From positions 1,116,001 to 1,180,000 of the forward strand of contig JAACMV010000022.1 in assembly GCA_010909725.1 (NCBI GenBank): DNA of 64,000 bases. The letters are read 5' to 3'. Source of the DNA: Picochlorum sp. 'celeri' (lineage: Eukaryota > Chlorophyta > Trebouxiophyceae). Both the position numbers and the translations under genes were made by a program. The notes below the pieces were generated by a model. The model was not told where the DNA came from, ran no database searches, and saw nothing but the letters and a program-made list of their open reading frames with translations. Of the stretch, positions 1 to 64,000 are shown one piece after another; position 1 is the first letter of the stretch; every line of letters starts with the position of its first letter.

Positions 1-240
1 GCAGAACTTCCATCTAGACTCCCTTTACATGCACAAGACGAGTGATAGCCACGCGAGTCGTTGGGCACACGACGGTATCACAGTTTTTCCCATTACATGA
101 CGTATATTCATGATACGCCGATTTATACACAATACTTGCTAATTAAAGATGAGATCTTGGCATTCAGAATATGCTGGTTGACTCGTCTATTGACGATCAA
201 GACTCGTAAGACGACTGCACAAGAGTCCCGGATCTCTCAC

Positions 241-296
241 AAGATCTCAAGATCTCAAGATGTAGATCTCTGAGAGATCCAGGGAGAGATCTACCT
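241..296. repeat. AGATCT-rich inverted repeat block
   Basis: Several AGATCT cores follow one another. Arms GTAGATCTCT (262-271) and AGAGATCTAC (285-294) are exact reverse complements around a 13-nt loop, so the block can form a hairpin. It lies about 100 nt upstream of the RNase H2B start. A similar AGATCT-rich block lies near 17.8 kb. Function is unknown; it could be a transcription-factor site cluster or a relic of a small mobile element. Confidence 0.6.
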
Positions 297-398
297 GTAG
301 ATGGATATCTTCCAAGGAGCGATCGGATCAAATTGATCGCATTATTTCATTTCACTGTGTCGTATTATTTAACTGGATGAAGCATCGGAAGATTTAGG

Positions 399-1375
399 AT
401 GGCTGTTTCTGACGAACAGGCTGTTGAGCGGCGAACCATGATGGTTGCACGGGAGCTGATGCTGCCTGGAGGCATGTTTTCCTTATTTGGGACTCTATTA
501 ATGATATTTGAATACATGATAATGATTTGAAGCACCCGTATTGCAGGTGGAGGCAGGGAACCAGTCCTTGTGAATTTGAATGATCCGAAAACAGGTGGGT
601 TCTCTGGGTCCTTGAGACGGGCTTTGGTCTGTGAAATCATGAGCATTACTGTATTGTAGGAGAGAAGCGACAATTTATGGTCACTGGGACTCATATACAG
701 GAATGCAATGTGGTGAAGAAGAAATTTAGCTCTTGGTTTGTTGATGACTCTATTATTCAGGATGGTTCCCTATACATCTGGACACCGATTCATATAGTAT
801 TCCTTGTTCTGCCAGCACTAGAGAAAGCAAGAGAACAGGGGACATTTTGTGGTATAGATCATATTGTAGAGTGCCTCGATTGTGGCAGTGATGCATTTGC
901 TGTGATGGATATTGTCCGTGCACAGCAGAAAAAGTTGCAGAATGTGTGCGAGTTCAAAGAAAATGGCGGTGAATTGTATTACAAACTCAATGACGATAAA
1001 ATGAAGGCATGGCTTCAGGGGAGGGTTGTGCGGCTGGAGAATGATTTGAAGAAGAAGGATGATGCATTTGGGAGTCTGTCTGATGCAGCGTTGCATCTGT
1101 ATAGTGTTGGCATGGTGTCTGAATATCTCTCTGATGCTTGGAGTGAGGCATTATATAAACTCTATAACCTCGAGAAGCCTGCTGCAGTGCCTGAATCCAA
1201 TGCTGTTGATGATGTGATTGTGCAGAAGGAAGTTAAAAAGCCACGAGTTGATCCAAAGCAGCTTCAAAAGGCTCGAGCATTGGAGGCAAAGAAAGAGGCC
1301 AAGGCAAAAAAGCTCGCCAAGGAGTCTGCTGGTATGAAAAAAATGAGTGCCTTTTTTAGTGTTAAGAAAAAGTAA
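399..1375 (+). CDS. RNASEH2B: Ribonuclease H2 subunit B
   Basis: Non-catalytic subunit of the nuclear RNase H2 complex that removes ribonucleotides from DNA. Proposed exons 399-471, 547-594 and 660-1375 give 278 aa. The family core SWFVDD, then DGSLYIWTPIHIVFLVLP, is near residues 60-85. A helical middle and a Lys-rich tail follow. The C-terminus carries MKKMSAFF, matching the PCNA-binding (PIP) motif at the end of animal RNase H2B except that the usual first Gln is Met. Intron 595-659 (GT-AG, 65 nt) joins T and G in PKTGEKRQF. The first intron, 472-546, keeps frame only with a GC-AG pair (GCATGT...TTGCAG), because no GT in the right phase exists there. The N-terminal 24 residues therefore rest on that model; the rest is solid. 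Confidence 0.85.
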
Positions 1376-1541
1376 AATGTGTATCATGTAGCTATATATA
1401 ATTCTAAGACAGAACTGATGTTTTTTGACCAAAATCAGGTGAAAACATAAAGATTGCCTGAGGAGTGAACACTGCTGCCATCATATCATCGTCCACCGTA
1501 TTTTATCTTCTCAATAATTCTCATCTGTATATGCATCTGCG

Positions 1542-2595
1542 CTACGGTCTATTTGCTCCCTGAGGCCTGTTCCCTTCTTGGGGTCTGTTGCCTCCTTGAG
1601 GTCTGTTCCCTGCTCCTGCAGGTGAATTGACGGGATCGGATGCGCCACCTGGTTCCATGTCGTACGGGGGAGCGGAATCCTCATTCAAGGTATACGAGTA
1701 TGGACAATTCTCCACTGTACTCATCTGTACTGGAGAGTCATCCCATTCCAAATCGAGGCTTGAAAAATCATATTGTTCCTCTGCTGGGTCGCATTTCCCA
1801 GCAACATTTTGCAACATCCTATTATTTCCAAAGTTGAACATCACGCAACCCTTGTGGCAGTTTGCAGTATAGGGATACTCCAAGCGCCCAGTGGTATGAT
1901 AATGGTAGAATGGAAAAGTCTCGTCAGCATGTCCCATGCACTCATCCAAGTCGTCTGGAAAATTTCCATCGTCTCCATGAGGACCAGCGATTGGAATTCC
2001 ATCGGCCATCACACCCCAAAATGGAGAATGGTCCTCATCATTCTTCTCTGTAAATGCACAGCATGCTCCAGGCAAGGTGTGAACATGATAGATGTCCTGT
2101 GCAACATGGCCTCTGCATTCATCCATTGTTCTTCCCTCATAGATGTATGCATCTCGATCGTCGCGGTCAAGCGCATTGAAAATCGCCACCCCAGACAGCG
2201 TCATACCTGCAAGCAATAGATGATGCCATGTTTAGATCAAGTCATGGTCACGGTAATCGTGGTAAAAAGCACATACCAACGATCCCTTTGACAGAATTTC
2301 CAACTTCATTGATCATGATCGGGGTCTTAGAAATCACAGGATTCTTCGGAACAGTAGCTCTCCAATCTTGAACTTCGGCCATGCCAGGAGTGCTCTGAGC
2401 ACTCCAATCCCACGGAGGACAGCCTGATGCTGAGATCTCCCACACATTGGTGCCATTAGAAGTCGATGAAATAACGCTAACTGATGTATCAGATCCATCA
2501 ATTGCGCACCGGGCTGCATTGGCTAATTTAGCGGAGAGCAACAATGCGGCAAAGGCCATTTCGGTGCTTGACCTTTTGTGCTGTTGGTTCATCAT
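1542..2595 (-). CDS. Secreted YHYH-domain protein
   Basis: Exons 2277-2595 and 1542-2206 on the minus strand (70-nt intron 2207-2276, GTATGT...TGCAG) give 327 aa. A signal peptide (hydrophobic run ending AKLANA, about residues 15-28) precedes a mature domain with the diagnostic motif FPFYHYHTTGRLEYPYTANC. Nearby are HSPFWGVMADGIPIAGPHG and a Cys-rich pattern (ACC, NCHKGC). This is the YHYH family, common in marine bacteria and patchy in eukaryotic microbes, of unknown biochemical role. The tail is built from short repeats, NRPQGG, NRPQEG, NRPQGA, ending NRP before the stop. It is expected to be secreted or surface exposed. The splice joins V-K-G-I-V-G to M-T-L-S-G in frame. Confidence 0.8.
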
Positions 2596-2929
2596 GCACC
2601 CGATCGGAAAGAATTTACGCTAAGCAGTACTTTGGGAATAGATCAGTGGAAAAGATACGTATAATGTCTCTTCTAAAAATTGATCAAATTTAATTGTACA
2701 TGGTAGGAGCGGAAACGCTGCAGGCTTTGACCATCCATGGCGTAGTTTCCTGTCCAGCTTCCGGAATCTCGGGAGCACGCGCATGCTCTTGAATATGCTT
2801 GTATTGCCGCTAGCTTATACAATCTCTTTATGTGGCCATGTAACAGTGCATTGTATTTAACACATTACTATTGTAAAACGCAATAAACTACCATCTAACT
2901 CACATAAATTCATGCGTGGGTTTCCTCCT
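2596..2929. other. Intergenic spacer, 334 nt
   Basis: This spacer lies between the start of the YHYH gene and the stop of the Popeye-like gene, both on the minus strand. No convincing ORF, tRNA or strong repeat is seen. It presumably holds the YHYH promoter and the terminator of the upstream gene. Confidence 0.4.
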
Positions 2930-4059
2930 TCAACATTCAAATTCACCTAGACCTGTTTCACTGCCTTCCTTGCTTAATGCAGTTTCTGTCTTCAGGACTG
3001 ACGACTTCACCCGCTCTACACTCATGATTCTCGTCTTGGCACTCACACCACTAGTAGGAAGTGCATTATGTCGTGTACCCGGTGGCATGAATGGCTCCAA
3101 AGACGACCATATCCATTTAAAGAAGCCTTTGAAGGTGAGCTTGCGAATTTCCCAGTCCTCCAGGGGTCTCACAAAATCTACAGAACGCTTCCCTTCAAAG
3201 AAATCTAAGGGCTCTGGTGTACCGTGAGAGGTTCGAGCAGGGATATTCTGAGGCTCTGACAATGTCCTAAACTCCCATTCTGCGGTGACGGTGAATAAGA
3301 TGAAATTTCTAAAATAATTGGACACGGCTGGCCCACAGTTACATGCCAAGTCATTCAAGGCATAAATGCTCCATTCAAACACTACACAGTCCGCATCAGC
3401 GACCACTTCAAAGGAACCTTTGTTTTCAAAACCTGTAAATAAAGGATTATATGCTTGGATGAGATAATCATGTAGTAGACACCACACATGGCCAACGCAC
3501 CAATATATACGCCAAAGACATTTAGCAGGCCTATATCAAACGCCATCCCACTATAAAAGTTTGCTGTGCTCGAAACACCGTCTCTCTCATTTCTAATACA
3601 ATGAGCTTTTCCTTCAATAAGAAGAACAAAGGTGTCGATGGCTTGCTGCCTGTCAAGAATTTTCTCCCCAGCTTTGACTTTTCGAAACCTTCCCTTTTTC
3701 AGGACCTGCTTGACTTCCAGGGAGCCCATTCCCCCTCTCCGGCCAAAGAAAGCTCTCATTTGTTTTTCATCCTCTGTCTTGAATTTTATGGGCCGCTCAT
3801 CCGACAGTAACCTCACAATGGCTGAACCATGGACAATCAAGTTCATGCAACTCCAAACTATTGTCGAGATTTCGATACTACCTGTCGATTGGTAATCTGG
3901 CCAATTTGGAAATCCACACAATGCGTTTGTCAGGAGAAAGGTATATGCTAGAAAGAGGAAGATACGAATCAAAAGGATGTCAGCAAACAAACCACCAAGG
4001 AAAAAGCAACAAGACGACGCCTGGCCCCATGGACCCGGAGGGTCCATCACCGAAACCAT
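2930..4059 (-). CDS. Popeye-like membrane protein
   Basis: Two minus-strand exons, about 3483-4059 and 2930-3432, around a roughly 50-nt intron give about 359 aa. Hydrophobic segments at about residues 15-45 and 65-85 precede a cytosolic domain. That domain follows the Popeye order: LLSDERPIKF, an FFGRRGGMGSLEVKQVL stretch, LKKGRFRKVKAGEKIL, then LLIEGKAHCI and, after the splice, GSFEVVADADCVVFEWSIYA, which resembles the Popeye strand ending in ADEDCRYICW. In animals, Popeye domains bind cAMP. The canonical DSPEW phosphate-binding motif is not seen here, so binding is uncertain. Two adjacent 5' splice sites (3482 or 3485) keep frame and differ by one residue. The nucleotide cyclase at 5.9-8.7 kb is a suggestive neighbour. 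It could instead be a generic cNMP-binding-like jelly roll. Confidence 0.6.
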
Positions 4060-4290
4060 CTTAGATTGTAATTAAACACAAAAAGTTTTGGTCTTTTTTC
4101 TCGATCCATCGGGTTTTGGTGTGCAGGTGAGATGACGAATGATGTTCCCGTTACCACTGTCGCCACAAATTCCATCAGCACCTCGATCGAGGACCGGTCG
4201 CGATCGGTCCATTCACGCTGATTGCTGACTCAGCACTTTTGGGCTCATGTGCACGCGGCAACCTCAGATGTTGTCTCGGACATGACGACG

Positions 4291-4361
4291 GTAAGGGTTT
4301 GGCCCTTGATCCAGTGCAAATATCTAAAGAATTCTAATTTACTTGCAAATTCACACACCAG
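4291..4361 (+). other. Probable 5'-UTR intron
   Basis: GTAAGG at 4291 and CACACCAG ending at 4361 bound a 71-nt GT-AG intron of the usual local size. Splicing leaves one A before ATG 4363. No upstream ATG would splice into the amidohydrolase frame without a stop, so this appears to be an untranslated leader intron. Confidence 0.5.
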
Positions 4362-4362
4362 A

Positions 4363-5811
4363 ATGTCCGTCAGAACACCAACGGTACCTGTGCCTCCCAA
4401 GAGAGCTGTCCCAAGTGACACTGTCGTCTACAAAGACATCTCTGCATTGATCACCAACAATGATTCACTTGGGGAAATATTTGATGCTGCAATGGTTGTA
4501 AAGGGAAACGAGATCGCGTGGGTGGGGAAGCAAGCTGACTTGCAGGATACTTGGAATGCTGACAAGGTTGTGTCCATGGCCAACACAATTGTTTCTCCAG
4601 GGCTGATTAATACCCATAACCATATGAACCAGACGCTTGTTCGATGCATCGGTACAGACTACCCTTTGTTTAATTGGTTATTATCCTTGTATCCTGGAAT
4701 GGCCACATACACAGGGGAAGATGTGTACGTGTCTGCAAAATTGGCCATGGCTGAGCTCATCATGAATGGGTGCACAACATCTTCTGATCACTTGTATGTG
4801 TACGCAAATGATGTTACCCTGGATGACACAATTCGAGCTTCGAGAGAGATCGGTATGCGATTTCAACCTGTAAGGGGCATCATGACAATGGGAGCTTCCA
4901 GGGGGGGGTTGCCTCCTGATGAAGTGGTGGAAAACCTGGAATCAGCTCTGGCTGACACAGAGCGCCTCGTCCAAGAGTTTCATGATGATACCAAATTCAG
5001 TATGTTGAGGATTAGTGTCGGTCCCTGTGCACCTTTCACTGTGGAGAATGAGTGCATGACCAGAGGTGCTGACCTTGCGCGAAAATACAAAGTTCGCCTG
5101 CACACCCATCTCGCAGAAAACACTCAGGACCTCGAATACTGTCGTAAGAACTACGACTGCACTCCTGCAGAGTATATTAAAAAAGTTGGATGGGACCAGG
5201 ATGACTGCTGGTTTGCTCACTGCACATTGGTGACCAAAGAAGAGATTGATCTCTTTGCAGAGCGCGGCATAGGAATTGCCCATTGTCCCTCATCAAACTG
5301 CAGATTGGCGTCAGGCATTTTGCCTTCAAGAGAAGTATTGGATGGTGGAGTAAACATTGGCCTTGGTGTCGATGGAGCTGCATCAGAAGACTCTCAGAAT
5401 CTTTTGGAACAGATGAGGTGGGCGATGATGCTGCAGAGAGGACGCCTGCAAGATGTTAAGGGACTAAAGTTGCGGGAGGCATTTTACATGGCTACGAAAG
5501 GAGGTGCCAAGAATCTTGGTCGGGATGATATTGGAGAGTTGTCTCCAGGTTTTGCGGCCGACTTTGTGGCTTGGAACACAAAGGGCAATCTCAGCCTTGC
5601 TGGCTCATTGCATGACCCTGTTTCTAGTTTGGTTTTATGCACACCTGGACCAGTGTATTACGCCGTGATTAATGGAGAGATGATTGTTGACAAGGGTAAA
5701 TTTACAACCATTGATGTAGAATCCTTGGTTGAGGATCACAACAAGAGGTCTGCCAGAATATGTGCCATATGCAAGGAGAGTGAGAAGGCTGCAGCACATT
5801 TATCAGTTTAA
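4363..5811 (+). CDS. Amidohydrolase, 8-oxoguanine deaminase type
   Basis: 482 aa, a complete metal-dependent amidohydrolase of the chlorohydrolase/guanine-deaminase group. Metal ligands are seen in order: HNHMNQT (H-x-H), HTHLAEN, then WFAHCTLV, and the catalytic Asp in GLGVDGAASEDS. SPGLINTHNH marks the first strand of the barrel. HCPSSNCRL and the SED triad after the Asp are typical of 8-oxoguanine deaminases and hydroxydechloroatrazine ethylaminohydrolase-like enzymes. The reaction is probably hydrolytic deamination of an oxidised or substituted purine or triazine-like ring in the cytosol; the exact substrate cannot be read. ATG 4363 is chosen because it directly follows a leader intron (4291-4361); an upstream in-frame extension to 4222 lacks an ATG context fitting the splice. 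The bacterial-like family suggests old transfer. Confidence 0.8.
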   Translation: MSVRTPTVPVPPKRAVPSDTVVYKDISALITNNDSLGEIFDAAMVVKGNEIAWVGKQADLQDTWNADKVVSMANTIVSPGLINTHNHMNQTLVRCIGTDYPLFNWLLSLYPGMATYTGEDVYVSAKLAMAELIMNGCTTSSDHLYVYANDVTLDDTIRASREIGMRFQPVRGIMTMGASRGGLPPDEVVENLESALADTERLVQEFHDDTKFSMLRISVGPCAPFTVENECMTRGADLARKYKVRLHTHLAENTQDLEYCRKNYDCTPAEYIKKVGWDQDDCWFAHCTLVTKEEIDLFAERGIGIAHCPSSNCRLASGILPSREVLDGGVNIGLGVDGAASEDSQNLLEQMRWAMMLQRGRLQDVKGLKLREAFYMATKGGAKNLGRDDIGELSPGFAADFVAWNTKGNLSLAGSLHDPVSSLVLCTPGPVYYAVINGEMIVDKGKFTTIDVESLVEDHNKRSARICAICKESEKAAAHLSV

Positions 5812-5881
5812 TTGGAATTGGGCTTGGATTGTCCGACTCGCGAAACAGTTACATTTTCATTCTGATCTTCTGTAATTAGTG

Positions 5882-8707
5882 TCACTTTTCCGTTAGTTCA
5901 CGACAGCCCTCCCAAGTTGCAGGTGGAATTCCACCTTGTGATTGCATGAATGCTAACAGTGCCATTGATGGCCCATCGCCCAAGTCCTTCAGCCTTTCAA
6001 GTATTCCCATAGACTGTCGCCAACGGCCTTGTATATATAGAGTATATGCCTCGTGAAACGTATCAAGTAGTTCAATACCATCGGGGGAGGATATCCATGG
6101 AACAGACGCAATGTCTGGGTGCTCATCAAATTCATCAAGGTATGGGTAGTCTGAGAAACTCAAATGTCCACCGGACTCGTGTCCATTTTGCTCCGAATTG
6201 AAACTGCTTCTTCTTCCCTGAGAAGAGTCCGGTCCTCTGTGACTTGTTTCTTCTCTAAAATCGGCCTTGATTGTGTACAGCGTGGTTGGAATAAAACTAC
6301 CTTTGACAAGAACTGTATCAATAGCTCGGCACCTTTCCTGATTTTGCGGGGACAAGAGAGAATAAAAACTGTCTGACAGCAGAATGGGTACATGATACTG
6401 TTTGGTGGCTGCCTCCAACCTTGCTGCCATATTCACATGCGGAGACAAGTACGACGGATCAATTTTATGATGGGAACCAATGGCCCCCTCAATAGCCCAT
6501 CCAACATGTAATCCAAATCCCATGCTTGCCCTGAAACCAGGAATCTTTTCTTGCATGTCTTCTCTATCGCAAAATTTTTTTAGTTTTGAGGACCTATCTA
6601 GAGCTGATTTTATGATTATCATCGATGCAAGAGCTGCGTCTGCAAGGTGCTGAGTTATCTGCAACTGTATGTCCGGATCTTCATCACCACCCCAGAGCAT
6701 TGCTGCCTTTGCCTCTATGATGCTGCCACGCGATCTCTTGTACTTTTCCTGACATTCTGGTAATTTCCATACTACCAGAAAGGCATCACCAATATTCTTA
6801 TTTGGTGCTCCACCGTGGAAACTTACCTCTGCATGCACAATCGATGCAATGCAATTCACAAACTCCATGATGTCCTCTTGCAGAACTTCTGTTGCAGAGG
6901 TGAAATTTCGAATGTCACAAAACCCAAATATTGCCCTCACTCTTCTTCCTGGGAGCATGGGATTTATGTCACCCCCACTTTTGATATTGTTGGCAATGAT
7001 CTCCGCCCCTGCTTCCCCAAAGCCCACTGAGAGTAGGTTGCAAACTTTTCCTATAGACCGTTCCAAAACTCTTGTTTCCAACTGCTTCGACTTTTGCTTT
7101 TCATCTTTATTGACATCTATTTTAAGCGATGATAACGGATTCTCACTCATTTGTTTGACCTGCTGTACCATTCTTTCAATGGGCTGCAATACTAACGAAT
7201 CTGCATCTCGAATGAAAAAGACAGCACCCAGTGATAGCACCATGAGGAGGAATGTGATCCTTGCTATATCTAGTAATGCCTGAAATTGCACATCCCATCT
7301 CACATCAATCCAGGCTTCTGTAATATTTGCTGCAATACCATCAATCTCTGCTACCTGAAATAACAGATCGCAAGGCTGTAATGCATTCTGAACTTTTGCT
7401 TGCATATACAGTCTCCCAGAGACAAATAAACGTACCTGAACTGACGAAGACTGCTTTTCGGTCCTCCTCAGATCGTTAAAGCGCTCAGATTCAAAAAAGG
7501 TGATATTGTGGACAACTAACTTGATCAATCTACCGGTGGTTCTGCCACCAACTTTGTATTCATTCTCATGCTTGTAGTCCCTTAACGCGCTCTGGAAAGC
7601 TGATGAATTGCCTTCGTTGGCAAAGAGATTATGCAAAGTAACGACCCCTCCTTCCTCAAAAGACGTAGCACTACCATAAAACACCCAGGAATCAAACACA
7701 GGCAAAACAGATAGAAGGATCAAAACTCCAAGGATCACTTTCCTCATTGTCATCTCCGTCAACTTTTCCCCAACCCTTGTTTGTGGCTTTAATGTGGTCA
7801 TCTGGAATTGCATTGCACCGTTTTCACTTTCACTCTCACTTGTGGACCTGGATAATCGTAAATCAGATGCTTTGTTGGTTCGCAGACGAAGGCGCTTTGC
7901 TCGAAGCCTTAGTAACTGCAGCACTGAAATAACTTGCATGATCCTAGCTGCCCGTGCCCCTGCCTGAGCGGCCTTGGCCATCCTCTCGAGTGTCAAATGA
8001 CGATTGGAATCATCTGAGTCAATTGTTATTAGATCGACAAAAGCTGGAATGTCACATAGAAGCGAAAAAGAAGCCACTAAATCCATCCAGAAATAAAACC
8101 TGAATGAATCATTGGGCATGGTGATGAAATGCAAATGATATCGAGCAAATACGTTCTAGTACACACCTGAAAAAGTATCCTGGGCGGCATAATGAAGACA
8201 GAGTGATCTCTATCGCGAATATAACCACTGCGGTGATGACAAACGCGAGGAAAAATGGATCTAAATCTGAAGGTGCAACTGCAACCCTAATGAGGTCCGC
8301 ATATAAAATCTGCAATGCAAAGATGTTACTGTCTCAAAATCTCATTCAAATGATTCCACGATGCCACTTATGGCAACACGCACCATTAAAGTAAATATGA
8401 TGGAAGCCAACGTGAAAGGAACTCCATCCATCTTCCGCCTCAATTTCTTCTTCCACTCTTCATTGCATTCACTCTTCCCCTTGAATAGCTCAATGATCGA
8501 TTTTTTCTGCTGGGGCTTTTCTACATATGCTTTTGCTTCTATCTGAATCATGGAAGAATCTCTCTTGGAACTTTTCGATAGCGGACTAACACTAGACAAC
8601 TCACTGTGCCGTTGCCCAGGACTCTCCACGGATTCCTCTTTCTCCTCTCCCCCCATTGGAGTATCACGATCAGGAGCCCCCATTCGGAATACAATATTGA
8701 TTAGCAC
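5882..8707 (-). CDS. Voltage-sensor-like class III nucleotide cyclase
   Basis: Three minus-strand exons, 8360-8707, 8167-8309 and 5882-8099 (introns 50 and 67 nt), give 902 aa. The N-terminus has four membrane segments like a voltage sensor: S1 about 97-116; S2 about 134-155 with FAIEITLSS (F-x-x-E); S3 beginning FYFWMDLVAS with an Asp; S4-like helix about 206-237 with ARAARIMQVISVLQ then LLRLRAKRLRLR. There is no pore. Next come two further membrane helices flanking an extracytosolic segment of roughly 190 residues, a HAMP-like LQPIERMVQQVKQM, and the cyclase catalytic domain: FGFCDIRNFTSATEV (metal Asp), NKNIGDAFLVVW, and HVNMAARLEAATKQY. cAMP versus cGMP specificity cannot be settled. The start may be 8707 or 8683. 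The gene is divergent from the zinc gene at 8960 only through a 250-nt spacer. Confidence 0.82.
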
Positions 8708-8959
8708 AAGAGTAGCCTCAACACGTGGATGGCATCATATTGACTTGACACACTATGTGTCCAGTCATTGCCCTTCATGCACTCGAGTGGTCTCATGTCA
8801 CCCAACAAGACATTCCACGAATTCCACGAAGGAAAGGTCCATTTCCTATATCAAAAGCACCTCAAAAGACATACTGTGGTACAAAGAACAGACATATCAT
8901 GATTCCAAGGTCCTAGAACAGATCTAGGCAAACCATCGACTGCCTCGATGTTGCTGTTG

Positions 8960-9832
8960 TCATGCCAATCTCATAGACTCAATCTTGACGAGAATCTCGG
9001 CACATTTCTCCAATCTTCCCAGGCATTCATCTTGGATATATGAATCATTCAATTGGGCAGACACACGATCCATATACATCCACATATTCCGAGCCACATT
9101 ACCTTGGAGGCATTCAATACTTTGGGCAGCAGCCGCCTCTTTGGCACCTTTCTCCTTCTCTTCTCCGATAGATTTCCCTTCTATTACAACAGGAAGATCG
9201 CACGACACACAGAAAATACGATCATGCTTTCGTATTAGAGGCGTTTGACATCTACACCACACATGCATCACATGGTGACTCAACCTGCATAAATCCTGCA
9301 CAAAACGTAACCTCGACACACCTGGGACAATGATCGGCGAGCAACGTCCACCCATGAAGCATTCTTTCTGCTAAAATACTTGAAACATCACTGGGAGCAT
9401 CAGCAACGTGCTTCTCAATTGCAGGCACACTGTTTTCTGTCTCATCCTGCTGTTGTTGTTCTTCTTCTTCCACAGCAAGCTCAGTCCCATTTTCTGCGAG
9501 ACAGTCAAACTCTCTTCCACATTGAACGCATGTATCACGAGTACCTTCAGGATTCCTCATCAATGGGACCTGAATATGTGTAAAATCCATATTTTCTACT
9601 GATAGTGCTACTAGGCAACCAAAGAGTATGTCTATGCCCCAACTCGACAAAAAGCTGACCAATGCGTATACATTGTCTCTGAAAGGAAATCAATTTCAAA
9701 ATGAGAACGTACCATGCAATCAGGGCAGGATTCCGCCAACATGCAGTAGCCTTTCAACAGCAGGTCCCCCATTGTCGCAACGGAACGAGTCGTTGCCTTG
9801 ACTTTGCGTTCTCCATTCATATCAGAGGTCAT
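8960..9832 (-). CDS. Tandem ZNRD2 (p27 autoantigen)-type zinc protein
   Basis: Exons 9713-9832, 9322-9569 and 8960-9251 (introns 143 and 70 nt) give 219 aa. Two copies of the ZNRD2/Auto_anti-p27 zinc module are seen. The first is MGDLLLKGYCMLAESCPDC, then VPLMRNPEGTRDTCVQCG. The second is AERMLHGWTLLADHCPRC, then QTPLIRKHDRIFCVSCD. Each has the LL-x-G-x-x-ML-x-x-x-CPxC...CxxC pattern. Both halves of each module sit on opposite sides of an intron at the same place, so the duplication included the intron position. A Glu/Gln-rich linker joins the copies and a helical tail follows. Human ZNRD2 has a single module; its role is poorly defined. The start is ATG 9832, since upstream codons look non-coding. 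Confidence 0.8.
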
Positions 9833-10017
9833 ACTGATGGAGCAATGTACTGAAATATATTCTATAGTGCATCTAAACACCTCGAAAAAGGCATCTTTAA
9901 AGAAAAACGCATGGGTGGACTCTGTAAAAAAAACATTAAAGCGATCCTCAAGCATCAAGCCGTCTTGCACGGATCTATGCATTTCTTAATGCTTAAAAAT
10001 ACTATAAATTAAGATTT

Positions 10018-11092
10018 ATGGCAGCATCGTCGGGACAGGATTCGAAAACGTACCAACTGACTCTTGTCACGAATTCTGACAAGCACCGATTGCTGAAAAA
10101 TGTGATCTTTGTAGCATGCGGCGTGGTAATATCTAGCATTTACACTATTCTTAGGAATAGGTTTGACCGACGTCGAAGGCGTTTGAGGGGAGGATGTGGA
10201 TATAGTCAAGGGGACCTACTGCTCAACCAACTGTTCCAGTCCAGGCAAGATATTGACACCATCCTGAATGCCCAATATGGTACCAAGACGGATGACGAGC
10301 TTTTTCATTACACAAAACAGGGGCATCGCTCGTTTGTAGAAAGGGTTGGTGTGCTTGCTGAGAGGTTTTGTGAGAAATTAAAAGACTTTACAGGAGAACG
10401 GGGAGAGACAACAGCGCTGGATATTGGCTGTCTGACTGGAGGTGTCAGCTTTGAGCTGGCGAGGTCTTTTCAGACAGTGTATGGATGTGACCCGTGCAAG
10501 GAATGCATCCGTGCTGCTGATGTGCGTTGCATGTTTACATAGCATCCCGTGGTACAAGTCTGATGACTCTGATGTGAATGCATATGTGCAGGCGATGAGG
10601 TCGAGGGGATGGATGAGATGCAATATTATTGAGGAAAATGATTTATATTTCGACGAGACGCTAACGTTGGATGCAGATATTGATAGAAGCAAGGTCAACT
10701 TTGCTGAACTCTCATTTGAGACATCATGGAGCAATGCATTCAAGCAGCCCTTTGACTGCGTCGTTGCTGTACATGCATTACAGCGGATGAATTCTCCAGA
10801 GACGCTTCTGACGTCAATGGTAGATCTAGTCGCCCCTCATGGGACATGCATACTTGGGTGTTCTTGTGACTGGTCTGAAGAGTCAACACCAAGATCACAT
10901 TGGCTTGGAGGATACATAGCAAAAGATGGTACCCCCATTAAATCTATTGACACTATCAAGACATTAATGTCGCAGTACTTTTCGTTGGTTCACGAGGAGA
11001 ATATACCATTCGTTACGAGAGAAACTTCAAGAAAACTGACAGCATCCTTGATGAGCATCACAGTCTGGAAACGAGACGTTCCTTCTTCTTGA
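10018..11092 (+). CDS. OvoA C-terminal-type methyltransferase, membrane-anchored
   Basis: Exons 10018-10521 and 10592-11092 (70-nt intron, GTGCGT...TGCAG) give 334 aa. The C-terminal two thirds match the putative 4-mercaptohistidine N1-methyltransferase module that normally ends OvoA, the ovothiol synthase. Visible are LDIGCLTGGVSFELAR (SAM motif I), FDCVVAVHALQRM, and the terminal blocks HWLGGYIAKDG, ENIPFVTRETSRK and ITVWKR. The sulfoxide-synthase half of OvoA is missing. In its place is a short N-terminus with one likely membrane helix (about residues 27-46, NVIFVACGVVISSIYTILRN) followed by an Arg-rich cluster. It would methylate a mercaptohistidine-type substrate made elsewhere, or has taken a new substrate. 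The start follows an AT-rich box directly. Confidence 0.78.
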
Positions 11093-11102
11093 CTGAACCA
11101 TA

Positions 11103-11936
11103 CTATTTTTTACCTCGCTTTTTTAAATTCTTTTTACCTCCCCGACTACAGGAAGTTTTGCACTGCTTCCCCTTGCCACCACCAGAAGAAGAAAATTTCT
11201 TCTTCCCCTCCACCTTCATCTTTGTATTCGACAACACAGTTAGAGCAGTTTTGCTCAGCTTATGTGCAGGCTTTGCACTTTTTCCATCCGCTGCCCCATC
11301 AGTGCTCTTTTGATGCATCGCTTTTTTCCTCTCCGCACTGGCAGCCAACATCTGCTCCTCATCACTATCATCTCCAGTCGACAAGGCGCACACTTTGACC
11401 GTACTCCTCATCTCCCTTCCATCAAATACACTCACACGCTCCTCACCAGACTCTGATTCCGAGCCCGACTCTTCATCTTCCTTCAGGTTATATTGCTGCC
11501 GTCGAGCCTCCCGCCTCTGCATCACAAAAAACCCACACACACAGTGTGTGTCAAGAAGAAGATATGCAACACGCTTGACCAACATATATTTCACCCACCT
11601 CTGCTCGTTCCTCCAACACATTCTCCCTCTGTAATTTTTCTAGTGACTTGATGGCTTCCTTCCGCCGCTGTTGCTTCCGTTTCCGAAAACCAGTCACGAA
11701 TTCCCTACGCACAGGCACATGCATGTCACATAAACCCGACTCCATCTCGTATCATCCCACACAGCCACGCACCTGTGAGAATCCGGATCAAATACAATCT
11801 CTACATCTTTATTCCTCTGCTTCCGCTTGGAGACATGCGTGCCATTGTCAGCATGACTTTTGTAAGCCACAGCCAACGAGTCTACAAACCGACCTTGGTT
11901 CGCCGATATCCCATGAGGATATCGAGTACGTTTCAT
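11103..11936 (-). CDS. NOL12: NOL12/RRP17-type rRNA processing protein
   Basis: Exons 11773-11936, 11599-11704 and 11103-11516 (introns 68 and 82 nt) give 227 aa. The family signature spans the first splice: VEIVFDPDSH, then REFVTGFRKRKQQRRKEA, and RREARRQQYNLKED after the second. NOL12 (yeast Rrp17) is a nucleolar protein with 5'-3' exonuclease-linked roles in rRNA maturation. The acidic middle (DEESGSESESGEE) and Lys/Arg/Gly-rich tail are typical nucleolar features. Convergent with the methyltransferase gene, with 10 nt between the stops. ATG 11936 gives a short basic N-terminus before the signature. Confidence 0.85.
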
Positions 11937-12057
11937 GGTCAGACGTATTTTAAATCTACTACTGGTTCAGAAATGATGAGGCATTTTGGTCGCGACAGCC
12001 ATGCATTTGATTCTATTTACAACAACAAAAATTCACATGACAATCTGATGCAGTGCA

Positions 12058-12303
12058 TCAATCCTGATGAGCTCTTTTCGCACTCTGAGGCTTTGCAAAC
12101 ATACTAGGCGTATCGATAGACTTCATGCAACATAAACCCACTCCCAGAGAGAACCCTAATATCAGAAATGCTATAAAACCTTCCAAAATCTTGACCTGGT
12201 GCTCACAGGATGCATCACACGTCGTGTACGGTGGCCCCTCGCTTCTACTGTCGCCCTTCACGGCCGCAACTAATGATACAAGTAATAAAAAGAGTGTCTG
12301 CAT
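12058..12303 (-). CDS. Small type I membrane protein, VOA1/Ac45-like tail
   Basis: 81 aa, intronless. A signal peptide (residues 1-17, LFLLLVSLVAAVKG) is followed by a short lumenal stretch with a CxxxC pair (CDASC), one membrane helix (about 40-60, ILEGFIAFLILGFSLGVGLC) and a short cytosolic tail, CMKSIDTPSMFAKP. The tail resembles the end of the V-ATPase accessory subunits Ac45/VOA1, where xxIxTPxxFxKP follows the membrane helix. The bulky lumenal domain of those proteins is absent. The assignment rests on the tail only; it may be another short secretory-pathway membrane protein. Confidence 0.45.
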   Translation of the reverse strand: MQTLFLLLVSLVAAVKGDSRSEGPPYTTCDASCEHQVKILEGFIAFLILGFSLGVGLCCMKSIDTPSMFAKPQSAKRAHQD

Positions 12304-12674
12304 GCTTCTACTACCCGCAGGATGAAGCAGTCCTTGCAGAATCGATTCTTGATTTCTTGATCCCCTTTATTCCCGACGATGCATCAACAACAACCGCAAT
12401 AATGAGTCTTTTATGTATTATTTACACTATATAAAGTATTATCTATGCAAGGGTTGTTGAGACAATCGTGATTTTGAGGGACTACATCCCTCTGATGTCC
12501 TAAATAAAGAGTATAAAAACAAATCACAAGGACGGATTGTGTGTAGGTCACAATGGCTCTCGTTGAATAGAATATATGTATTTGTATGTGTATGTACACT
12601 ATAATACACATGGTACCTGTGTAGGGAATGATTTCAACATCGTTGCTGCTGCCTGCATGTGAGTCACTTTCTTC
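12304..12674. other. Intergenic spacer, 371 nt
   Basis: Divergent spacer between the small membrane protein (minus) and signal peptide peptidase (plus). AT-rich; no convincing ORF or RNA gene is seen. It presumably holds both promoters. Confidence 0.4.
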
Positions 12675-13880
12675 ATGGCAGAGCAGGAGGGGGCAACAGA
12701 GTCCTTGAATGATACCCAACAGAGCAGTGATCAGTTTCTTAGCCATGTGGTATTGACTGTGGGGATTGTGTCGCAACCATGCTGCTTGGTGTTGATTGGG
12801 ACAGCTTTTGCCACTCTAGTCTTTGGGTGTTGGAGAGCCTGGGTGCATCATCATGCTGCACCGAATGATGATGCCATCGATACTCCATTTTCATTGACAC
12901 ATCGACATGCCATGTGGATACCGGTGCTGAGTTCATGTGCTCTGCTGGCAATGTTTTTCCTCTTTTCCTACATACAGTATGTCTTGCTACTGTCTGTGCT
13001 CGTGTCAGCAGTCTATTCGTTGAATTTTTCTACATCTCCTTTTTTCCCATCAGCATCAAAAGCTAGGATAGCCGTGATGAGCGTCGTTGTATTGAGTTGG
13101 TTGTACACTGGGCATTGGGTACTGAATAACATGATTGCTGCAGCCATGTGCGTCACATTTCTCTCTCATGTCAGACTTCCAAATTTTAAAATATGCGTGA
13201 CGTTGCTGGGAGCTCTCTTTTTCTATGATATCTTTTGGGTCTTTTTCAGCTCACACATCTTTGGGAGTAATGTGATGACTGAAGCAGCAGACAAAAGGGC
13301 AGACAATGTGGCTGTGAGGCTTGCTGAGAAGGTCGCTGGAAAGTCATTTGATTCGCTTGCCAGACATATAGACTTACCTACAAAGTTCAAGGTACCGGCT
13401 GATCTCTTCCTCCCACAGCAGGAATCCCCAGATCAGTTCATCATGCTGGGTGCTGGTGATGTGGCCATGCCAGGACTCCTCCTGGTACTTGGAATGTTGT
13501 CAGATACGGCTCGTTCTCTACACTGTATCAAAAAGTCCCCTGCATCCCTTCGTATGAGAGAGTTGGCCGAGTCGATCGGATGTATCCTGCCTGTAGGTTT
13601 CTCCAGACGAAGAGCTCCTGGCAAACCAACATTTCATCATCACTTTTACACTACTGTTGGTCTGATTGGATATTTGGTCGGTCTCTTCTCAGCCCTGGTG
13701 TCTAGTATATTCTTTCAGGTAGCACAGCCAGCCCTGCTCTACCTCGTTCCATGCACACTGATTCCCATGTATGTTCAAGGTGTGAGGAATGGAGATGACT
13801 GGCAAGCCAATGATCCAGATGATGAGGGCATTGGGGCTACAAAAGACTCGCCTTTACCCGTATCAGTCACTTGTGTATGA
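12675..13880 (+). CDS. Signal peptide peptidase-type intramembrane aspartyl protease
   Basis: 401 aa, multi-pass. All three family motifs are present: FFYDIFWVFF (YD, about residue 183), LGAGDVAMPG (GxGD, about 257) and QPALLYLVP (PAL, about 351). The enzyme cleaves signal peptides and type II membrane proteins within the ER membrane. About nine membrane helices can be drawn. Length fits SPP rather than the longer SPPL2 enzymes with an N-terminal PA domain. No KKxx retrieval signal is seen at the C-terminus, which ends TCV. The second position of the usual GLGD is Ala. Confidence 0.9.
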   Translation: MAEQEGATESLNDTQQSSDQFLSHVVLTVGIVSQPCCLVLIGTAFATLVFGCWRAWVHHHAAPNDDAIDTPFSLTHRHAMWIPVLSSCALLAMFFLFSYIQYVLLLSVLVSAVYSLNFSTSPFFPSASKARIAVMSVVVLSWLYTGHWVLNNMIAAAMCVTFLSHVRLPNFKICVTLLGALFFYDIFWVFFSSHIFGSNVMTEAADKRADNVAVRLAEKVAGKSFDSLARHIDLPTKFKVPADLFLPQQESPDQFIMLGAGDVAMPGLLLVLGMLSDTARSLHCIKKSPASLRMRELAESIGCILPVGFSRRRAPGKPTFHHHFYTTVGLIGYLVGLFSALVSSIFFQVAQPALLYLVPCTLIPMYVQGVRNGDDWQANDPDDEGIGATKDSPLPVSVTCV

Positions 13881-14008
13881 GTATTATAGTATTGTTTTGT
13901 AAAAGTACATCGTTGCTGAGGGCGAAGGGGGTTCTACAAAGAGAACTGGGCAGTGTTTGTCAACAAATAGGCCATGCTCCTCTGATACAGTAGGTACTAG
14001 ACAACACA

Positions 14009-16510
14009 ATGTTTAGAAAATTCAGTAGAGCTCTTGGTTCGAGCAAGGATCGAACGACTGTTCGATTCGATGTGAAGATCGCTCGACTATCTGATCTGCC
14101 AGCCACGACTGGATCATGCCGCGTCATCTGGGCACGTGATTCCAAAGTTCAAATGACAAAAGTGGCCAAGATTTCCGGGGATGGTGGGGTCGAATGGTCT
14201 GGGGAGGTATTGAGTATTATTGCGTCGTTGGACGGGGAGGGTGAGTCGTTTGCTGCCAAGGACTATGATTTTAAGATTCAAACCAAGGGCACAGGGAAGG
14301 AGGACAAGGGTCGATTCGTGACAGTTGGGAAGTCAAAGGTGAATTTGGCGCAGTATGTGGATTCGAAAACACATCGAGTGTCTCTTTCTGTGCCTGTACA
14401 TGATGCTCAGGTTCAGTTGGAGTTCCGTGTGCTCGGAGTGCCTGTGAAGGGTCTGGCGAATGATGATGATGTATCTTTGGTAAGCAGTCGCTCGGATTCT
14501 CTTGGTCAAATGAGTACGCGCAGTAGCCTGGGTATTGCGGGAGTAGAGGAGGAGGAGGAGGAGGAGGAGACAGTAAAAGAAAGAGAGAGTGAGGTCATCC
14601 CTGAGAGTGATCACAATCATCCTGAGCAGGCGAATGCTAGGGAAGAAGCGGCTCATAATAGTGAAGAAGACGCTCTAGAGAAGTCTGAGGAAGCCATTCA
14701 CGTGGAACAAGAGGAAGAAAACGAGGAAGTAGAAGAAGAGTTGAACAAGAACAAAGAGGAAGAACAAGCAGAGGAGGAAGAGGAAGAGGAGGCAATTATG
14801 ATGGCAGGAGATGAGGAGATATTAGAGAGACTTCGCATAGCTGAATATGATGCCCAAGAAGCCAAGAGAATGTTAGAAGAGTCCATGGATTTGCTTGAGC
14901 AGGAGACTTCTGCTCGCCAAGAAGCTGAAGAGGCGGTGGAAAGCCTGGAGCGTGAAGTCGATTGGTTGGAGAAAAAAGCCATCAAAGAAAGAAGCGATTG
15001 GGAAGGAAGAATGAGGGATTCTCTTGGAAAGATGGAGTCCACAGTACTGTTGATGGAAAAGGTGCAGAGAGAGAAAGAAGACATGGAGCGTGCTCATCAT
15101 GCCTTGCAGGCTGAAGTTAAGCGACTTGAGGAGCTCTCTGACGCATCGCTCGTCGAAACTAAAATTAAAAAAGCAGAAGATCGTGCGAGAAAAGAGGCCG
15201 AGGAAGAAGCATCCATAGAAATCGATGGACTCAAGCGCCAAATAGAAGACATGGCTGCCAAGCTGGAGACTGCAATAGCGTCTCAGACTGCTGGGGCTGC
15301 AATGGCCGTTCCAGAGTCTCCATCTCCTCGACATGAATCAGAAGATGTATCCAAAGCACTTTCATTAGAATTGCAGTACTTGAAGATTGAGAATGAGTCA
15401 CTCCGGCAAGATGCAGCCTCGGCGACTGCAGCAGCTGAAAGAGTTGAACAAGCGTCCCGCAGAGAGGCGGAAGTGTACGCCCAGAGGGCCGCGGATTACT
15501 TTGAACAGTTGAAGGAATCACAGTCGCTGTGTGCTGAGGCGGAGAGATCTGCTGCAGAGGCAAAATCCAGGATTGTCCTCCTGGAAGATGCTGTGGAACG
15601 TAACAACTTGCAAGCAGCCGAGCTGAGACAGCGGATAGCTCTCATGACGATGTCAGGAGATTCTAGTGGAACAAATACTACACCAGATTTAGAAGATGTG
15701 ATGCGATTGATGAGAGAAGCCCAGGATTCGGCAGAAGCACGAGCTAGTCAACTTGCTCTTGTGACACAAGAACTCTCAGCAACACAGGTTGAGCTGTCAG
15801 AAGTACGGCAACAGCTCGCTGCATCTCAAAATGAAATCGATGATTTGGCTCGCTTGGCAATGACCATGGAAAATGAAGCAAAAGAGCTTCGCCAGGAACT
15901 GCACAAGAGGGATGAACAGCGGAAGGAATATCAAAAGTTCCAAGAGGATGCACACGACATCTTCAACTCAGAAAGTTCAACACACGGTAGCACACGGTTG
16001 CCAAAACCAACAGTGGATGAGGAAAAGTACAAGGAAGCTCATGAATTAGCCCGTGACGCAGCACTTATGACTGCATCACTGACAGAGCAACTGGCAGCCT
16101 CAAACAGTGAAAAGACAGATTTGAAATCGAGGTTGGAAGAAACGCGATTCGAGCTCCAAAAGATTAAATCTGAAAACGATACAGAACTTCGAAGACGTGT
16201 CCAAACATTAGAAAGAGAAATTGTTGTTTGTCAAAACAGAGCAGAAGTGAATGAGATTTTCAGGGGAGAACATGACAGAGTTGCAGAGGAACTCATCAAG
16301 GCAAAAATTGACTTGGCCGAAGCACAAGAACAAATGATTGTTCTGAAGCGAAACTTGTTCCACAGTCAAGAGAAATCGATGAGCTTTGCATCCAAGATGA
16401 CTCGACTGGAAACCAAACTGTATCGTCGATTGTCACACGTGGGAACAAAATCTCCCCGTGATAAAAAGTCATCAAATCAGGAACGGAGAAAATCAGGATC
16501 AAAGAAATAG
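14009..16510 (+). CDS. NT-C2 domain, long coiled-coil protein
   Basis: 833 aa. The N-terminal 140 residues look like an NT-C2 (EEIG1/EHBP1-type) domain: RTTVRFDVKIARLSDLP, a central GGVEWSGEVLSI, and VQLEFRVLGVPVKG. Next is a very acidic stretch (about 185-265, runs of Glu) and then a nearly continuous coiled coil to residue 800, with a Lys/Ser-rich tail. Plants have comparable NT-C2 coiled-coil proteins (PMI1-like) implicated in organelle positioning and cytoskeleton contacts. That role is inference. No motor or other enzymatic domain is present. It is intronless, unusual for a gene this long in this window. Its stop codon directly abuts the stop of the chlorophyllase gene on the other strand. 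Confidence 0.75.
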   Translation: MFRKFSRALGSSKDRTTVRFDVKIARLSDLPATTGSCRVIWARDSKVQMTKVAKISGDGGVEWSGEVLSIIASLDGEGESFAAKDYDFKIQTKGTGKEDKGRFVTVGKSKVNLAQYVDSKTHRVSLSVPVHDAQVQLEFRVLGVPVKGLANDDDVSLVSSRSDSLGQMSTRSSLGIAGVEEEEEEEETVKERESEVIPESDHNHPEQANAREEAAHNSEEDALEKSEEAIHVEQEEENEEVEEELNKNKEEEQAEEEEEEEAIMMAGDEEILERLRIAEYDAQEAKRMLEESMDLLEQETSARQEAEEAVESLEREVDWLEKKAIKERSDWEGRMRDSLGKMESTVLLMEKVQREKEDMERAHHALQAEVKRLEELSDASLVETKIKKAEDRARKEAEEEASIEIDGLKRQIEDMAAKLETAIASQTAGAAMAVPESPSPRHESEDVSKALSLELQYLKIENESLRQDAASATAAAERVEQASRREAEVYAQRAADYFEQLKESQSLCAEAERSAAEAKSRIVLLEDAVERNNLQAAELRQRIALMTMSGDSSGTNTTPDLEDVMRLMREAQDSAEARASQLALVTQELSATQVELSEVRQQLAASQNEIDDLARLAMTMENEAKELRQELHKRDEQRKEYQKFQEDAHDIFNSESSTHGSTRLPKPTVDEEKYKEAHELARDAALMTASLTEQLAASNSEKTDLKSRLEETRFELQKIKSENDTELRRRVQTLEREIVVCQNRAEVNEIFRGEHDRVAEELIKAKIDLAEAQEQMIVLKRNLFHSQEKSMSFASKMTRLETKLYRRLSHVGTKSPRDKKSSNQERRKSGSKK

Positions 16511-17566
16511 TTATGCTTTTTGTGTAAACGTCAGTCTATCCAAAGATTGCTGTACCATGGCACCAGCCTTGAACCATGTCACAATCAGTGTTCCATTATC
16601 CTCATGAGGCAGCTCTACACCATTATCAACAAACCATGACAACATGGATGTTGCCATTGTATCAGCAATGTACGCCCTCGTGGCATTCCCTCGACCACAA
16701 AGACCATCCTGCACAGCATTTGTTGCCGCTCCCCCATCTGCAAACTGTGAATGACTCGTCCCATTCATCACAATCTCCCAGCTCCCTGCTGCTCCAGCAG
16801 CAAAAAACTTTTCATAATTTCCTTCCACTGGATTACAAGAAGACAGCACAGATGCCCCTGCGACTCCAATCTTTTTCCCTGATTTCCTCAGAGAAGCCAC
16901 TGCAGAGGGATTATTCTCTGATATGGGAGCAAACATGCTCGAGTCTACTGGATCAATCAGCCATGCTGCTTGTATCGGATGTGAATAATCATTCAAGGTA
17001 AAAACAAGACTTGCAACCTTTCCTCCCCGCGAATGCCCTGCTGATACCACAGCTTCCACAGCATCCATCCCAGGAACCTCCCCCACCAGTCCATCAGAAG
17101 CCTCAATCCACCGCATCAATGGATCGTAATATCTATCCAATTCATCCTTGACATTAATAAGAGACAATGCCGGCAACTGATACTGCACCGTCACAAACCC
17201 CCAGGATGCAACACCTTGAAGCATTCGAGAGTACCACGAGTACCTGGATTGAAATCCATTGAAAAACACGACTACCGGTAATGCGACGCCCGTATTCCCT
17301 TGGTCGACATCCTTTGGATACTTTATATACACCGTAAAGGAACCACCAGACGCTCTCCGAACCCGTGCCTCCCTCTCGCCAACCTGGTATGCCCCTGGCA
17401 TATTCCAGGGAGATGAGTCACTCGTTTTGGAATCATCGTTACTGCGCTCTGTCGTCAACATGTGCCGTCCCTCACCATACTCTATACCAAATACACCAAC
17501 CAATAATCCGAGAATAATAGGCACAGCATGCCACCTGGGTCCTTGCCCCATGTATGCACCCAACAA
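16511..17566 (-). CDS. Chlorophyllase-family alpha/beta hydrolase
   Basis: 351 aa, intronless. The nucleophile elbow GHSRGGK (Ser179) is the chlorophyllase signature; VVVFFNGFQSRYSWYSRML and IDPVD (a candidate catalytic acid) are also family-like, with a candidate His in GTSHSQF. Chlorophyllase removes phytol from chlorophyll to give chlorophyllide. A hydrophobic N-terminus (about 13-30) could be a signal anchor or part of a bipartite targeting sequence. After it the chain is low complexity up to residue 60. Broader lipase-like substrates are possible. Convergent and abutting with the coiled-coil gene. Confidence 0.8.
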   Translation of the reverse strand: MLGAYMGQGPRWHAVPIILGLLVGVFGIEYGEGRHMLTTERSNDDSKTSDSSPWNMPGAYQVGEREARVRRASGGSFTVYIKYPKDVDQGNTGVALPVVVFFNGFQSRYSWYSRMLQGVASWGFVTVQYQLPALSLINVKDELDRYYDPLMRWIEASDGLVGEVPGMDAVEAVVSAGHSRGGKVASLVFTLNDYSHPIQAAWLIDPVDSSMFAPISENNPSAVASLRKSGKKIGVAGASVLSSCNPVEGNYEKFFAAGAAGSWEIVMNGTSHSQFADGGAATNAVQDGLCGRGNATRAYIADTMATSMLSWFVDNGVELPHEDNGTLIVTWFKAGAMVQQSLDRLTFTQKA

Positions 17567-17980
17567 CAGTCCCAGGAGTAGAACAAACTTTTTGTTGACA
17601 AGGAGAGCAATATACCAGTAGCTATTGCAGAATGCAATGCGATTCTACACAATGTCTAAATACTGGTATCAATTTGTTGTTATCGTAATCAATCAACCCT
17701 GTGTAGAAGAAGGCAGATATCAAATCCCACGCGGGTCGATGACCATTCGAGCACATGACGCGTGCTGTCCAAGACTTCCGGAGATCTCCTTCAAGATCTA
17801 GATCTTGAGATCTCCTTTAAGATCTCATATGAGACCAGATCTGACGTTATTCCTGGCGTCATAGTGGTATCATGCATGATGCCATCACAGCACAAGGATC
17901 TACAGCCTCTACTATCAACTACGTTCTTGATTCCAGATTAAAAATCATTGGAATCTGTTGCATTGATCAACACAGGGAAT
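17567..17980. other. Divergent intergenic region, 414 nt
   Basis: Lies between the chlorophyllase start (minus) and the ABCG start (plus). Besides the AGATCT palindrome block at 17780-17814, no ORF or RNA gene is recognised. Both promoters must lie here. Confidence 0.4.
17780..17814. repeat. AGATCT palindrome cluster
   Basis: GGAGATCTCC (17780-17789) and CAAGATCTAGATCTTG (17792-17807) are perfect palindromes, with a third (GAGATCTC, 17807-17814) overlapping. The same core recurs in the block at 241-296. It sits in the divergent promoter region of the chlorophyllase and ABCG genes, so a shared regulatory site is possible. Confidence 0.6.
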
Positions 17981-19977
17981 ATGGATACTACTGAGACTGA
18001 GCAAACGCAGAACTGGGACGACGTGGAAGCCCAACGGGCTCCAGCCTGCAAGGCAGAGGCTGAGCGCCGAGCTACTCTCAGTTGGAATCATTTGCGTGTG
18101 GTATGTCTATAGTGTATGAGGTTGTTGTTCATGGGTGTGATGGGGCCAGTCTGTGTTGTGCCATCAGATGCGACGGTTGGTTGGGTCGACCGCATTGACT
18201 TACATAGAATACTCATAGAATACGCGTGATGCAGAAAGTAAAAGATTCCAAGGGTAATGAGAGGTTCATCCTGAAAGGTGTGACTGGGTATGTGGAGCCA
18301 AGGCACATGTTGGCGATTATGGGGCCATCTGGGTGTGGAAAGAGTACGCTTTTGGATACATTGGCTGGGCGATTGGCATCATCGGCATCGTGGGATGGTG
18401 AGATTCGTGTGAATGGACATAAGAGTCAGCTGAGTTATGGGCGAGCTGCGTACGTGACGCAGGATGAGGTGTTGATTGGGACACTGACGGTGGAGGAGAC
18501 GCTCTTGTTTGCTGCGCGGTTGAGGTTGCCCATGTCCATGGCGGGGAGCGAGAAGAAGAAGATTGTGGATTCTGTCATCCAAGAGTTGGGTTTGGAGTCG
18601 GTAAAGAACACGTATATTGGCAATTGGCACATCAGAGGTGTGTCTGGAGGGCAGAGGAGGCGTGTGTCCATTGGGTGCGAGTTGGTGACATCGCCCACCC
18701 TGTTGTTTTTGGATGAGCCTACGTCTGGATTGGATTCTGCTGCTGCGTACCACGTGATGGCAAGTGTGAGGAGACTGACAGAAGGATGCAGGACCATTGT
18801 CACTGTGATTCATCAGCCTTCTTCGGAAACGTTCGAGTTGTTTGACAAGCTTTGCTTGCTCGCTGCTGGAGACGCCGTCTACTTTGGAGATGCATTGAGG
18901 GCAGAGGACATGTTTGCGGCGGCAGGGCTTTCCGTGCCATCGACAAGATCTGCTCCGGATCATTTCCTTCACTGTATCAACAGAGATTTTGAGAGCGAGG
19001 ATTATGATGTGGAGAGCAACATTCACCATTTGGTGTCCACCTACAAGGATTCCAAGTTGGCAGAAGCAGCAAAGGCCACAGTGCAGGAGATGCACAAATC
19101 CCCTGGACCAGAGTATGAGGTGAGCAAAACACACCCACCATTCCCAGTACAGACATCTATTCTCACCTACAGAACGTTTTTGAACAACTGGAGGAATGTG
19201 GGAGTGTTCTGGATGCGTCTGGCCATGTACATTGTCCTGTGCTTGGCCATTGGATTCATCTACTTCCAGCTGGGAGATTCGTGGAAGGATGTCTTCTCGA
19301 GAGCAGCTCTGCTCTTCTTCGTGGTTGCATTCCTCACATTCATGTCCATTGCCGCCTTCCCTGCCTTTGTCGAGGATATGAAGGTGTACATACGAGAACG
19401 GTTGAATGGGTACTACTCGCCCTTGGTATTCACACTGTCGAATACATTTGCTGCACTCCCATTCATTTTTGTCATTTCTGTGGTATCCACCGTGTGTGTG
19501 TACTTCATTGCTGGGCTCAGCACCAATGGAGGCGACGTCATTTACTTTATCCTGGCGCTTTTTGCATCCCTCACTGTTGTCGAGTCCCTCATGATGGCCA
19601 TTGCACCAATTGTACCAAACTTCCTCATGGGTATTGCTGCTGGAGCCGGTATTTTGGGTATCTATATGGTTGTATGCGGTTTCTTCCAACCTCTCGGGTC
19701 CATGCCAAAGCCAATCTTCAGATACCCCCTCAGTTATATTTCATTCCACACCTATGCATTCACTGGATTTATGAGAAATGAGTTTGAGGGAACCGATGGA
19801 TGGGGATCTCCAACCGGAGAAACAAATGTCACCTTGACTGGAGACGATGTCCTGAACTATTACGAAATCATGGACATCAACAAGTGGATCTGCTTCCTCA
19901 TTCTCTTCTGCATGGTGATCTTTTACAGGATGGTCTTCCTGTCCACCCTCATGCTCAAAGAGTGGATGTCTAGGTAA
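17981..19977 (+). CDS. ABCG-type half transporter
   Basis: Exons 17981-18100 and 18208-19977 (107-nt intron, GTATGT...CATAG) give 629 aa. The order nucleotide-binding domain then membrane domain is that of ABCG/White half-transporters. Walker A is GPSGCGKST, the signature VSGGQRRRVSIG, Walker B TLLFLDEPTSGLDS, and the switch His is in VTVIHQPSSE. Six membrane helices occupy about residues 370-625. The first coding exon gives LSWNHLRV, the first strand of ABCG ATPase domains, so the splice is well supported. Substrate is not predictable; lipid, sterol or pigment export is typical. A long antisense ORF over this gene is a codon-bias artefact. Confidence 0.88.
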
Positions 19978-20054
19978 TATTTGATTCATTTTTTAAATTG
20001 AGCACGATACTACTATGACGAGCGATATTTCTTCATTGTAATAATGAGATACTC

Positions 20055-21053
20055 ATGGATTGCTCGGTTGACAAGATAGTTTGGGTCTTGGACGGATCCG
20101 TCGGACACCTTCTCAAAATAGACCCAGCGATATCCGATTTATGCGATCAGAAGGGTTTGGAATTCAAAGACAAGTTTGCCAATGCAAGCTATGCAAACAT
20201 AGCCTGTCCAGAGGTTGTCGAAAGAATCCATGTCTCGTACATTAATGCCGGAGCTGACGTCATTTCCACGAATTCCTTTGGATGCACCCTTCACTCTCTC
20301 GGTAAAATACATGGATTAGAAAATAGGAGGGATGAATTAGTTATTCAGTCCTGTCGCATCGCGAAAAGGGCAGCGAAAGGCACCCAAGTGAGGGTTGCTG
20401 GGGTGGTCCCACCCTTGGGAGACTGCTACGTGGGTGATCCACTGGACACTGATGCCATGTATGAGGAATACAAATGTATCATATCATTGCTGTATTCTGA
20501 AGGTGTGGATATCATCCTTTGTGAGACCATGGCGAGCAGTGCAGAGGCTATTGCAGCAGCAAGACGGGCCACACAGTATGCCCCAGGGAAGGAGCTCTTC
20601 GTTTCGTTCACATTGGACGACACACTGGAGGATGGGGATACCCAAGGGAATTCATGTCGTATTCGAAATGGAGAATCGCTTGAATCTGCTGTGACAGCAT
20701 TGTTGCATGCAGTGGGACAGGAGCATGTTCATGCAGTCTTGCTCAACTGTTCTGGTCCGGTCATCATGCATCATGGCCTCATGTGCCTGGGGCGAGTCTT
20801 GCAGGGTGTTAATCATATTCGTATTGGCGCCTATGCGAATGGATTTGAGACGACAACCACAGAATGGTTGATTCAGGAGGGATACCGAGAGCCTGTAGAA
20901 TCCCCTCGGCATATTGTTGATGCCCAAGGTGCATCTGATGTGGCATCCTATGTAAAGCATGCACAGCAGTGGATACGGGATGGTGCGAGCATCATTGGAG
21001 GGTGTTGTGGGACAACGCCGGACTATATTGCAAGACTAAAGGAATGTACATGA
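20055..21053 (+). CDS. Homocysteine S-methyltransferase
   Basis: 332 aa, intronless. A Pfam S-methyl_trans-type barrel: it starts WVLDGSVGHLL, has ISTNSFGCTLHSLG, the zinc Cys in LLNCSGP and the paired zinc cysteines GGCCGTTPDYI at the C-terminus. Enzymes of this family transfer a methyl group from S-methylmethionine, betaine or SAM to homocysteine. Its size fits the single-domain S-methylmethionine or SAM-using type rather than cobalamin-dependent MetH. It follows the ABCG gene in the same direction after 77 nt. Confidence 0.82.
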   Translation: MDCSVDKIVWVLDGSVGHLLKIDPAISDLCDQKGLEFKDKFANASYANIACPEVVERIHVSYINAGADVISTNSFGCTLHSLGKIHGLENRRDELVIQSCRIAKRAAKGTQVRVAGVVPPLGDCYVGDPLDTDAMYEEYKCIISLLYSEGVDIILCETMASSAEAIAAARRATQYAPGKELFVSFTLDDTLEDGDTQGNSCRIRNGESLESAVTALLHAVGQEHVHAVLLNCSGPVIMHHGLMCLGRVLQGVNHIRIGAYANGFETTTTEWLIQEGYREPVESPRHIVDAQGASDVASYVKHAQQWIRDGASIIGGCCGTTPDYIARLKECT

Positions 21054-21242
21054 ACTTGTGTCGAATGAGACTCTCGAATGGATCACATGTGTACGGTCAA
21101 CGGATCGATTGATGGGAATCGAAGCAAGCAGGTGGTTGGGAGGTGGTTGTCAATCGCACATCCGTGCGCTCATTGTCGCAATTGTAGAATGGGTAGAAGT
21201 ATTTACATATTATTATAAACTGAAACAATATAGTTATTCAAA

Positions 21243-22016
21243 ATGGCACCGAAAAAGAGAGGAATGAGTCTAGAGGAGAAACGGACGGCAATTCAGAGCA
21301 TTTTCCATGATTCAAAGAGCGTGTTTGTTCTCAAGGTAATAGCACTTGTGTTTTGATATATTTCTAAATTATATTTCACTACTTCTATCTAGTACTGTAG
21401 GATATTGAAAAGATGGCTGTGAAAAAGGGAGTTGTGGCGCAAAGTGTGAAGGACGTGCTGCAATCTCTGGTGGATGATGACCTTGTACACCAAGATAAGA
21501 TTGGTATTAGTAACTTTTTTTGGAGTTTTCCATCGGAAGTGGCGGTTCGACTGGAGAAGGAGGAGAGCACGCTGAATGCCAAGCACGAAGGGCTTTCCAA
21601 GGAACACGAGACACTGCTCGGCAAGATTGAGGAGGAGAACGTGGGGAAGGAGGACTCGAAGCAGAGGCGGGAATTGGCCGAGGCTATTTCCAAGATGAAG
21701 GAGAGTATTGGAGCGAAGAGGAAGGAGCTTGAAGCATTTTCTGAGAATGATCCAGAGCGCTTTGAGAAATTACGTACGTTGTGTCCTTGATTTTCTATTA
21801 TTAGGTATGTATGCTACTCATGTCTTGTTACATAATACTACTAACTACGGTGCAGGTAAAATGAAAGTGACGTGCCGAGATGGAGCAAATAGGTGGACTG
21901 ATAACATATTTAGCATGCAATCGTGGATGAAGAAGAAATTTGTTGGGATGGATGCCCAAGTGAAGCAATTCTTTGCTCAGCAAGGTGTGTCAGAAGACAT
22001 GGATTACCTCGAGTAA
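21243..22016 (+). CDS. MND1: Meiotic nuclear division protein 1
   Basis: Exons 21243-21335, 21401-21773 and 21856-22016 (introns 65 and 82 nt) give 208 aa, the normal size. The N-terminal winged helix is split by the first intron: MSLEEKRTAIQSIFHDS, then VVAQSVKDVLQSLVDDDLV and IGISNFFWSFPSE. A coiled coil follows, and the C-terminal ANRWTDNIFSMQSWMKKKF with final DMDYLE is diagnostic. MND1 works with HOP2 to promote DMC1/RAD51 strand invasion in meiosis. An intact copy implies the organism has or recently had a sexual cycle. Convergent with the DUF2009-like gene, 10 nt between stops. Confidence 0.92.
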
Positions 22017-22026
22017 CTCGCTTGTA

Positions 22027-23958
22027 TTATCTGAAATCACCATCAAATCCGGTGAACCCTGCGAGCTTGAATATGTTATAATACTTTTTCTTTTCTATTT
22101 TGCTGCACCAATTCCATGCACTTGTAAGACGACCATCGATGCAGGAGCCAGCATCAAATGAATTGTCTGCTCCTGATCCATCGAATGCATGTCTGAAAAA
22201 ATCTTGTAAGACGTGTTTAATACACATATCAATACTTCCATAGATGTTCTCTATATATGCCGAGACTCCCGGGTCCTTTTGCGCAATCTTTGGGAGTTCG
22301 TCCAGTGCCAAGACGAGTGGATTTAGTATCCTTGGGACTTGTGTATACTTGTCTATAAACATGAGGGCATTGGGAACGTTGTGATCGCCCAAGTGAACCA
22401 CAGAGGATCCTACCCAGCTACCGATTCGCCTCTGACACCGAGCTATGATGTTGGACATGGCTCTACCAACGCTTCCTGCAGATTGGACTCGCTGAAGGCC
22501 TTGGCCAGTGTTCTGCAGTCTGTAATAATTGCGTTCTGTCAGCATATCCTTGTCAGCCATATACCATAGCTTGAACATTTCATGTGATATCTCTCTCCAC
22601 AATGTCAAAGTTTGTAGCACATATGTGTACTGCCGCTGATGATTATGGGTCAGTCTGGATCCCTCTGAACCACCATGTATTGCCAGGGACAAGCCGTCCT
22701 GGATCTCCTGTGGATCGAAATGTGTCTTCAGGTAGTCAATCATGCGATCGATAGGATCTCTATTGAATCGTAAATATGCATTGTTGTCTCCCAAAGAGTA
22801 CATGCATAGAAGCAAATCCTCACTGTCCAAATCCTTTGTTTGATACTTTCTGGCCAGAGCATCACGTGCCTTTTCTTTTGCTTTGATATCACGCTGTATC
22901 TGATGCCTTGAGCGCCCATCACTGCGGATCTCAGCAATTGCAGTGGGCAGATTTGGATCTGCAAGAAGTTTTAGCGCACCCCCGGCTTCAAGAACGCTGT
23001 GCACAGTTACCAAGGGTGTAGCACATTTGAATCCCAAGAGCTCTTGAATCTCAGGCTCTACAGAGTCCATCAGCATGTACATTAATTTCCCATAGGTATC
23101 CCTCATTTTATCTGGATTCATCACCTTGTGTCGACGCCCAATTTCAAAGCACTTTTGGAAAAACTCTTGCAAGTCGCTAAAATTCCTTTCTGCTATCAAA
23201 CTCGAGCCCTTTCTAAAATTCTGTGCCACAGTTAACCCACACAGAATCGCACAAAGATCCTTAATTTGAGCATGAACTCTCGCATTCTTACTTCGATAGC
23301 TCAATATGTCCACTTTGTCTGTGTATTCAGAGACATTCAAAGCGCCTTCCAGCAACCTCAGCAACCGACGCTCCTCATGAGACAGTCTCACAGGAATATA
23401 TTTTGCTCTCTCCGCAATGACATCGCACGACACGCTCTCTTCTGCATCTCCTTGTTCCCCTTCTGTATTGATATTCACATCCTCTCCGTGTTGCATATCC
23501 TCCTCCATGGACATGTCCTCATTCTCTGTCCCATGAAATGCCTCCCCAGCTCGTCGCTTTCCCATCCTCTGAGTCTCCTCCTTGATCTGCTGCGCCGTCT
23601 GAGCGGCTTCCATCGCACACTCCAAAATCTCCTCTTTCAAAGAAGATGATAGTTTCACCAATTCTTGTATGAAACTCGCATCCATACTCCCCTCAAAGCC
23701 CGACGCCATGCGCTCAGTCAACGAGGACATTTTATTCGCCAACTCCTTCTCAATCGATGCTTTCTGGTCAACATACTCTGAGAACTGTTGTTGATACACT
23801 TTTAATTTCTGAGATAAATCCCGAGCTTCAGTCTCAGCCTGAAGGCGTAGGGCTCGTTCATTTTCATCTCCCTTTTGCTCGTGAACAACTTCCATACCGG
23901 ATTCATCGCCCTCTGAATCCAAAATATGGTTTAATTCATCTTTATTGAGTTTTGTCAT
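22027..23958 (-). CDS. DUF2009/UPF0652-like protein
   Basis: 643 aa, intronless. The first 170 residues are acidic and helical with low complexity. The conserved part starts about residue 190: LSHEERRLLRLLEGALNVSE, YTDKVDI, AQIKDLCAILCGL, KVMNPDKMRDTYGKLMYMLMDS, LGDNNAYLRFNRDPIDRMID, ending KKKYYNIFKLAGFTGFDGDF. These blocks fit the eukaryotic DUF2009 (UPF0652) family, widespread in plants and protists and without a known function. No catalytic motif is seen. I am confident that it is a real conserved gene, less so of the family name. Confidence 0.65.
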   Translation of the reverse strand: MTKLNKDELNHILDSEGDESGMEVVHEQKGDENERALRLQAETEARDLSQKLKVYQQQFSEYVDQKASIEKELANKMSSLTERMASGFEGSMDASFIQELVKLSSSLKEEILECAMEAAQTAQQIKEETQRMGKRRAGEAFHGTENEDMSMEEDMQHGEDVNINTEGEQGDAEESVSCDVIAERAKYIPVRLSHEERRLLRLLEGALNVSEYTDKVDILSYRSKNARVHAQIKDLCAILCGLTVAQNFRKGSSLIAERNFSDLQEFFQKCFEIGRRHKVMNPDKMRDTYGKLMYMLMDSVEPEIQELLGFKCATPLVTVHSVLEAGGALKLLADPNLPTAIAEIRSDGRSRHQIQRDIKAKEKARDALARKYQTKDLDSEDLLLCMYSLGDNNAYLRFNRDPIDRMIDYLKTHFDPQEIQDGLSLAIHGGSEGSRLTHNHQRQYTYVLQTLTLWREISHEMFKLWYMADKDMLTERNYYRLQNTGQGLQRVQSAGSVGRAMSNIIARCQRRIGSWVGSSVVHLGDHNVPNALMFIDKYTQVPRILNPLVLALDELPKIAQKDPGVSAYIENIYGSIDMCIKHVLQDFFRHAFDGSGADNSFDAGSCIDGRLTSAWNWCSKIEKKKYYNIFKLAGFTGFDGDFR

Positions 23959-24033
23959 CCTATATATTACTATATGGTCTGGTTCCAGACCTGCAGGATT
24001 CTACAGGTATTTTGGAAATGTTACAGAATTGCT

Positions 24034-24879
24034 TCATTTAAGAAAGATAGCTGTCCACCCAAGTGTTATGGTAATAACAAACAACCCCATGGCATCAATA
24101 CTAATCTTTGGTGGCAATGGAACAACCCGAGCGAGCACATAACTGGTCAGACCTCCTCCAACGAGAGCCAGGACGGTTGTCAACAGGGCTCCCCAGATTG
24201 GAGAATTGCCCCAGTATGGCCCATCAGGATTCCTCTTATTTCTCTTATCGTACAACTTCCATGCGCAAAAGCATACAGCTGCACCAAGGGGAAGCGTGGG
24301 GTCTGACGAAGCCGCCTGCCATGCAGCCCACAGGGCCAGAGCCACAAAGATACTTCCATCATTGACGAGGGTCACACTGGACACGTTTGGCTCAAACGCA
24401 TCCTTGATTCTCTGAATCAGAGACACCTTGTCCTCATCTCCAGAAACATCACTTCTACGACCGGTTTTTGGTGGTTTGAAGCCGTACTTGTGTCGCATCT
24501 TCATCTTTGCCTGCAAGACTGTATCAAATGCTAACTCTATTGCTTCTCTAGATGGTTCGTGCTGCTTGTACTGCTCATACAGATAATTCCTCGCGTCTTG
24601 AATCTCTTCAAAAGACGCTTCCCTATCGATTCCGAGCAACTTGTATGGATCTCGTTCCTTGATACGGGGAAATATCTGCAGTGGCTCTTCTGGAAGGGGC
24701 TGAGACTCTGGCATATCCATCCACCCAGAGCCCCCCGTCGATGACGACGAAGAGCACAAAAACTTTCTATTCTTTTTCAGCACGTCATACACGGTACTAG
24801 AGGTAGCAAATTGGCTTCTCTGAGGAACTGATACGATTCGGCCGACACGCCCTGACTGACAACAGGGAGAAATTCTCAT
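24034..24879 (-). CDS. CPP1: CPP1-type plastid J-like membrane protein
   Basis: 281 aa. An N-terminal Ser-rich region acts as a likely transit peptide. At about residues 75-140 is a J-like domain without the HPD motif (DPYKLLGIDREASFEEIQD, then YEQYKQHEPSREAIELAFD). Three or four membrane helices follow, ending at FLK. This is the CPP1 (chaperone-like protein of POR1, DUF3353) architecture. In plants CPP1 stabilises protochlorophyllide oxidoreductase in chloroplast membranes and is linked to protein import. Its presence shows a plastid. Confidence 0.88.
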   Translation of the reverse strand: MRISPCCQSGRVGRIVSVPQRSQFATSSTVYDVLKKNRKFLCSSSSSTGGSGWMDMPESQPLPEEPLQIFPRIKERDPYKLLGIDREASFEEIQDARNYLYEQYKQHEPSREAIELAFDTVLQAKMKMRHKYGFKPPKTGRRSDVSGDEDKVSLIQRIKDAFEPNVSSVTLVNDGSIFVALALWAAWQAASSDPTLPLGAAVCFCAWKLYDKRNKRNPDGPYWGNSPIWGALLTTVLALVGGGLTSYVLARVVPLPPKISIDAMGLFVITITLGWTAIFLK

Positions 24880-25087
24880 TCTGATACTGTATACTAGGAT
24901 ATATAGATACTAAAAATTGGAATGTATAGCACATTCCGCTCTATCTGTGCAATAAGAATGAGAATGGCCATCAGATCCTTGGCGATGAGGCAGATGGGTC
25001 CATCGATGCGAGTCTGAGACCGGGCATCGCATGAAGAACACTCTCAGCCGCGTTTGATTGCATTCTAAAACAATATAAATACATCAG

Positions 25088-26653
25088 ATGGGTAAATTAG
25101 CGGAGATTGTTCGTCATCCGGACGAACTGATACCCTTGGTGCGTTGGATAAAGGCGTCTGTTTTGTTGTCCTTTTGTGACGGTGCTAGGGGGTGTGTCTG
25201 TGATGGATTTCCAATGTATGTGTGTAGATGGGTATGTATATCGCTGCGAAGAGAGCGAAGCGTCTTCCAAAAGAGGAAGGGCTGAAGTTTTGCTATGATA
25301 TGTTAAACAAGGTTTCTAGGAGTTTTGCTATCGTCATTCAACAGCTTCCTGAGCGCCTGCGGGATGCTATTTGCGTATTTTACCTTGTTCTTCGGGCGTT
25401 GGACACTGTTGAGGATGATATGGCGTTGGATGATGAAGTAAAGATTCCATTGCTTCGCTGTTTCCATGAAAAGTCTCGTGATAGGTTAGTCTGTGTCCAT
25501 TGCATTATCGAGGTGAATTTTTATATATAAAGGCAACTCTTAACAGGAATATGGATGTGTATATTCTTGATGCAGATCTTGGAAAATGTCCTGTGGATAT
25601 GGGCACTATGTGTCTCTCATGGAGAACTACCCCTGTGTGACTGATGTATTTCTGTCTCTAGACTATGAATATCAGCGAGTCATTGAGGATATTTGCAAGA
25701 GAATGGGGAATGGGATGGCTGATTTTATTCCAAAAGAAGTGAAAACTGTGAAAGAATATAACTTGTATTGTCATTATGTTGCTGGACTGGTGGGGATTGG
25801 TCTGTCGCAGTTGTTTGCATCGTCTGGGTTGGAATCAAAAGAGTTTTTCAAACTTGATGATACGGCAAATGAGATGGGACTCTTTTTGCAGAAAACGAAT
25901 ATTATTAGAGATTATCTGGAAGATATTAATGAGGAGCCTGCGCCAAGGATGTTTTGGCCCAAGGAGATTTGGGGGAAATATGCCAAGGCTTTGGAAGATT
26001 TCAAAGATGCATCAAACAAGGAAAGTGCCTTGGCATGTTTGAACCACATGATTACAGATGCGCTTTCCCATGTAGATGAATGCTTGGATTACATGTCCAA
26101 GTTGAGAGATCCATCGATATTTGCCTTCTGCGCGATCCCACAAGTCATGGCAATCGGCACTTTGGAAGCATGTTACAACAATCACAATGTGTTCACAGGT
26201 GTGGTGAAAATGAGACGGGGAGAGACTGCAAAGATTATGTGGTTTTTAAAGGATTATACTGATGCTTGTATTTTATTTAGACATTACGCCAAGCTTATAG
26301 CAGCAAAAGCACAGGTTCAAGTAGACAAGGATGATCCCAACCGAGAGCGCATTTTGGAGATTTGCCAGAGAATTGAGACGACGGCATCTGCACGAATTGA
26401 ATCCTGTGTGCGTGAAGCTTCCGATTTGGATCCAACGCCGTTACCTATGAGCACAAGAATTCTTTTTCTCATTGTATCAATCATGTATGGTGCCTATGCA
26501 TGGAAGATTGATAAAGCCAGAGAGGTCTTTGGCATACCATACCATGAGAAAACAACCCTTGTTGATCTTATGAACATGTGTATTGCGGTGGTCCTTATCC
26601 TGTACAGTGTCGTGTCAGTTTTTGCAAAATTAACAGCAATACGGTATTCTTAA
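25088..26653 (+). CDS. SQS: Squalene synthase
   Basis: Exons 25088-25138, 25228-25484 and 25576-26653 (introns 89 and 91 nt) give 461 aa. The spliced start runs HPDELIPL into [18 protein letters not shown], aligning without gaps with plant enzymes. Family motifs: [13 protein letters not shown], the Asp-rich [24 protein letters not shown] and the second Asp motif [14 protein letters not shown]-terminal pair of hydrophobic segments ([34 protein letters not shown]) anchors it in the ER. It condenses two farnesyl diphosphates to squalene, the first step to sterols. The stop is 5 nt from the NSUN6 stop on the other strand. Confidence 0.95.
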
Positions 26654-26658
26654 GATGA

Positions 26659-28236
26659 TTATATTTTGTCCCTCTTCTTGAATTTGGCAATAAAGAATCC
26701 CATGGTGTCCAAATCACCTCCCGGATCAAAACGTTGAACCATGTCTGCCTCTTCCTTCTGTAACAAAGAATACGTCGAGTCACCGACTGTCACGGATCCT
26801 GTCAGCCCTGGTCCTCCTAGATGATACTTTGATCTGACCAATTGCATTTCTGGAAACGTATCCAGAATATACCGCACATTACATTCATTCTCCAAGGGAT
26901 TAATAGTACATGTTGAGTACACAAGGTACCCCCCTTGCTTCACCAGCTTGACTGCATTATGTATCAATATTCGCTGATACGATGCAGTCTTTTTCAAATC
27001 TTCAATGGTCGTTTGGAGCAATAAACGGGGTCGCAAGCCTAGAGCAGTGCATGGCCCATCTAACAATACAAAATCAAATGAGGCCTCCTCAAACCCAGAT
27101 TCCAACACAGCCGCGAAAGACTCCTTCTTTGGTGGAAGACCGTGAAGTTCACGTGCCCGTGCACGGCGTTCCACCACCCGCCTCTCCCCTGGAGTCATTT
27201 CCTGCCTTGCCACCTGGCCATTAGAAATACTGAGCACCTGCCCTTTTTCAGCAACACATTTCGTGGCATCCGCCTTGACTGCACGAACAATATCCGCGCC
27301 AAAATCCTCTGCCACTTTTTCAATACCTTTGACTTTTGTATGCGAACGATCTAAAGCATAAATACAGCCTCTATTTTGCATAATCTCTGCCATGGCAGTT
27401 GTTTTACCTCCAGGTGCTGCACACATATCCAACACTCTTGACCCAGGCGTTGGATCCAACGTGGCTGCTGCTACAACACTTGGAAGATTTTGAACCATGA
27501 TATCGCCCTTCATGAAATCAATCCCCAGCGAGGGCAGCGAAAACACCCTATCAACCATGCGCACAGCCAACCCTCTGCCACTCGTAACAATCTCCTTTCG
27601 ATTGCACGCCAGCACCCCAACACCTAGAAACATATTCTTCCGATCTGGAAATCTCTCATCATCAAGAGGGACATCCGGAGGCAGAATAGAATTCCTCGTG
27701 ACCCCATACTGTCCCTTTGATGGATCCTTCTCCACAGCAACACTCACTGCCACTGTATCCCCCTTTGCCAACCCATGCGTCGTCGCAAGCACCCCTGGAG
27801 CATAACAGTGTGCCCCCTTCAACATTGATTCCCCAGTCATTCGACCAACAATCACTTCTCGCCCCTCCAGGCCGCTATAATCCACCACATGCGGCCCATG
27901 TCCACGAATCATTATTGCCATTGGCAACTCTGGGTGAGGATACACATCGTACTGCTCGTGATCCTGTCTTTCATTTCTCTCAGAATATAATTCCTTGGAC
28001 AATCGCTCCAGAACCTCCTCCCTCGTTGTCAGATTCGTGTTCACTCGAACGCATGTCGTCAACGGCGGAAGACTGATCGATTTGGAAATATTCGCCAACC
28101 GATCCCTACCTAAACACTGTACAAATAAAGATTCAACATCCTGGCATCCCCATGTCAATCTCGGATTCCAACCCCGATGGGTCATTGTGCTGTTACACTG
28201 TAAAACAAATGTGTCTGAAGTTTGCCTCCTACTCAA
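26659..28236 (-). CDS. NSUN6: NSUN6-type RNA cytosine-5 methyltransferase
   Basis: 525 aa, intronless. A PUA domain is inserted in the N-terminal half (about 115-210, IVGRMTGESMLKGAHCYAPG) before the Rossmann core. SAM motif I is VLDMCAAPGGKTTAMAE; the first catalytic region is LLDGPCTALGLRPRL and the nucleophile Cys region is VYSTCTINPLENE. The PUA-plus-methyltransferase layout and the GLRPRL block match NSUN6, which makes m5C72 in the acceptor stem of some tRNAs. Archaeal-like homologues share this layout, so the function is a family inference. Confidence 0.88.
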   Translation of the reverse strand: MSRRQTSDTFVLQCNSTMTHRGWNPRLTWGCQDVESLFVQCLGRDRLANISKSISLPPLTTCVRVNTNLTTREEVLERLSKELYSERNERQDHEQYDVYPHPELPMAIMIRGHGPHVVDYSGLEGREVIVGRMTGESMLKGAHCYAPGVLATTHGLAKGDTVAVSVAVEKDPSKGQYGVTRNSILPPDVPLDDERFPDRKNMFLGVGVLACNRKEIVTSGRGLAVRMVDRVFSLPSLGIDFMKGDIMVQNLPSVVAAATLDPTPGSRVLDMCAAPGGKTTAMAEIMQNRGCIYALDRSHTKVKGIEKVAEDFGADIVRAVKADATKCVAEKGQVLSISNGQVARQEMTPGERRVVERRARARELHGLPPKKESFAAVLESGFEEASFDFVLLDGPCTALGLRPRLLLQTTIEDLKKTASYQRILIHNAVKLVKQGGYLVYSTCTINPLENECNVRYILDTFPEMQLVRSKYHLGGPGLTGSVTVGDSTYSLLQKEEADMVQRFDPGGDLDTMGFFIAKFKKRDKI

Positions 28237-28308
28237 CCATCAACGACACAATCATATACCATCGATACATATGTAATTACTTTACAGGATATCAATTAAT
28301 GCATCTTT

Positions 28309-28569
28309 TTATTCTTCGAATGGCTCATCCATGAAATCACCTGAAAAGTCATCAAGAACTTCAGTGGGGTCATCTTCAGCGGGGCTGTAATCCAAAAACT
28401 CTGGCTCTCGATTGTCGTCCTTTCCAATGTAGACAAATCTACTTGCTCCATCTCGAGTTCCACCCTTGCATTCGTGGTATTGCCACCCTCTCACGATTCG
28501 GCAAGGTGGAGGGCCATCCTCCTGCTCCTCTGGGTCATTTGATTGGCCTTGCCACTGTGAATTCGTCAT
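28309..28569 (-). CDS. Small acidic protein, unknown
   Basis: 86 aa. The start at 28569 is chosen because a TATATATA box lies 46 nt upstream. The central block PPCRIVRGWQYHECKGG, then RFVYIGKDD, is followed by an acidic tail ending DEPFEE. I recognise no family. The coding look (no repeats, balanced middle, acidic end) and the position between NSUN6 and its own TATA box support a real gene. It may use one more upstream Met at 28668, but that would run through the TATA box. Confidence 0.5.
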   Translation of the reverse strand: MTNSQWQGQSNDPEEQEDGPPPCRIVRGWQYHECKGGTRDGASRFVYIGKDDNREPEFLDYSPAEDDPTEVLDDFSGDFMDEPFEE

Positions 28570-28614
28570 TTCTCGAGAGTTTCGTCGTGTGGGTTTTCTC
28601 TTTTTTCTTTGAGG

Positions 28615-28622
28615 TATATATA
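28615..28622 (-). promoter_or_regulatory. TATA box of the small acidic gene
   Basis: TATATATA on the minus-strand promoter side, 46 nt before ATG 28569. Position and sequence are typical of a TATA box with a short leader. Confidence 0.45.
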
Positions 28623-28942
28623 GCATCAATAAGATTTGATGATGCTGTGACCCAGACGAGTGGGGCACATTTGGGTGGCCTGCTTGGGATCAAAATCTTA
28701 CTAGTACTTGGAAAGATCGATCTTGAAACCTTTTTAAACTCTTTAAACTAGGAGAATGGGTCCCAGTCAGAGCTGATGATGGGCGGTGAAGGATTCCGCA
28801 TTGAGACAGCAAATCAAAAACACTATACATTTATTATTCGTATTCCAGGTACTCGGAGATTGCGCATCTTTCTCTGGCAGAACAGAATCTTCTCGAATCT
28901 CTCAAGACACTTGTACCTCCAGGTATTATTCACCCTTGAAAC

Positions 28943-28957
28943 TATATATATTATATA
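28943..28957 (+). promoter_or_regulatory. AT-rich box directly before a start codon
   Basis: A TATATA-type run ending a few bases before ATG 28961. Similar runs lie within 10-50 nt of many starts in this window, pointing to very short 5' leaders. Confidence 0.35.
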
Positions 28958-28960
28958 GCC

Positions 28961-29992
28961 ATGAGCAATACTGCAGTCGTTTTGAAGGCTCCTGATATGG
29001 AAGACCCAGCCGCTGGGATCGAAGTGAAGGAAATTGAAAAGCCTTCGAACCTTGGACCCAAGGAAGTGCTGTGCCAGATGAGAATGAGGCCGATAAACCC
29101 TGCTGATATTTTCTCTCTGATGGGAGTTTACCCAGGATTCGACTGCTCTGATTGCAATAAGGAGGGAACGGATGTGGTTGCCGGCTTGGAAGGTGTTGGT
29201 GTGGTTGAAGACGTTGGAGAAGGCGTGTCTCTGTCCAAAGGGCAGCGCGTTGTGGGTATTCCATTCCCATCTGTGGAGAAGGGTAATGGAACGTGGCAAA
29301 AGTATATTGTGGCCAAGGAAGATGACCTCTTCCCCGTGCCAGACTCCATCTCTGATGAGCATGCTGCGCAGTTTTATATCAATCCAGTAACATGTGTGGG
29401 GATGCTGGATGAGCTCTCCATCCCACAGGGAGAGTATTTGTTGCAGACTGCCGCTGGATCTGTTTTGGGAAGAATGCTGATTCAGATTTGCAAATATAAA
29501 GGTATCAAGACGATCAATGTGGTCAGAAGAGAGGAACAAGCACAGGAGATTTTAGACATTGGAGGAGATCATGTGATTGTATCTCAGGATGGTTCATCTA
29601 TTCAGGACAAGGTTATGGAGATAACGGGTGGAAAGGGCGCATATGCTGCGGTGGAGTGTGTCGGGGGCACTGTATTCAAAGCATGTGCCTCCTCTATCCG
29701 TGCATCAGGCACCATCCTCATCTACGGGGCCATGTCCAGCTTGGAGATGACTGTCGCAATCCCTGATGTATTATTCCGAGGTGTGACTGTCCGTGGATTC
29801 TGGCTTGTCCCATATTTCGTGCATGCTCCAGTGGAGAAGAAGCGTGCCATGTGCAATGAAATAGCCACCATGATGGAGCAGGGCATCATTGTCCCGTACG
29901 CTGGCAAGGTGTTCCCATTGGAGGATGTTGCAAAAGCTATTGCGCATGCGACGGCGCATGCCCGTGGTGGAAAGGTGCTCCTCTCATCGTAG
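28961..29992 (+). CDS. MDR oxidoreductase, enoyl thioester/quinone reductase type
   Basis: 343 aa, intronless medium-chain dehydrogenase/reductase. N-terminal catalytic fold with MRPINPADIFSLMGVYPG and GLEGVGVVEDVG. Then the NADPH-binding Rossmann fold: INPVTCVGMLDELSIPQG, LQTAAGSVLGRMLIQICK and INVVRREEQ, where the Arg pair suggests NADPH. The zinc ligands of true alcohol dehydrogenases are absent. Best fits are mitochondrial 2-enoyl thioester reductase (MECR/ETR1) or a related quinone reductase. No clear targeting peptide is visible. Confidence 0.75.
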   Translation: MSNTAVVLKAPDMEDPAAGIEVKEIEKPSNLGPKEVLCQMRMRPINPADIFSLMGVYPGFDCSDCNKEGTDVVAGLEGVGVVEDVGEGVSLSKGQRVVGIPFPSVEKGNGTWQKYIVAKEDDLFPVPDSISDEHAAQFYINPVTCVGMLDELSIPQGEYLLQTAAGSVLGRMLIQICKYKGIKTINVVRREEQAQEILDIGGDHVIVSQDGSSIQDKVMEITGGKGAYAAVECVGGTVFKACASSIRASGTILIYGAMSSLEMTVAIPDVLFRGVTVRGFWLVPYFVHAPVEKKRAMCNEIATMMEQGIIVPYAGKVFPLEDVAKAIAHATAHARGGKVLLSS

Positions 29993-30171
29993 TACCATTA
30001 TCATTTTTGAATGTGTTGGTCATCACCTGCCACTATTTGTATTACTACATGTACTTTCAAGTAAAATTTAGAATACAACTACGCGAATGGCAGACATTCA
30101 ATACAAAAAAATCGTCCTGATACAGTCCTACTCGTCGTTCCAAACATGTCTCTTTCAAAGAGAAACTGCTA

Positions 30172-30561
30172 CTACTTTCTCCCAAACATGACCTCATCCA
30201 CCCCCTGCCCCTTCCTCTTATACTCAACCCCAGCCTCCACAGCCTTCCCACAAGGCCTATATGCTTTAATAGGCCACCATCCAAAGCCAGGAATAGAAGC
30301 CAATCCACCCATGATGCGACCACTTCCATCACACCCAAACGCCATCTTGTCCTTTGCAATTCCACAGGTTGGGCAGGTATTGGCATCAGAAGTACTAACT
30401 TCTTGCACCTGATTTTCATTTTCTGTGGGAGAAGAACTCTGCGCTGCCACAGTGCGATTTGACATCCATGAGACATGTGGCCTCAAGGAGCGGACATGTG
30501 GTGCCCGTGCAATCACACCCGTGGGCGCATTCTGCCTACCATTGGCGATTTTTGTGTTCAT
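30172..30561 (-). CDS. Small CxxC protein, plastid-type unknown
   Basis: 129 aa from ATG 30561. The C-terminal half holds TCPTCGIAKDK, GCDGSGRIMGGL, then FGWWPIKAYRPCG. This CPxCG...GxGRI...G...P-x-KAYRPC arrangement recalls DnaJ-type zinc-finger relatives found in plastid proteins of unknown function in plants. The N-terminal half is basic and Ser-rich, consistent with a transit peptide. A longer version from 30654 would add a hydrophobic stretch that overlaps an AT-rich promoter-like box, so I prefer the shorter form. Confidence 0.55.
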   Translation of the reverse strand: MNTKIANGRQNAPTGVIARAPHVRSLRPHVSWMSNRTVAAQSSSPTENENQVQEVSTSDANTCPTCGIAKDKMAFGCDGSGRIMGGLASIPGFGWWPIKAYRPCGKAVEAGVEYKRKGQGVDEVMFGRK

Positions 30562-30934
30562 TTTGTATGTGAATATATAAATCAATGCAAGTAGTATCAG
30601 CGGGAGACATATCTGAGTATCTTGACTGCCAACATTGATACATAGAGCTCCCATCAGAATCCCACCGCAATCGGGGGATATCCATCTGCTTATCCAGGAA
30701 TCTTATCCAATCCCAAATCCAATATGCAATGCTCCTACAGTTCAGATGTGCCATATTGAAATACTCCATGAATGTTTCTATCGTGGAGAGGCAGTGCATT
30801 TGAGTGCTGAACAGGGACCATTTCAGTCGAATCGAATTTGGTCCTTCTTACTGTGCCTTTGATGAGGCAGAGGATGATCATGCATGGATTCAGACGAATA
30901 TTTTAATTTTTCTTGAATTTATTGCACATCATTC
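30562..30934. other. Divergent promoter region, 373 nt
   Basis: Separates the small CxxC gene (minus) from the rhodopsin kinase (plus). No ORF of note. A TATATA-like run lies at 30574-30579 near the minus-strand start. Confidence 0.4.
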
Positions 30935-33406
30935 ATGGGACAGACAATGCAGTCTTCGTTACCACAGGAAGGTTCTGCCATTTCGCTGAGTTCCATGTTG
31001 TCGGAAAAAGATAAGAATGGGGGGATGATCAAAACAAAAACTACTAGGAAGACGGTCTTCTCGAGAGATTTGAGAATGCCCCAGTCTCCCCTCAGCCAGT
31101 CCATTCAGCAGCGTACTCTTGATAGCTGGACAATAACCTATTCCATCATCATTGTTGGATCACTGTCCTATTTGACATCTATTTGGTTATTATGCTACTA
31201 TTTACCCACGGGAGATGCAATTGTGGTGCGAGATGAGTTCTATTCTGGAATACCAGCAGCTCTATATTCGATGCCAACGGCAGCATTTGCCTGTGCTTTG
31301 TTTCTCAATCTGTCATCCTTATTCTTTGAGAATCACAGGGCTCGCCAGCAGCTGTGTGTGTTAGTCACGTATATATCAGGTGTTGCGTTTTTATATGAGC
31401 TTCTCGCATGGTATGGGTCGGCGCCGATTTTTCTGACGGCGAGCAGCAGACCGCATTCTGCCATGCGGTACATCATGTGGAGCCATGCAACACCTGCCAT
31501 GGTATATGCTCTATCCATGGTGTCCGAGTTTTCTCTCCAACGAACTTTTAGAGCAATGATAGCAGATATTTTTATGATTCTGATCGCCATTCCAGGAGAG
31601 TACTGTGCATCATGGGTTCTAAGATATGTGTGCAATACACTTTCCATGGCCATGTTTCCACTTGTTATGCATGAGATTTGGATGATGTTCACCCAGGCTA
31701 TGGGGGTCGCTTTAGATCACGATAGACAAGGATACCATTCGTTGAAGGCGTTGAGGAGTGTGACGCTGGTGCTTTGGAGCATCTTCCCATTTGTATGGGT
31801 GCTGTGCCAGTTCCAGTTGATTGATAGTGTTGTTGAGGAGGGTTTGTTGAGTTTGGCAGATGTCTTTGGTAAAATTGTGTTTTCTTCATCTTTATTACAG
31901 AGTAATTTTGTCACCATTGAGGCTCGGAGAAGGCTTGCATCCAAAGCAGCAGAGGACGCCAATAGAACTGCTGTTATTTATGAGTTGCAGGAATTGTTGG
32001 CACAAAAGGAGGAGTTCATTGCGGTTGTGACGCACGAACTTCGCACTCCATTGAATGGTATCATAGGCTTGAGTGAAGCACTGTTAGCATCTCGGGTCCT
32101 TGACGGTGCCAATGCTCGTAGTCTGAGTGCCATTCGGAATAGCGGTATTCGGCTGCTGGCATTGGTAAATGATGTCTTGGACGCTGCGGCCATGAAGCGA
32201 GGAACGCTGAGTATTCATGCAAAGAGGCTGCAGATTTCAAAAATAATTGATGATGTGCTTGAATTGACAGCAGCTTTGGTGAGTCCTGGCGTGAAGCTGT
32301 CGACACGGGTGTCTGCAATCACCCCTCCTGTTTTGGGTGATCCCCAGCGGTTGGTGCAAGTACTCTACAATCTCGTCGGGAATGCATGCAAATTCACTGA
32401 AGAAGGAGAAATTTTGATTGAGGCTTCTGGAACAGCAGATGATGACTACGTGACCGTGAAAGTCCGTGACACAGGAGTCGGGATTCCTGAGAACAAGCTG
32501 GATGACATTTTTGTGCCATTTTCGCAGGGCAACATGTCACTGAGACGCAAGTATGGAGGGACAGGACTTGGACTCAGTGTTGTGAAACATATTGTCGAGG
32601 CGCACGGGGGAACCATCCGCGTAGAATCCACAGAAGGTGAAGGGTCATTGTTCACATTCACGATACCATCATGCGTCCATGGACCAGCTGCACGTAGTTC
32701 AACGGAATCTGGAGGTAGCGACAAGAGCTCAGATATGTGGAAACGCTTTTCGCTAGATAGCGAGGCTCGCCATTCATTCGAGTTTGAAAAGAAGATGTTG
32801 AAAAAAGCAGGCCAACAGGTGGAACCAGAAAAGGCTGCCAATGTATTTGCCAACAGCAAGCCCAGCTTTCCTGATTTGACTGCAACCACTGATGTGGAGG
32901 GCAGGATCATCGCCCAGGACAAGGGAGATACTGATACAACAACTGACTCGAAAATGAAGCCCTCTGATAGTATTTTGAGAGACCTAAAGGACACAAAACT
33001 GTTTAGAATTCTGTCTGTGGATGATGATCCAGTGAACCAGATGGTCGTCCAAGCCATGCTAAAAAACAAAGGATTTGAAGTATCCACAGCAGCAGATGGT
33101 GAGAGAGCCTTAGAAATGATTGAAGATATGCATAAAACAGATAATCTACCTGATGCCGTCCTCTTGGATGTTATGATGCCAGGTCTGAGCGGCTTTGATG
33201 TTGTCAGGCAAGTCAGATCATCCTATCCAGAATGGAAAGCACCCGTCCTCCTTGTCTCTGCGTCGGGACAAAAAGAGCAAATTAAAGAAGGCATGGACTC
33301 TGGGGCAGATGCATATCTCACAAAGCCGCTCAAAATTGAAGAACTGCCCAAAACCATCAAGCATTACATTAGAAAGGCGCAAGCCTCGAGTGATGATAGT
33401 GAATAA
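30935..33406 (+). CDS. Histidine-kinase rhodopsin with receiver domain
   Basis: 823 aa, intronless. Residues 65-330 form seven membrane helices of microbial-rhodopsin type. Helix C is MRYIMWSHATPAM (177-189), helix F VTLVLWSIFPFVWVL (276-290), helix G LADVFGKIVFSSSLL. Against bacteriorhodopsin: R82=R178, Y83=Y179, W86=W182, P91=P187, W182=W281, P186=P285, W189=W288, D212=D309 and the retinal Lys216=K313 are kept. D85 is replaced by Met181 and D96 by Ala192. A histidine kinase follows: VVTHELRTPLNG (His367), NLVGNACKF, DTGVGI, GGTGLGLS. Then a receiver: LSVDDDPVNQ, phospho-acceptor in LLDVMMPG (about 744), YLTKPLK. The layout matches algal HKRs without a cyclase. It should be a light sensor, not a proton pump. 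Confidence 0.88.
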   Translation: MGQTMQSSLPQEGSAISLSSMLSEKDKNGGMIKTKTTRKTVFSRDLRMPQSPLSQSIQQRTLDSWTITYSIIIVGSLSYLTSIWLLCYYLPTGDAIVVRDEFYSGIPAALYSMPTAAFACALFLNLSSLFFENHRARQQLCVLVTYISGVAFLYELLAWYGSAPIFLTASSRPHSAMRYIMWSHATPAMVYALSMVSEFSLQRTFRAMIADIFMILIAIPGEYCASWVLRYVCNTLSMAMFPLVMHEIWMMFTQAMGVALDHDRQGYHSLKALRSVTLVLWSIFPFVWVLCQFQLIDSVVEEGLLSLADVFGKIVFSSSLLQSNFVTIEARRRLASKAAEDANRTAVIYELQELLAQKEEFIAVVTHELRTPLNGIIGLSEALLASRVLDGANARSLSAIRNSGIRLLALVNDVLDAAAMKRGTLSIHAKRLQISKIIDDVLELTAALVSPGVKLSTRVSAITPPVLGDPQRLVQVLYNLVGNACKFTEEGEILIEASGTADDDYVTVKVRDTGVGIPENKLDDIFVPFSQGNMSLRRKYGGTGLGLSVVKHIVEAHGGTIRVESTEGEGSLFTFTIPSCVHGPAARSSTESGGSDKSSDMWKRFSLDSEARHSFEFEKKMLKKAGQQVEPEKAANVFANSKPSFPDLTATTDVEGRIIAQDKGDTDTTTDSKMKPSDSILRDLKDTKLFRILSVDDDPVNQMVVQAMLKNKGFEVSTAADGERALEMIEDMHKTDNLPDAVLLDVMMPGLSGFDVVRQVRSSYPEWKAPVLLVSASGQKEQIKEGMDSGADAYLTKPLKIEELPKTIKHYIRKAQASSDDSE

Positions 33407-33545
33407 TAGATACTACTATCTGTTTCTTTATTTTCTTTTTGCATGTCTTCTCTTCATCAGAGGAGTCCTATTTAATGATACATCCATCAATACGTATTTA
33501 CAAGTTGTATGTACATTCATAAAATACCGAGACTTGGCATGTCAA

Positions 33546-34572
33546 TCAACCTCGTGCTTCTGCTCTCATCTTCCTCACACTCTCCTTCACCGCCTCTTTA
33601 TCTTTCGCCGCTGGCTCAAACACATACTTTATCAATGATTCCTTGATCGATAAAATCTCTGGGAATTCTGATTTGATCCTGTCAGTCTCCAGCAAATTGT
33701 TTGACCTAGGAGCAACAATCACCTTTGCCTGCTCCTCCACAGTAAAGTTGCTCCACGTGAACTCCTCATCAACATATTCTTTGTATAGCTCCATAATCTC
33801 ATTATGAGATATAGCCCCTGGATTCGTGTAGTTCATAATACCAGTCAGCTTTCTCTTTGCCATCTCAATAGAGTATGGCAACAGCTCTGGAAGCACTGTC
33901 ATCGAGTTGGGAATGTTGATAATCTTCTCATACTTGATAATCTTGGTAATAAAGTTCCTTGGATACAGTAAATCACCAACAATCGGCATCCTCACCCTCA
34001 ACGTCAACACATTTGGGAATGCCTTTAGCAAATTCTCCACAATAGCCTTGGAATGAGAGTAATACGACCCAGTGAAATTTGGCTCATTCTCCTCCGTAAA
34101 TCCCTTGCCTCCAACCTTGTGCTCATCATCATAATGGAAAATACACCCAGTTCCATAATACGTCATATGAATACCGTGAGCATTCGTCACATCAGCCAAA
34201 TTGAGACAACCAATGACGTTGGCTCTGATGGTTTCAATCTGGTGCGTCTCACACCAGTCCACATTGGGCCTCCCTGTCACACCAGCAGCATTTAACACAT
34301 GCGTTGGTCGAACCTACATATCAACACGTACTCCCCATCGATACAAACACCTGCGCTCCTTGTCAGATCGAATCAAACACGCCATCTCGTACCCTGCGGA
34401 TATCAGCCTCTATTCCACGCCTATCTTCCAATCGAGATTTTCCATATTCAAATGGAATGCCCTGTTCCTTGAGCAATTCGCCCACCAGACCACCGATCCA
34501 ACCGGATTTGCCGTAAATGAGAAACTTGGGAGTTTCATCACTACTTGAAGGCTTTGAACCACGCTGACCCAT
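33546..34572 (-). CDS. UER1: UER1-type 3,5-epimerase/4-keto-reductase
   Basis: Exons 34393-34572 and 33546-34313 (79-nt intron) give 315 aa. The spliced junction reads EADIRRVRPTHVLNAAGVTG, as in plant UER1. The Rossmann motif is FLIYGKSGWIGG; GRPNVDWC and the YSHSK catalytic segment (Tyr-x-x-x-Lys) are present. The enzyme converts UDP- or dTDP-4-keto-6-deoxyglucose to the rhamnose nucleotide. In plants it also forms the C-terminal part of RHM. Here it stands alone, so a separate 4,6-dehydratase is expected elsewhere. Product rhamnose would feed cell-wall or glycolipid synthesis. Confidence 0.92.
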
Positions 34573-34812
34573 GATGGAATCCTAGAATTTCTATATCAGA
34601 TATTTACTTCTGAAACACTTGCATAGCGTTGATTGATTGAGATCAGGATGGACGCCCAGGAGTAGGAATGTCGTAATAAGATTCTTTAAAAACAGGAAAG
34701 AAAAATACTCAGCTCTACATACCTAGAGCCACAACACTGTGTCCTAAAAATACATAAATAAATAATATTTATTCTAGATTATAGTGAGCGTAGGAGGAAT
34801 TCATTGGAAACC

Positions 34813-35505
34813 ATGCCTGCGACATGCAATACCCGTGGGATTCTGAAAACGTCCCAGAACCGGGTTCGTACCAGTGGTGCATTGCAAGGTTCTGCCATGT
34901 GGGAAAGTGTCATAGGATTAAAGAATGAAGAGCGCGGTGCGAATGCAGAAGTTGAAGCCATGCTGAATGCCCCGAAACGGGGTTTTCATGGAGAAGGTAA
35001 AAAAAAGCGTCAGGCCGCAGCTGCCGAGGCTATGAAGGCGACTGGTAATTTTGATACTGGAGTTACGGATTATGATAGTCTTTTGAGTCTCGCAAAGTCG
35101 CAAGGGGCGTTGGGAGAGGCCGTGAATCGAGGCGCGTGTCGAGTGTGTGGGCAGGTGGGGCACTTGACCAAGCAGTGTCGGAATCAGTTTTCAAAATTTT
35201 TTCAAAAAGGGGGACAAGAAGCAGCAGACGTAGTAGACGATATGAAACACTCTTCGGATGATGATTCCTTGTTGAGGTTGGCGTCTGAGGATGACAAGGA
35301 GGAGGAGGAGGAAAGGAGGAGGAGAAAGAGACGGAAGAAACAGTCCCGTGACAGAAAGAGGGATGATTGTCGCGACGATGAGAAGGAAGAACGGCATCGA
35401 CGACGACGTCGACGAGATCATCATTCACGACGCCATCGTGATAGAGATGGATATGATTCATCCAGAGAAGAAGAGAGGAGGCGACGGCGGCATCGCCGAG
35501 ACTGA
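34813..35505 (+). CDS. CCHC zinc-knuckle, Arg-rich nuclear protein
   Basis: 230 aa from ATG 34813. A single CCHC knuckle, CRVCGQVGHLTKQC (C-x2-C-x4-H-x4-C, about residues 114-127), is followed by an acidic stretch and a long Arg/Lys/Glu/Asp-rich tail with RD and RE runs. This resembles splicing-associated zinc-knuckle proteins such as SREK1IP1. The N-terminus (GILKTSQNRVRTSGALQ) is basic. A role in RNA processing is inferred from composition only. Confidence 0.6.
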   Translation: MPATCNTRGILKTSQNRVRTSGALQGSAMWESVIGLKNEERGANAEVEAMLNAPKRGFHGEGKKKRQAAAAEAMKATGNFDTGVTDYDSLLSLAKSQGALGEAVNRGACRVCGQVGHLTKQCRNQFSKFFQKGGQEAADVVDDMKHSSDDDSLLRLASEDDKEEEEERRRRKRRKKQSRDRKRDDCRDDEKEERHRRRRRRDHHSRRHRDRDGYDSSREEERRRRRHRRD

Positions 35506-35527
35506 GAGGCACATGTATGACATCACA

Positions 35528-36565
35528 CTATTTTTCTGACGTAAAGAATTCATACTTGACAACATGTCTATATTCATCTCCGGGCTCGTAGATAATGGAT
35601 GGGAAATGAGGATGATGAACTGCATCTGGAAACCCTTGCGTCTCCAAACAACAACCAGAATGCTTGGTATATACTGCCCCATCCTTCCCCGGAGGATGCG
35701 CCTCCAAGAAATTACCAGAATAAAACTGAACACCAGGCGCTGTGGTATACACCCGCATACCACGCCCGCTATCTGCGTGATACAAGACTGCTGCCAGTCT
35801 CATTGTGCTTGCTCGATCATCATCCGTGGATGCAGACAGCACATAGTTGTGATCATACCCACCAGGAACTGAATCTATATCTTTACCTATTCTTTTTGCA
35901 GTCGTAAAATCCATTGCTGGATCCCTCTCAACAGACCGAACCTCTCCAGTGGGGATATGCTCGGCATCAACTGGGGTGTACTGCCTTGCCTCTGGCATTT
36001 CCAACTCGTGATTCAAAAGGCAAGAGGGCCCAGCATCATGCCCACCCAAATTAAAATACCCATGGCTCGCCAGATTCAAAGGAGTCGCTGCTCCCGTTAC
36101 AACGCCAGTCATGGTTATCGTCAGGCTTGAACCATCCTCAGCGAGCTCATAGTCTACACAAACATCAACATGTCCAGGAAACCCTTCTTCTCCATCGTTG
36201 GAATGGTATTCAAACGTTGCATGACAATCACTCACACGCCGCCCCTTCCAAGCAACTCTATTAAACCCAACATCACCCCCATGAAGGCAGTGTTTCCCAT
36301 GATCATTCAGAGCTACTCGATGCGTCCGTCCGTGTAGTTGAAATTCTCCGTGACCAATTCGATTCGCAACTCTACCAACGATTCCGCCGAAATACGGTGT
36401 CTCTCCCCTTTGATAGAATTCTATGTCATCACATCCTAAAACAACATCTCGTATGGTTCCATTTCTGTCCGGTAGGAAGAGTTTTTGAATGGTTGCTCCA
36501 ACAGCCAACAGGTCTACTCGGACATGTCCTGTTGTACTCTCCAAACGAATACTACAATCAGCCAT
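35528..36565 (-). CDS. Aldose 1-epimerase (galactose mutarotase)
   Basis: 345 aa, intronless. The GalM fold is marked by GGIVGRVANRIGHGEF, HGKHCLHGGDVGFNRVAW (first catalytic His region), ASHGYFNLGGHD (second His) and the catalytic Glu in CCLETQGFPDAVHHPHFPS. VQFYSGNFL is also conserved. It interconverts alpha and beta anomers of hexoses, in the cytosol. Next to UER1 and convergent with the zinc-knuckle gene, 22 nt between stops. Confidence 0.92.
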   Translation of the reverse strand: MADCSIRLESTTGHVRVDLLAVGATIQKLFLPDRNGTIRDVVLGCDDIEFYQRGETPYFGGIVGRVANRIGHGEFQLHGRTHRVALNDHGKHCLHGGDVGFNRVAWKGRRVSDCHATFEYHSNDGEEGFPGHVDVCVDYELAEDGSSLTITMTGVVTGAATPLNLASHGYFNLGGHDAGPSCLLNHELEMPEARQYTPVDAEHIPTGEVRSVERDPAMDFTTAKRIGKDIDSVPGGYDHNYVLSASTDDDRASTMRLAAVLYHADSGRGMRVYTTAPGVQFYSGNFLEAHPPGKDGAVYTKHSGCCLETQGFPDAVHHPHFPSIIYEPGDEYRHVVKYEFFTSEK

Positions 36566-36796
36566 GATTTCCTTGGTACAATACCATGGTACAGATTTTT
36601 ATACCTTTTTAAAAAGATCAGGGTACTGTGCATTTGCGTTCCTGGTGGAAATTTTCAACGACTAGAAATTTCTCGGATTGTTCAAACAGCTGGTTCATGG
36701 TTCATCTGGGATTGTGAGATTGTGGATGCAGAGAATATACATGTCGGTGCTCAACGCGTTTGAGTCATTTCGCATTTGACATTGGTATCGAAAGCC

Positions 36797-36808
36797 TATA
36801 TATATATA
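36797..36808 (+). promoter_or_regulatory. TATA box of the secreted Ser/Thr-rich gene
   Basis: TATATATATATA ends 19 nt before ATG 36828 and 34 nt before the alternative ATG at 36843. The second spacing would fit a TATA box plus short leader better. Confidence 0.4.
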
Positions 36809-36827
36809 GAAGCTTTGAATATATTCC

Positions 36828-37499
36828 ATGTACAGGAATAGTATGAGTAGACTTATTCTGTGCTGCCTTGTGGTGGCATCACATGCATGCATGTCAGGAC
36901 ATGCCTTGTCCTTGTCGGGAAACAGGAAACTCATGGGCCTTTTCGATGGGTGGACCAAGGATGTTTCAAAGCCAAGTTATACGAGGGAGACGACGTATCA
37001 TGGCATTGGTGGTGACAAGACTGTGGAGAAGACTGCTGTGTATACAGGGTCAACCAAAGATGACAAGACTGGGGAGAAGACAAAGTACACAGCGACGGCG
37101 ACTGGTTCTGCTTCAGGGGATGGAAGTACTACATCTGTATCTATTAGTAGTGATACTATTAATTGCAGAGATGAAATCGGGGATGCTCCTGCGGGGATAG
37201 ATTGCCTGAAGACGGATGTGTCTGCTGTGGGATCTGATTCTGTGGCTGCAACAATCAATCAGGATCAGGCGTATCAGGGACCCAAGGGAGACGCGACGGC
37301 GTCTGCTGATGTTTCTGGATCATTAGATTCGGATGGGAGTGTTCTGAATAGCTTGGATGCATTTGCTATTACTGCGGCAGCAGCTGATGAGAATGGGGGA
37401 GGGCTGGCTGCTGCTGGTGGCAATGTCACCTTTACTGGGGATGTGGCGAATTCACAGGCGTCTATCGACAGCCAAACAACCGTGAACGGCGAAAGATGA
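36828..37499 (+). CDS. Secreted Ser/Thr/Ala-rich protein, unknown
   Basis: 223 aa (218 from ATG 36843). A signal peptide (MSRLILCCLVVASHACMSGHA) leads into a chain rich in Thr, Ser, Gly, Ala and Asp, predicted beta or disordered. One Cys pair region (INCRDEIGDAPAGIDC) and one N-glycosylation sequon (NVTF near the end) are visible. No domain is recognised. It is likely an extracellular or wall-associated protein. A (GAT)8 repeat overlaps the stop codon. Confidence 0.6.
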   Translation: MYRNSMSRLILCCLVVASHACMSGHALSLSGNRKLMGLFDGWTKDVSKPSYTRETTYHGIGGDKTVEKTAVYTGSTKDDKTGEKTKYTATATGSASGDGSTTSVSISSDTINCRDEIGDAPAGIDCLKTDVSAVGSDSVAATINQDQAYQGPKGDATASADVSGSLDSDGSVLNSLDAFAITAAAADENGGGLAAAGGNVTFTGDVANSQASIDSQTTVNGER

Positions 37500-37518
37500 T
37501 GATGATGATGATGATGAT
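37495..37518. repeat. (GAT)8 microsatellite overlapping a stop codon
   Basis: Eight GAT units. The stop TGA of the secreted gene lies at the start of the run. Frameshifting slips here would extend or alter the C-terminus only slightly. Confidence 0.8.
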
Positions 37519-38073
37519 TTTGGGAGAAAATCCTTCGTGTATTCGAAGAAGAATACTATACTAATACACTGTAGTATGTATGTATCTTCTTCTATTGTAT
37601 TCAAGTTACCCGTCTAATTTATCTCTTATGCATCAGCGTGCACGTGTGCTGGGTACATTTTCATTACATGATTTAAATATAGGTGAATATACATCTGCAT
37701 TTCGCGAAGATACTACTTTTTTCTTGTAAAAGTTTCCCTAAAAGTGTTTTGTTGCCTAACGCAGTCTGCAGCAGGCATTTCCTTCTTTTTTTCCAAACCC
37801 CATCATCTATCTGGCTTGGGCATTCGTTTCCCAAACGCAAAAATTGCTTTTCTTCGGCAGCAAATAAAATAAATGAAAGATTCTTAATCAGGAAAGCCTG
37901 AATAATTCGGATGATACCATAGTACGCCCTAAAAAAGTACAATACACGTCAGCATCAGTTACTCATCAGTTTCTCACGATGGATATCCCTCGTGTGTCTT
38001 CTATCTAAAAAATGAAGATTTCCGCATATTGCACTATACCATTGCATCTATTTGAATAATTTTATATACTGAG
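37519..38073. other. Intergenic spacer, 555 nt
   Basis: AT-rich. Short open frames on both strands are low complexity and unsupported. No RNA gene or repeat of note recognised. Confidence 0.4.
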
Positions 38074-39180
38074 ATGGATACTCTCTCCCCAAAAGTCATA
38101 ACTGTTTGCAGAGGCATAGGAGGTTCACGCGTCAAGCTGGAAGGAGTTGAATCCGTACGTCTACAATGCAACGCATGTGCATGCCTTGCCCTGTTGGGGG
38201 TGTTACAGGTTCAAAAGTATTCTAAAAGATGCCTTCTTTGTGTATATTTGCAGATACATCTAGCGCCAAGCTCGCCCAAGGGACCTCTGGATGACGTGGT
38301 GTCCAAGATTGCTCCCCTATTGTCTAGAGAGAGCAGTATTGTGAATGTGGTCTTTGTGTATGATCCAAACGTCATTGTGGTATCCCACACGTGCCAAATT
38401 CCAAGAAAAAGTATCAATAAAGTGAGGCTCTCGTTCTCGTTGCCGTATCAGGTGTGTCGGGAAAATATCTCAAAGATTGATGCATTTGCCTTTCCCCTGG
38501 AGATCCAAGGTATTTGGGTCTGTGTTTTTACAAGGCTGGATACCTCTCTCTTATACTTGTGTCCTGAAAAGTGTATGAAAGTTAAAATTAGCATCAGGCA
38601 TCAAAAGAAACAAGGCAGTGTCGAACTGTCTTCAATTTCACAGCAATTCCTCCTTGGGAGGCAAGCAAGGGCATCTGCACAGGAATTATCAACAATTGGA
38701 TCCCCCAGGTCCGATACTCCAACACAACCTTCAATGTCTACAACAGCATTGAACGAATGGATAGGAATGCTGGACGACAATGATTTGTTGTTTGCTCAAC
38801 CCATGGACAGTGACCTGTCCTCACAGATGCCAGAAGCAACCACAGGGCACACACCAAATCCTCATCAGTCTTATTGGAAAGGGGTTGTATCAGATGCCAA
38901 GGCACTATTGCCTAAAAGCGGTTGCAGTATACACGATATTCGTCAGATTTTTGAACTTTTGTTTGCGGTCTTCGGTTCGTCTGATGAATACCATGGAATC
39001 CGGAAAGGACAATTGGTGACTACCAAATACATCTTGACCATGGTATCGGATGATGTTAGGCCATATCTTGCCATGGATATGTTGGAGGCCTTGGAGTCTG
39101 GTCCAGATGCACTGCGGATATGGACTGATGTGACACTGAAATGCCTGAGCACCTATGCTGCATCAAAATCTGGACATTGA
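38074..39180 (+). CDS. Conserved-looking protein, unknown
   Basis: A 99-nt candidate intron (38155-38253, GTACGT...TTTGCAG) divides by three and holds no stop, so the ORF reads through it. Spliced, the protein is 335 aa (exons 38074-38154 and 38254-39180) and joins KLEGVES to IHLAPSSPKG. The first half is beta-rich (VNVVFVYDPNVIVVSHT, INKVRLSFSLPYQV), the middle is Ser/Thr/Pro-rich and likely disordered, and the C-terminal 100 residues look helical (IRQIFELLFAVFGSSDEYHG). I recognise no family. GT at 38155 fits the local consensus, so the spliced form is preferred. Confidence 0.5.
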   Translation: MDTLSPKVITVCRGIGGSRVKLEGVESVRLQCNACACLALLGVLQVQKYSKRCLLCVYLQIHLAPSSPKGPLDDVVSKIAPLLSRESSIVNVVFVYDPNVIVVSHTCQIPRKSINKVRLSFSLPYQVCRENISKIDAFAFPLEIQGIWVCVFTRLDTSLLYLCPEKCMKVKISIRHQKKQGSVELSSISQQFLLGRQARASAQELSTIGSPRSDTPTQPSMSTTALNEWIGMLDDNDLLFAQPMDSDLSSQMPEATTGHTPNPHQSYWKGVVSDAKALLPKSGCSIHDIRQIFELLFAVFGSSDEYHGIRKGQLVTTKYILTMVSDDVRPYLAMDMLEALESGPDALRIWTDVTLKCLSTYAASKSGH

Positions 39181-40550
39181 CTGGAACATTGTTATACAAA
39201 GCTGTGAATTGAAGGCGATGATGATTTTTTCCCCATGTTTCCCTTCGTATTTTGATATGATTGATTGAAGAATGAATGAATTGGCTATGCGGTTACTGCA
39301 AGATTTTTACGATATGTTCTGTGTCTATGCAAGTTTCTTCTACACATGTAGGTTTTTAAGGTTGGATATTTTAATCGCAGTGTAAACTGACAATGCCCTG
39401 TGTAAAACTTTCGAACTTTACGAAAACTTTGACCCAGAAATAGGATTGAAACAAAATATTGTAGTAGAAAAGACGCATCTTTCCCAGCTACTAGCAAGTT
39501 ACCAGGCCAACCAATGGTTCCATGGTGATTATATACACCACAGGTTTCACTGTCAATGCATTACACTTGAGGATGAAAGTATTGTTGATCAACATACAGA
39601 TCTAATTCATTCTATATAATTTTGTGCCTCGCTCAGTCTTGGAGGGCTTCCAGGATTGCCTGTACCATTGTGACGAGTTTATCTTCTAAAGCACGAGAGA
39701 CACCACATGAACAAGGTTGAGCTTGTGTAGAATGCGTTCTTGAAAATCTCAGGACAGATTCCTTCATCTCCACATGGGGAAATATCAGTGCTGTTCAAGT
39801 TCCGCTACTCTCCTTGACTGGCGAAACAGATAGGTTGTGACAACTCCGTTGTTTGTCGCAACATATTCCTCAGTTCAATTATCAGAATCATTTTCTCATA
39901 TTTTAGCACAAAATATTTAATATCTGTAATGATCAGGGGTTATCCAGAATTGAGGAAAAGTCCGAAAAGGCCTAGCAGAATAGATGTACAGCCTGTACCG
40001 GGAGTTTAACTGCGCAGACATTATCTGAGCAAAATTATCGTTTCCTGTTCCACATTCAGGCTTTGCTTTTTTCGGTAAAATTTTTTTGGACAAGAATATA
40101 GCCTACGAATATATAGAATGGACTACGCGTGTGGGCGAATCGCCAAATGCGTTTCGCGCATGGCCCCCGAGGCGCCTAGGACTGCTGACGCAACAGTAGC
40201 CCACATCTGTACCCCGATCAAGCAAAGGGTGCGATGGGAGTAAAACGCCAAAGGCGACGCTGATGTGTGCAATCATCGCGCTGCGCACAACTCTTGCATT
40301 CCTCCACGAAATGAATACTTGTCAAAGTCGTATTCGTACCCACTAGTATGAATTGAGGCAAATTTTCTCGATTACAGGCACGAAGACTTGCTGAGGCAGT
40401 GCTCCAGGTAGTATTCGAAAGGAGTCAAAGGTGCGCCTGTGTATGTTAATGCTTCTCATGTGCGCAGCAGATTTGCGTCAGATCATTTAACCCATGTGCT
40501 ATTGCCTTGGCTTCAGGTCTTTCAGTAATTAGAGTCCAAAGAAAGCAGCC
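39181..40550. other. Large spacer, 1.37 kb
   Basis: The longest gene-free stretch in the window. ORFs on either strand are under 75 codons and look random. The segment at about 40110-40300 is visibly richer in G and C than its surroundings, with several short self-complementary stretches. No tRNA, U-snRNA or SRP signature was recognised. The downstream 200 nt should hold the promoter of the Pro-rich gene. Confidence 0.45.
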
Positions 40551-42602
40551 ATGGATTTCAGGCATTTGGCTTGGGTGACCTTGCTAACGTTGTTCACAAT
40601 ATCAGTGGCCACACCAGATGGAGGAAGTGCCAGGCGTCGACACTTCAGACATCGACTCAGGAGATTCGCTCTATCACGAATGCCGAAGCAGTATGGAATG
40701 TTTCCGATGTCACCAGAGCTTCAGCCACAAGAAGCGCTGCCATCGCCAAAGCCGTATGGAGTATTTCCAACGCCACCAGGACCAGAGATCCAGCCACAAG
40801 AAGTGCTGCCTCAATGCAAGGATGCTGGTGATGAGTGCACTAGCGATGCAGAGTGCTGCCCTGCTCTAACAGGATTGATGTGCTTGGAGAATACAGTCAT
40901 AGTTGATGGGATCTCGTATCAAGTATATCAATGTCTTCCTCCACCGGAACCGCAGCCAGAGCCAGAGCCTGAGCCTTTGCCACAGCCAGGGATGTCACCA
41001 GAGCCTTTGCCACAGCCAGGGATGTCACCGGAGCCACAGCCTCTTCCATTTCCCCAGCCACAAGAAATTCCTCCTGAATGTAAGGATCGGGGTGACATAT
41101 GCAGTAACGATGAGGAATGCTGCCCTCTACTTTCTGGTTTATTCTGCTTGGAGTCCATTGTCATAGTCGATGGAGTCGCGCAGTCAGTAGTTCAGTGCCA
41201 GCCTCTACCGGAGTCGCAGCCTCTGCCATCACCTCAGCCTTTGCCACAGCCATCACCGCAGCCTCTGCCATCACCTCAGCCTTTGCCACAGCCATCACCG
41301 CAGGCACAGCTATCGCCGCAGCCATTGCCACAGCCATCACCGCAGGCACAGCTATCGCCGCAGCCATTGCCACAGCCACAGCCATCACCTCAGGCGCAGC
41401 TATCGCCGCAGCCATTGCCACAGCCACAGCCATCACCACAGCCATCACCACAGCCATCACCACAGCCACCACCACAACCATCACCACAACCATCACCAGA
41501 GCCATCACCAGAGCCATCACCGCAGCCATCACCAGAGCCACCCCCTCAACCACAAGAGATTCCTCCGCAATGCAAGATTGCTGGCGAACAGTGCATCAAC
41601 GATGAAGAATGCTGCCCTTTAATATCTGGATTGCTGTGCTTGGAAACCACTGTCACCATTGAGGGAGTCCCACGAAGAGTATTCCAATGCCTCCCAGAAA
41701 CACCGTCAGTTGAGCCGTCGCCTGAGCCATCGCCATCTCCTGAGCCGTCACCATCGCCTGAGCCGTCACCATCGCCTGAGCCATCACCATCGCCTGAGCC
41801 ATCACCACCGCCGTTTCCAATTTTCGTTCCCCAGCCACTGTTATCGCCATCTCCTGTTCCATCGCCAGGTCCTGTGCCAGTGCCAGTTCCAGTTCCAGTT
41901 CCAGTCCCATCACCACCGCCTCCAGATGCCAGTCCACCGCCACCTGAGTCGAGTCCTCCTCCGCCCCCAGCATGCCCAGACTCCTGCACTGTGGATGGAA
42001 TCGAAGGAACATGTCGACAGGACTGCCTTCAGGATGAGACGCAGTCAGGAGTGTGTGTATCGGGCCAAGAAGATTGCGGATATTGCTGCATTCAAAATGT
42101 TGAGCCGAGTCCACCACCACCTGAGTCGAGTCCTCCTCCGCCCCCAGCATGCCCAGACTCCTGCACTGTGGATGGAATCGAAGGAACATGTCGACAGGAC
42201 TGCCTTCAGGATGAGACACAGTCAGGAGCGTGTGTATCGGGCCAAGAAGATTGCGGATATTGCTGCATTCAAAATGTTGAGCCGAGTCCACCACCACCTG
42301 AGTTGAGTCCTCCTCCGCCCCCAGCATGCCCAGACTCCTGCACTGTGGATGGAATCGAAGGAACATGTCGACAGGACTGCCTTCAGGATGAGATACAGTC
42401 AGGAGCGTGTGTATCGGGCCAAGAAGATTGCGGATATTGTTGCATTCAGAATGTTGCACCAGGGCTGTGCGATCAGAAGACCTCCTGTTCCGGAACATGC
42501 AAATGTCTTCTGGACGGTTCCATGCCCCCTTCTGCTAATGGTGGCTGCAGCAATAATAAGTGCAACGCAGTGAACAATGCCTACCAGTGCTATTGTGCTT
42601 GA
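40551..42602 (+). CDS. Secreted Pro-rich protein with cysteine modules
   Basis: 683 aa, intronless. A signal peptide (about residues 1-20, [16 protein letters not shown]) precedes three copies of a Cys module, about 40 residues each, of the type [20 protein letters not shown]...C (C-x6-C-x5-CC). They are separated by long Pro/Ser/Gln tracts ([24 protein letters not shown]). Next come three near-identical 59-residue units with [19 protein letters not shown] and GQEDCGYCC, and a final Cys-rich tail ending CYCA. Such Pro-rich, wall-type architecture recalls hydroxyproline-rich glycoproteins of green algae (pherophorin-like linkers), though the Cys modules themselves are knottin-like and unrecognised. 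Confidence 0.8.
41209..41549 (+). repeat. Pro/Gln/Ser codon repeat tract
   Basis: Short imperfect DNA repeats such as CAGCCATCACC and CAGCCTTTGCC encode [13 protein letters not shown] linkers. Antisense and shifted frames appear open here only because of the repeat. Confidence 0.8.
41932..42456 (+). repeat. Three tandem 177-bp coding repeats
   Basis: The segment beginning GCATGCCCAGACTCC recurs at spacing 177 and 177 (from about 41971, 42148 and 42325), with only a few substitutions; the third copy is cut short by the C-terminal module. 177 nt is exactly 59 codons, so copy number can change without breaking the frame. This is recent duplication. Confidence 0.85.
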
Positions 42603-42882
42603 TCCGTGTCTCTAGATATGACAGTGGTCGGGGCATGACTGTATAATACACAGATTTTTGCTCCAATACCTCGCGAGACAACCATGGGCTGGATGCCTAA
42701 TCGACCATACGAGAGCCCGGTCAACCAAGCCCTATGATGGTCACCAAACATCGACCTGGATGAGGCCCACCACACAAGCACCGATACAATGCATGCATAG
42801 AGTTCTCGTGTACAATACTTTTTTTTGCATGTAAAGTTTCAAACTTTTTTTTACATATTTATGTCTTATAACATATTTGTTC

Positions 42883-44886
42883 ATGGACGGCAACAAGATG
42901 AAAAGGCGGGTGACGAATATTTTCACTCTCGTCTGTGTGACCCTCACCCTTGTGGTGACAGGCGTGGGGGGGCAGGAGGGAACCGACTGGTCTTGTGGCA
43001 CAGAATCTACCAATGAAGCGGTAGAATCAATTTTGTCTGCACAGCGACAAGTATATGGCAGGGCTATGTATGAAATCAGCAATTCCACGGAAAGAACATT
43101 GGTGACAAGCAGAGCAAGCTTTCCTCGGGATGTAAAGATCAAAGTGCGAGTCGTGAATTGTGCTGGGAATACATTCAAGGGATTTACAAGATCTTTAAGA
43201 AAGATGAACGACGGCTTTGACGCGGCAAAAATTGGTTTTCGCCTCGATAAGGTCGTTGAATGCCCAGGTAATGAAGCAAGACAGCTGGATAAACACTGCA
43301 CCGATGCTTTCTCTAAAAACAACAAATGCCCTGATGTGCTCAGGTCTATATCACGACGAGTGGGATACGACCGAGGAATTTTGATCATTGTCATTGATAT
43401 ACCAGCTTATCGGGTGCTTGGTCTGGCAGACCTTGGGTTCATGCCAAAGGACCCATGGGTCATGGTTCAAGCAACAACCCTCCCTGATGTTTCAAGGACA
43501 GTATCAAAATCTGTACAGATTGAGAACAACGGATATACGTTGATACATGAGGTGGGGCATGCATTTGGATTGCTTCATACTTTTGAGAACGGCTGCAAAT
43601 CTCCAGGTGACTATATTCCAGACACACCATATCAGTCGACTGCATTGTCCAGAACACCAGAGTTCCTGCGAACGCTGCAGTGTTGTGTTTTGCACCCTAC
43701 AAGCCAATGTGCTCCTCCACCTACATGTGACAATGAGTCGGGAAATAATTTTGATAATTTCATGGACTATAGTCCGGATTCGTGCAAGAAGAGGTTCACA
43801 CCAGATCAAATTGCAGTCATGCATGCCACATTGCTTGCTCGAAGACCAGAATGGCTTAAAAAATCAAAGAAGAAGAAATCACTTCGGGATATTGCCGTTT
43901 CAGAGGAGATTGGAGAGACGTCAACGACCATTCAAGGAGCATTCATAAAGAGTGAGGATAATAATGTTGACTTGGAACACGTTCAGGGTTGCCCTGCTGA
44001 CAGCCTCTGGAAAAACGGTTACAAGAGGGGTGGCCCTGGCGTCTTAGGGCAACCCAAACATGCTGTGTACCACCTCGATATTCCAAGCTCTTCCTCTACA
44101 TTACAAATAAGCCAATGCCAGTCTTCAGGCCAGGAAGCAACGGTTTCGTTGACATATCTTGAGTGTGAAGAGGATTCCGTGTGCACCTGTCAAATGCTCC
44201 AATGTGGTCCAGAGACGGAATCCAAGCTGAACATGGAAACTTTTCGTGTTCTTGGAGAGGGTCAAGGGAAAGACAGATACCTCATTGTGTCGAACACTGC
44301 ACGGTTGGGGGACAATGTCACCTTCAGCCTGGATGCTCGTGTTGACTTGGACCAAACTCAATCTCCACAACATGTTTCCACTCCTTCTCCTTTCAAGAAA
44401 ACAAAGCAGTGCTTGTATAGTGGTGCATATAAAATTTATGTGCCACGTCGTGCATGCAAGTATAAATATCTGTCAACGCCTGCAGATTGTGGAGCAACAA
44501 CAGTGAGACTCAGGTCAAGAAAGCAATTGAAGAATGCTATGTCAGCAGCTTACTGGGATGTACAAACAAACTCCTCGATGGACAAACAAATGAGTAATTC
44601 ATCTACCTTACGAAATCATGGGCGAACGAATTGCCCTTCAAAATATTTGGCTGCGCCAAAGTCCTCTCCTTCTATTGGTGGCAAGACATGGACATGGCGC
44701 ATTATTCCTGTCAGCAACAAATCCTGCAAAAAAGTCAGATTGGTTGTAGATATCGGACTTCAAAAGAATCAATATGTGAGCGTAAGCCAAACCTGTGGCT
44801 TGGTATTCTCAAAGAGCAAGGCATCAAGTCAGATCTTTGGAGTGAAAGACAGAGATGGCAAGGCACCCAAGCCAGTCCTCATGTGA
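42883..44886 (+). CDS. Secreted M43-type metalloprotease
   Basis: 667 aa from ATG 42883. A signal peptide or signal anchor (about 10-30, IFTLVCVTLTLVVTGVGG) is followed by a catalytic domain with HEVGHAFGLLH (about 222-232, extended HExxHxxGxxH zinc motif) and FENGCKSPGDYIPDTP. The methionine turn is NFMDYSPDSCKKRFTPDQ. These are pappalysin/cytophagalysin (M43) hallmarks. The C-terminal 330 residues hold several Cys pairs in two likely beta domains that I do not recognise. It follows the Pro-rich secreted gene by 280 nt in the same direction. A role in wall or matrix processing is inference. Confidence 0.85.
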   Translation: MDGNKMKRRVTNIFTLVCVTLTLVVTGVGGQEGTDWSCGTESTNEAVESILSAQRQVYGRAMYEISNSTERTLVTSRASFPRDVKIKVRVVNCAGNTFKGFTRSLRKMNDGFDAAKIGFRLDKVVECPGNEARQLDKHCTDAFSKNNKCPDVLRSISRRVGYDRGILIIVIDIPAYRVLGLADLGFMPKDPWVMVQATTLPDVSRTVSKSVQIENNGYTLIHEVGHAFGLLHTFENGCKSPGDYIPDTPYQSTALSRTPEFLRTLQCCVLHPTSQCAPPPTCDNESGNNFDNFMDYSPDSCKKRFTPDQIAVMHATLLARRPEWLKKSKKKKSLRDIAVSEEIGETSTTIQGAFIKSEDNNVDLEHVQGCPADSLWKNGYKRGGPGVLGQPKHAVYHLDIPSSSSTLQISQCQSSGQEATVSLTYLECEEDSVCTCQMLQCGPETESKLNMETFRVLGEGQGKDRYLIVSNTARLGDNVTFSLDARVDLDQTQSPQHVSTPSPFKKTKQCLYSGAYKIYVPRRACKYKYLSTPADCGATTVRLRSRKQLKNAMSAAYWDVQTNSSMDKQMSNSSTLRNHGRTNCPSKYLAAPKSSPSIGGKTWTWRIIPVSNKSCKKVRLVVDIGLQKNQYVSVSQTCGLVFSKSKASSQIFGVKDRDGKAPKPVLM

Positions 44887-45206
44887 TTGTGTCCAGATGG
44901 ATATAATGCAATCATTCTACCAGTATACTATCCATGGGCATTCTCTTTTCAGGGTCCCGCTCATCGTTTTTACTCCAAGATTGCAGTCATCTCCGGAAGA
45001 AAAGGTGTCTTGCAAATTTGATGCAAATTTCTGTGGAGCCAAAATCTCCTCAGTACGAATACATGATGTTCTGTTTTTTCCATTTCGAAAGTATACTCGG
45101 AATCAATCAAGAAAACTTCCTCAAATCTTTTCTGTTTCTCTGTTTCAAATTATTGTTCAGGATAATTTCAGTCTCAGACTGACAAGTTTGTTTACTAATT
45201 TACTTG

Positions 45207-45230
45207 TTTATTTATTTATTTATTTATTTA
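45207..45230. repeat. (TTTA)6 microsatellite
   Basis: Six uninterrupted TTTA units in the spacer after the metalloprotease gene. Confidence 0.85.
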
Positions 45231-45618
45231 TGACTATTTTAATATCAAGCTTTATTATTATACAGCAGTTTCCTAGAAACTGATATAGAAAACTGACCAA
45301 GGATTCAGATGAATGAATGACCATAAAGTGATGTCAGCAAGACTCTGCATGCCGACAAGATGGCAAGCCTTCTTTAACAGCATCTCTGCCTCGTAACCTG
45401 CATGGAGATCGGGTCAAAAAATACCGATCAAAAACACTTTCAAATTCCATCCGTACACTGACGACCTTGTATATACAAAATTATTCCTGGAAAGTACCAG
45501 ATCAATGGCAGCAAGTCAGGGCTTCCTTCCCTGCAGCTGCAGAATAGTCTACTATCTGGTTGATTGATTGCATCAAATGCCTGCTACTATCAGTGATCAG
45601 GTGTTTTCAAGAGGTACA

Positions 45619-45705
45619 CGTGCCTCCGCATGAGGAGGCACGCCTATCTATAGGCGTAGCTACTCGTATATACGAGCATATATGCCGCATCATGGCATGC
45701 ATGCC
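45619..45705. repeat. Cluster of four consecutive hairpins
   Basis: In order: CGTGCCTCC/GGAGGCACG with 6-nt loop (45619-45642); CGCCTAT/ATAGGCG with 2-nt loop (45641-45656); the perfect palindrome CTCGTATATACGAG (45663-45676); ATGCC/GGCAT with 7-nt loop (45682-45698), which overlaps the palindrome GGCATGCATGCC (45694-45705). Such density of perfect dyads is unlikely by chance. Confidence 0.75.
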
Positions 45706-45817
45706 GCAGAGTGTATCCAGGTAAATCCTCTACAATGAGACGATGAGAGAAAAAAACCAGTGGCAGAATTGATCGATCGATCCCCATTATTATAATTTTT
45801 AATAATTTTTTGTAGCC

Positions 45818-46516
45818 ATGATTACTATACGAACGCATCAGGTGAAGAGGATTGCCCACAAGGAGTCTCCACTCGCTCCACATGGACATGTGAGTCAAAG
45901 GAGAGCTATTCGGATATTCTCATCGGTTAAGAAGGGGAATGGATCAATGAATACTACATCAGATATGAATTTGAGGAGAAAAGAGGTGCTCCAGGCTGGG
46001 ATGGCGTTGTTGATGTGGCAAACAGTTGGATGGGATGCTGAGGCAGCAATGCCTCCAGGATTCAAAAAGGATTTGACCAACAAGCGTCGCACTCGAGAGA
46101 CAGTAGACCCATCTCTTTTCAAGGATGGCCTAAATGGATTGAAGTATTATGATGTAATTGTTGGAGATGGTGAAGAAGCACGGGATGGGTCGAGGGTGGT
46201 GGTGCACTTTGATGCCAAGTATAGGGGAATCACGTTTGTCACTTCCAGGGTTGGTCAAGGTGTTGCAGGAGGTCAGCCTTTCGGCTTTGATGTAGGATCC
46301 AAGCCTGGACAGGGAGGTACATTGCGAGGTTTAGATCTGGGTGTTCGAGGGATGAGGGTCGGGGGACAAAGGAAGCTGATTGTTCCTCCTGAACTTGCGT
46401 ATGGATCCAAGGGATTCGGAGAGATTCCGCCGAATGCAGAGCTCATCATTGATGTACAATTGCTCAGCATCAAGACAAGTGCAATCGGTACTCAAGTGAA
46501 GCTAGTTGAGGGGTGA
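45818..46516 (+). CDS. FKBP-type prolyl isomerase, thylakoid-lumen type
   Basis: 232 aa, intronless. A basic N-terminus acts as transit peptide, followed by a twin-Arg segment and hydrophobic stretch (LRRKEVLQAGMALLMWQTVG then AEAAM), resembling a Tat-dependent lumenal signal. The FKBP domain (about 105-220) shows GSRVVVHFDAKY, FGFDVGSKPGQGGTLRGLD, MRVGGQRKLIVPPELAYG and IPPNAELIIDVQLL. Some aromatic residues lining the active site of FKBP12 are replaced, common in lumenal plant FKBPs. Probable role: folding of photosynthetic proteins in the lumen. Confidence 0.88.
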   Translation: MITIRTHQVKRIAHKESPLAPHGHVSQRRAIRIFSSVKKGNGSMNTTSDMNLRRKEVLQAGMALLMWQTVGWDAEAAMPPGFKKDLTNKRRTRETVDPSLFKDGLNGLKYYDVIVGDGEEARDGSRVVVHFDAKYRGITFVTSRVGQGVAGGQPFGFDVGSKPGQGGTLRGLDLGVRGMRVGGQRKLIVPPELAYGSKGFGEIPPNAELIIDVQLLSIKTSAIGTQVKLVEG

Positions 46517-46573
46517 TAATTGAGACACGTCGTGTTGAACAGGGCCTGTCGTTGTATGTATTGTGTGTAATGG

Positions 46574-49102
46574 TTACAAGAAGACATCTCTGTTCTGCTG
46601 GCGAATTTTCAAATCTTCCTCGTTCGCATATTGTTCAACTATTTCCCGGACACGGTGCCCTGTGATGGTATCATTCTGCATAAGCTCTTCTATGAGGGCA
46701 TCCAGAGCTTGCCTGTTTCGTGACAACATTGCCTTGGCCTGCGAGTACGAGTTCTCAAGCATGCTCTTCATCCTCTTGTTTGCTTCATCCTGAAGTTCAG
46801 GAGACACAAATTTGGGGACAATTTGGACCAGGGAACGGGTACCTTGCCTGCATCAATCACATGTACGATATTAGAATACACGCCAAAACTCAAACGAATA
46901 ATATAAATCCATCACAACGTACGTTTTGGGAATAGAAAGGGTTCTTGGGCCAATTGTATCACCTGGACTCATCGCAGTTGACACGACTAATTTTGTGACT
47001 ATTCTTCGGGCCATGACCAATCTTCGCTGCTGCATTGTGGACATTTCATCCTCCCCATAGTATATTTCTTCTGCTGCTCGTCCAGCAAGGACTGTGAGTA
47101 ATTGCTCTTCTAGATACCGTTTCGTAAAAGCTTGGGTAAGTTCTCTCCCTTCGTTCGCCTTGACGACTGTCTGTCCGAATGGGAACTTCTCACGGGGTAC
47201 AATAGTCACCAAAACAATTGGTTCAATTGCGGGAAGCAAGGTACACAGCAAGGCAGTAGATGCTTCCATGACTGCCAAGCGTCTCCTGGCTGTATCACTG
47301 TACCTACCTCTTTCTGGACCCAAGCGTTCTATCTCTAGGGCTTTCATTACATCTTCCGTTTTTATTTCCTCTCTCTCTCTTTGTGTCGCTACTGTGGCTG
47401 CCATGTTCACCAAATTCGCAAGTTGAGCTCCACTGTACTGCCGTGTCTCAAATGCAATTTCGTGTAGATCAATTTCAGGATCGTGTGGACGACCAGAGAG
47501 ATGGACATTTAAGATATCAATCCTACCCTGATAATCTGGGAGCGGTACCATGACACTCCTATCAAATCTACCTGGCCTGATCAATGCAGGGTCCAACACA
47601 TCCTTCCTGTTGGTGGCTGCCATCACGACAACCTGGGATTCTGAATCGAAACCATCCATTTCAGACAACATTTGATTCAGTGTCTGATCTCTCTCGTCAT
47701 TACCCTGTGCTCCGCCCCGAATCCTTCCAACAGAATCAATTTCATCGATAAAGATGATGGCAGGGGCCATCGATCTAGCAGTTGCAAACAAATCTCTCAC
47801 TCGCGCTGCACCAACTCCTACAAACATTTCCACAAACTCGGACGCATTCAGGGATAAGAAAGCTACTCCCGCCTCGCCAGCCACAGCCCTGGCTAGCAAC
47901 GTTTTCCCTGTACCAGGTGGTCCACACAAGAGCACACCCCGTGGTATCCTTGATCCACTGGCTTTGAATCGCTCCGGCTTTCTAAAGAAATCAACAATCT
48001 CCTCTAGTTCTATTTTGGCATCTCCTATTCCTGCAATATCATCGAAGAAAACGACATCCTTTGCATCTGTATATTGCAATTTCACCCCCTTGAGATCCTT
48101 CTGTGCTTTTTTCAGTTTCCTCAGCCTTTCCGGATCCTGTGCTTTTTGAACCTTGACAGTCTTCATTTTCCTAAACTCTTCTGCCTGAGCATTTGGATCG
48201 TTCTCAGCCTGAGCCTCTTTCATCTTTCGTCGAAACTCCTCCTCATCCGCCAACTGAGACTCGGCATCTGTATTGTAGACTCCCTTGCTCGAGTCGTCTT
48301 CGCTCATCACCTTTGCAACAACCGCATCAATCTGATCTCTATCCACTTGAATCCCCGCCTTGGACGCCTTGTCATACATTTCTTCAGCAGACCATCCCTG
48401 TGCCACCAACACCTCTGCATCCACCAGGAACTGGTCAGCACGCTCCTCAGCCTCCTTCCTCTTCCTCTCGGCTGCCTCCACCTCTTTAATTTTTAATCTA
48501 TCTTCTGCATCCCCTTTCTTCCATTTCATGTACGTCGTAGCCAAGTATACTGCCCCAACAGCCACATATGGCATCACATTCACCAGAAATGATGACACAC
48601 CTGCCGTCAACCCCTTTGAGGGATTCAGCTGAGCCATCGTCGGTGGAGCCGGTAATCGAGACCCCTTCACAGCATGCGTTTCCATGGCATAGGATAAGCG
48701 AGCATCATCCGGAGGAAACACAGCCTGAGCAACCTTGCCACCATCCTTGAAACGAACCAAACAAGGCCCCTCCAAAAACTCATGCCCTCTCTGGGTAAAA
48801 AACGCCACCTCCTCCACCTTTTCCTCTCGAATAGCTTGTAATAGTTCAGAATATCCTAGTTTCTTATGTACAACCGGCAATCCATACGTGCCTTCGTATA
48901 AATACTGCTTCGCCGTAGCCATGACCCGAATGTTCCCAATTGGCCTTCCGATTCGACGACAGGAAGCGATTCGCATGCTTTTATGCATCATAGTCCCATT
49001 CAAAATGCGTGTCTGCACTCGATGGCTCTGCTGACTGACAACAGTAGCCATTCGTGGTCTACCCATGAAGGAGTACCGCTGATACTGGCAGAGATTCCCC
49101 AT
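46574..49102 (-). CDS. FTSHi: FtsH-like AAA protein lacking the protease site (FtsHi)
   Basis: Exons 46923-49102 and 46574-46847 (75-nt intron, GTACGT...TGCAG) give 817 aa. An N-terminal basic region acts as transit peptide, with a membrane helix near residue 180. The AAA module is intact: [17 protein letters not shown] (about 390), [16 protein letters not shown] and [20 protein letters not shown]. The zinc-protease motif HEAGH is replaced by MEAST in [13 protein letters not shown] (about 610), so both zinc His are lost. This is the plant FtsHi type. FtsHi proteins sit in the plastid inner envelope and, in plants, take part in the Ycf2-FtsHi import motor. The C-terminal helices ([16 protein letters not shown]) are retained. 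Confidence 0.9.
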
Positions 49103-49367
49103 CGATGATATCTAGACTACCAAACACATACAAATGTGGTTATACTATAGCGACAGTGACGACTGTATGGCATGCATAAGGATGAAACATGTTCTGTTTT
49201 AAAGACTTTAATAAGGAGTGTTTTGTTTGCCGCTTGTTCTGGCATCTATTTCTTATTCAACAAAAAGTAAATTATGATAATTTCTTCCACAAATAAATGC
49301 ATGTAACTCTGTATTGGAGAGGTGATGGTCGGTAAGGGGCGACGATATTTTTAAAATTCCCTCATCC

Positions 49368-50981
49368 ATGAATTCTGCTGTTCGCCGAGGGAGTTTACAT
49401 GGAACATCATCTTTTAACACTGAAAGATTGAGGAGACGATCCATGTATCATGCTGTGTGTGGAACAGAGGCTGTTGGACTGAGGAGACTCGTGTTGCTGA
49501 GGCCTGCTGTGTTTCTCTTGGGGCCAGTGGGACGTGAGCATAGTATTCGTGCATCTGGAACGAGGACAGGTTATACATCATTACATGGCGAAGAGAGTAG
49601 TGATGACCATCAGAGAAAAAGGAATGCAGCATTTGTGTCGAAGCAGTGGACAGTCCCACGGACAAGCTTGGCACACTACCCAGAAGAGACGAGGCAAGTG
49701 ATCCAGAATCAACAGCGGGAGCGGCAGCAGAACGAGCCATCAATTGAGTTAGATACGGTATTGGCTGCTTTAGAATATGAACGAAATAGAGGGTATGTGG
49801 ACTTTGTGGGTCGAAGTGGAGATCATTTCTCTCAATGGATGTGTCGCCAGTTGCAACATGTGTTGGAGGATGTGAGAGATGTGGCAGATGTAGCAGATGT
49901 CGGTGCTATTGAGGGGGTGATCGCTATGCTGGGGAATCAGTATGGTAGATCGGTTGATCGAAGAGAGCACATTGTAGACCGATGTGCTTGGGCTGTTGGG
50001 AAACTGAAAAAGTACAGGGAGCAGCAGGCAGAGGAAGAGGAGAGAAGCAGGAGGAATATAGTCACTGCGGAAGTGTCTGTTGACCATGGAATGTCAACAG
50101 CTCCTGAGGAGGAATCTGGAGTGAAAAAGAAGAAGATTAAGCAATCGACGATTGATTTTCGGAATGAGTTTATGCAAAAGGCCATGTCCTCGACTCATGA
50201 GCCAGATAGTGTGAACAGTTTGGAGGGGGAGCAAAGGACAGAATTGTGGAGGAGCTTGAGGGACAGGAGACTGACAGCATCTGCATTCTCCAAAGCTTTA
50301 GGGTTTTTTCCTGGAGATCGAATATCTTTATGGGAGGAGAAAATTGGCATTCGGGAGCCTTTTAAAGGGAATGATGCTACTAGGTGGGGAACAAAGAATG
50401 AGGCACGAGCCTTGCTGACGTACGAGAAGCTGACTGGGCAGCACGTCGAATCATGTATGTTCAAAGTAAAAAAGGATGATGTGGTACATGATTGGCTCGG
50501 AGCATCGCCGGATGGACTTGTGGCTGGATTGGGTCTGTCAATGCAGGACCAAGACCCATCGGGACCTGGCATTCTAGAAATCAAATGCCCATATAATAAA
50601 GGTCATCCAGAGCTTGCAACTCCACCAAACAGGGCAATATGGTATTACATGCCTCAAATACAGGGTTTAATGGATGTGTTCGACCGGGAATGGTGCTCTC
50701 TTTATATTTGGACTCCAAATCATGGGAGTTCATCGTTTGTCATTGATAGGGACAGAGAATACTGGGGAGCATGCTTTGATGTCCTCGCTGAATTTTGGTG
50801 GGCCCACACCGTGCCTGCGAGACAAGCACGTGATGCACGACATCAAGATGTGACAGATAATGAATGGATACAGTACAAGCCCACGGAGATCCATCCAACA
50901 TCAGAGATGCTGAGGGATTGGAGTAAGAAGATGGCTTGGAGTGCACCAGGAAGGATATTCCAGCATGTTGACATATCATGA
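49368..50981 (+). CDS. YqaJ-type (phage-like) nuclease, organelle-targeted?
   Basis: 537 aa, intronless. A basic, Arg/Ser/Leu-rich N-terminus suggests organelle targeting. The nuclease domain covers about 285-500: WRSLRDRRLTASAFSKALGF, WGTKNEARALLTYEKLTG, WLGASPDGLVAG, and the core ILEIKCPYNKG. This D...ExK arrangement is the PD-(D/E)xK active site of the YqaJ/lambda exonuclease family. Plants and algae have nuclear YqaJ-like genes of unclear function, often organelle-predicted. A role in organelle DNA recombination is possible. The middle (about 95-280) is unrecognised. Confidence 0.8.
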   Translation: MNSAVRRGSLHGTSSFNTERLRRRSMYHAVCGTEAVGLRRLVLLRPAVFLLGPVGREHSIRASGTRTGYTSLHGEESSDDHQRKRNAAFVSKQWTVPRTSLAHYPEETRQVIQNQQRERQQNEPSIELDTVLAALEYERNRGYVDFVGRSGDHFSQWMCRQLQHVLEDVRDVADVADVGAIEGVIAMLGNQYGRSVDRREHIVDRCAWAVGKLKKYREQQAEEEERSRRNIVTAEVSVDHGMSTAPEEESGVKKKKIKQSTIDFRNEFMQKAMSSTHEPDSVNSLEGEQRTELWRSLRDRRLTASAFSKALGFFPGDRISLWEEKIGIREPFKGNDATRWGTKNEARALLTYEKLTGQHVESCMFKVKKDDVVHDWLGASPDGLVAGLGLSMQDQDPSGPGILEIKCPYNKGHPELATPPNRAIWYYMPQIQGLMDVFDREWCSLYIWTPNHGSSSFVIDRDREYWGACFDVLAEFWWAHTVPARQARDARHQDVTDNEWIQYKPTEIHPTSEMLRDWSKKMAWSAPGRIFQHVDIS

Positions 50982-51257
50982 CTCGATCTAGTAGGATTGT
51001 TGATCTTTTTATCACAGTGGATTTCTCAAGATATACTGTTTGCAAAGCCAGGTGTGCATGCAGATGGGTGCATCATCCGTTTGTACAAACATCAATGGGG
51101 CATGCAGAAATTTTCTAGGAATGTGTGAAATCCGAGTCAGCGTCTGGTCAGAATCTCAAACATTCTGGTCTTCATCCTAAATGAGTAGAGTTTATTTGGA
51201 GAGAACACATTAAGATAATCGTCATCACAATCGCAGCTGAGTTTACTCAGATTGACA

Positions 51258-52717
51258 ATGTTGGGTGTGTTCCTTGTGTGTATTTTGATCCTGGCCAAAC
51301 AGTGCCAGGCCAAGTTTTTCTGGCACGGTGCGTACTTGTTTGGATACTACTGTACCATTCGATTGAGAACATTGCAACTGATTTGACAGTTTTTCTGTGG
51401 ATTTCAACACTGTGCTCTCCTGGATAGGACTTGCTCGGTGACAACCACAACGGATCTCCTGGTGCCAACCTAGAGTTTGCCAGATGCCCTGTACTAATCT
51501 AATTCTTATGGAATATAGTGAATCTACATAACCTCTCACCAGAGCCAGATGCCCTCTTCTACCTTGGCCCCAATAATGTGACTGTCCTTTGCCCTCAGGC
51601 AGAAGTCGGTGAAACTGGGCTTGTTGAGGGGGTTTCCTATACGAAAAGAGACAGGGAGGGAATCTTATCACTTCTTCAAGATGACCAGAACAATCCTGAA
51701 CTTGCGACAACATGTACGTCTGGGATTACAAATATGGCTCGACTGTTTGAAGGGGCATCATCTTTTGAACAGAACTTGATTCGCTGGGACACCAGCCAAG
51801 TGACGGACATGAGTGGGATGTTCCTTGGAGCCTCCCTCTTCAACTTTTTTCCAGGTCTTTGGGATACTAGCAAGGTGAAATCGATGAAGCAAATGTTTGC
51901 TGGAGCATCGTCTTTTAATGAGTATATTGGTGATTGGGACACATCCTCTGTCCAGGACATGAGTGGCATGTTTGCAGGAGCTTCATCTTTTAATTCGTAC
52001 ATTGGCGATTGGGATACCTCCTCCGTACAAGATATGAATAGCATGTTTGCAGGAGCTGCTTCATTTAACTTTTACATTGGCAACTGGAATACATCATACG
52101 TTCAGGATATGAGAGATATGTTTGCCGGTGCAGCTTCTTACAATGTGTATAATGGAGACTGGGATACATCTTCGGTACAAGATATGAGTGGCATGTTTTC
52201 TGGGGCGTCGTCCTTTAATCAGTATTTAGGAAACTGGGACACATCCTCAGTCCAGGATATGAGTCGCATGTTTGCTGGCGCCACGTCTTTCAATGTATAC
52301 AATGGAGATTGGGACACATCAGCCGTGAAGTCAATGAAACAAATGTTTGCTGATGCGTCGTCTTTTAATGAGTACATTGGGAATTGGGACACATCCTCAG
52401 TCCAGGACATGAGTGGCATGTTTGCAAATGCCAATGAATTCAACTCTTTCATAGGCAACTTTGACACATCCAAAGTCACAGACATGTCATACATGTTTTC
52501 AGGAGCATCTTCCTTCAACAACTACATTGGGGATTGGGACACAAGTCAGGTGGCAAACATGGATTTCATGTTCTTCGATGCAGCAACCTTCACACAAACA
52601 GTATCACCTTGGTGCGTGGAGAAGATTTCAGAAAAGCCTGAAGGATTTGACACAGGAAGTGGATTTGAAAACGATGCAGCATTGCAGCCATCCTGGGGAG
52701 CAGCGTGCAACAGATAA
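51258..52717 (+). CDS. Secreted BspA-type (DUF285) repeat protein
   Basis: Exons 51258-51327 and 51519-52717 (191-nt intron, GTGCGT...TATAG) give 422 aa. Exon 1 encodes a clean signal peptide ([18 protein letters not shown]). After [17 protein letters not shown] and [13 protein letters not shown] come about 13 copies of a 25-residue unit such as [17 protein letters not shown] then IGDWDT, the DUF285/BspA leucine-rich-repeat-like family. These occur in surface proteins of bacteria and, in large numbers, of some algae and protists. The end is Cys-containing (SPWCVEK...WGAACNR). The exon 1 model is inferred from phase and signal peptide; the repeat part is certain. Confidence 0.8.
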
Positions 52718-52985
52718 ACAACCTTGTGCCACTGATCAATTCAACCAGTCATATCTCGATTGAAATTTTTGTTTCAGACAGGCATTTGACGATCTTGGGT
52801 AACGACAGGTCAGTGAAACCTTACAATACGACATTCCTTGTAACAAGACCAAAAAAAAAGTGAGCTCCTCCTAGTTCAAGCCAGCCAAGATGACTCCCAC
52901 AATGTAAGCGACTCCCTGGATGCCTCTGAGTATATATTACATCATATTATGTATTTAATACCATAAATACGTCAATAAAGTGAGC

Positions 52986-53171
52986 ATGGGATGGTCCCCG
53001 ACGAAGAAGAGACTGGTCGCATCCCTTTCCATACTTACTTGGGCAGCCGCACTGCAGCTGCATATGTACTATTTGCAACGCACTGACGAATTCAAGGCAA
53101 AGTTTCCGGATTTAGCTCCTGAAGAAACGCTTCGGGTGAGTGTGAAGGGGAAAAATTCCGAGGAACGATAG
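52986..53171 (+). CDS. Small single-span membrane protein, unknown
   Basis: 61 aa from ATG 52986. A basic start (MGWSPTKKRL) precedes one hydrophobic segment (VASLSILTWAAALQLHMYYL) and a charged tail, like small mitochondrial assembly proteins. A strong 5' splice site (CGG|GTGAGT, 53136) lies inside the ORF; splicing to the AG at 53224 would change the tail to end ILHNVAH. Only 63 nt separate its stop from the DPH4 start. No family is recognised, and it might be the 5' part of a longer transcript. Confidence 0.4.
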   Translation: MGWSPTKKRLVASLSILTWAAALQLHMYYLQRTDEFKAKFPDLAPEETLRVSVKGKNSEER

Positions 53172-53234
53172 ACAACGGTTTGAAGCCTTGGTAAGAGCCT
53201 TCTACACACGCCTGTTGAGGGCAGATACTACACA

Positions 53235-53678
53235 ATGTGGCACATTGACAACACCGAAGCGGACTATTATGGTATCTTGGGTGTATCAAGGGAGGCTACA
53301 GATGAAGAAATAAAGCAAGGATACAAATCTGCCATTCTGGGGGCACACCCAGATAAAGCACAGGCCATGTCAGGGCATGAACAAGCATCAGAGAATATTA
53401 AGCGAATACGGGAAGCGTACGGCATTCTTAAAAACGCTGAGACGAGAGCAGCATATGATAAGGAAATAGGTCGACAGGAAGCATATGCCCATGTAGATGA
53501 TGTGTATGTGCACATCCAATTGTCGGATATGGATCGTTGTGAAGGAAGTTGCAGATATCCTTGTCGCTGTGGAGACTCCTTCGTCATTGAAGAGTGCGAC
53601 ATTCGAGATATAGGGAGCGATACAGAGTGTATATTACAGTGTCCATCATGTTCTCTCATGGCACACCTGGCAATGTAA
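53235..53678 (+). CDS. DPH4: DPH4/DNAJC24-type J protein
   Basis: 147 aa. J domain with DYYGILGVSREATDEEIKQG, HPDKAQ and AYGILKNAETRAAYD, then a CSL zinc finger: CRYPCRCGDSFVIEE and ILQCPSCSLMAHL. This pairing is diagnostic of DPH4, a co-chaperone in the first step of diphthamide synthesis on elongation factor 2. Normal length; no intron. Convergent with NUF2, 11 nt between stops. Confidence 0.93.
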   Translation: MWHIDNTEADYYGILGVSREATDEEIKQGYKSAILGAHPDKAQAMSGHEQASENIKRIREAYGILKNAETRAAYDKEIGRQEAYAHVDDVYVHIQLSDMDRCEGSCRYPCRCGDSFVIEECDIRDIGSDTECILQCPSCSLMAHLAM

Positions 53679-53689
53679 AAAAGTTTTGA

Positions 53690-55105
53690 TCAGCGAACCT
53701 CAAGCAATGACTGTGTGATACTGCTATAATCAGTTTGATCTTTGGTTGTGTCATCTGCATTTTTCATATATCCTTCAATCTTTTCCTGGTACAGATGAAC
53801 AGTCTCCCTCAGAGAGTGATACTGCCGCAAGACTGATCCAATCTGAGACTCGTGTGCTGCCCTCAAGTCTGCAGCTTTCGCCTCTATTGCCCTAATAGCC
53901 GCCTCATTTTGGTTTAATTTCGCAACAGCCGCGGCATTACCAGCCTCAATAGCCTCTCTGTGTCTCAACTGTTCCTCGACTCTGCCCTGTGCTGCTTGTT
54001 TCCTAATTTCACATTGGGCCTTGACACGCTCAATTCTTTCCATCAATGATGCATGCTGTCTATTCAGATGCTGATTCGTGGCCTCAAGCTGGGTCAACTC
54101 GTGCTCTTGGCTCGCAATATTTGATCGCAGTGCCTTGACTCTCTTCGATACCTCCTTCTTCTTCTTAATCTCGACAGTAGTGTCTTGCATCATGGCAATC
54201 ACCTTGGCAACTTCCTTTTCAATTTTGAGTGCAGCATCAAGCTTTGATGCGACATCCCGAGAGCTCTTTTCCGCCTCCGAGAGAGCTGCCTTCTCTAGCT
54301 CAAGGGCTCCAGCCAGATCTTCCAGCTCGGCCTTGATCTTGTGGGGCGACTGCACAATCTGTGCTTTGAGATCCTCTTGTGTGCCTCTCACAGCACTCAC
54401 CTTGAGCCTCAGCTGAGCAGCATCTTCCGTCATTGCATTCACTTCTTGTTTTAAAGACTTCAACTCATTCGACATACTTGCCTGTTGCTTATTGAGGGCC
54501 TGGTTCTCCCCGTACAAAATATCAACCTCTGCCTCAACATTCGCCACTTCAGGCAGCTCTGCTTCCCTCTCCTCCATCATCCTCGCGAGCTCCTTCTCCA
54601 ACTCCTCGTGCTCCCTTCTCAACCTATCTCTATTTTCAATCAACTCCTCGTGCTTTTCCTGAAGCTCTGTGTACGCGACAAGCTTTTCCTCCCTGAACTT
54701 TGCAAAATTAATCACAGCAGACAGACTTTTTTTCAGCCTTGCCCCCTCTGGCTTGTGCAAGTCCTTCATCGAAAAATCCTTCACCCCGCTAGAGCGCAAT
54801 AGCTTGGCAGTCTGCACGAAAAATGCCATGGCAGGAATGGACTCATCGTGCAGCTCTGCATACTCAATCGCATCAATTGCAGCAAACACAGGCTGTTGCA
54901 ACTCCTCCCTCGTCACCCCGCACAAGAGTACCACCAAATTCTCGAATATATGTTGGACTATCTCATACGTAGGCTTTTGTATCTGCTCAACTGTCGTCTT
55001 CATCCCCAGTTCGTGCAAACACTGCACAATTTCCTTCTCTGACAAGATTGGAAAACTGTAACTGAGCGCCATTCCTCCCCCTCCTGTGTGTTGTTGAGAT
55101 GACAT
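53690..55105 (-). CDS. NUF2: Kinetochore protein NUF2
   Basis: 471 aa, intronless. The N-terminal calponin-like domain reads YSFPILSEKEIVQCLHELGM, KPTYEIVQHIFENLV, SSGVKDFSMKDLHKPEGARL and FAKFREEKLVAYTELQEKHE, all NUF2 blocks. A long coiled coil follows to the end, as expected for the NDC80 complex arm. It binds microtubules at kinetochores with NDC80. The start could be 55105 or the internal Met at 55072. Confidence 0.92.
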   Translation of the reverse strand: MSSQQHTGGGGMALSYSFPILSEKEIVQCLHELGMKTTVEQIQKPTYEIVQHIFENLVVLLCGVTREELQQPVFAAIDAIEYAELHDESIPAMAFFVQTAKLLRSSGVKDFSMKDLHKPEGARLKKSLSAVINFAKFREEKLVAYTELQEKHEELIENRDRLRREHEELEKELARMMEEREAELPEVANVEAEVDILYGENQALNKQQASMSNELKSLKQEVNAMTEDAAQLRLKVSAVRGTQEDLKAQIVQSPHKIKAELEDLAGALELEKAALSEAEKSSRDVASKLDAALKIEKEVAKVIAMMQDTTVEIKKKKEVSKRVKALRSNIASQEHELTQLEATNQHLNRQHASLMERIERVKAQCEIRKQAAQGRVEEQLRHREAIEAGNAAAVAKLNQNEAAIRAIEAKAADLRAAHESQIGSVLRQYHSLRETVHLYQEKIEGYMKNADDTTKDQTDYSSITQSLLEVR

Positions 55106-55567
55106 ATTCCTCTATTCACCGTAGTATTCAAATGAAACACGCGCGTATCTTTGGGTTTCTCTGGACCAACGAAAACAACCACCAACCAACAGAAATTGCG
55201 CAAGGGATCCACGCACAGCCTTGCTCGTACGTATTGGCTTCTAATGCGATATTAATAATTTTAAATTCAGTAAGAATGCAAATTTATACCCACGTGGATT
55301 CAATATGGCTCTATAGATCTCATGCGGGGGGGTCGTCGATATTCGCAGTACCATTCTTGGTCTTACATGGTACTGCAATATATTTGTGTGGCATTGTCCA
55401 TCATAGGGAAGGCCATGCCGTGAGGTTGAGTGGTAAATGCAAGTACAGATATCTGAGGAATGCAAAACATCCCCCAGATCTACCAGTTGATGGCCTAAGC
55501 CACGATACCCGTGGTGACATGCAGAACGACATGCATGGTATCATTTTGTGATGCATCTAGCGATAGA
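55106..55567. other. Divergent spacer, 462 nt
   Basis: Between NUF2 (minus) and DBP7 (plus). The open frame through most of it on the plus strand lacks coding character; no known element is recognised. Confidence 0.4.
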
Positions 55568-57995
55568 ATGGAATTGAATATAGAAGAATCATCTCATAAA
55601 AATATAGAACCTCGCCCTAGAGAGGAATTGCATGGACAGGTGAAACGAATTCAGTCTGGCTCTGCACAGGGGTCAGCAGTGCCTGTTGCTACTGCTTCCA
55701 AGCACGAGAATTCACGTCAGCTCCGAGGTGCTCGCAATATAGGGTTGAAAAGAGCGAGATCAAAGGCCTTGGGGCAGAGGGAGAGTACGCCTGATCAAGA
55801 TGATATGAGACCAGTGGAAGAGGAAGAGGAGGCACTGGATATTGACAGTGTGTTGCAAATCACCATGGCACGCGAGGCGAAAATACGAGAGGATGATGCT
55901 GAGAAGATTATTGAGGAAGATAGCGATGAGGGGCCGAGTCGTGCTTATGATTCTGACAGAGATGAAGGGTATGTATCCTTTGCAGGGCAAGCTACGTTTT
56001 CAATGCATTCCAGGAAAGAGGCCAAGAAATCCAGGAGGCCGACATTTGAGCGCTCCAAAGATGCGATTGTTCAGATTGGCGCCCTCACTCGAGCGGGAGA
56101 TGCGGAGGAGGGTGGTGTCGGTGCGAATGAAGGAGGCGGGTCGTTTGCTGATGTGGGTGTGTCCTCCCTGCTGTCGAGCCATATAGCAAAGCATGGGTAC
56201 CATGTACCCACGCCGATACAGCGCAAGAGTATACCTTTTCTACTGGTTCGTTCCTAAACTACTGATATTTGTCAATACATTGTCCAGAGTAGAGTTTACG
56301 CGTACTATATGCTTGTGTGTATCTTTGCAGGATGGTCACGATGTGATGATTGAATCAGCAACTGGATCAGGCAAAACGCTGTCATATTTGATTCCTATTT
56401 TTGATGTTTTGAGTAGAAAAGAGAAGAAGATTCAGCGTTGTGACGGCACGCTGGCGTTGATTGTGTGTCCCACGAGAGAGTTGTGCCTTCAGGTTTTGGA
56501 CATTGCAACCATCCTGTCCAGAAGGTTTGCTTGGATTGTACCTGGGAGCATCCACGGGGGAGAGAATCGATCAAAAGAGAAGGCAAGGCTTCGGAAAGGC
56601 GTTAATGTATTAATATGCACTCCAGGGAGATTGTTTGATCATCTGATGAACACGGAATCATTCACAGCCTCTCACCTGGAATGGGTGGTGCTGGATGAGG
56701 CTGATCGCCTGCTGGACATGGGATTTCAGAAACAAATCTCAAATATTTTATCCGTTTTGAAGGAACGATCAAAGATCACTACACGCTGGCAGACTGTTCT
56801 ACTATCGGCAACGTTGCAAGGCGTAGAAGGCCTTGTTGCAAGTCTGGGTATGGAGAACCCAGTCACACTATGGTCTGGTGAGGAGCGGGAGACATCGAAA
56901 AAGGACATGTATTCGGACATACCGAAACGCCTTGTTCAGAGATATATTGTAGTCCCATGCAAATTTCGTCTTATCGCTCTCAATGCTGCCATTAGACAAC
57001 ATATGCAGCACATCCCGCAGGCCAAAATATTAGTCTTCTTGTCCAACTGCGATAGCGTAGACTTTCACCACGTTCTCTTGCAAAAGGAATGGCAAAATCA
57101 ATCAGAAGAAGAGGAAGAAGAATCCAAACGAGAGCAAGTCGCCATATTAAAATTGCACGGAAACATGTCTCAGATTGACAGAACACGGTCACTTTTGTCC
57201 TTCACCAAGGCATCAAGGGGCATTCTTCTGGCAACAGATGTTGCATCAAGAGGCTTGGATTTCCCTGAGGTGTCCATGATCATCCAATACGATTCTCCAA
57301 CATCTCCTGAAGAATATGTGCACAGAGTTGGGCGAACCGCCAGATGCGGCAAGGGAGGCAATGCATTGCTCTTTGTGCTGCCCCTCGAGTGTGGATTCAT
57401 CAACTATTTGCACTCCCAGTGTGGCATCGAATCCTTACAGAAAACAGATACCGTATCACTATTAAATCAAATGTATGGCAGTGATCCCAAGGCAGGCAAA
57501 TCGCTCGCCATCGAGCTCCATCGCGGCGCCAATGCAGCCTCGCAGCATTTGAAATCTGTTGTAGGGCAGGACAAGGATCTTACAAAGCTCTCCGAACTGG
57601 CATTCACGTCCTCCGTTCGAGCGTATGCCACACACTCCAAAGAATTAAAAGAATATTTCAGAATAAAGTCGCTGCATCTTGGCCATTATGCAAATAGTTT
57701 TGCTCTCAAGTACGTTCCATGCTTGCTGTATTCCACCGTTCGATGTGGTCTGAACCAATTTATATATAAATCACTCTGTACATGTTTTTTCCGATGCAGA
57801 GACAAACCCATGATCGCAGGAAAGCACGGATCTTCCTCAATTTCTTCCCATAAGAAGATGGGAAATAACAGAACATCACGCCTCCCCTCCATCCAGGGCT
57901 TCAACAGAAAAGGAAAGTCAAAGACTCCTGGCAGCAATACCGCACAGCACAAGAAGAAGAAGAAGAAGGATATCGGTGGCTATGTTCTCTCATAA
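55568..57995 (+). CDS. DBP7: DBP7/DDX31-type DEAD-box helicase
   Basis: Exons 55568-56245, 56331-57709 and 57800-57995 (introns 85 and 90 nt) give 750 aa. Motifs in order: Q motif TPIQRKSIPFL, then across the splice SATGSGKT (I), PTRELCLQ (Ia), TPGRLFDH, VLDEADRLLDMGF (II), LLSATLQG (III), LLATDVASRGLDFPEV and HRVGRTARCGKGG (VI). GSIHGGENRSKEKARLRKG and the long insertion are typical of DBP7/DDX31, needed for 60S ribosome assembly. The tail is Lys-rich (KKKKKKDIGGY), nucleolar-like. Intron 57710-57799 is stop-free and in frame. An upstream ATG at 55535 is also in frame. Confidence 0.9.
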
Positions 57996-58010
57996 AAATG
58001 GTGTAAGCAT

Positions 58011-58343
58011 TCATTCCATTGACACTCTTTTCCTCTTCAAGCATGCCTCAATCTTCCGCATCGCCCCATCACATGCTGAAAAGGCCTCTTTCCCATTCGA
58101 ATTCACAACCCTCCTGACACATGAGTCATATGTGGCTGCCTCTTCACAACACACCACACTTGCCAGGCAATACCTGTACCTATCTTGCAAATTCTTGCAA
58201 TTCTTACTATCTTTATCTCCCCCATTCGCCCTTCTACAACTCACCAAAGCAGAGAATGTCCGTCCACACTTCCGCTGCATTCTCCCTTCTTCTTCCTCAG
58301 ACACCACCGGTGCCCTCCAGGCTCCAAGGTTCCACCAACCCAT
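58011..58343 (-). CDS. Small protein with four CX9C motifs
   Basis: 110 aa. Four CX9C pairs can be read: CGRTFSALVSC, CKNLQDRYRYC, CCEEAATYDSC and CDGAMRKIEAC. Two twin-CX9C (CHCH) hairpins are therefore predicted. Such proteins are oxidised by Mia40 in the mitochondrial intermembrane space and often help assemble respiratory complexes. I do not recognise a specific member. Convergent with DBP7, 15 nt between stops. Confidence 0.65.
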   Translation of the reverse strand: MGWWNLGAWRAPVVSEEEEGRMQRKCGRTFSALVSCRRANGGDKDSKNCKNLQDRYRYCLASVVCCEEAATYDSCVRRVVNSNGKEAFSACDGAMRKIEACLKRKRVSME

Positions 58344-58547
58344 GACGAATCACTCAATTATATTTTACTTGAATCAAAATCTGATGTGATATGATCCAGA
58401 AAGCGAGTATGCATCAAGAACACCACCCTCAACTGTCCATATTTTAAAATGTTTTAAAATTTTTGGATACCCATCCCTGAAAGCCCGATTCTATCCCATA
58501 TCATACTTTAAAATACTGTTATAATAAAAAGATTTCAGGATCAGACA

Positions 58548-59267
58548 ATGAGAGGTAGCATACATCTGTCCACACTGCAGGAATGCTGCTGTCGAGGAAT
58601 TGCCCAACGACAGGGATTTCCCAGGATGTCGGTTCACCATCTCATAAGGAGACCAAATCCATCTACATGGAATAAAAGTCTGGGAGGAATGCCATCGCCC
58701 TGCATCGCCCCGGTGTCAGCGACACCTGTGCTCTTGGATGTGCCTGGGTTGTTTGCTGCTTCGACAGCTTACACTGCGGCCATTGCCTGCTTCCTCTTGT
58801 ACAAGGCAACTGTAGAGCCATTGAGGATGCGAGGTGCTGCTTCAGGGGAGGAATCCATCATGTACTCTGCAGATCAACTACAGGGGGGAGATTTTGGAAG
58901 GATTCCCTCCCCACTGCCAATGCTCATGCCCTTGATAGTTGCGTACATGTATCTCTTGGTCCAATCCTATGAACCAGACATGATTAGCCTGATACTTCCA
59001 GGAAGCCTTAAAGATGGATTTTCCAATGGATTCAACCCTCAGTTTTTTCCCAAGATTCAAGGTATTGCAACACTGTTTTCAAGGGTGACCACAACAGCAT
59101 CGCTATGGGTCCATCTGCTCTGTATCAATATCTTTGCTGCCCACCATTTGATGTGGGAAGGTATATCGCGTGGAATACCCACGCACCACACGATACTCTT
59201 GTCCATTCTGTGTGGTCCACTTGGACTGGTGAGCCATGGCCTCACAGCCTTGGTGCAGAGACGCTGA
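58548..59267 (+). CDS. ABA4-like (DUF4281) plastid membrane protein
   Basis: 239 aa. A likely transit peptide (about 1-45, Arg/Ser/Cys-rich) precedes four or so hydrophobic segments. The family end is clear: WVHLLCINIFAAHHLMWEG, then THHTILLSILCGPLGLVSH. ABA4 in plants is needed for neoxanthin formation in chloroplasts; other algae and bacteria carry homologues of unknown role. Length and layout fit. No intron. Confidence 0.8.
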   Translation: MRGSIHLSTLQECCCRGIAQRQGFPRMSVHHLIRRPNPSTWNKSLGGMPSPCIAPVSATPVLLDVPGLFAASTAYTAAIACFLLYKATVEPLRMRGAASGEESIMYSADQLQGGDFGRIPSPLPMLMPLIVAYMYLLVQSYEPDMISLILPGSLKDGFSNGFNPQFFPKIQGIATLFSRVTTTASLWVHLLCINIFAAHHLMWEGISRGIPTHHTILLSILCGPLGLVSHGLTALVQRR

Positions 59268-59421
59268 CCTCTTGTAATACCGCTCATGTTTCTCACTATG
59301 AGATATGATGAATATAGAATGTCTGCCCTGCCCTAGGGCATACTAGTCATGCTAGTAGGTAATCATTATGCCTGTATTGTTGCTCCGTACAGCATGTTAC
59401 TAGGAAGAAGATGCAGGCCTC

Positions 59422-59424
<3 letters not shown>

Positions 59425-59454
<30 letters not shown>
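59425..59454. repeat. (TA)15 microsatellite
   Basis: Thirty nucleotides of alternating TA, uninterrupted, in the transporter upstream region. It can extrude as a cruciform. Confidence 0.85.
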
Positions 59455-59457
<3 letters not shown>

Positions 59458-59965
59458 AGGAGTAGAAAGAAAAATGTAAAGAGAATGATATAATGCTTCT
59501 TCTATACATTGGATCGAGTACCGATGCAGAATGTCTTGATGAGCTATATAGGGCCAGATCTGAGATATCTGATATCAGATGCATGGGCCGCGGAGGACGA
59601 ATGCCGATATGCATGATCCCTCGGATTGTAGACATACGATATGCATCTTTGCCGATAATTTTAGTATTAAAATATATCTTTAATATTTTACATGCACTTG
59701 TGTTTCTAATTGCGTACAGGTAGGTGATTTGAGAGTCTCCAACTGTGGTGTCGGAGAAATATCTAGTGGCCTTCCTTCGGGTTGTGGACCTACCATGTGC
59801 CATCTCCATCCCCTTGATTTCATCTCTGTAGTATTTTTTACAACTAAAGTTGTCTGGGAGGGATGGGTGACGCAAAGATTTCTCAGGGCCCGGGGAGGGA
59901 TCGCCGGCAATCCACGAGAGCCGCGGGCGCATTATTATTTGATGATGATGACGCACGATGATGTT

Positions 59966-59986
59966 CGACCCAACAGGATTGGGTCG
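59966..59986. repeat. Hairpin upstream of the sugar transporter
   Basis: CGACCCAA and TTGGGTCG form a perfect 8-bp stem with a 5-nt loop, about 65-90 nt before the start codon. Possibly in the leader RNA. Confidence 0.6.
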
Positions 59987-60052
59987 GGTATGGGGTGAGG
60001 TTGTTGTTATTGTGACCGACATGGACTCTCATGCGCGGTGGTACATGATTGT

Positions 60053-61849
60053 ATGCAGAGCGAGGTTTTGTCATCCAACATGACTGGTCCACCAATGGAA
60101 CCCATTGTGACGCTGTACTCGTCCACCTTGGGCGAGTATGAGGCCAAGCTGACTGGATATGTAATCTTTGTTGCCTTTCTGGCAGCATCGGGAGGACTGT
60201 TGTTTGGATACGATCTAGGAGTCACTGGAGGGGTTGAGAGTATGCCAAGTTTTCAAGAGAAATTTTTCCCAGATGTATACGAGTCGCAGCAGAATTTTGA
60301 TGGATCTTCTCCGTACTGCACCTATGATAGTGCGACGCTTCAATTTTTCACAAGCGTACTGTTTCTTGCCGGTCTTGTGGCATCTCCTGTGGCTGGATGG
60401 GTGACCAAGAGATTTGGTAGATTGCTGTCCATGTTTATAGCCGCCATCAGTTTCCTGATCGGAGCTGGGCTGAATGCTGGAGCTCAGAACCTTGCCATGC
60501 TTTACATTGGGCGCATCATGTTGGGTATCGGCATTGGTTTTGCCAACTCATCTGTTCCCTTGTATCTTTCAGAGACTGCACCGTTCAAATATCGCGGAGC
60601 TTTGAATCAGTTATTTCAAATGTCCACGACCATAGGCATCCTGGTTGCCCAACTGATCAACTATGGCGTGAAAGATTGGGCTGAAGGATGGAGGTTGAGT
60701 CTTGGTTTGGCAGCCGTTCCAGCGCTCATCCTGCTGATTGGTTCTATTGTTCTTCCAGAGTCTCCCAATTCTTTGTGTGAGAGACAGCAGGACGCAAAAG
60801 CAAAAGAAATTTTGAAGAAACTTCGTGGATCTGAGAATGTGGACGCCGAGATGCGAGACATTGTCGAAGCAACAAAATTGTCCCAAAAAGTGACCATGAG
60901 GCAGTCATGGAGAATGATGTTGAAGAGAAGATACCTCCCACAGTTCATCACGACACTTCTCATTCCATTGTTCCAGCAATTGACTGGTATCAATGCAATC
61001 ATGTTTTATGTTCCTGTCCTCTTCAAGAGTTTAGGATCAGGATCAGAGGCTGCATTGCTGAATACAGTGATTGTCGGAGCTGTCAATGTGTTGGCAACTC
61101 TTGTTGCCATTTTCACAGTAGATAGGCTAGGAAGGAGGTTCCTGTTCATCGAGGGAGGAGTTCAAATGCTTTCATCCATGATTGTCACCGCTGTGGTGCT
61201 TGGCGTCGAATTCAGCAAGTATCCTGACGGGGTGCTGCCAACAGGGACTGCCATTGGTGTCTTGGTTGTCATTTGCGTCTTTGTAGCTGCCTTTGCATGG
61301 TCCTGGGGACCCCTTGGATGGCTCGTTCCTTCAGAAATTCAGACATTGGAGACAAGGGCAGCTGGTATGAGCGCAGCTGTGTGCATCAACTTTTTACTTA
61401 GTTTCATTATCGGTCAGACATTTGTGAGCATGCTATGTGCCATGGAGTGGGGAGTCTTCCTCTTTTTCGCCGGATGGGTTGCAATTATGACAGTGTTTGT
61501 CATCTTCTTTGTGCCTGAAACTCGCCATGTACCTGTTGAACAGGTGCAGGTCCACTTTGCGAGGCACAAGATTTGGAAGAAGCTCATGGGTCCTGCTGCT
61601 GATGAGGTTATTACAGCGCATGAAGGCAGGAGAGCTGCTCGCAAAGCTTATGCTCTTGAGGGAGCAGCTGCTGCGCAACCTGTCAAAAATGAAGAAGAGG
61701 CAGCAGAGGAGGACATCCTTGGAGGACGGACATCATCTCTCTGGAACCAATACTATACAGAGACTGCTGATGAAATCACCATGACAGAGGTGCAGGAAAA
61801 GCAAGAGGAGGAAGCGGGTTCATCCTCTTCTGAGCCAGCATCTTCATAA
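60053..61849 (+). CDS. Sugar/H+ symporter (STP/HUP type)
   Basis: 598 aa from ATG 60053 (60080 is an alternative). Twelve membrane helices with MFS sugar-porter signatures: GGLLFGYDLGVTGGV, GRLLSMFIAAISFLIGAGLN, IGRIMLGIGIGFANSSVPLYLSE (shortened here) and KYRGALNQLFQ. Also QQLTGINAIMFY, GRRFLFIEGG, WGPLGWLVPSEI and PETRHVPVEQ. It is close to plant STP and Chlorella HUP hexose/proton symporters at the plasma membrane. The C-terminal tail is long, Glu-rich and Ser-rich. No intron. Confidence 0.92.
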   Translation: MQSEVLSSNMTGPPMEPIVTLYSSTLGEYEAKLTGYVIFVAFLAASGGLLFGYDLGVTGGVESMPSFQEKFFPDVYESQQNFDGSSPYCTYDSATLQFFTSVLFLAGLVASPVAGWVTKRFGRLLSMFIAAISFLIGAGLNAGAQNLAMLYIGRIMLGIGIGFANSSVPLYLSETAPFKYRGALNQLFQMSTTIGILVAQLINYGVKDWAEGWRLSLGLAAVPALILLIGSIVLPESPNSLCERQQDAKAKEILKKLRGSENVDAEMRDIVEATKLSQKVTMRQSWRMMLKRRYLPQFITTLLIPLFQQLTGINAIMFYVPVLFKSLGSGSEAALLNTVIVGAVNVLATLVAIFTVDRLGRRFLFIEGGVQMLSSMIVTAVVLGVEFSKYPDGVLPTGTAIGVLVVICVFVAAFAWSWGPLGWLVPSEIQTLETRAAGMSAAVCINFLLSFIIGQTFVSMLCAMEWGVFLFFAGWVAIMTVFVIFFVPETRHVPVEQVQVHFARHKIWKKLMGPAADEVITAHEGRRAARKAYALEGAAAAQPVKNEEEAAEEDILGGRTSSLWNQYYTETADEITMTEVQEKQEEEAGSSSSEPASS

Positions 61850-62243
61850 ACTCAACTCACGTCAACTGTCTTTACTTTTCCTTTTACAGCTCTTTTTTCA
61901 TTCGTGCAAAGAGCACAATTTTCATGCAGAACAGAACAATGAGCTGATTGTTTTTTAAAGATACAATTTTCAATAGAATTCGTAATTTGTAATCTCATCG
62001 CACCCAATGATTGGTCATTGCTTCAGCTCAAGATCAACTACTTATACGAGGAATCCAAGATCCTGATGGCACAAGATCATGACTCTATATAGATATAGAG
62101 TCGTGCCGGCATGATCATGATGTGTGTGATGAGATCACTCTTGCTGAAAAAAAAAAACCATCCCATGCACAGATTCAGATCAATAGCATCGGGCCACCCA
62201 TTAAGTCGTTTTATATTACTACATTGTTGTGTTTTCAGGCACC
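61850..62243. other. Intergenic region, 394 nt
   Basis: AT-rich spacer. It has a perfect stem GACTCTATAT/ATATAGAGTC (62081-62102) with a 2-nt loop. No gene is recognised. Confidence 0.45.
62081..62102. repeat. 22-nt perfect hairpin
   Basis: Two 10-nt arms are exact reverse complements, separated by AG. The palindrome CATGATCATG follows closely at about 62110. Confidence 0.75.
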
Positions 62244-63491
62244 ATGAACTTATCTTCACGCACAGGGCAGGTCCTAGGACCACAACGTACAAGTAGGAGC
62301 CTGGTTGGAATACGAACCACACACGCACGTCAACCGCACCACCAAGGCCGCTGGAGGGGGTCTTCTGTTGCAAAACTCTACTCCAGTCATAGGCATGTGT
62401 GTTGTGCGGCAGAGAAGGAAGGGAATAGGGACATAGAGAGTAGAAGAGCTGGGCGAGCCACGTATCGACCTTCAACGTTTACTGAATTGATCGATGATGC
62501 GGTCGGATCGATTGTATATGGTATACAAGATGGATTAAATCGTGTTGAAGTCGAGTTTCCTGCAGTGAGTGACGTGGATGGGTACAAGGGGTCGTCAGAT
62601 TTGTACATTGACACCAATATCCAACTGGCTATTGCTGCTGCGAGAAAGATTTTCTCTACAACGGCTATGAAGGTGCATCTCTTGGTTCCAGACGAGCCAG
62701 AGTATAGGAGAGCTTACAAATTGTGCGTGCATTAGGTGATTTTGTTTGTACATCTGTGGGCAACCTGGTGTCGTTGCAAGGATCGATCCATTTGTCGTGT
62801 TTTCAGGTTCAAACAAGCTTTAGAGACATCAGAAGGCGTAACATTAGGACATTGTATGGAAGGAAAGAGCACGTACAAGTATGTGGATGCGAACATCCAA
62901 AACTTTGTATCCTCTCTGACATCAAAGTTCTCAATGGGTGAATCCTACCCGGATCCATGTGAAAAAGCCGGAGACGCGGATATGTACATTGCTGTCAACT
63001 GTAGTACTATAGAGTTGACAGATTTAGAGGATTATGCGAGCGAGAAGGTAAAGGAGAAACCTTTAGTCACCTGGAATATGGAGCTGGACAACCTTCGGGC
63101 TGACCTGGGACTCTTGGGCTTTCCTCCAAAGGATTTGCAGTACAGATTTCTCTCGAAATTTAAACCTGTCTTTTACATTAGGCAGAGAGATTACTCAAAA
63201 ACGGTTGCAGTCGCTCCATTCATCATCAACTACTCTGGGGCGCTCTTCAGGGAGTATCCGGGGCCCTGGCAGGTTATGCTTCGGCAGGATAATGGTGTTT
63301 ATGCGTGCGTCGCAGAGGAAACAGAGAGGAGATATCCACTTGGAGAGTTCAAGGCCGAGCTGACCAAGGCTATGGGATTGGATGTGGAGCCTGAGGGATC
63401 CACTGCAGCATTCTTGAGGACAGGATACAAGACCACCACCTGGTGGGAGGATGATATTGACCGTGAAGAGTCAAATAGCTGGAGAACATAG
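62244..63491 (+). CDS. LPA3-like DUF1995 plastid protein
   Basis: Exons 62244-62722 and 62807-63491 (84-nt intron, GTGCGT...TTTCAG) give 387 aa. An N-terminal basic, Ser/Arg-rich transit region ends near residue 70. The DUF1995 core: GLNRVEVEFPAVSD, SDLYIDTNIQLAIAAARKI, MKVHLLVPDEPEYRRAYKL and, after the splice, FKQALETSEGVTLGHC. Near the end are VAPFIINYSGALFREYPGPW and RPxG-like turns. Plant members include LPA3, needed for photosystem II accumulation. That function is a family inference. Confidence 0.78.
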
Positions 63492-63548
63492 TATATTAAC
63501 AACTTAATAGTCGTAATAAAGGTTGAGTTGCCTGTGTATAACACGAGA

Positions 63549-63995
63549 TTAGAACCTCTTCCACCCATCATCTGCACGTGGGATGATTTCTGGCACTGAC
63601 TTCTTGAGCCTGTACCAGACCACGGGGTCCACGCCCAGAGCAATCATGACACCAAATTGCTGGCATCTCTCTGGCATAGCCCAGATAAATGCACGGATGT
63701 ATGTGACACGCTGAGCATGCATGGGCAGGTTCTGCACAACAGCAGGAAGAGCCTCCCACCACCCTGCTGGAGGTGCATCATCCCAACAGTCGTTCATAAT
63801 CTTCTTCTGAACAGGACCGGAGATGTATCGGCGCACCACAGGCTTGATGTTATCTTCGACGTAGTCGTAATTCTCAAATGCTTGCTTCACAAATGATGTG
63901 ATTGCATCATGCAATGCTGATGTTGCTCCACTCTGAATCATATCTGAAATCTTATTTTGCTCCTCAATCATTGCGTCATTCATTTTCAACGCCAT
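63549..63995 (-). CDS. Unknown 148-aa protein, 5' end near window edge
   Basis: 148 aa, helical, with aromatic-rich segments (DDAPPAGWWEALPAVV, AFIWAMPERCQQFG, VDPVVWYRLKK). No signal peptide or domain recognised. The start Met lies 5 nt from the window end; an upstream exon cannot be excluded. Convergent with the LPA3-like gene, 57 nt between stops. Confidence 0.5.
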   Translation of the reverse strand: MALKMNDAMIEEQNKISDMIQSGATSALHDAITSFVKQAFENYDYVEDNIKPVVRRYISGPVQKKIMNDCWDDAPPAGWWEALPAVVQNLPMHAQRVTYIRAFIWAMPERCQQFGVMIALGVDPVVWYRLKKSVPEIIPRADDGWKRF

Positions 63996-64000
63996 ATTAG

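What the first reader, a model, noticed from the sequence alone, without database searches (positions are those of the whole stretch)
30935..33406. Rhodopsin histidine kinase with the primary counterion replaced by Met
The N-terminal 7TM block is not a generic sensor: helix C (RYxxWxxxTP), helix F (VLWSxxPxVW) and helix G (DVxxK) are microbial rhodopsin. The retinal Lys (K313), D212 equivalent (D309), Arg82, Trp86 and Trp182/Trp189 equivalents are kept. The D85 position is Met181 and D96 is Ala192. Without D85 the Schiff base may be deprotonated and the pigment UV- or blue-shifted, or stabilised only by D309. Output would go to His367 and the fused receiver. No cyclase follows, unlike many algal HKRs.
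Basis: partly seen in the sequence, partly recalled or inferred. Interest (0 to 1): 0.88.

Follow-up and report, generated by a model that had tools for sequence, protein, structure and literature searches.

The report
Algal light-switched rhodopsin kinase
This green-alga gene encodes a rhodopsin fused to a signalling kinase, an ordinary relative of a known Chlamydomonas UV/blue light switch; it lacks the usual acid next to the pigment but keeps another acid on a neighbouring helix that may do its job.

The parts
30935..33406 (+). HKR1/Cop5-type histidine kinase rhodopsin, 823 aa, one uninterrupted ORF
   Evidence: relation to the Cop5 group
31088..31201 (+). TM0, extra N-terminal helix (residues 52-89)
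   Evidence: AlphaFold2 helix (residues 51-62 are under pLDDT 50); hydropathy peak at 69-87; the alignment to Rh-PDE 7cj3 starts at residue 63 / chain residue 47
31337..31411 (+). helix B / TM2 (residues 135-159), unbroken in the model
   Evidence: block with E155 has mean pLDDT 94
31397..31399 (+). E155, acid (Glu/Asp) in all readable rows, four residues after invariant Ala151; probably the BR Tyr57 place
   Evidence: E 37/37, D 17/17; entropy; register tests
31460..31522 (+). helix C / TM3 (residues 176-196), RYIMWSHATP
31466..31468 (+). R178 (BR Arg82)
31475..31477 (+). M181 at the BR Asp85 place
31724..31810 (+). helix F / TM6 (residues 264-292), W281, F284 (BR Tyr185), P285, W288
31826..32089 (+). 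helix G / TM7 running into a signalling helix and the first helix of the kinase dimerisation domain (residues 298-385; residues 321-350 have mean pLDDT of only 55-66)
31859..31861 (+). D309 (BR Asp212)
   Evidence: 58/58
31871..31873 (+). K313, retinal Schiff-base lysine (BR Lys216)
   Evidence: 58/58
32003..32194 (+). HisKA domain, phospho-acceptor H367 (32033-32035)
32336..32668 (+). HATPase_c kinase domain
33008..33358 (+). receiver domain, phospho-acceptor D745 (33167-33169)

Best explanation
The gene is the Picochlorum member of the HKR1/Cop5 family: an 8-TM type-1 rhodopsin that binds retinal at K313 and drives a fused histidine kinase and receiver. Inferred mechanism: the helix-C acid (D85) is lost and the negative charge near the Schiff base comes from D309 plus E155 on helix B, bridged by R178. 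One retinal isomer points the Schiff base at the hydrophobic M181 side, so it is deprotonated and absorbs UV; the other points it at the E155/D309 side, so it is protonated and absorbs blue. This makes a slow or bistable UV/blue switch. The switch acts through the helix that leaves helix G and so on H367 autophosphorylation; phosphate passes to D745 and then, through the single HPt protein, to separate response regulators (one with a Myb domain, one with a COP1-type WD40 domain), not to a fused cyclase. Shown: architecture, residue identities and conservation, presence of HPt and response regulators; 8-TM fold by prediction. Inferred: retinal binding, colour, bistability, the role of E155, the output route.
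Against: I found no spectrum of any member of the window's own branch. The helix-B register is not settled by direct alignment to BR: phmmer and hmmsearch put a one-residue gap so that Y154 meets Tyr57 and for Cop5 phmmer gaps the other way; MAFFT puts E155 opposite BR Ser59 and a Leu of Rh-PDE. Ungapped scoring against prokaryotic rhodopsins (residues 140-154) favours E155 = 57 in 27 of 39 and E155 = 60 in 12 of 39, with BR itself a tie (0.46 and 0.47); with helix A added, 26 of 39 at 57, 6 at 56, 4 at 58, 3 at 60. Scored over 140-159 without 155, E155 = 60 won more often, 22 to 16 of 40. If E155 = 60 it sits a turn further out and is a poorer counterion. No coordinates were to hand, so no E155-K313 distance was measured. 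In Rh-PDE the helix-C acid is always protonated and D212 alone is the counterion (PMC7644710 passages), so a second acid need not be one. The Cop5 group differs from the window at BR 88, 89, 96, 126 and 138, so its colours may not carry over. The helix between G and the kinase is predicted with low confidence. Transfer from HPt to regulators is analogy with plant phosphorelays (recalled).
Confidence: 0.55

Rival explanations
1. D309 alone is the counterion; E155 is protonated, structural or part of a proton path (or sits a turn further out, at BR 60) and Met181 simply tunes the pigment, as in Rh-PDE where D292 is the sole counterion.
For: D309 is 58/58 invariant; Rh-PDE precedent (PMC7644710 passages); register E155 = 60 wins in part of the tests.
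Against: Does not explain why an acid, tolerant of Glu/Asp exchange, is kept throughout the same family that lost D85.
Confidence: 0.33
2. The protein no longer acts mainly as a photoreceptor: like Cop5, which is needed for ammonium chemotaxis, it is a chemical or membrane-state sensor with a rhodopsin fold.
For: Cop5-less strains fail ammonium chemotaxis while phototaxis-defective strains do it normally (PMC11621555 abstract and passages); its extra helix is discussed there as a possible reception site.
Against: Retinal Lys, D212, W86, W182 and P186 are kept in all readable rows; the Cop5 rhodopsin binds retinal and switches.
Confidence: 0.12
3. An anion such as chloride, or water, is the counterion complex, as in halorhodopsins with a neutral residue at 85.
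For: HKR2/Cop6 lacks carboxylates at the usual places and is still green-sensitive; water or ions are suggested (PMC8815786 passages).
Against: Met is not a typical halide ligand (recalled); two conserved acids near the site would disfavour an anion (inference); the 4 controls with Thr at 85 keep Tyr57.
Confidence: 0.08

Closest known systems
Chlamydomonas reinhardtii HKR1 / Cop5 (P0050, CHLRE_02g074150v5)
   Same: Rhodopsin-HisKA-HATPase-receiver, Met at 85, helix-B acid in the same column, F at 185, D212, E204, K216; extra helix with cytosolic N-terminus (passages of PMC6284317 and PMC11621555).
   Different: Cop5 has Thr at 89, Asp not Glu in helix B, Leu at 88 and a cyclase domain (PF00211 listed); the window has Ala185, Glu155, His184 and ends after the receiver.
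CsRh1 (Coccomyxa) and ApRh1 (Auxenochlorella) of PMC7693036 Table 2B
   Same: Met-Ala-Thr at 85/89/90, D212, E204, K216.
   Different: Thr instead of Ala at 96; I saw no physiology for either.
Rhodopsin phosphodiesterase of Salpingoeca rosetta (7cj3)
   Different: Glu at 85, Tyr in helix B, phosphodiesterase output.
NeoR (Rhizoclosmatium)
   Same: Bistable UV/visible enzyme rhodopsin with an unusual set of acids (PMC7655827 passages).
   Different: Has Glu at 85 and 212 and adds Asp at 89; cyclase output.

Membership tests
Histidine kinase rhodopsin (HKR), HKR1/Cop5 type | Type-1 rhodopsin domain with Schiff-base Lys | tested here: met
   PF01036 over cut-off; K313 aligned to BR K216
Histidine kinase rhodopsin (HKR), HKR1/Cop5 type | HisKA, HATPase and receiver in the same chain with catalytic residues | tested here: met
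Histidine kinase rhodopsin (HKR), HKR1/Cop5 type | 8-TM (type Ib) topology | tested here: met
   by prediction only:
Histidine kinase rhodopsin (HKR), HKR1/Cop5 type | Met at BR 85 | tested here: met
Histidine kinase rhodopsin (HKR), HKR1/Cop5 type | Groups with Cop5 rather than with other HKR classes | tested here: inconclusive
   linked by iterated search, but no other HKR class was in the tree, only BR and Rh-PDE on very long branches
Histidine kinase rhodopsin (HKR), HKR1/Cop5 type | UV/blue bistable photochromism | not testable with these tools
   needs purified protein
Two-component cyclase opsin (2c-Cyclop) | fused guanylyl cyclase domain | tested here: not met
   ORF ends after the receiver; cyclase matches lie in other places
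Light-driven proton pump | D85 acceptor and D96 donor | tested here: not met
   M181 and A192

The most novel reading that the evidence does not exclude
In the whole HKR1/Cop5 family the Schiff-base acid has moved from helix C (85) to helix B (57): a relocated counterion that by itself explains isomer-dependent protonation and UV/blue bistability, and a design rule for bistable rhodopsins (D85->Met with Tyr57->Glu/Asp). (Probability lowered from 0.30 after the mixed register test.)
Probability: 0.25. Interest if true: 0.65.

Novelty: new member of a known kind. Interest (0 to 1): 0.4.

Why it matters
As a gene it is ordinary for its group. Its use is comparative: a genome in which only one rhodopsin locus per haplotype was found, with one HPt locus, keeps a Met-type HKR without a cyclase, so what an HKR does can be studied with few partners. 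The conserved helix-B acid offers a concrete answer, testable by one point mutation in the already purified Cop5 rhodopsin, to how HKR1 holds a protonated blue state without the D85 acid.

Tried and rejected
Viral contigs: 56 pattern matches, none a relative. Blh-type retinal synthase PF15461: no match, but no control rang either, so absence is not shown; RPE65-family genes found instead. The class III cyclase inside the window (5882-8134, minus) was considered as a split-off Cop5 cyclase: no BLASTP match at E<=10 to the 17 proteins P0041-P0057 (repeated without error, and phmmer also empty), so I dropped the idea; P0038 was not in that set. CHASE cytokinin-receptor domain: 0 matches, 1 control rang. 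The registers E155 = BR 56, 58, 59 or 60 were considered; 57 is preferred for the reasons given, 60 remains possible. Literature: in the listings and the passages or sections read of eleven papers I saw no mention of an acid at BR 57 in HKRs; most listed papers were not opened, and one search listed only unrelated papers. One search (Picochlorum + rhodopsin) listed 2 papers whose titles and abstract beginnings are unrelated. The key paper, Luck et al. 2012 (PMC3501036), is not held, so it may already note the acid. The prokaryotic control is narrow: it was seeded with BR and is nearly all haloarchaeal. No Foldseek listing was obtained.

Full report
What is there. The window lies in a 27.4 Mb, 30-contig assembly. 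The ORF 30935-33406 is 817/823 identical to the deposited Picochlorum sp. BPE23 protein M9435_001752, so the organism is a Picochlorum or very near it. A six-frame search with PF01036 finds two places only, this one and C2:1165352-1165966. The C2 copy has an 823-aa ORF with 16 nt differences, 11 silent and 5 changing, all five at residues 505-671. The matches of the other families searched also came in pairs on different contigs, so I read them as haplotypes and count one rhodopsin locus per haplotype.

Checking the residues. The kinase (H367, ATP-site motifs) and receiver (D745) look intact; D696-D698, D745 and K797 are among the columns conserved at 90% or more in the 16 first relatives (P0015 ends before the receiver).

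The family. One search with residues 50-345 gave 16 proteins; search 2 from the most distant of them gave 27, among them named Micractinium, Chlorella, Parachlorella and Auxenochlorella proteins, one deposited as 'HKR1'; search 3 from a Chlamydomonas eustigma hit gave 20, among them C. reinhardtii CHLRE_02g074150v5 and Haematococcus 'chlamyopsin-5'. Together they are P0001-P0057. P0050 carries M154, D280 and K284; Table 2B of PMC7693036 gives Cop5 M113, D239 and K243, a constant shift of 41, which identifies P0050 as Cop5/HKR1. In an alignment of 58 rows (window plus 57), 40 in the window's group and 18 in the Cop5 group, gaps left out: Met at BR 85 in 37/37 and 18/18; Asp212 and Lys216 in 40/40 and 18/18; Phe at 185 in 39/39 and 18/18; Thr at 89 in 8/37 (Ala in 29) and 18/18; His at 88 in 37/37 and 4/18. 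Counts are of sequences, many closely related, not of events; the groups are by the search that found them, and few members bear names. A tree of 54 of the 58 rows (P0037, P0039, P0040 and P0057 dropped as partial) plus BR and Rh-PDE separates 17 Cop5-group rows (99/93) and joins the window with P0001-P0015 (100/100); whether the window's 40-row group is one clade is left open, the outgroup branches are very long, and the program warned of long branches meeting.

The Met is known. PMC7693036 (section 3.4 and the tables; passages) lists Met at 85 for Cop5, Vop5, GpRh4, CsRh1 and ApRh1, and says that Cop5 is active in UV-A and blue light despite lacking Asp85. PMC8006352 (passages) gives 380 and 487 nm states, stable in the dark for at least 50 min, and a chimera in which they switch a cyclase.

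The helix-B acid. In 54 rows, helix-B residues 140, 147 and 151 never vary and residue 155 is only Glu (37) or Asp (17). With Ala151 on BR Ala53, 147, 151 and 155 match V49, A53 and Y57. Prokaryotic control: 44 distinct sequences from 47 loci, nearly all haloarchaeal; 43 have a letter at 57 and all 43 are Tyr, with Asp (40) or Thr (4) at 85. Channelrhodopsins carry Lys there (PMC4657025 passages), so Tyr is not universal.

Is the register right? Aligners disagree. phmmer and hmmsearch set Y154 on Tyr57 with a one-residue gap inside helix B; for Cop5 phmmer gaps the other way; MAFFT sets E155 on BR Ser59 and a Leu of Rh-PDE. Yet window and Cop5 groups align with each other without a gap there and the model helix is unbroken, so gaps inside the helix are unlikely. 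Ungapped scoring of residues 140-154, the acid left out, gives Rh-PDE a clear best at Ala-on-Ala (1.34; next 0.06), and Rh-PDE and BR align there Tyr on Tyr. Against 39 prokaryotic sequences the same test gives 27 for E155 = 57 and 12 for 60, with BR itself a tie; adding helix A gives 26 for 57, 6 for 56, 4 for 58 and 3 for 60, BR then 57 (-0.08; next -0.32). Extending to 140-159 without 155 tilts to 60 (22 to 16; 1 each for 56 and 58; 40 sequences, Rh-PDE among them). Structural rows for BR begin at local residue 54 = BR 6 (for example 1pxr), the offset of 48 that also gives 57. I take 57 as likely (about four in five, my judgement), 60 as the alternative. Only ends of structural alignments and no coordinates were available.

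What it may do. Tyr57 links D212 to R82; [quoted passage not shown] A carboxylate there would belong to the counterion complex. That it is the counterion is my inference.

Output. The ORF ends after the receiver. In the same genome, per haplotype: one HPt locus; three HisKA loci: this one, one with an upstream PAS piece carrying an NCRFLQ motif which I recall as typical of LOV domains, and one without a recognised sensor; receivers in seven loci including this one, one with a Myb domain and one whose second half is a COP1-type WD40 propeller (receiver 90-201; best PDB match COP1, E 9.2e-75). No CHASE domain was found. Class III cyclase matches lie at three places per haplotype, none in this ORF. 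A relay through the HPt to one of these regulators is the simplest route; it is untested. RPE65-family oxygenases, three loci per haplotype, one of them nearest in PDB to a carotenoid cleavage dioxygenase, RPE65 and others including beta-carotene 15,15'-oxygenase, could supply retinal.

Biology. Cop5-less Chlamydomonas strains lose ammonium chemotaxis (PMC11621555 abstract and passages). Picochlorum has no flagella (recalled), so the function kept here is unlikely to be ciliary steering.

Verdict. Observation confirmed; interpretation partly supported; new member of a known kind. The part worth a bench test is the helix-B acid. On re-checking, the mixed register test made me lower the confidence of the mechanism from 0.60 to 0.55, lower the novel case from 0.30 to 0.25, and raise the D309-only rival from 0.30 to 0.33.

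Noticed in passing
G000 C10:931753-935088 (L012, ORF 1234-3294) and its pair on C16: A response regulator fused to a COP1-type WD40 propeller (best PDB matches are COP1, E 9.2e-75, then RFWD2), about 2.6 kb from a carotenoid oxygenase gene. It would let a phosphorelay reach a COP1/SPA-like light-signalling output; possibly more unusual than the finding itself.
   Followed up: partly
window 5882-8134, minus: 750-aa class III nucleotide cyclase (PF00211 at residues 405-613) about 23 kb from the rhodopsin kinase; no similarity found to the proteins P0041-P0057, most of which carry a cyclase domain.
   Followed up: partly
window 25228-26653, plus: Two ORFs that match the first and the remaining part of the squalene/phytoene synthase family, so probably one gene with an intron.
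   Followed up: partly
window 40551-42602, plus: 683-aa proline-rich protein with repeated cysteine-rich units, three of them nearly identical by eye; no Pfam match.
   Followed up: partly
G000 C22:1089522-1091063: A carotenoid oxygenase gene about 56 kb upstream of the rhodopsin kinase on the same contig, outside the window.
   Followed up: no
window 31484-31486 (residue H184): His at the BR Phe88 place is kept in 37/37 rows of the window's group but 4/18 of the Cop5 group; its role is unknown.
   Followed up: no
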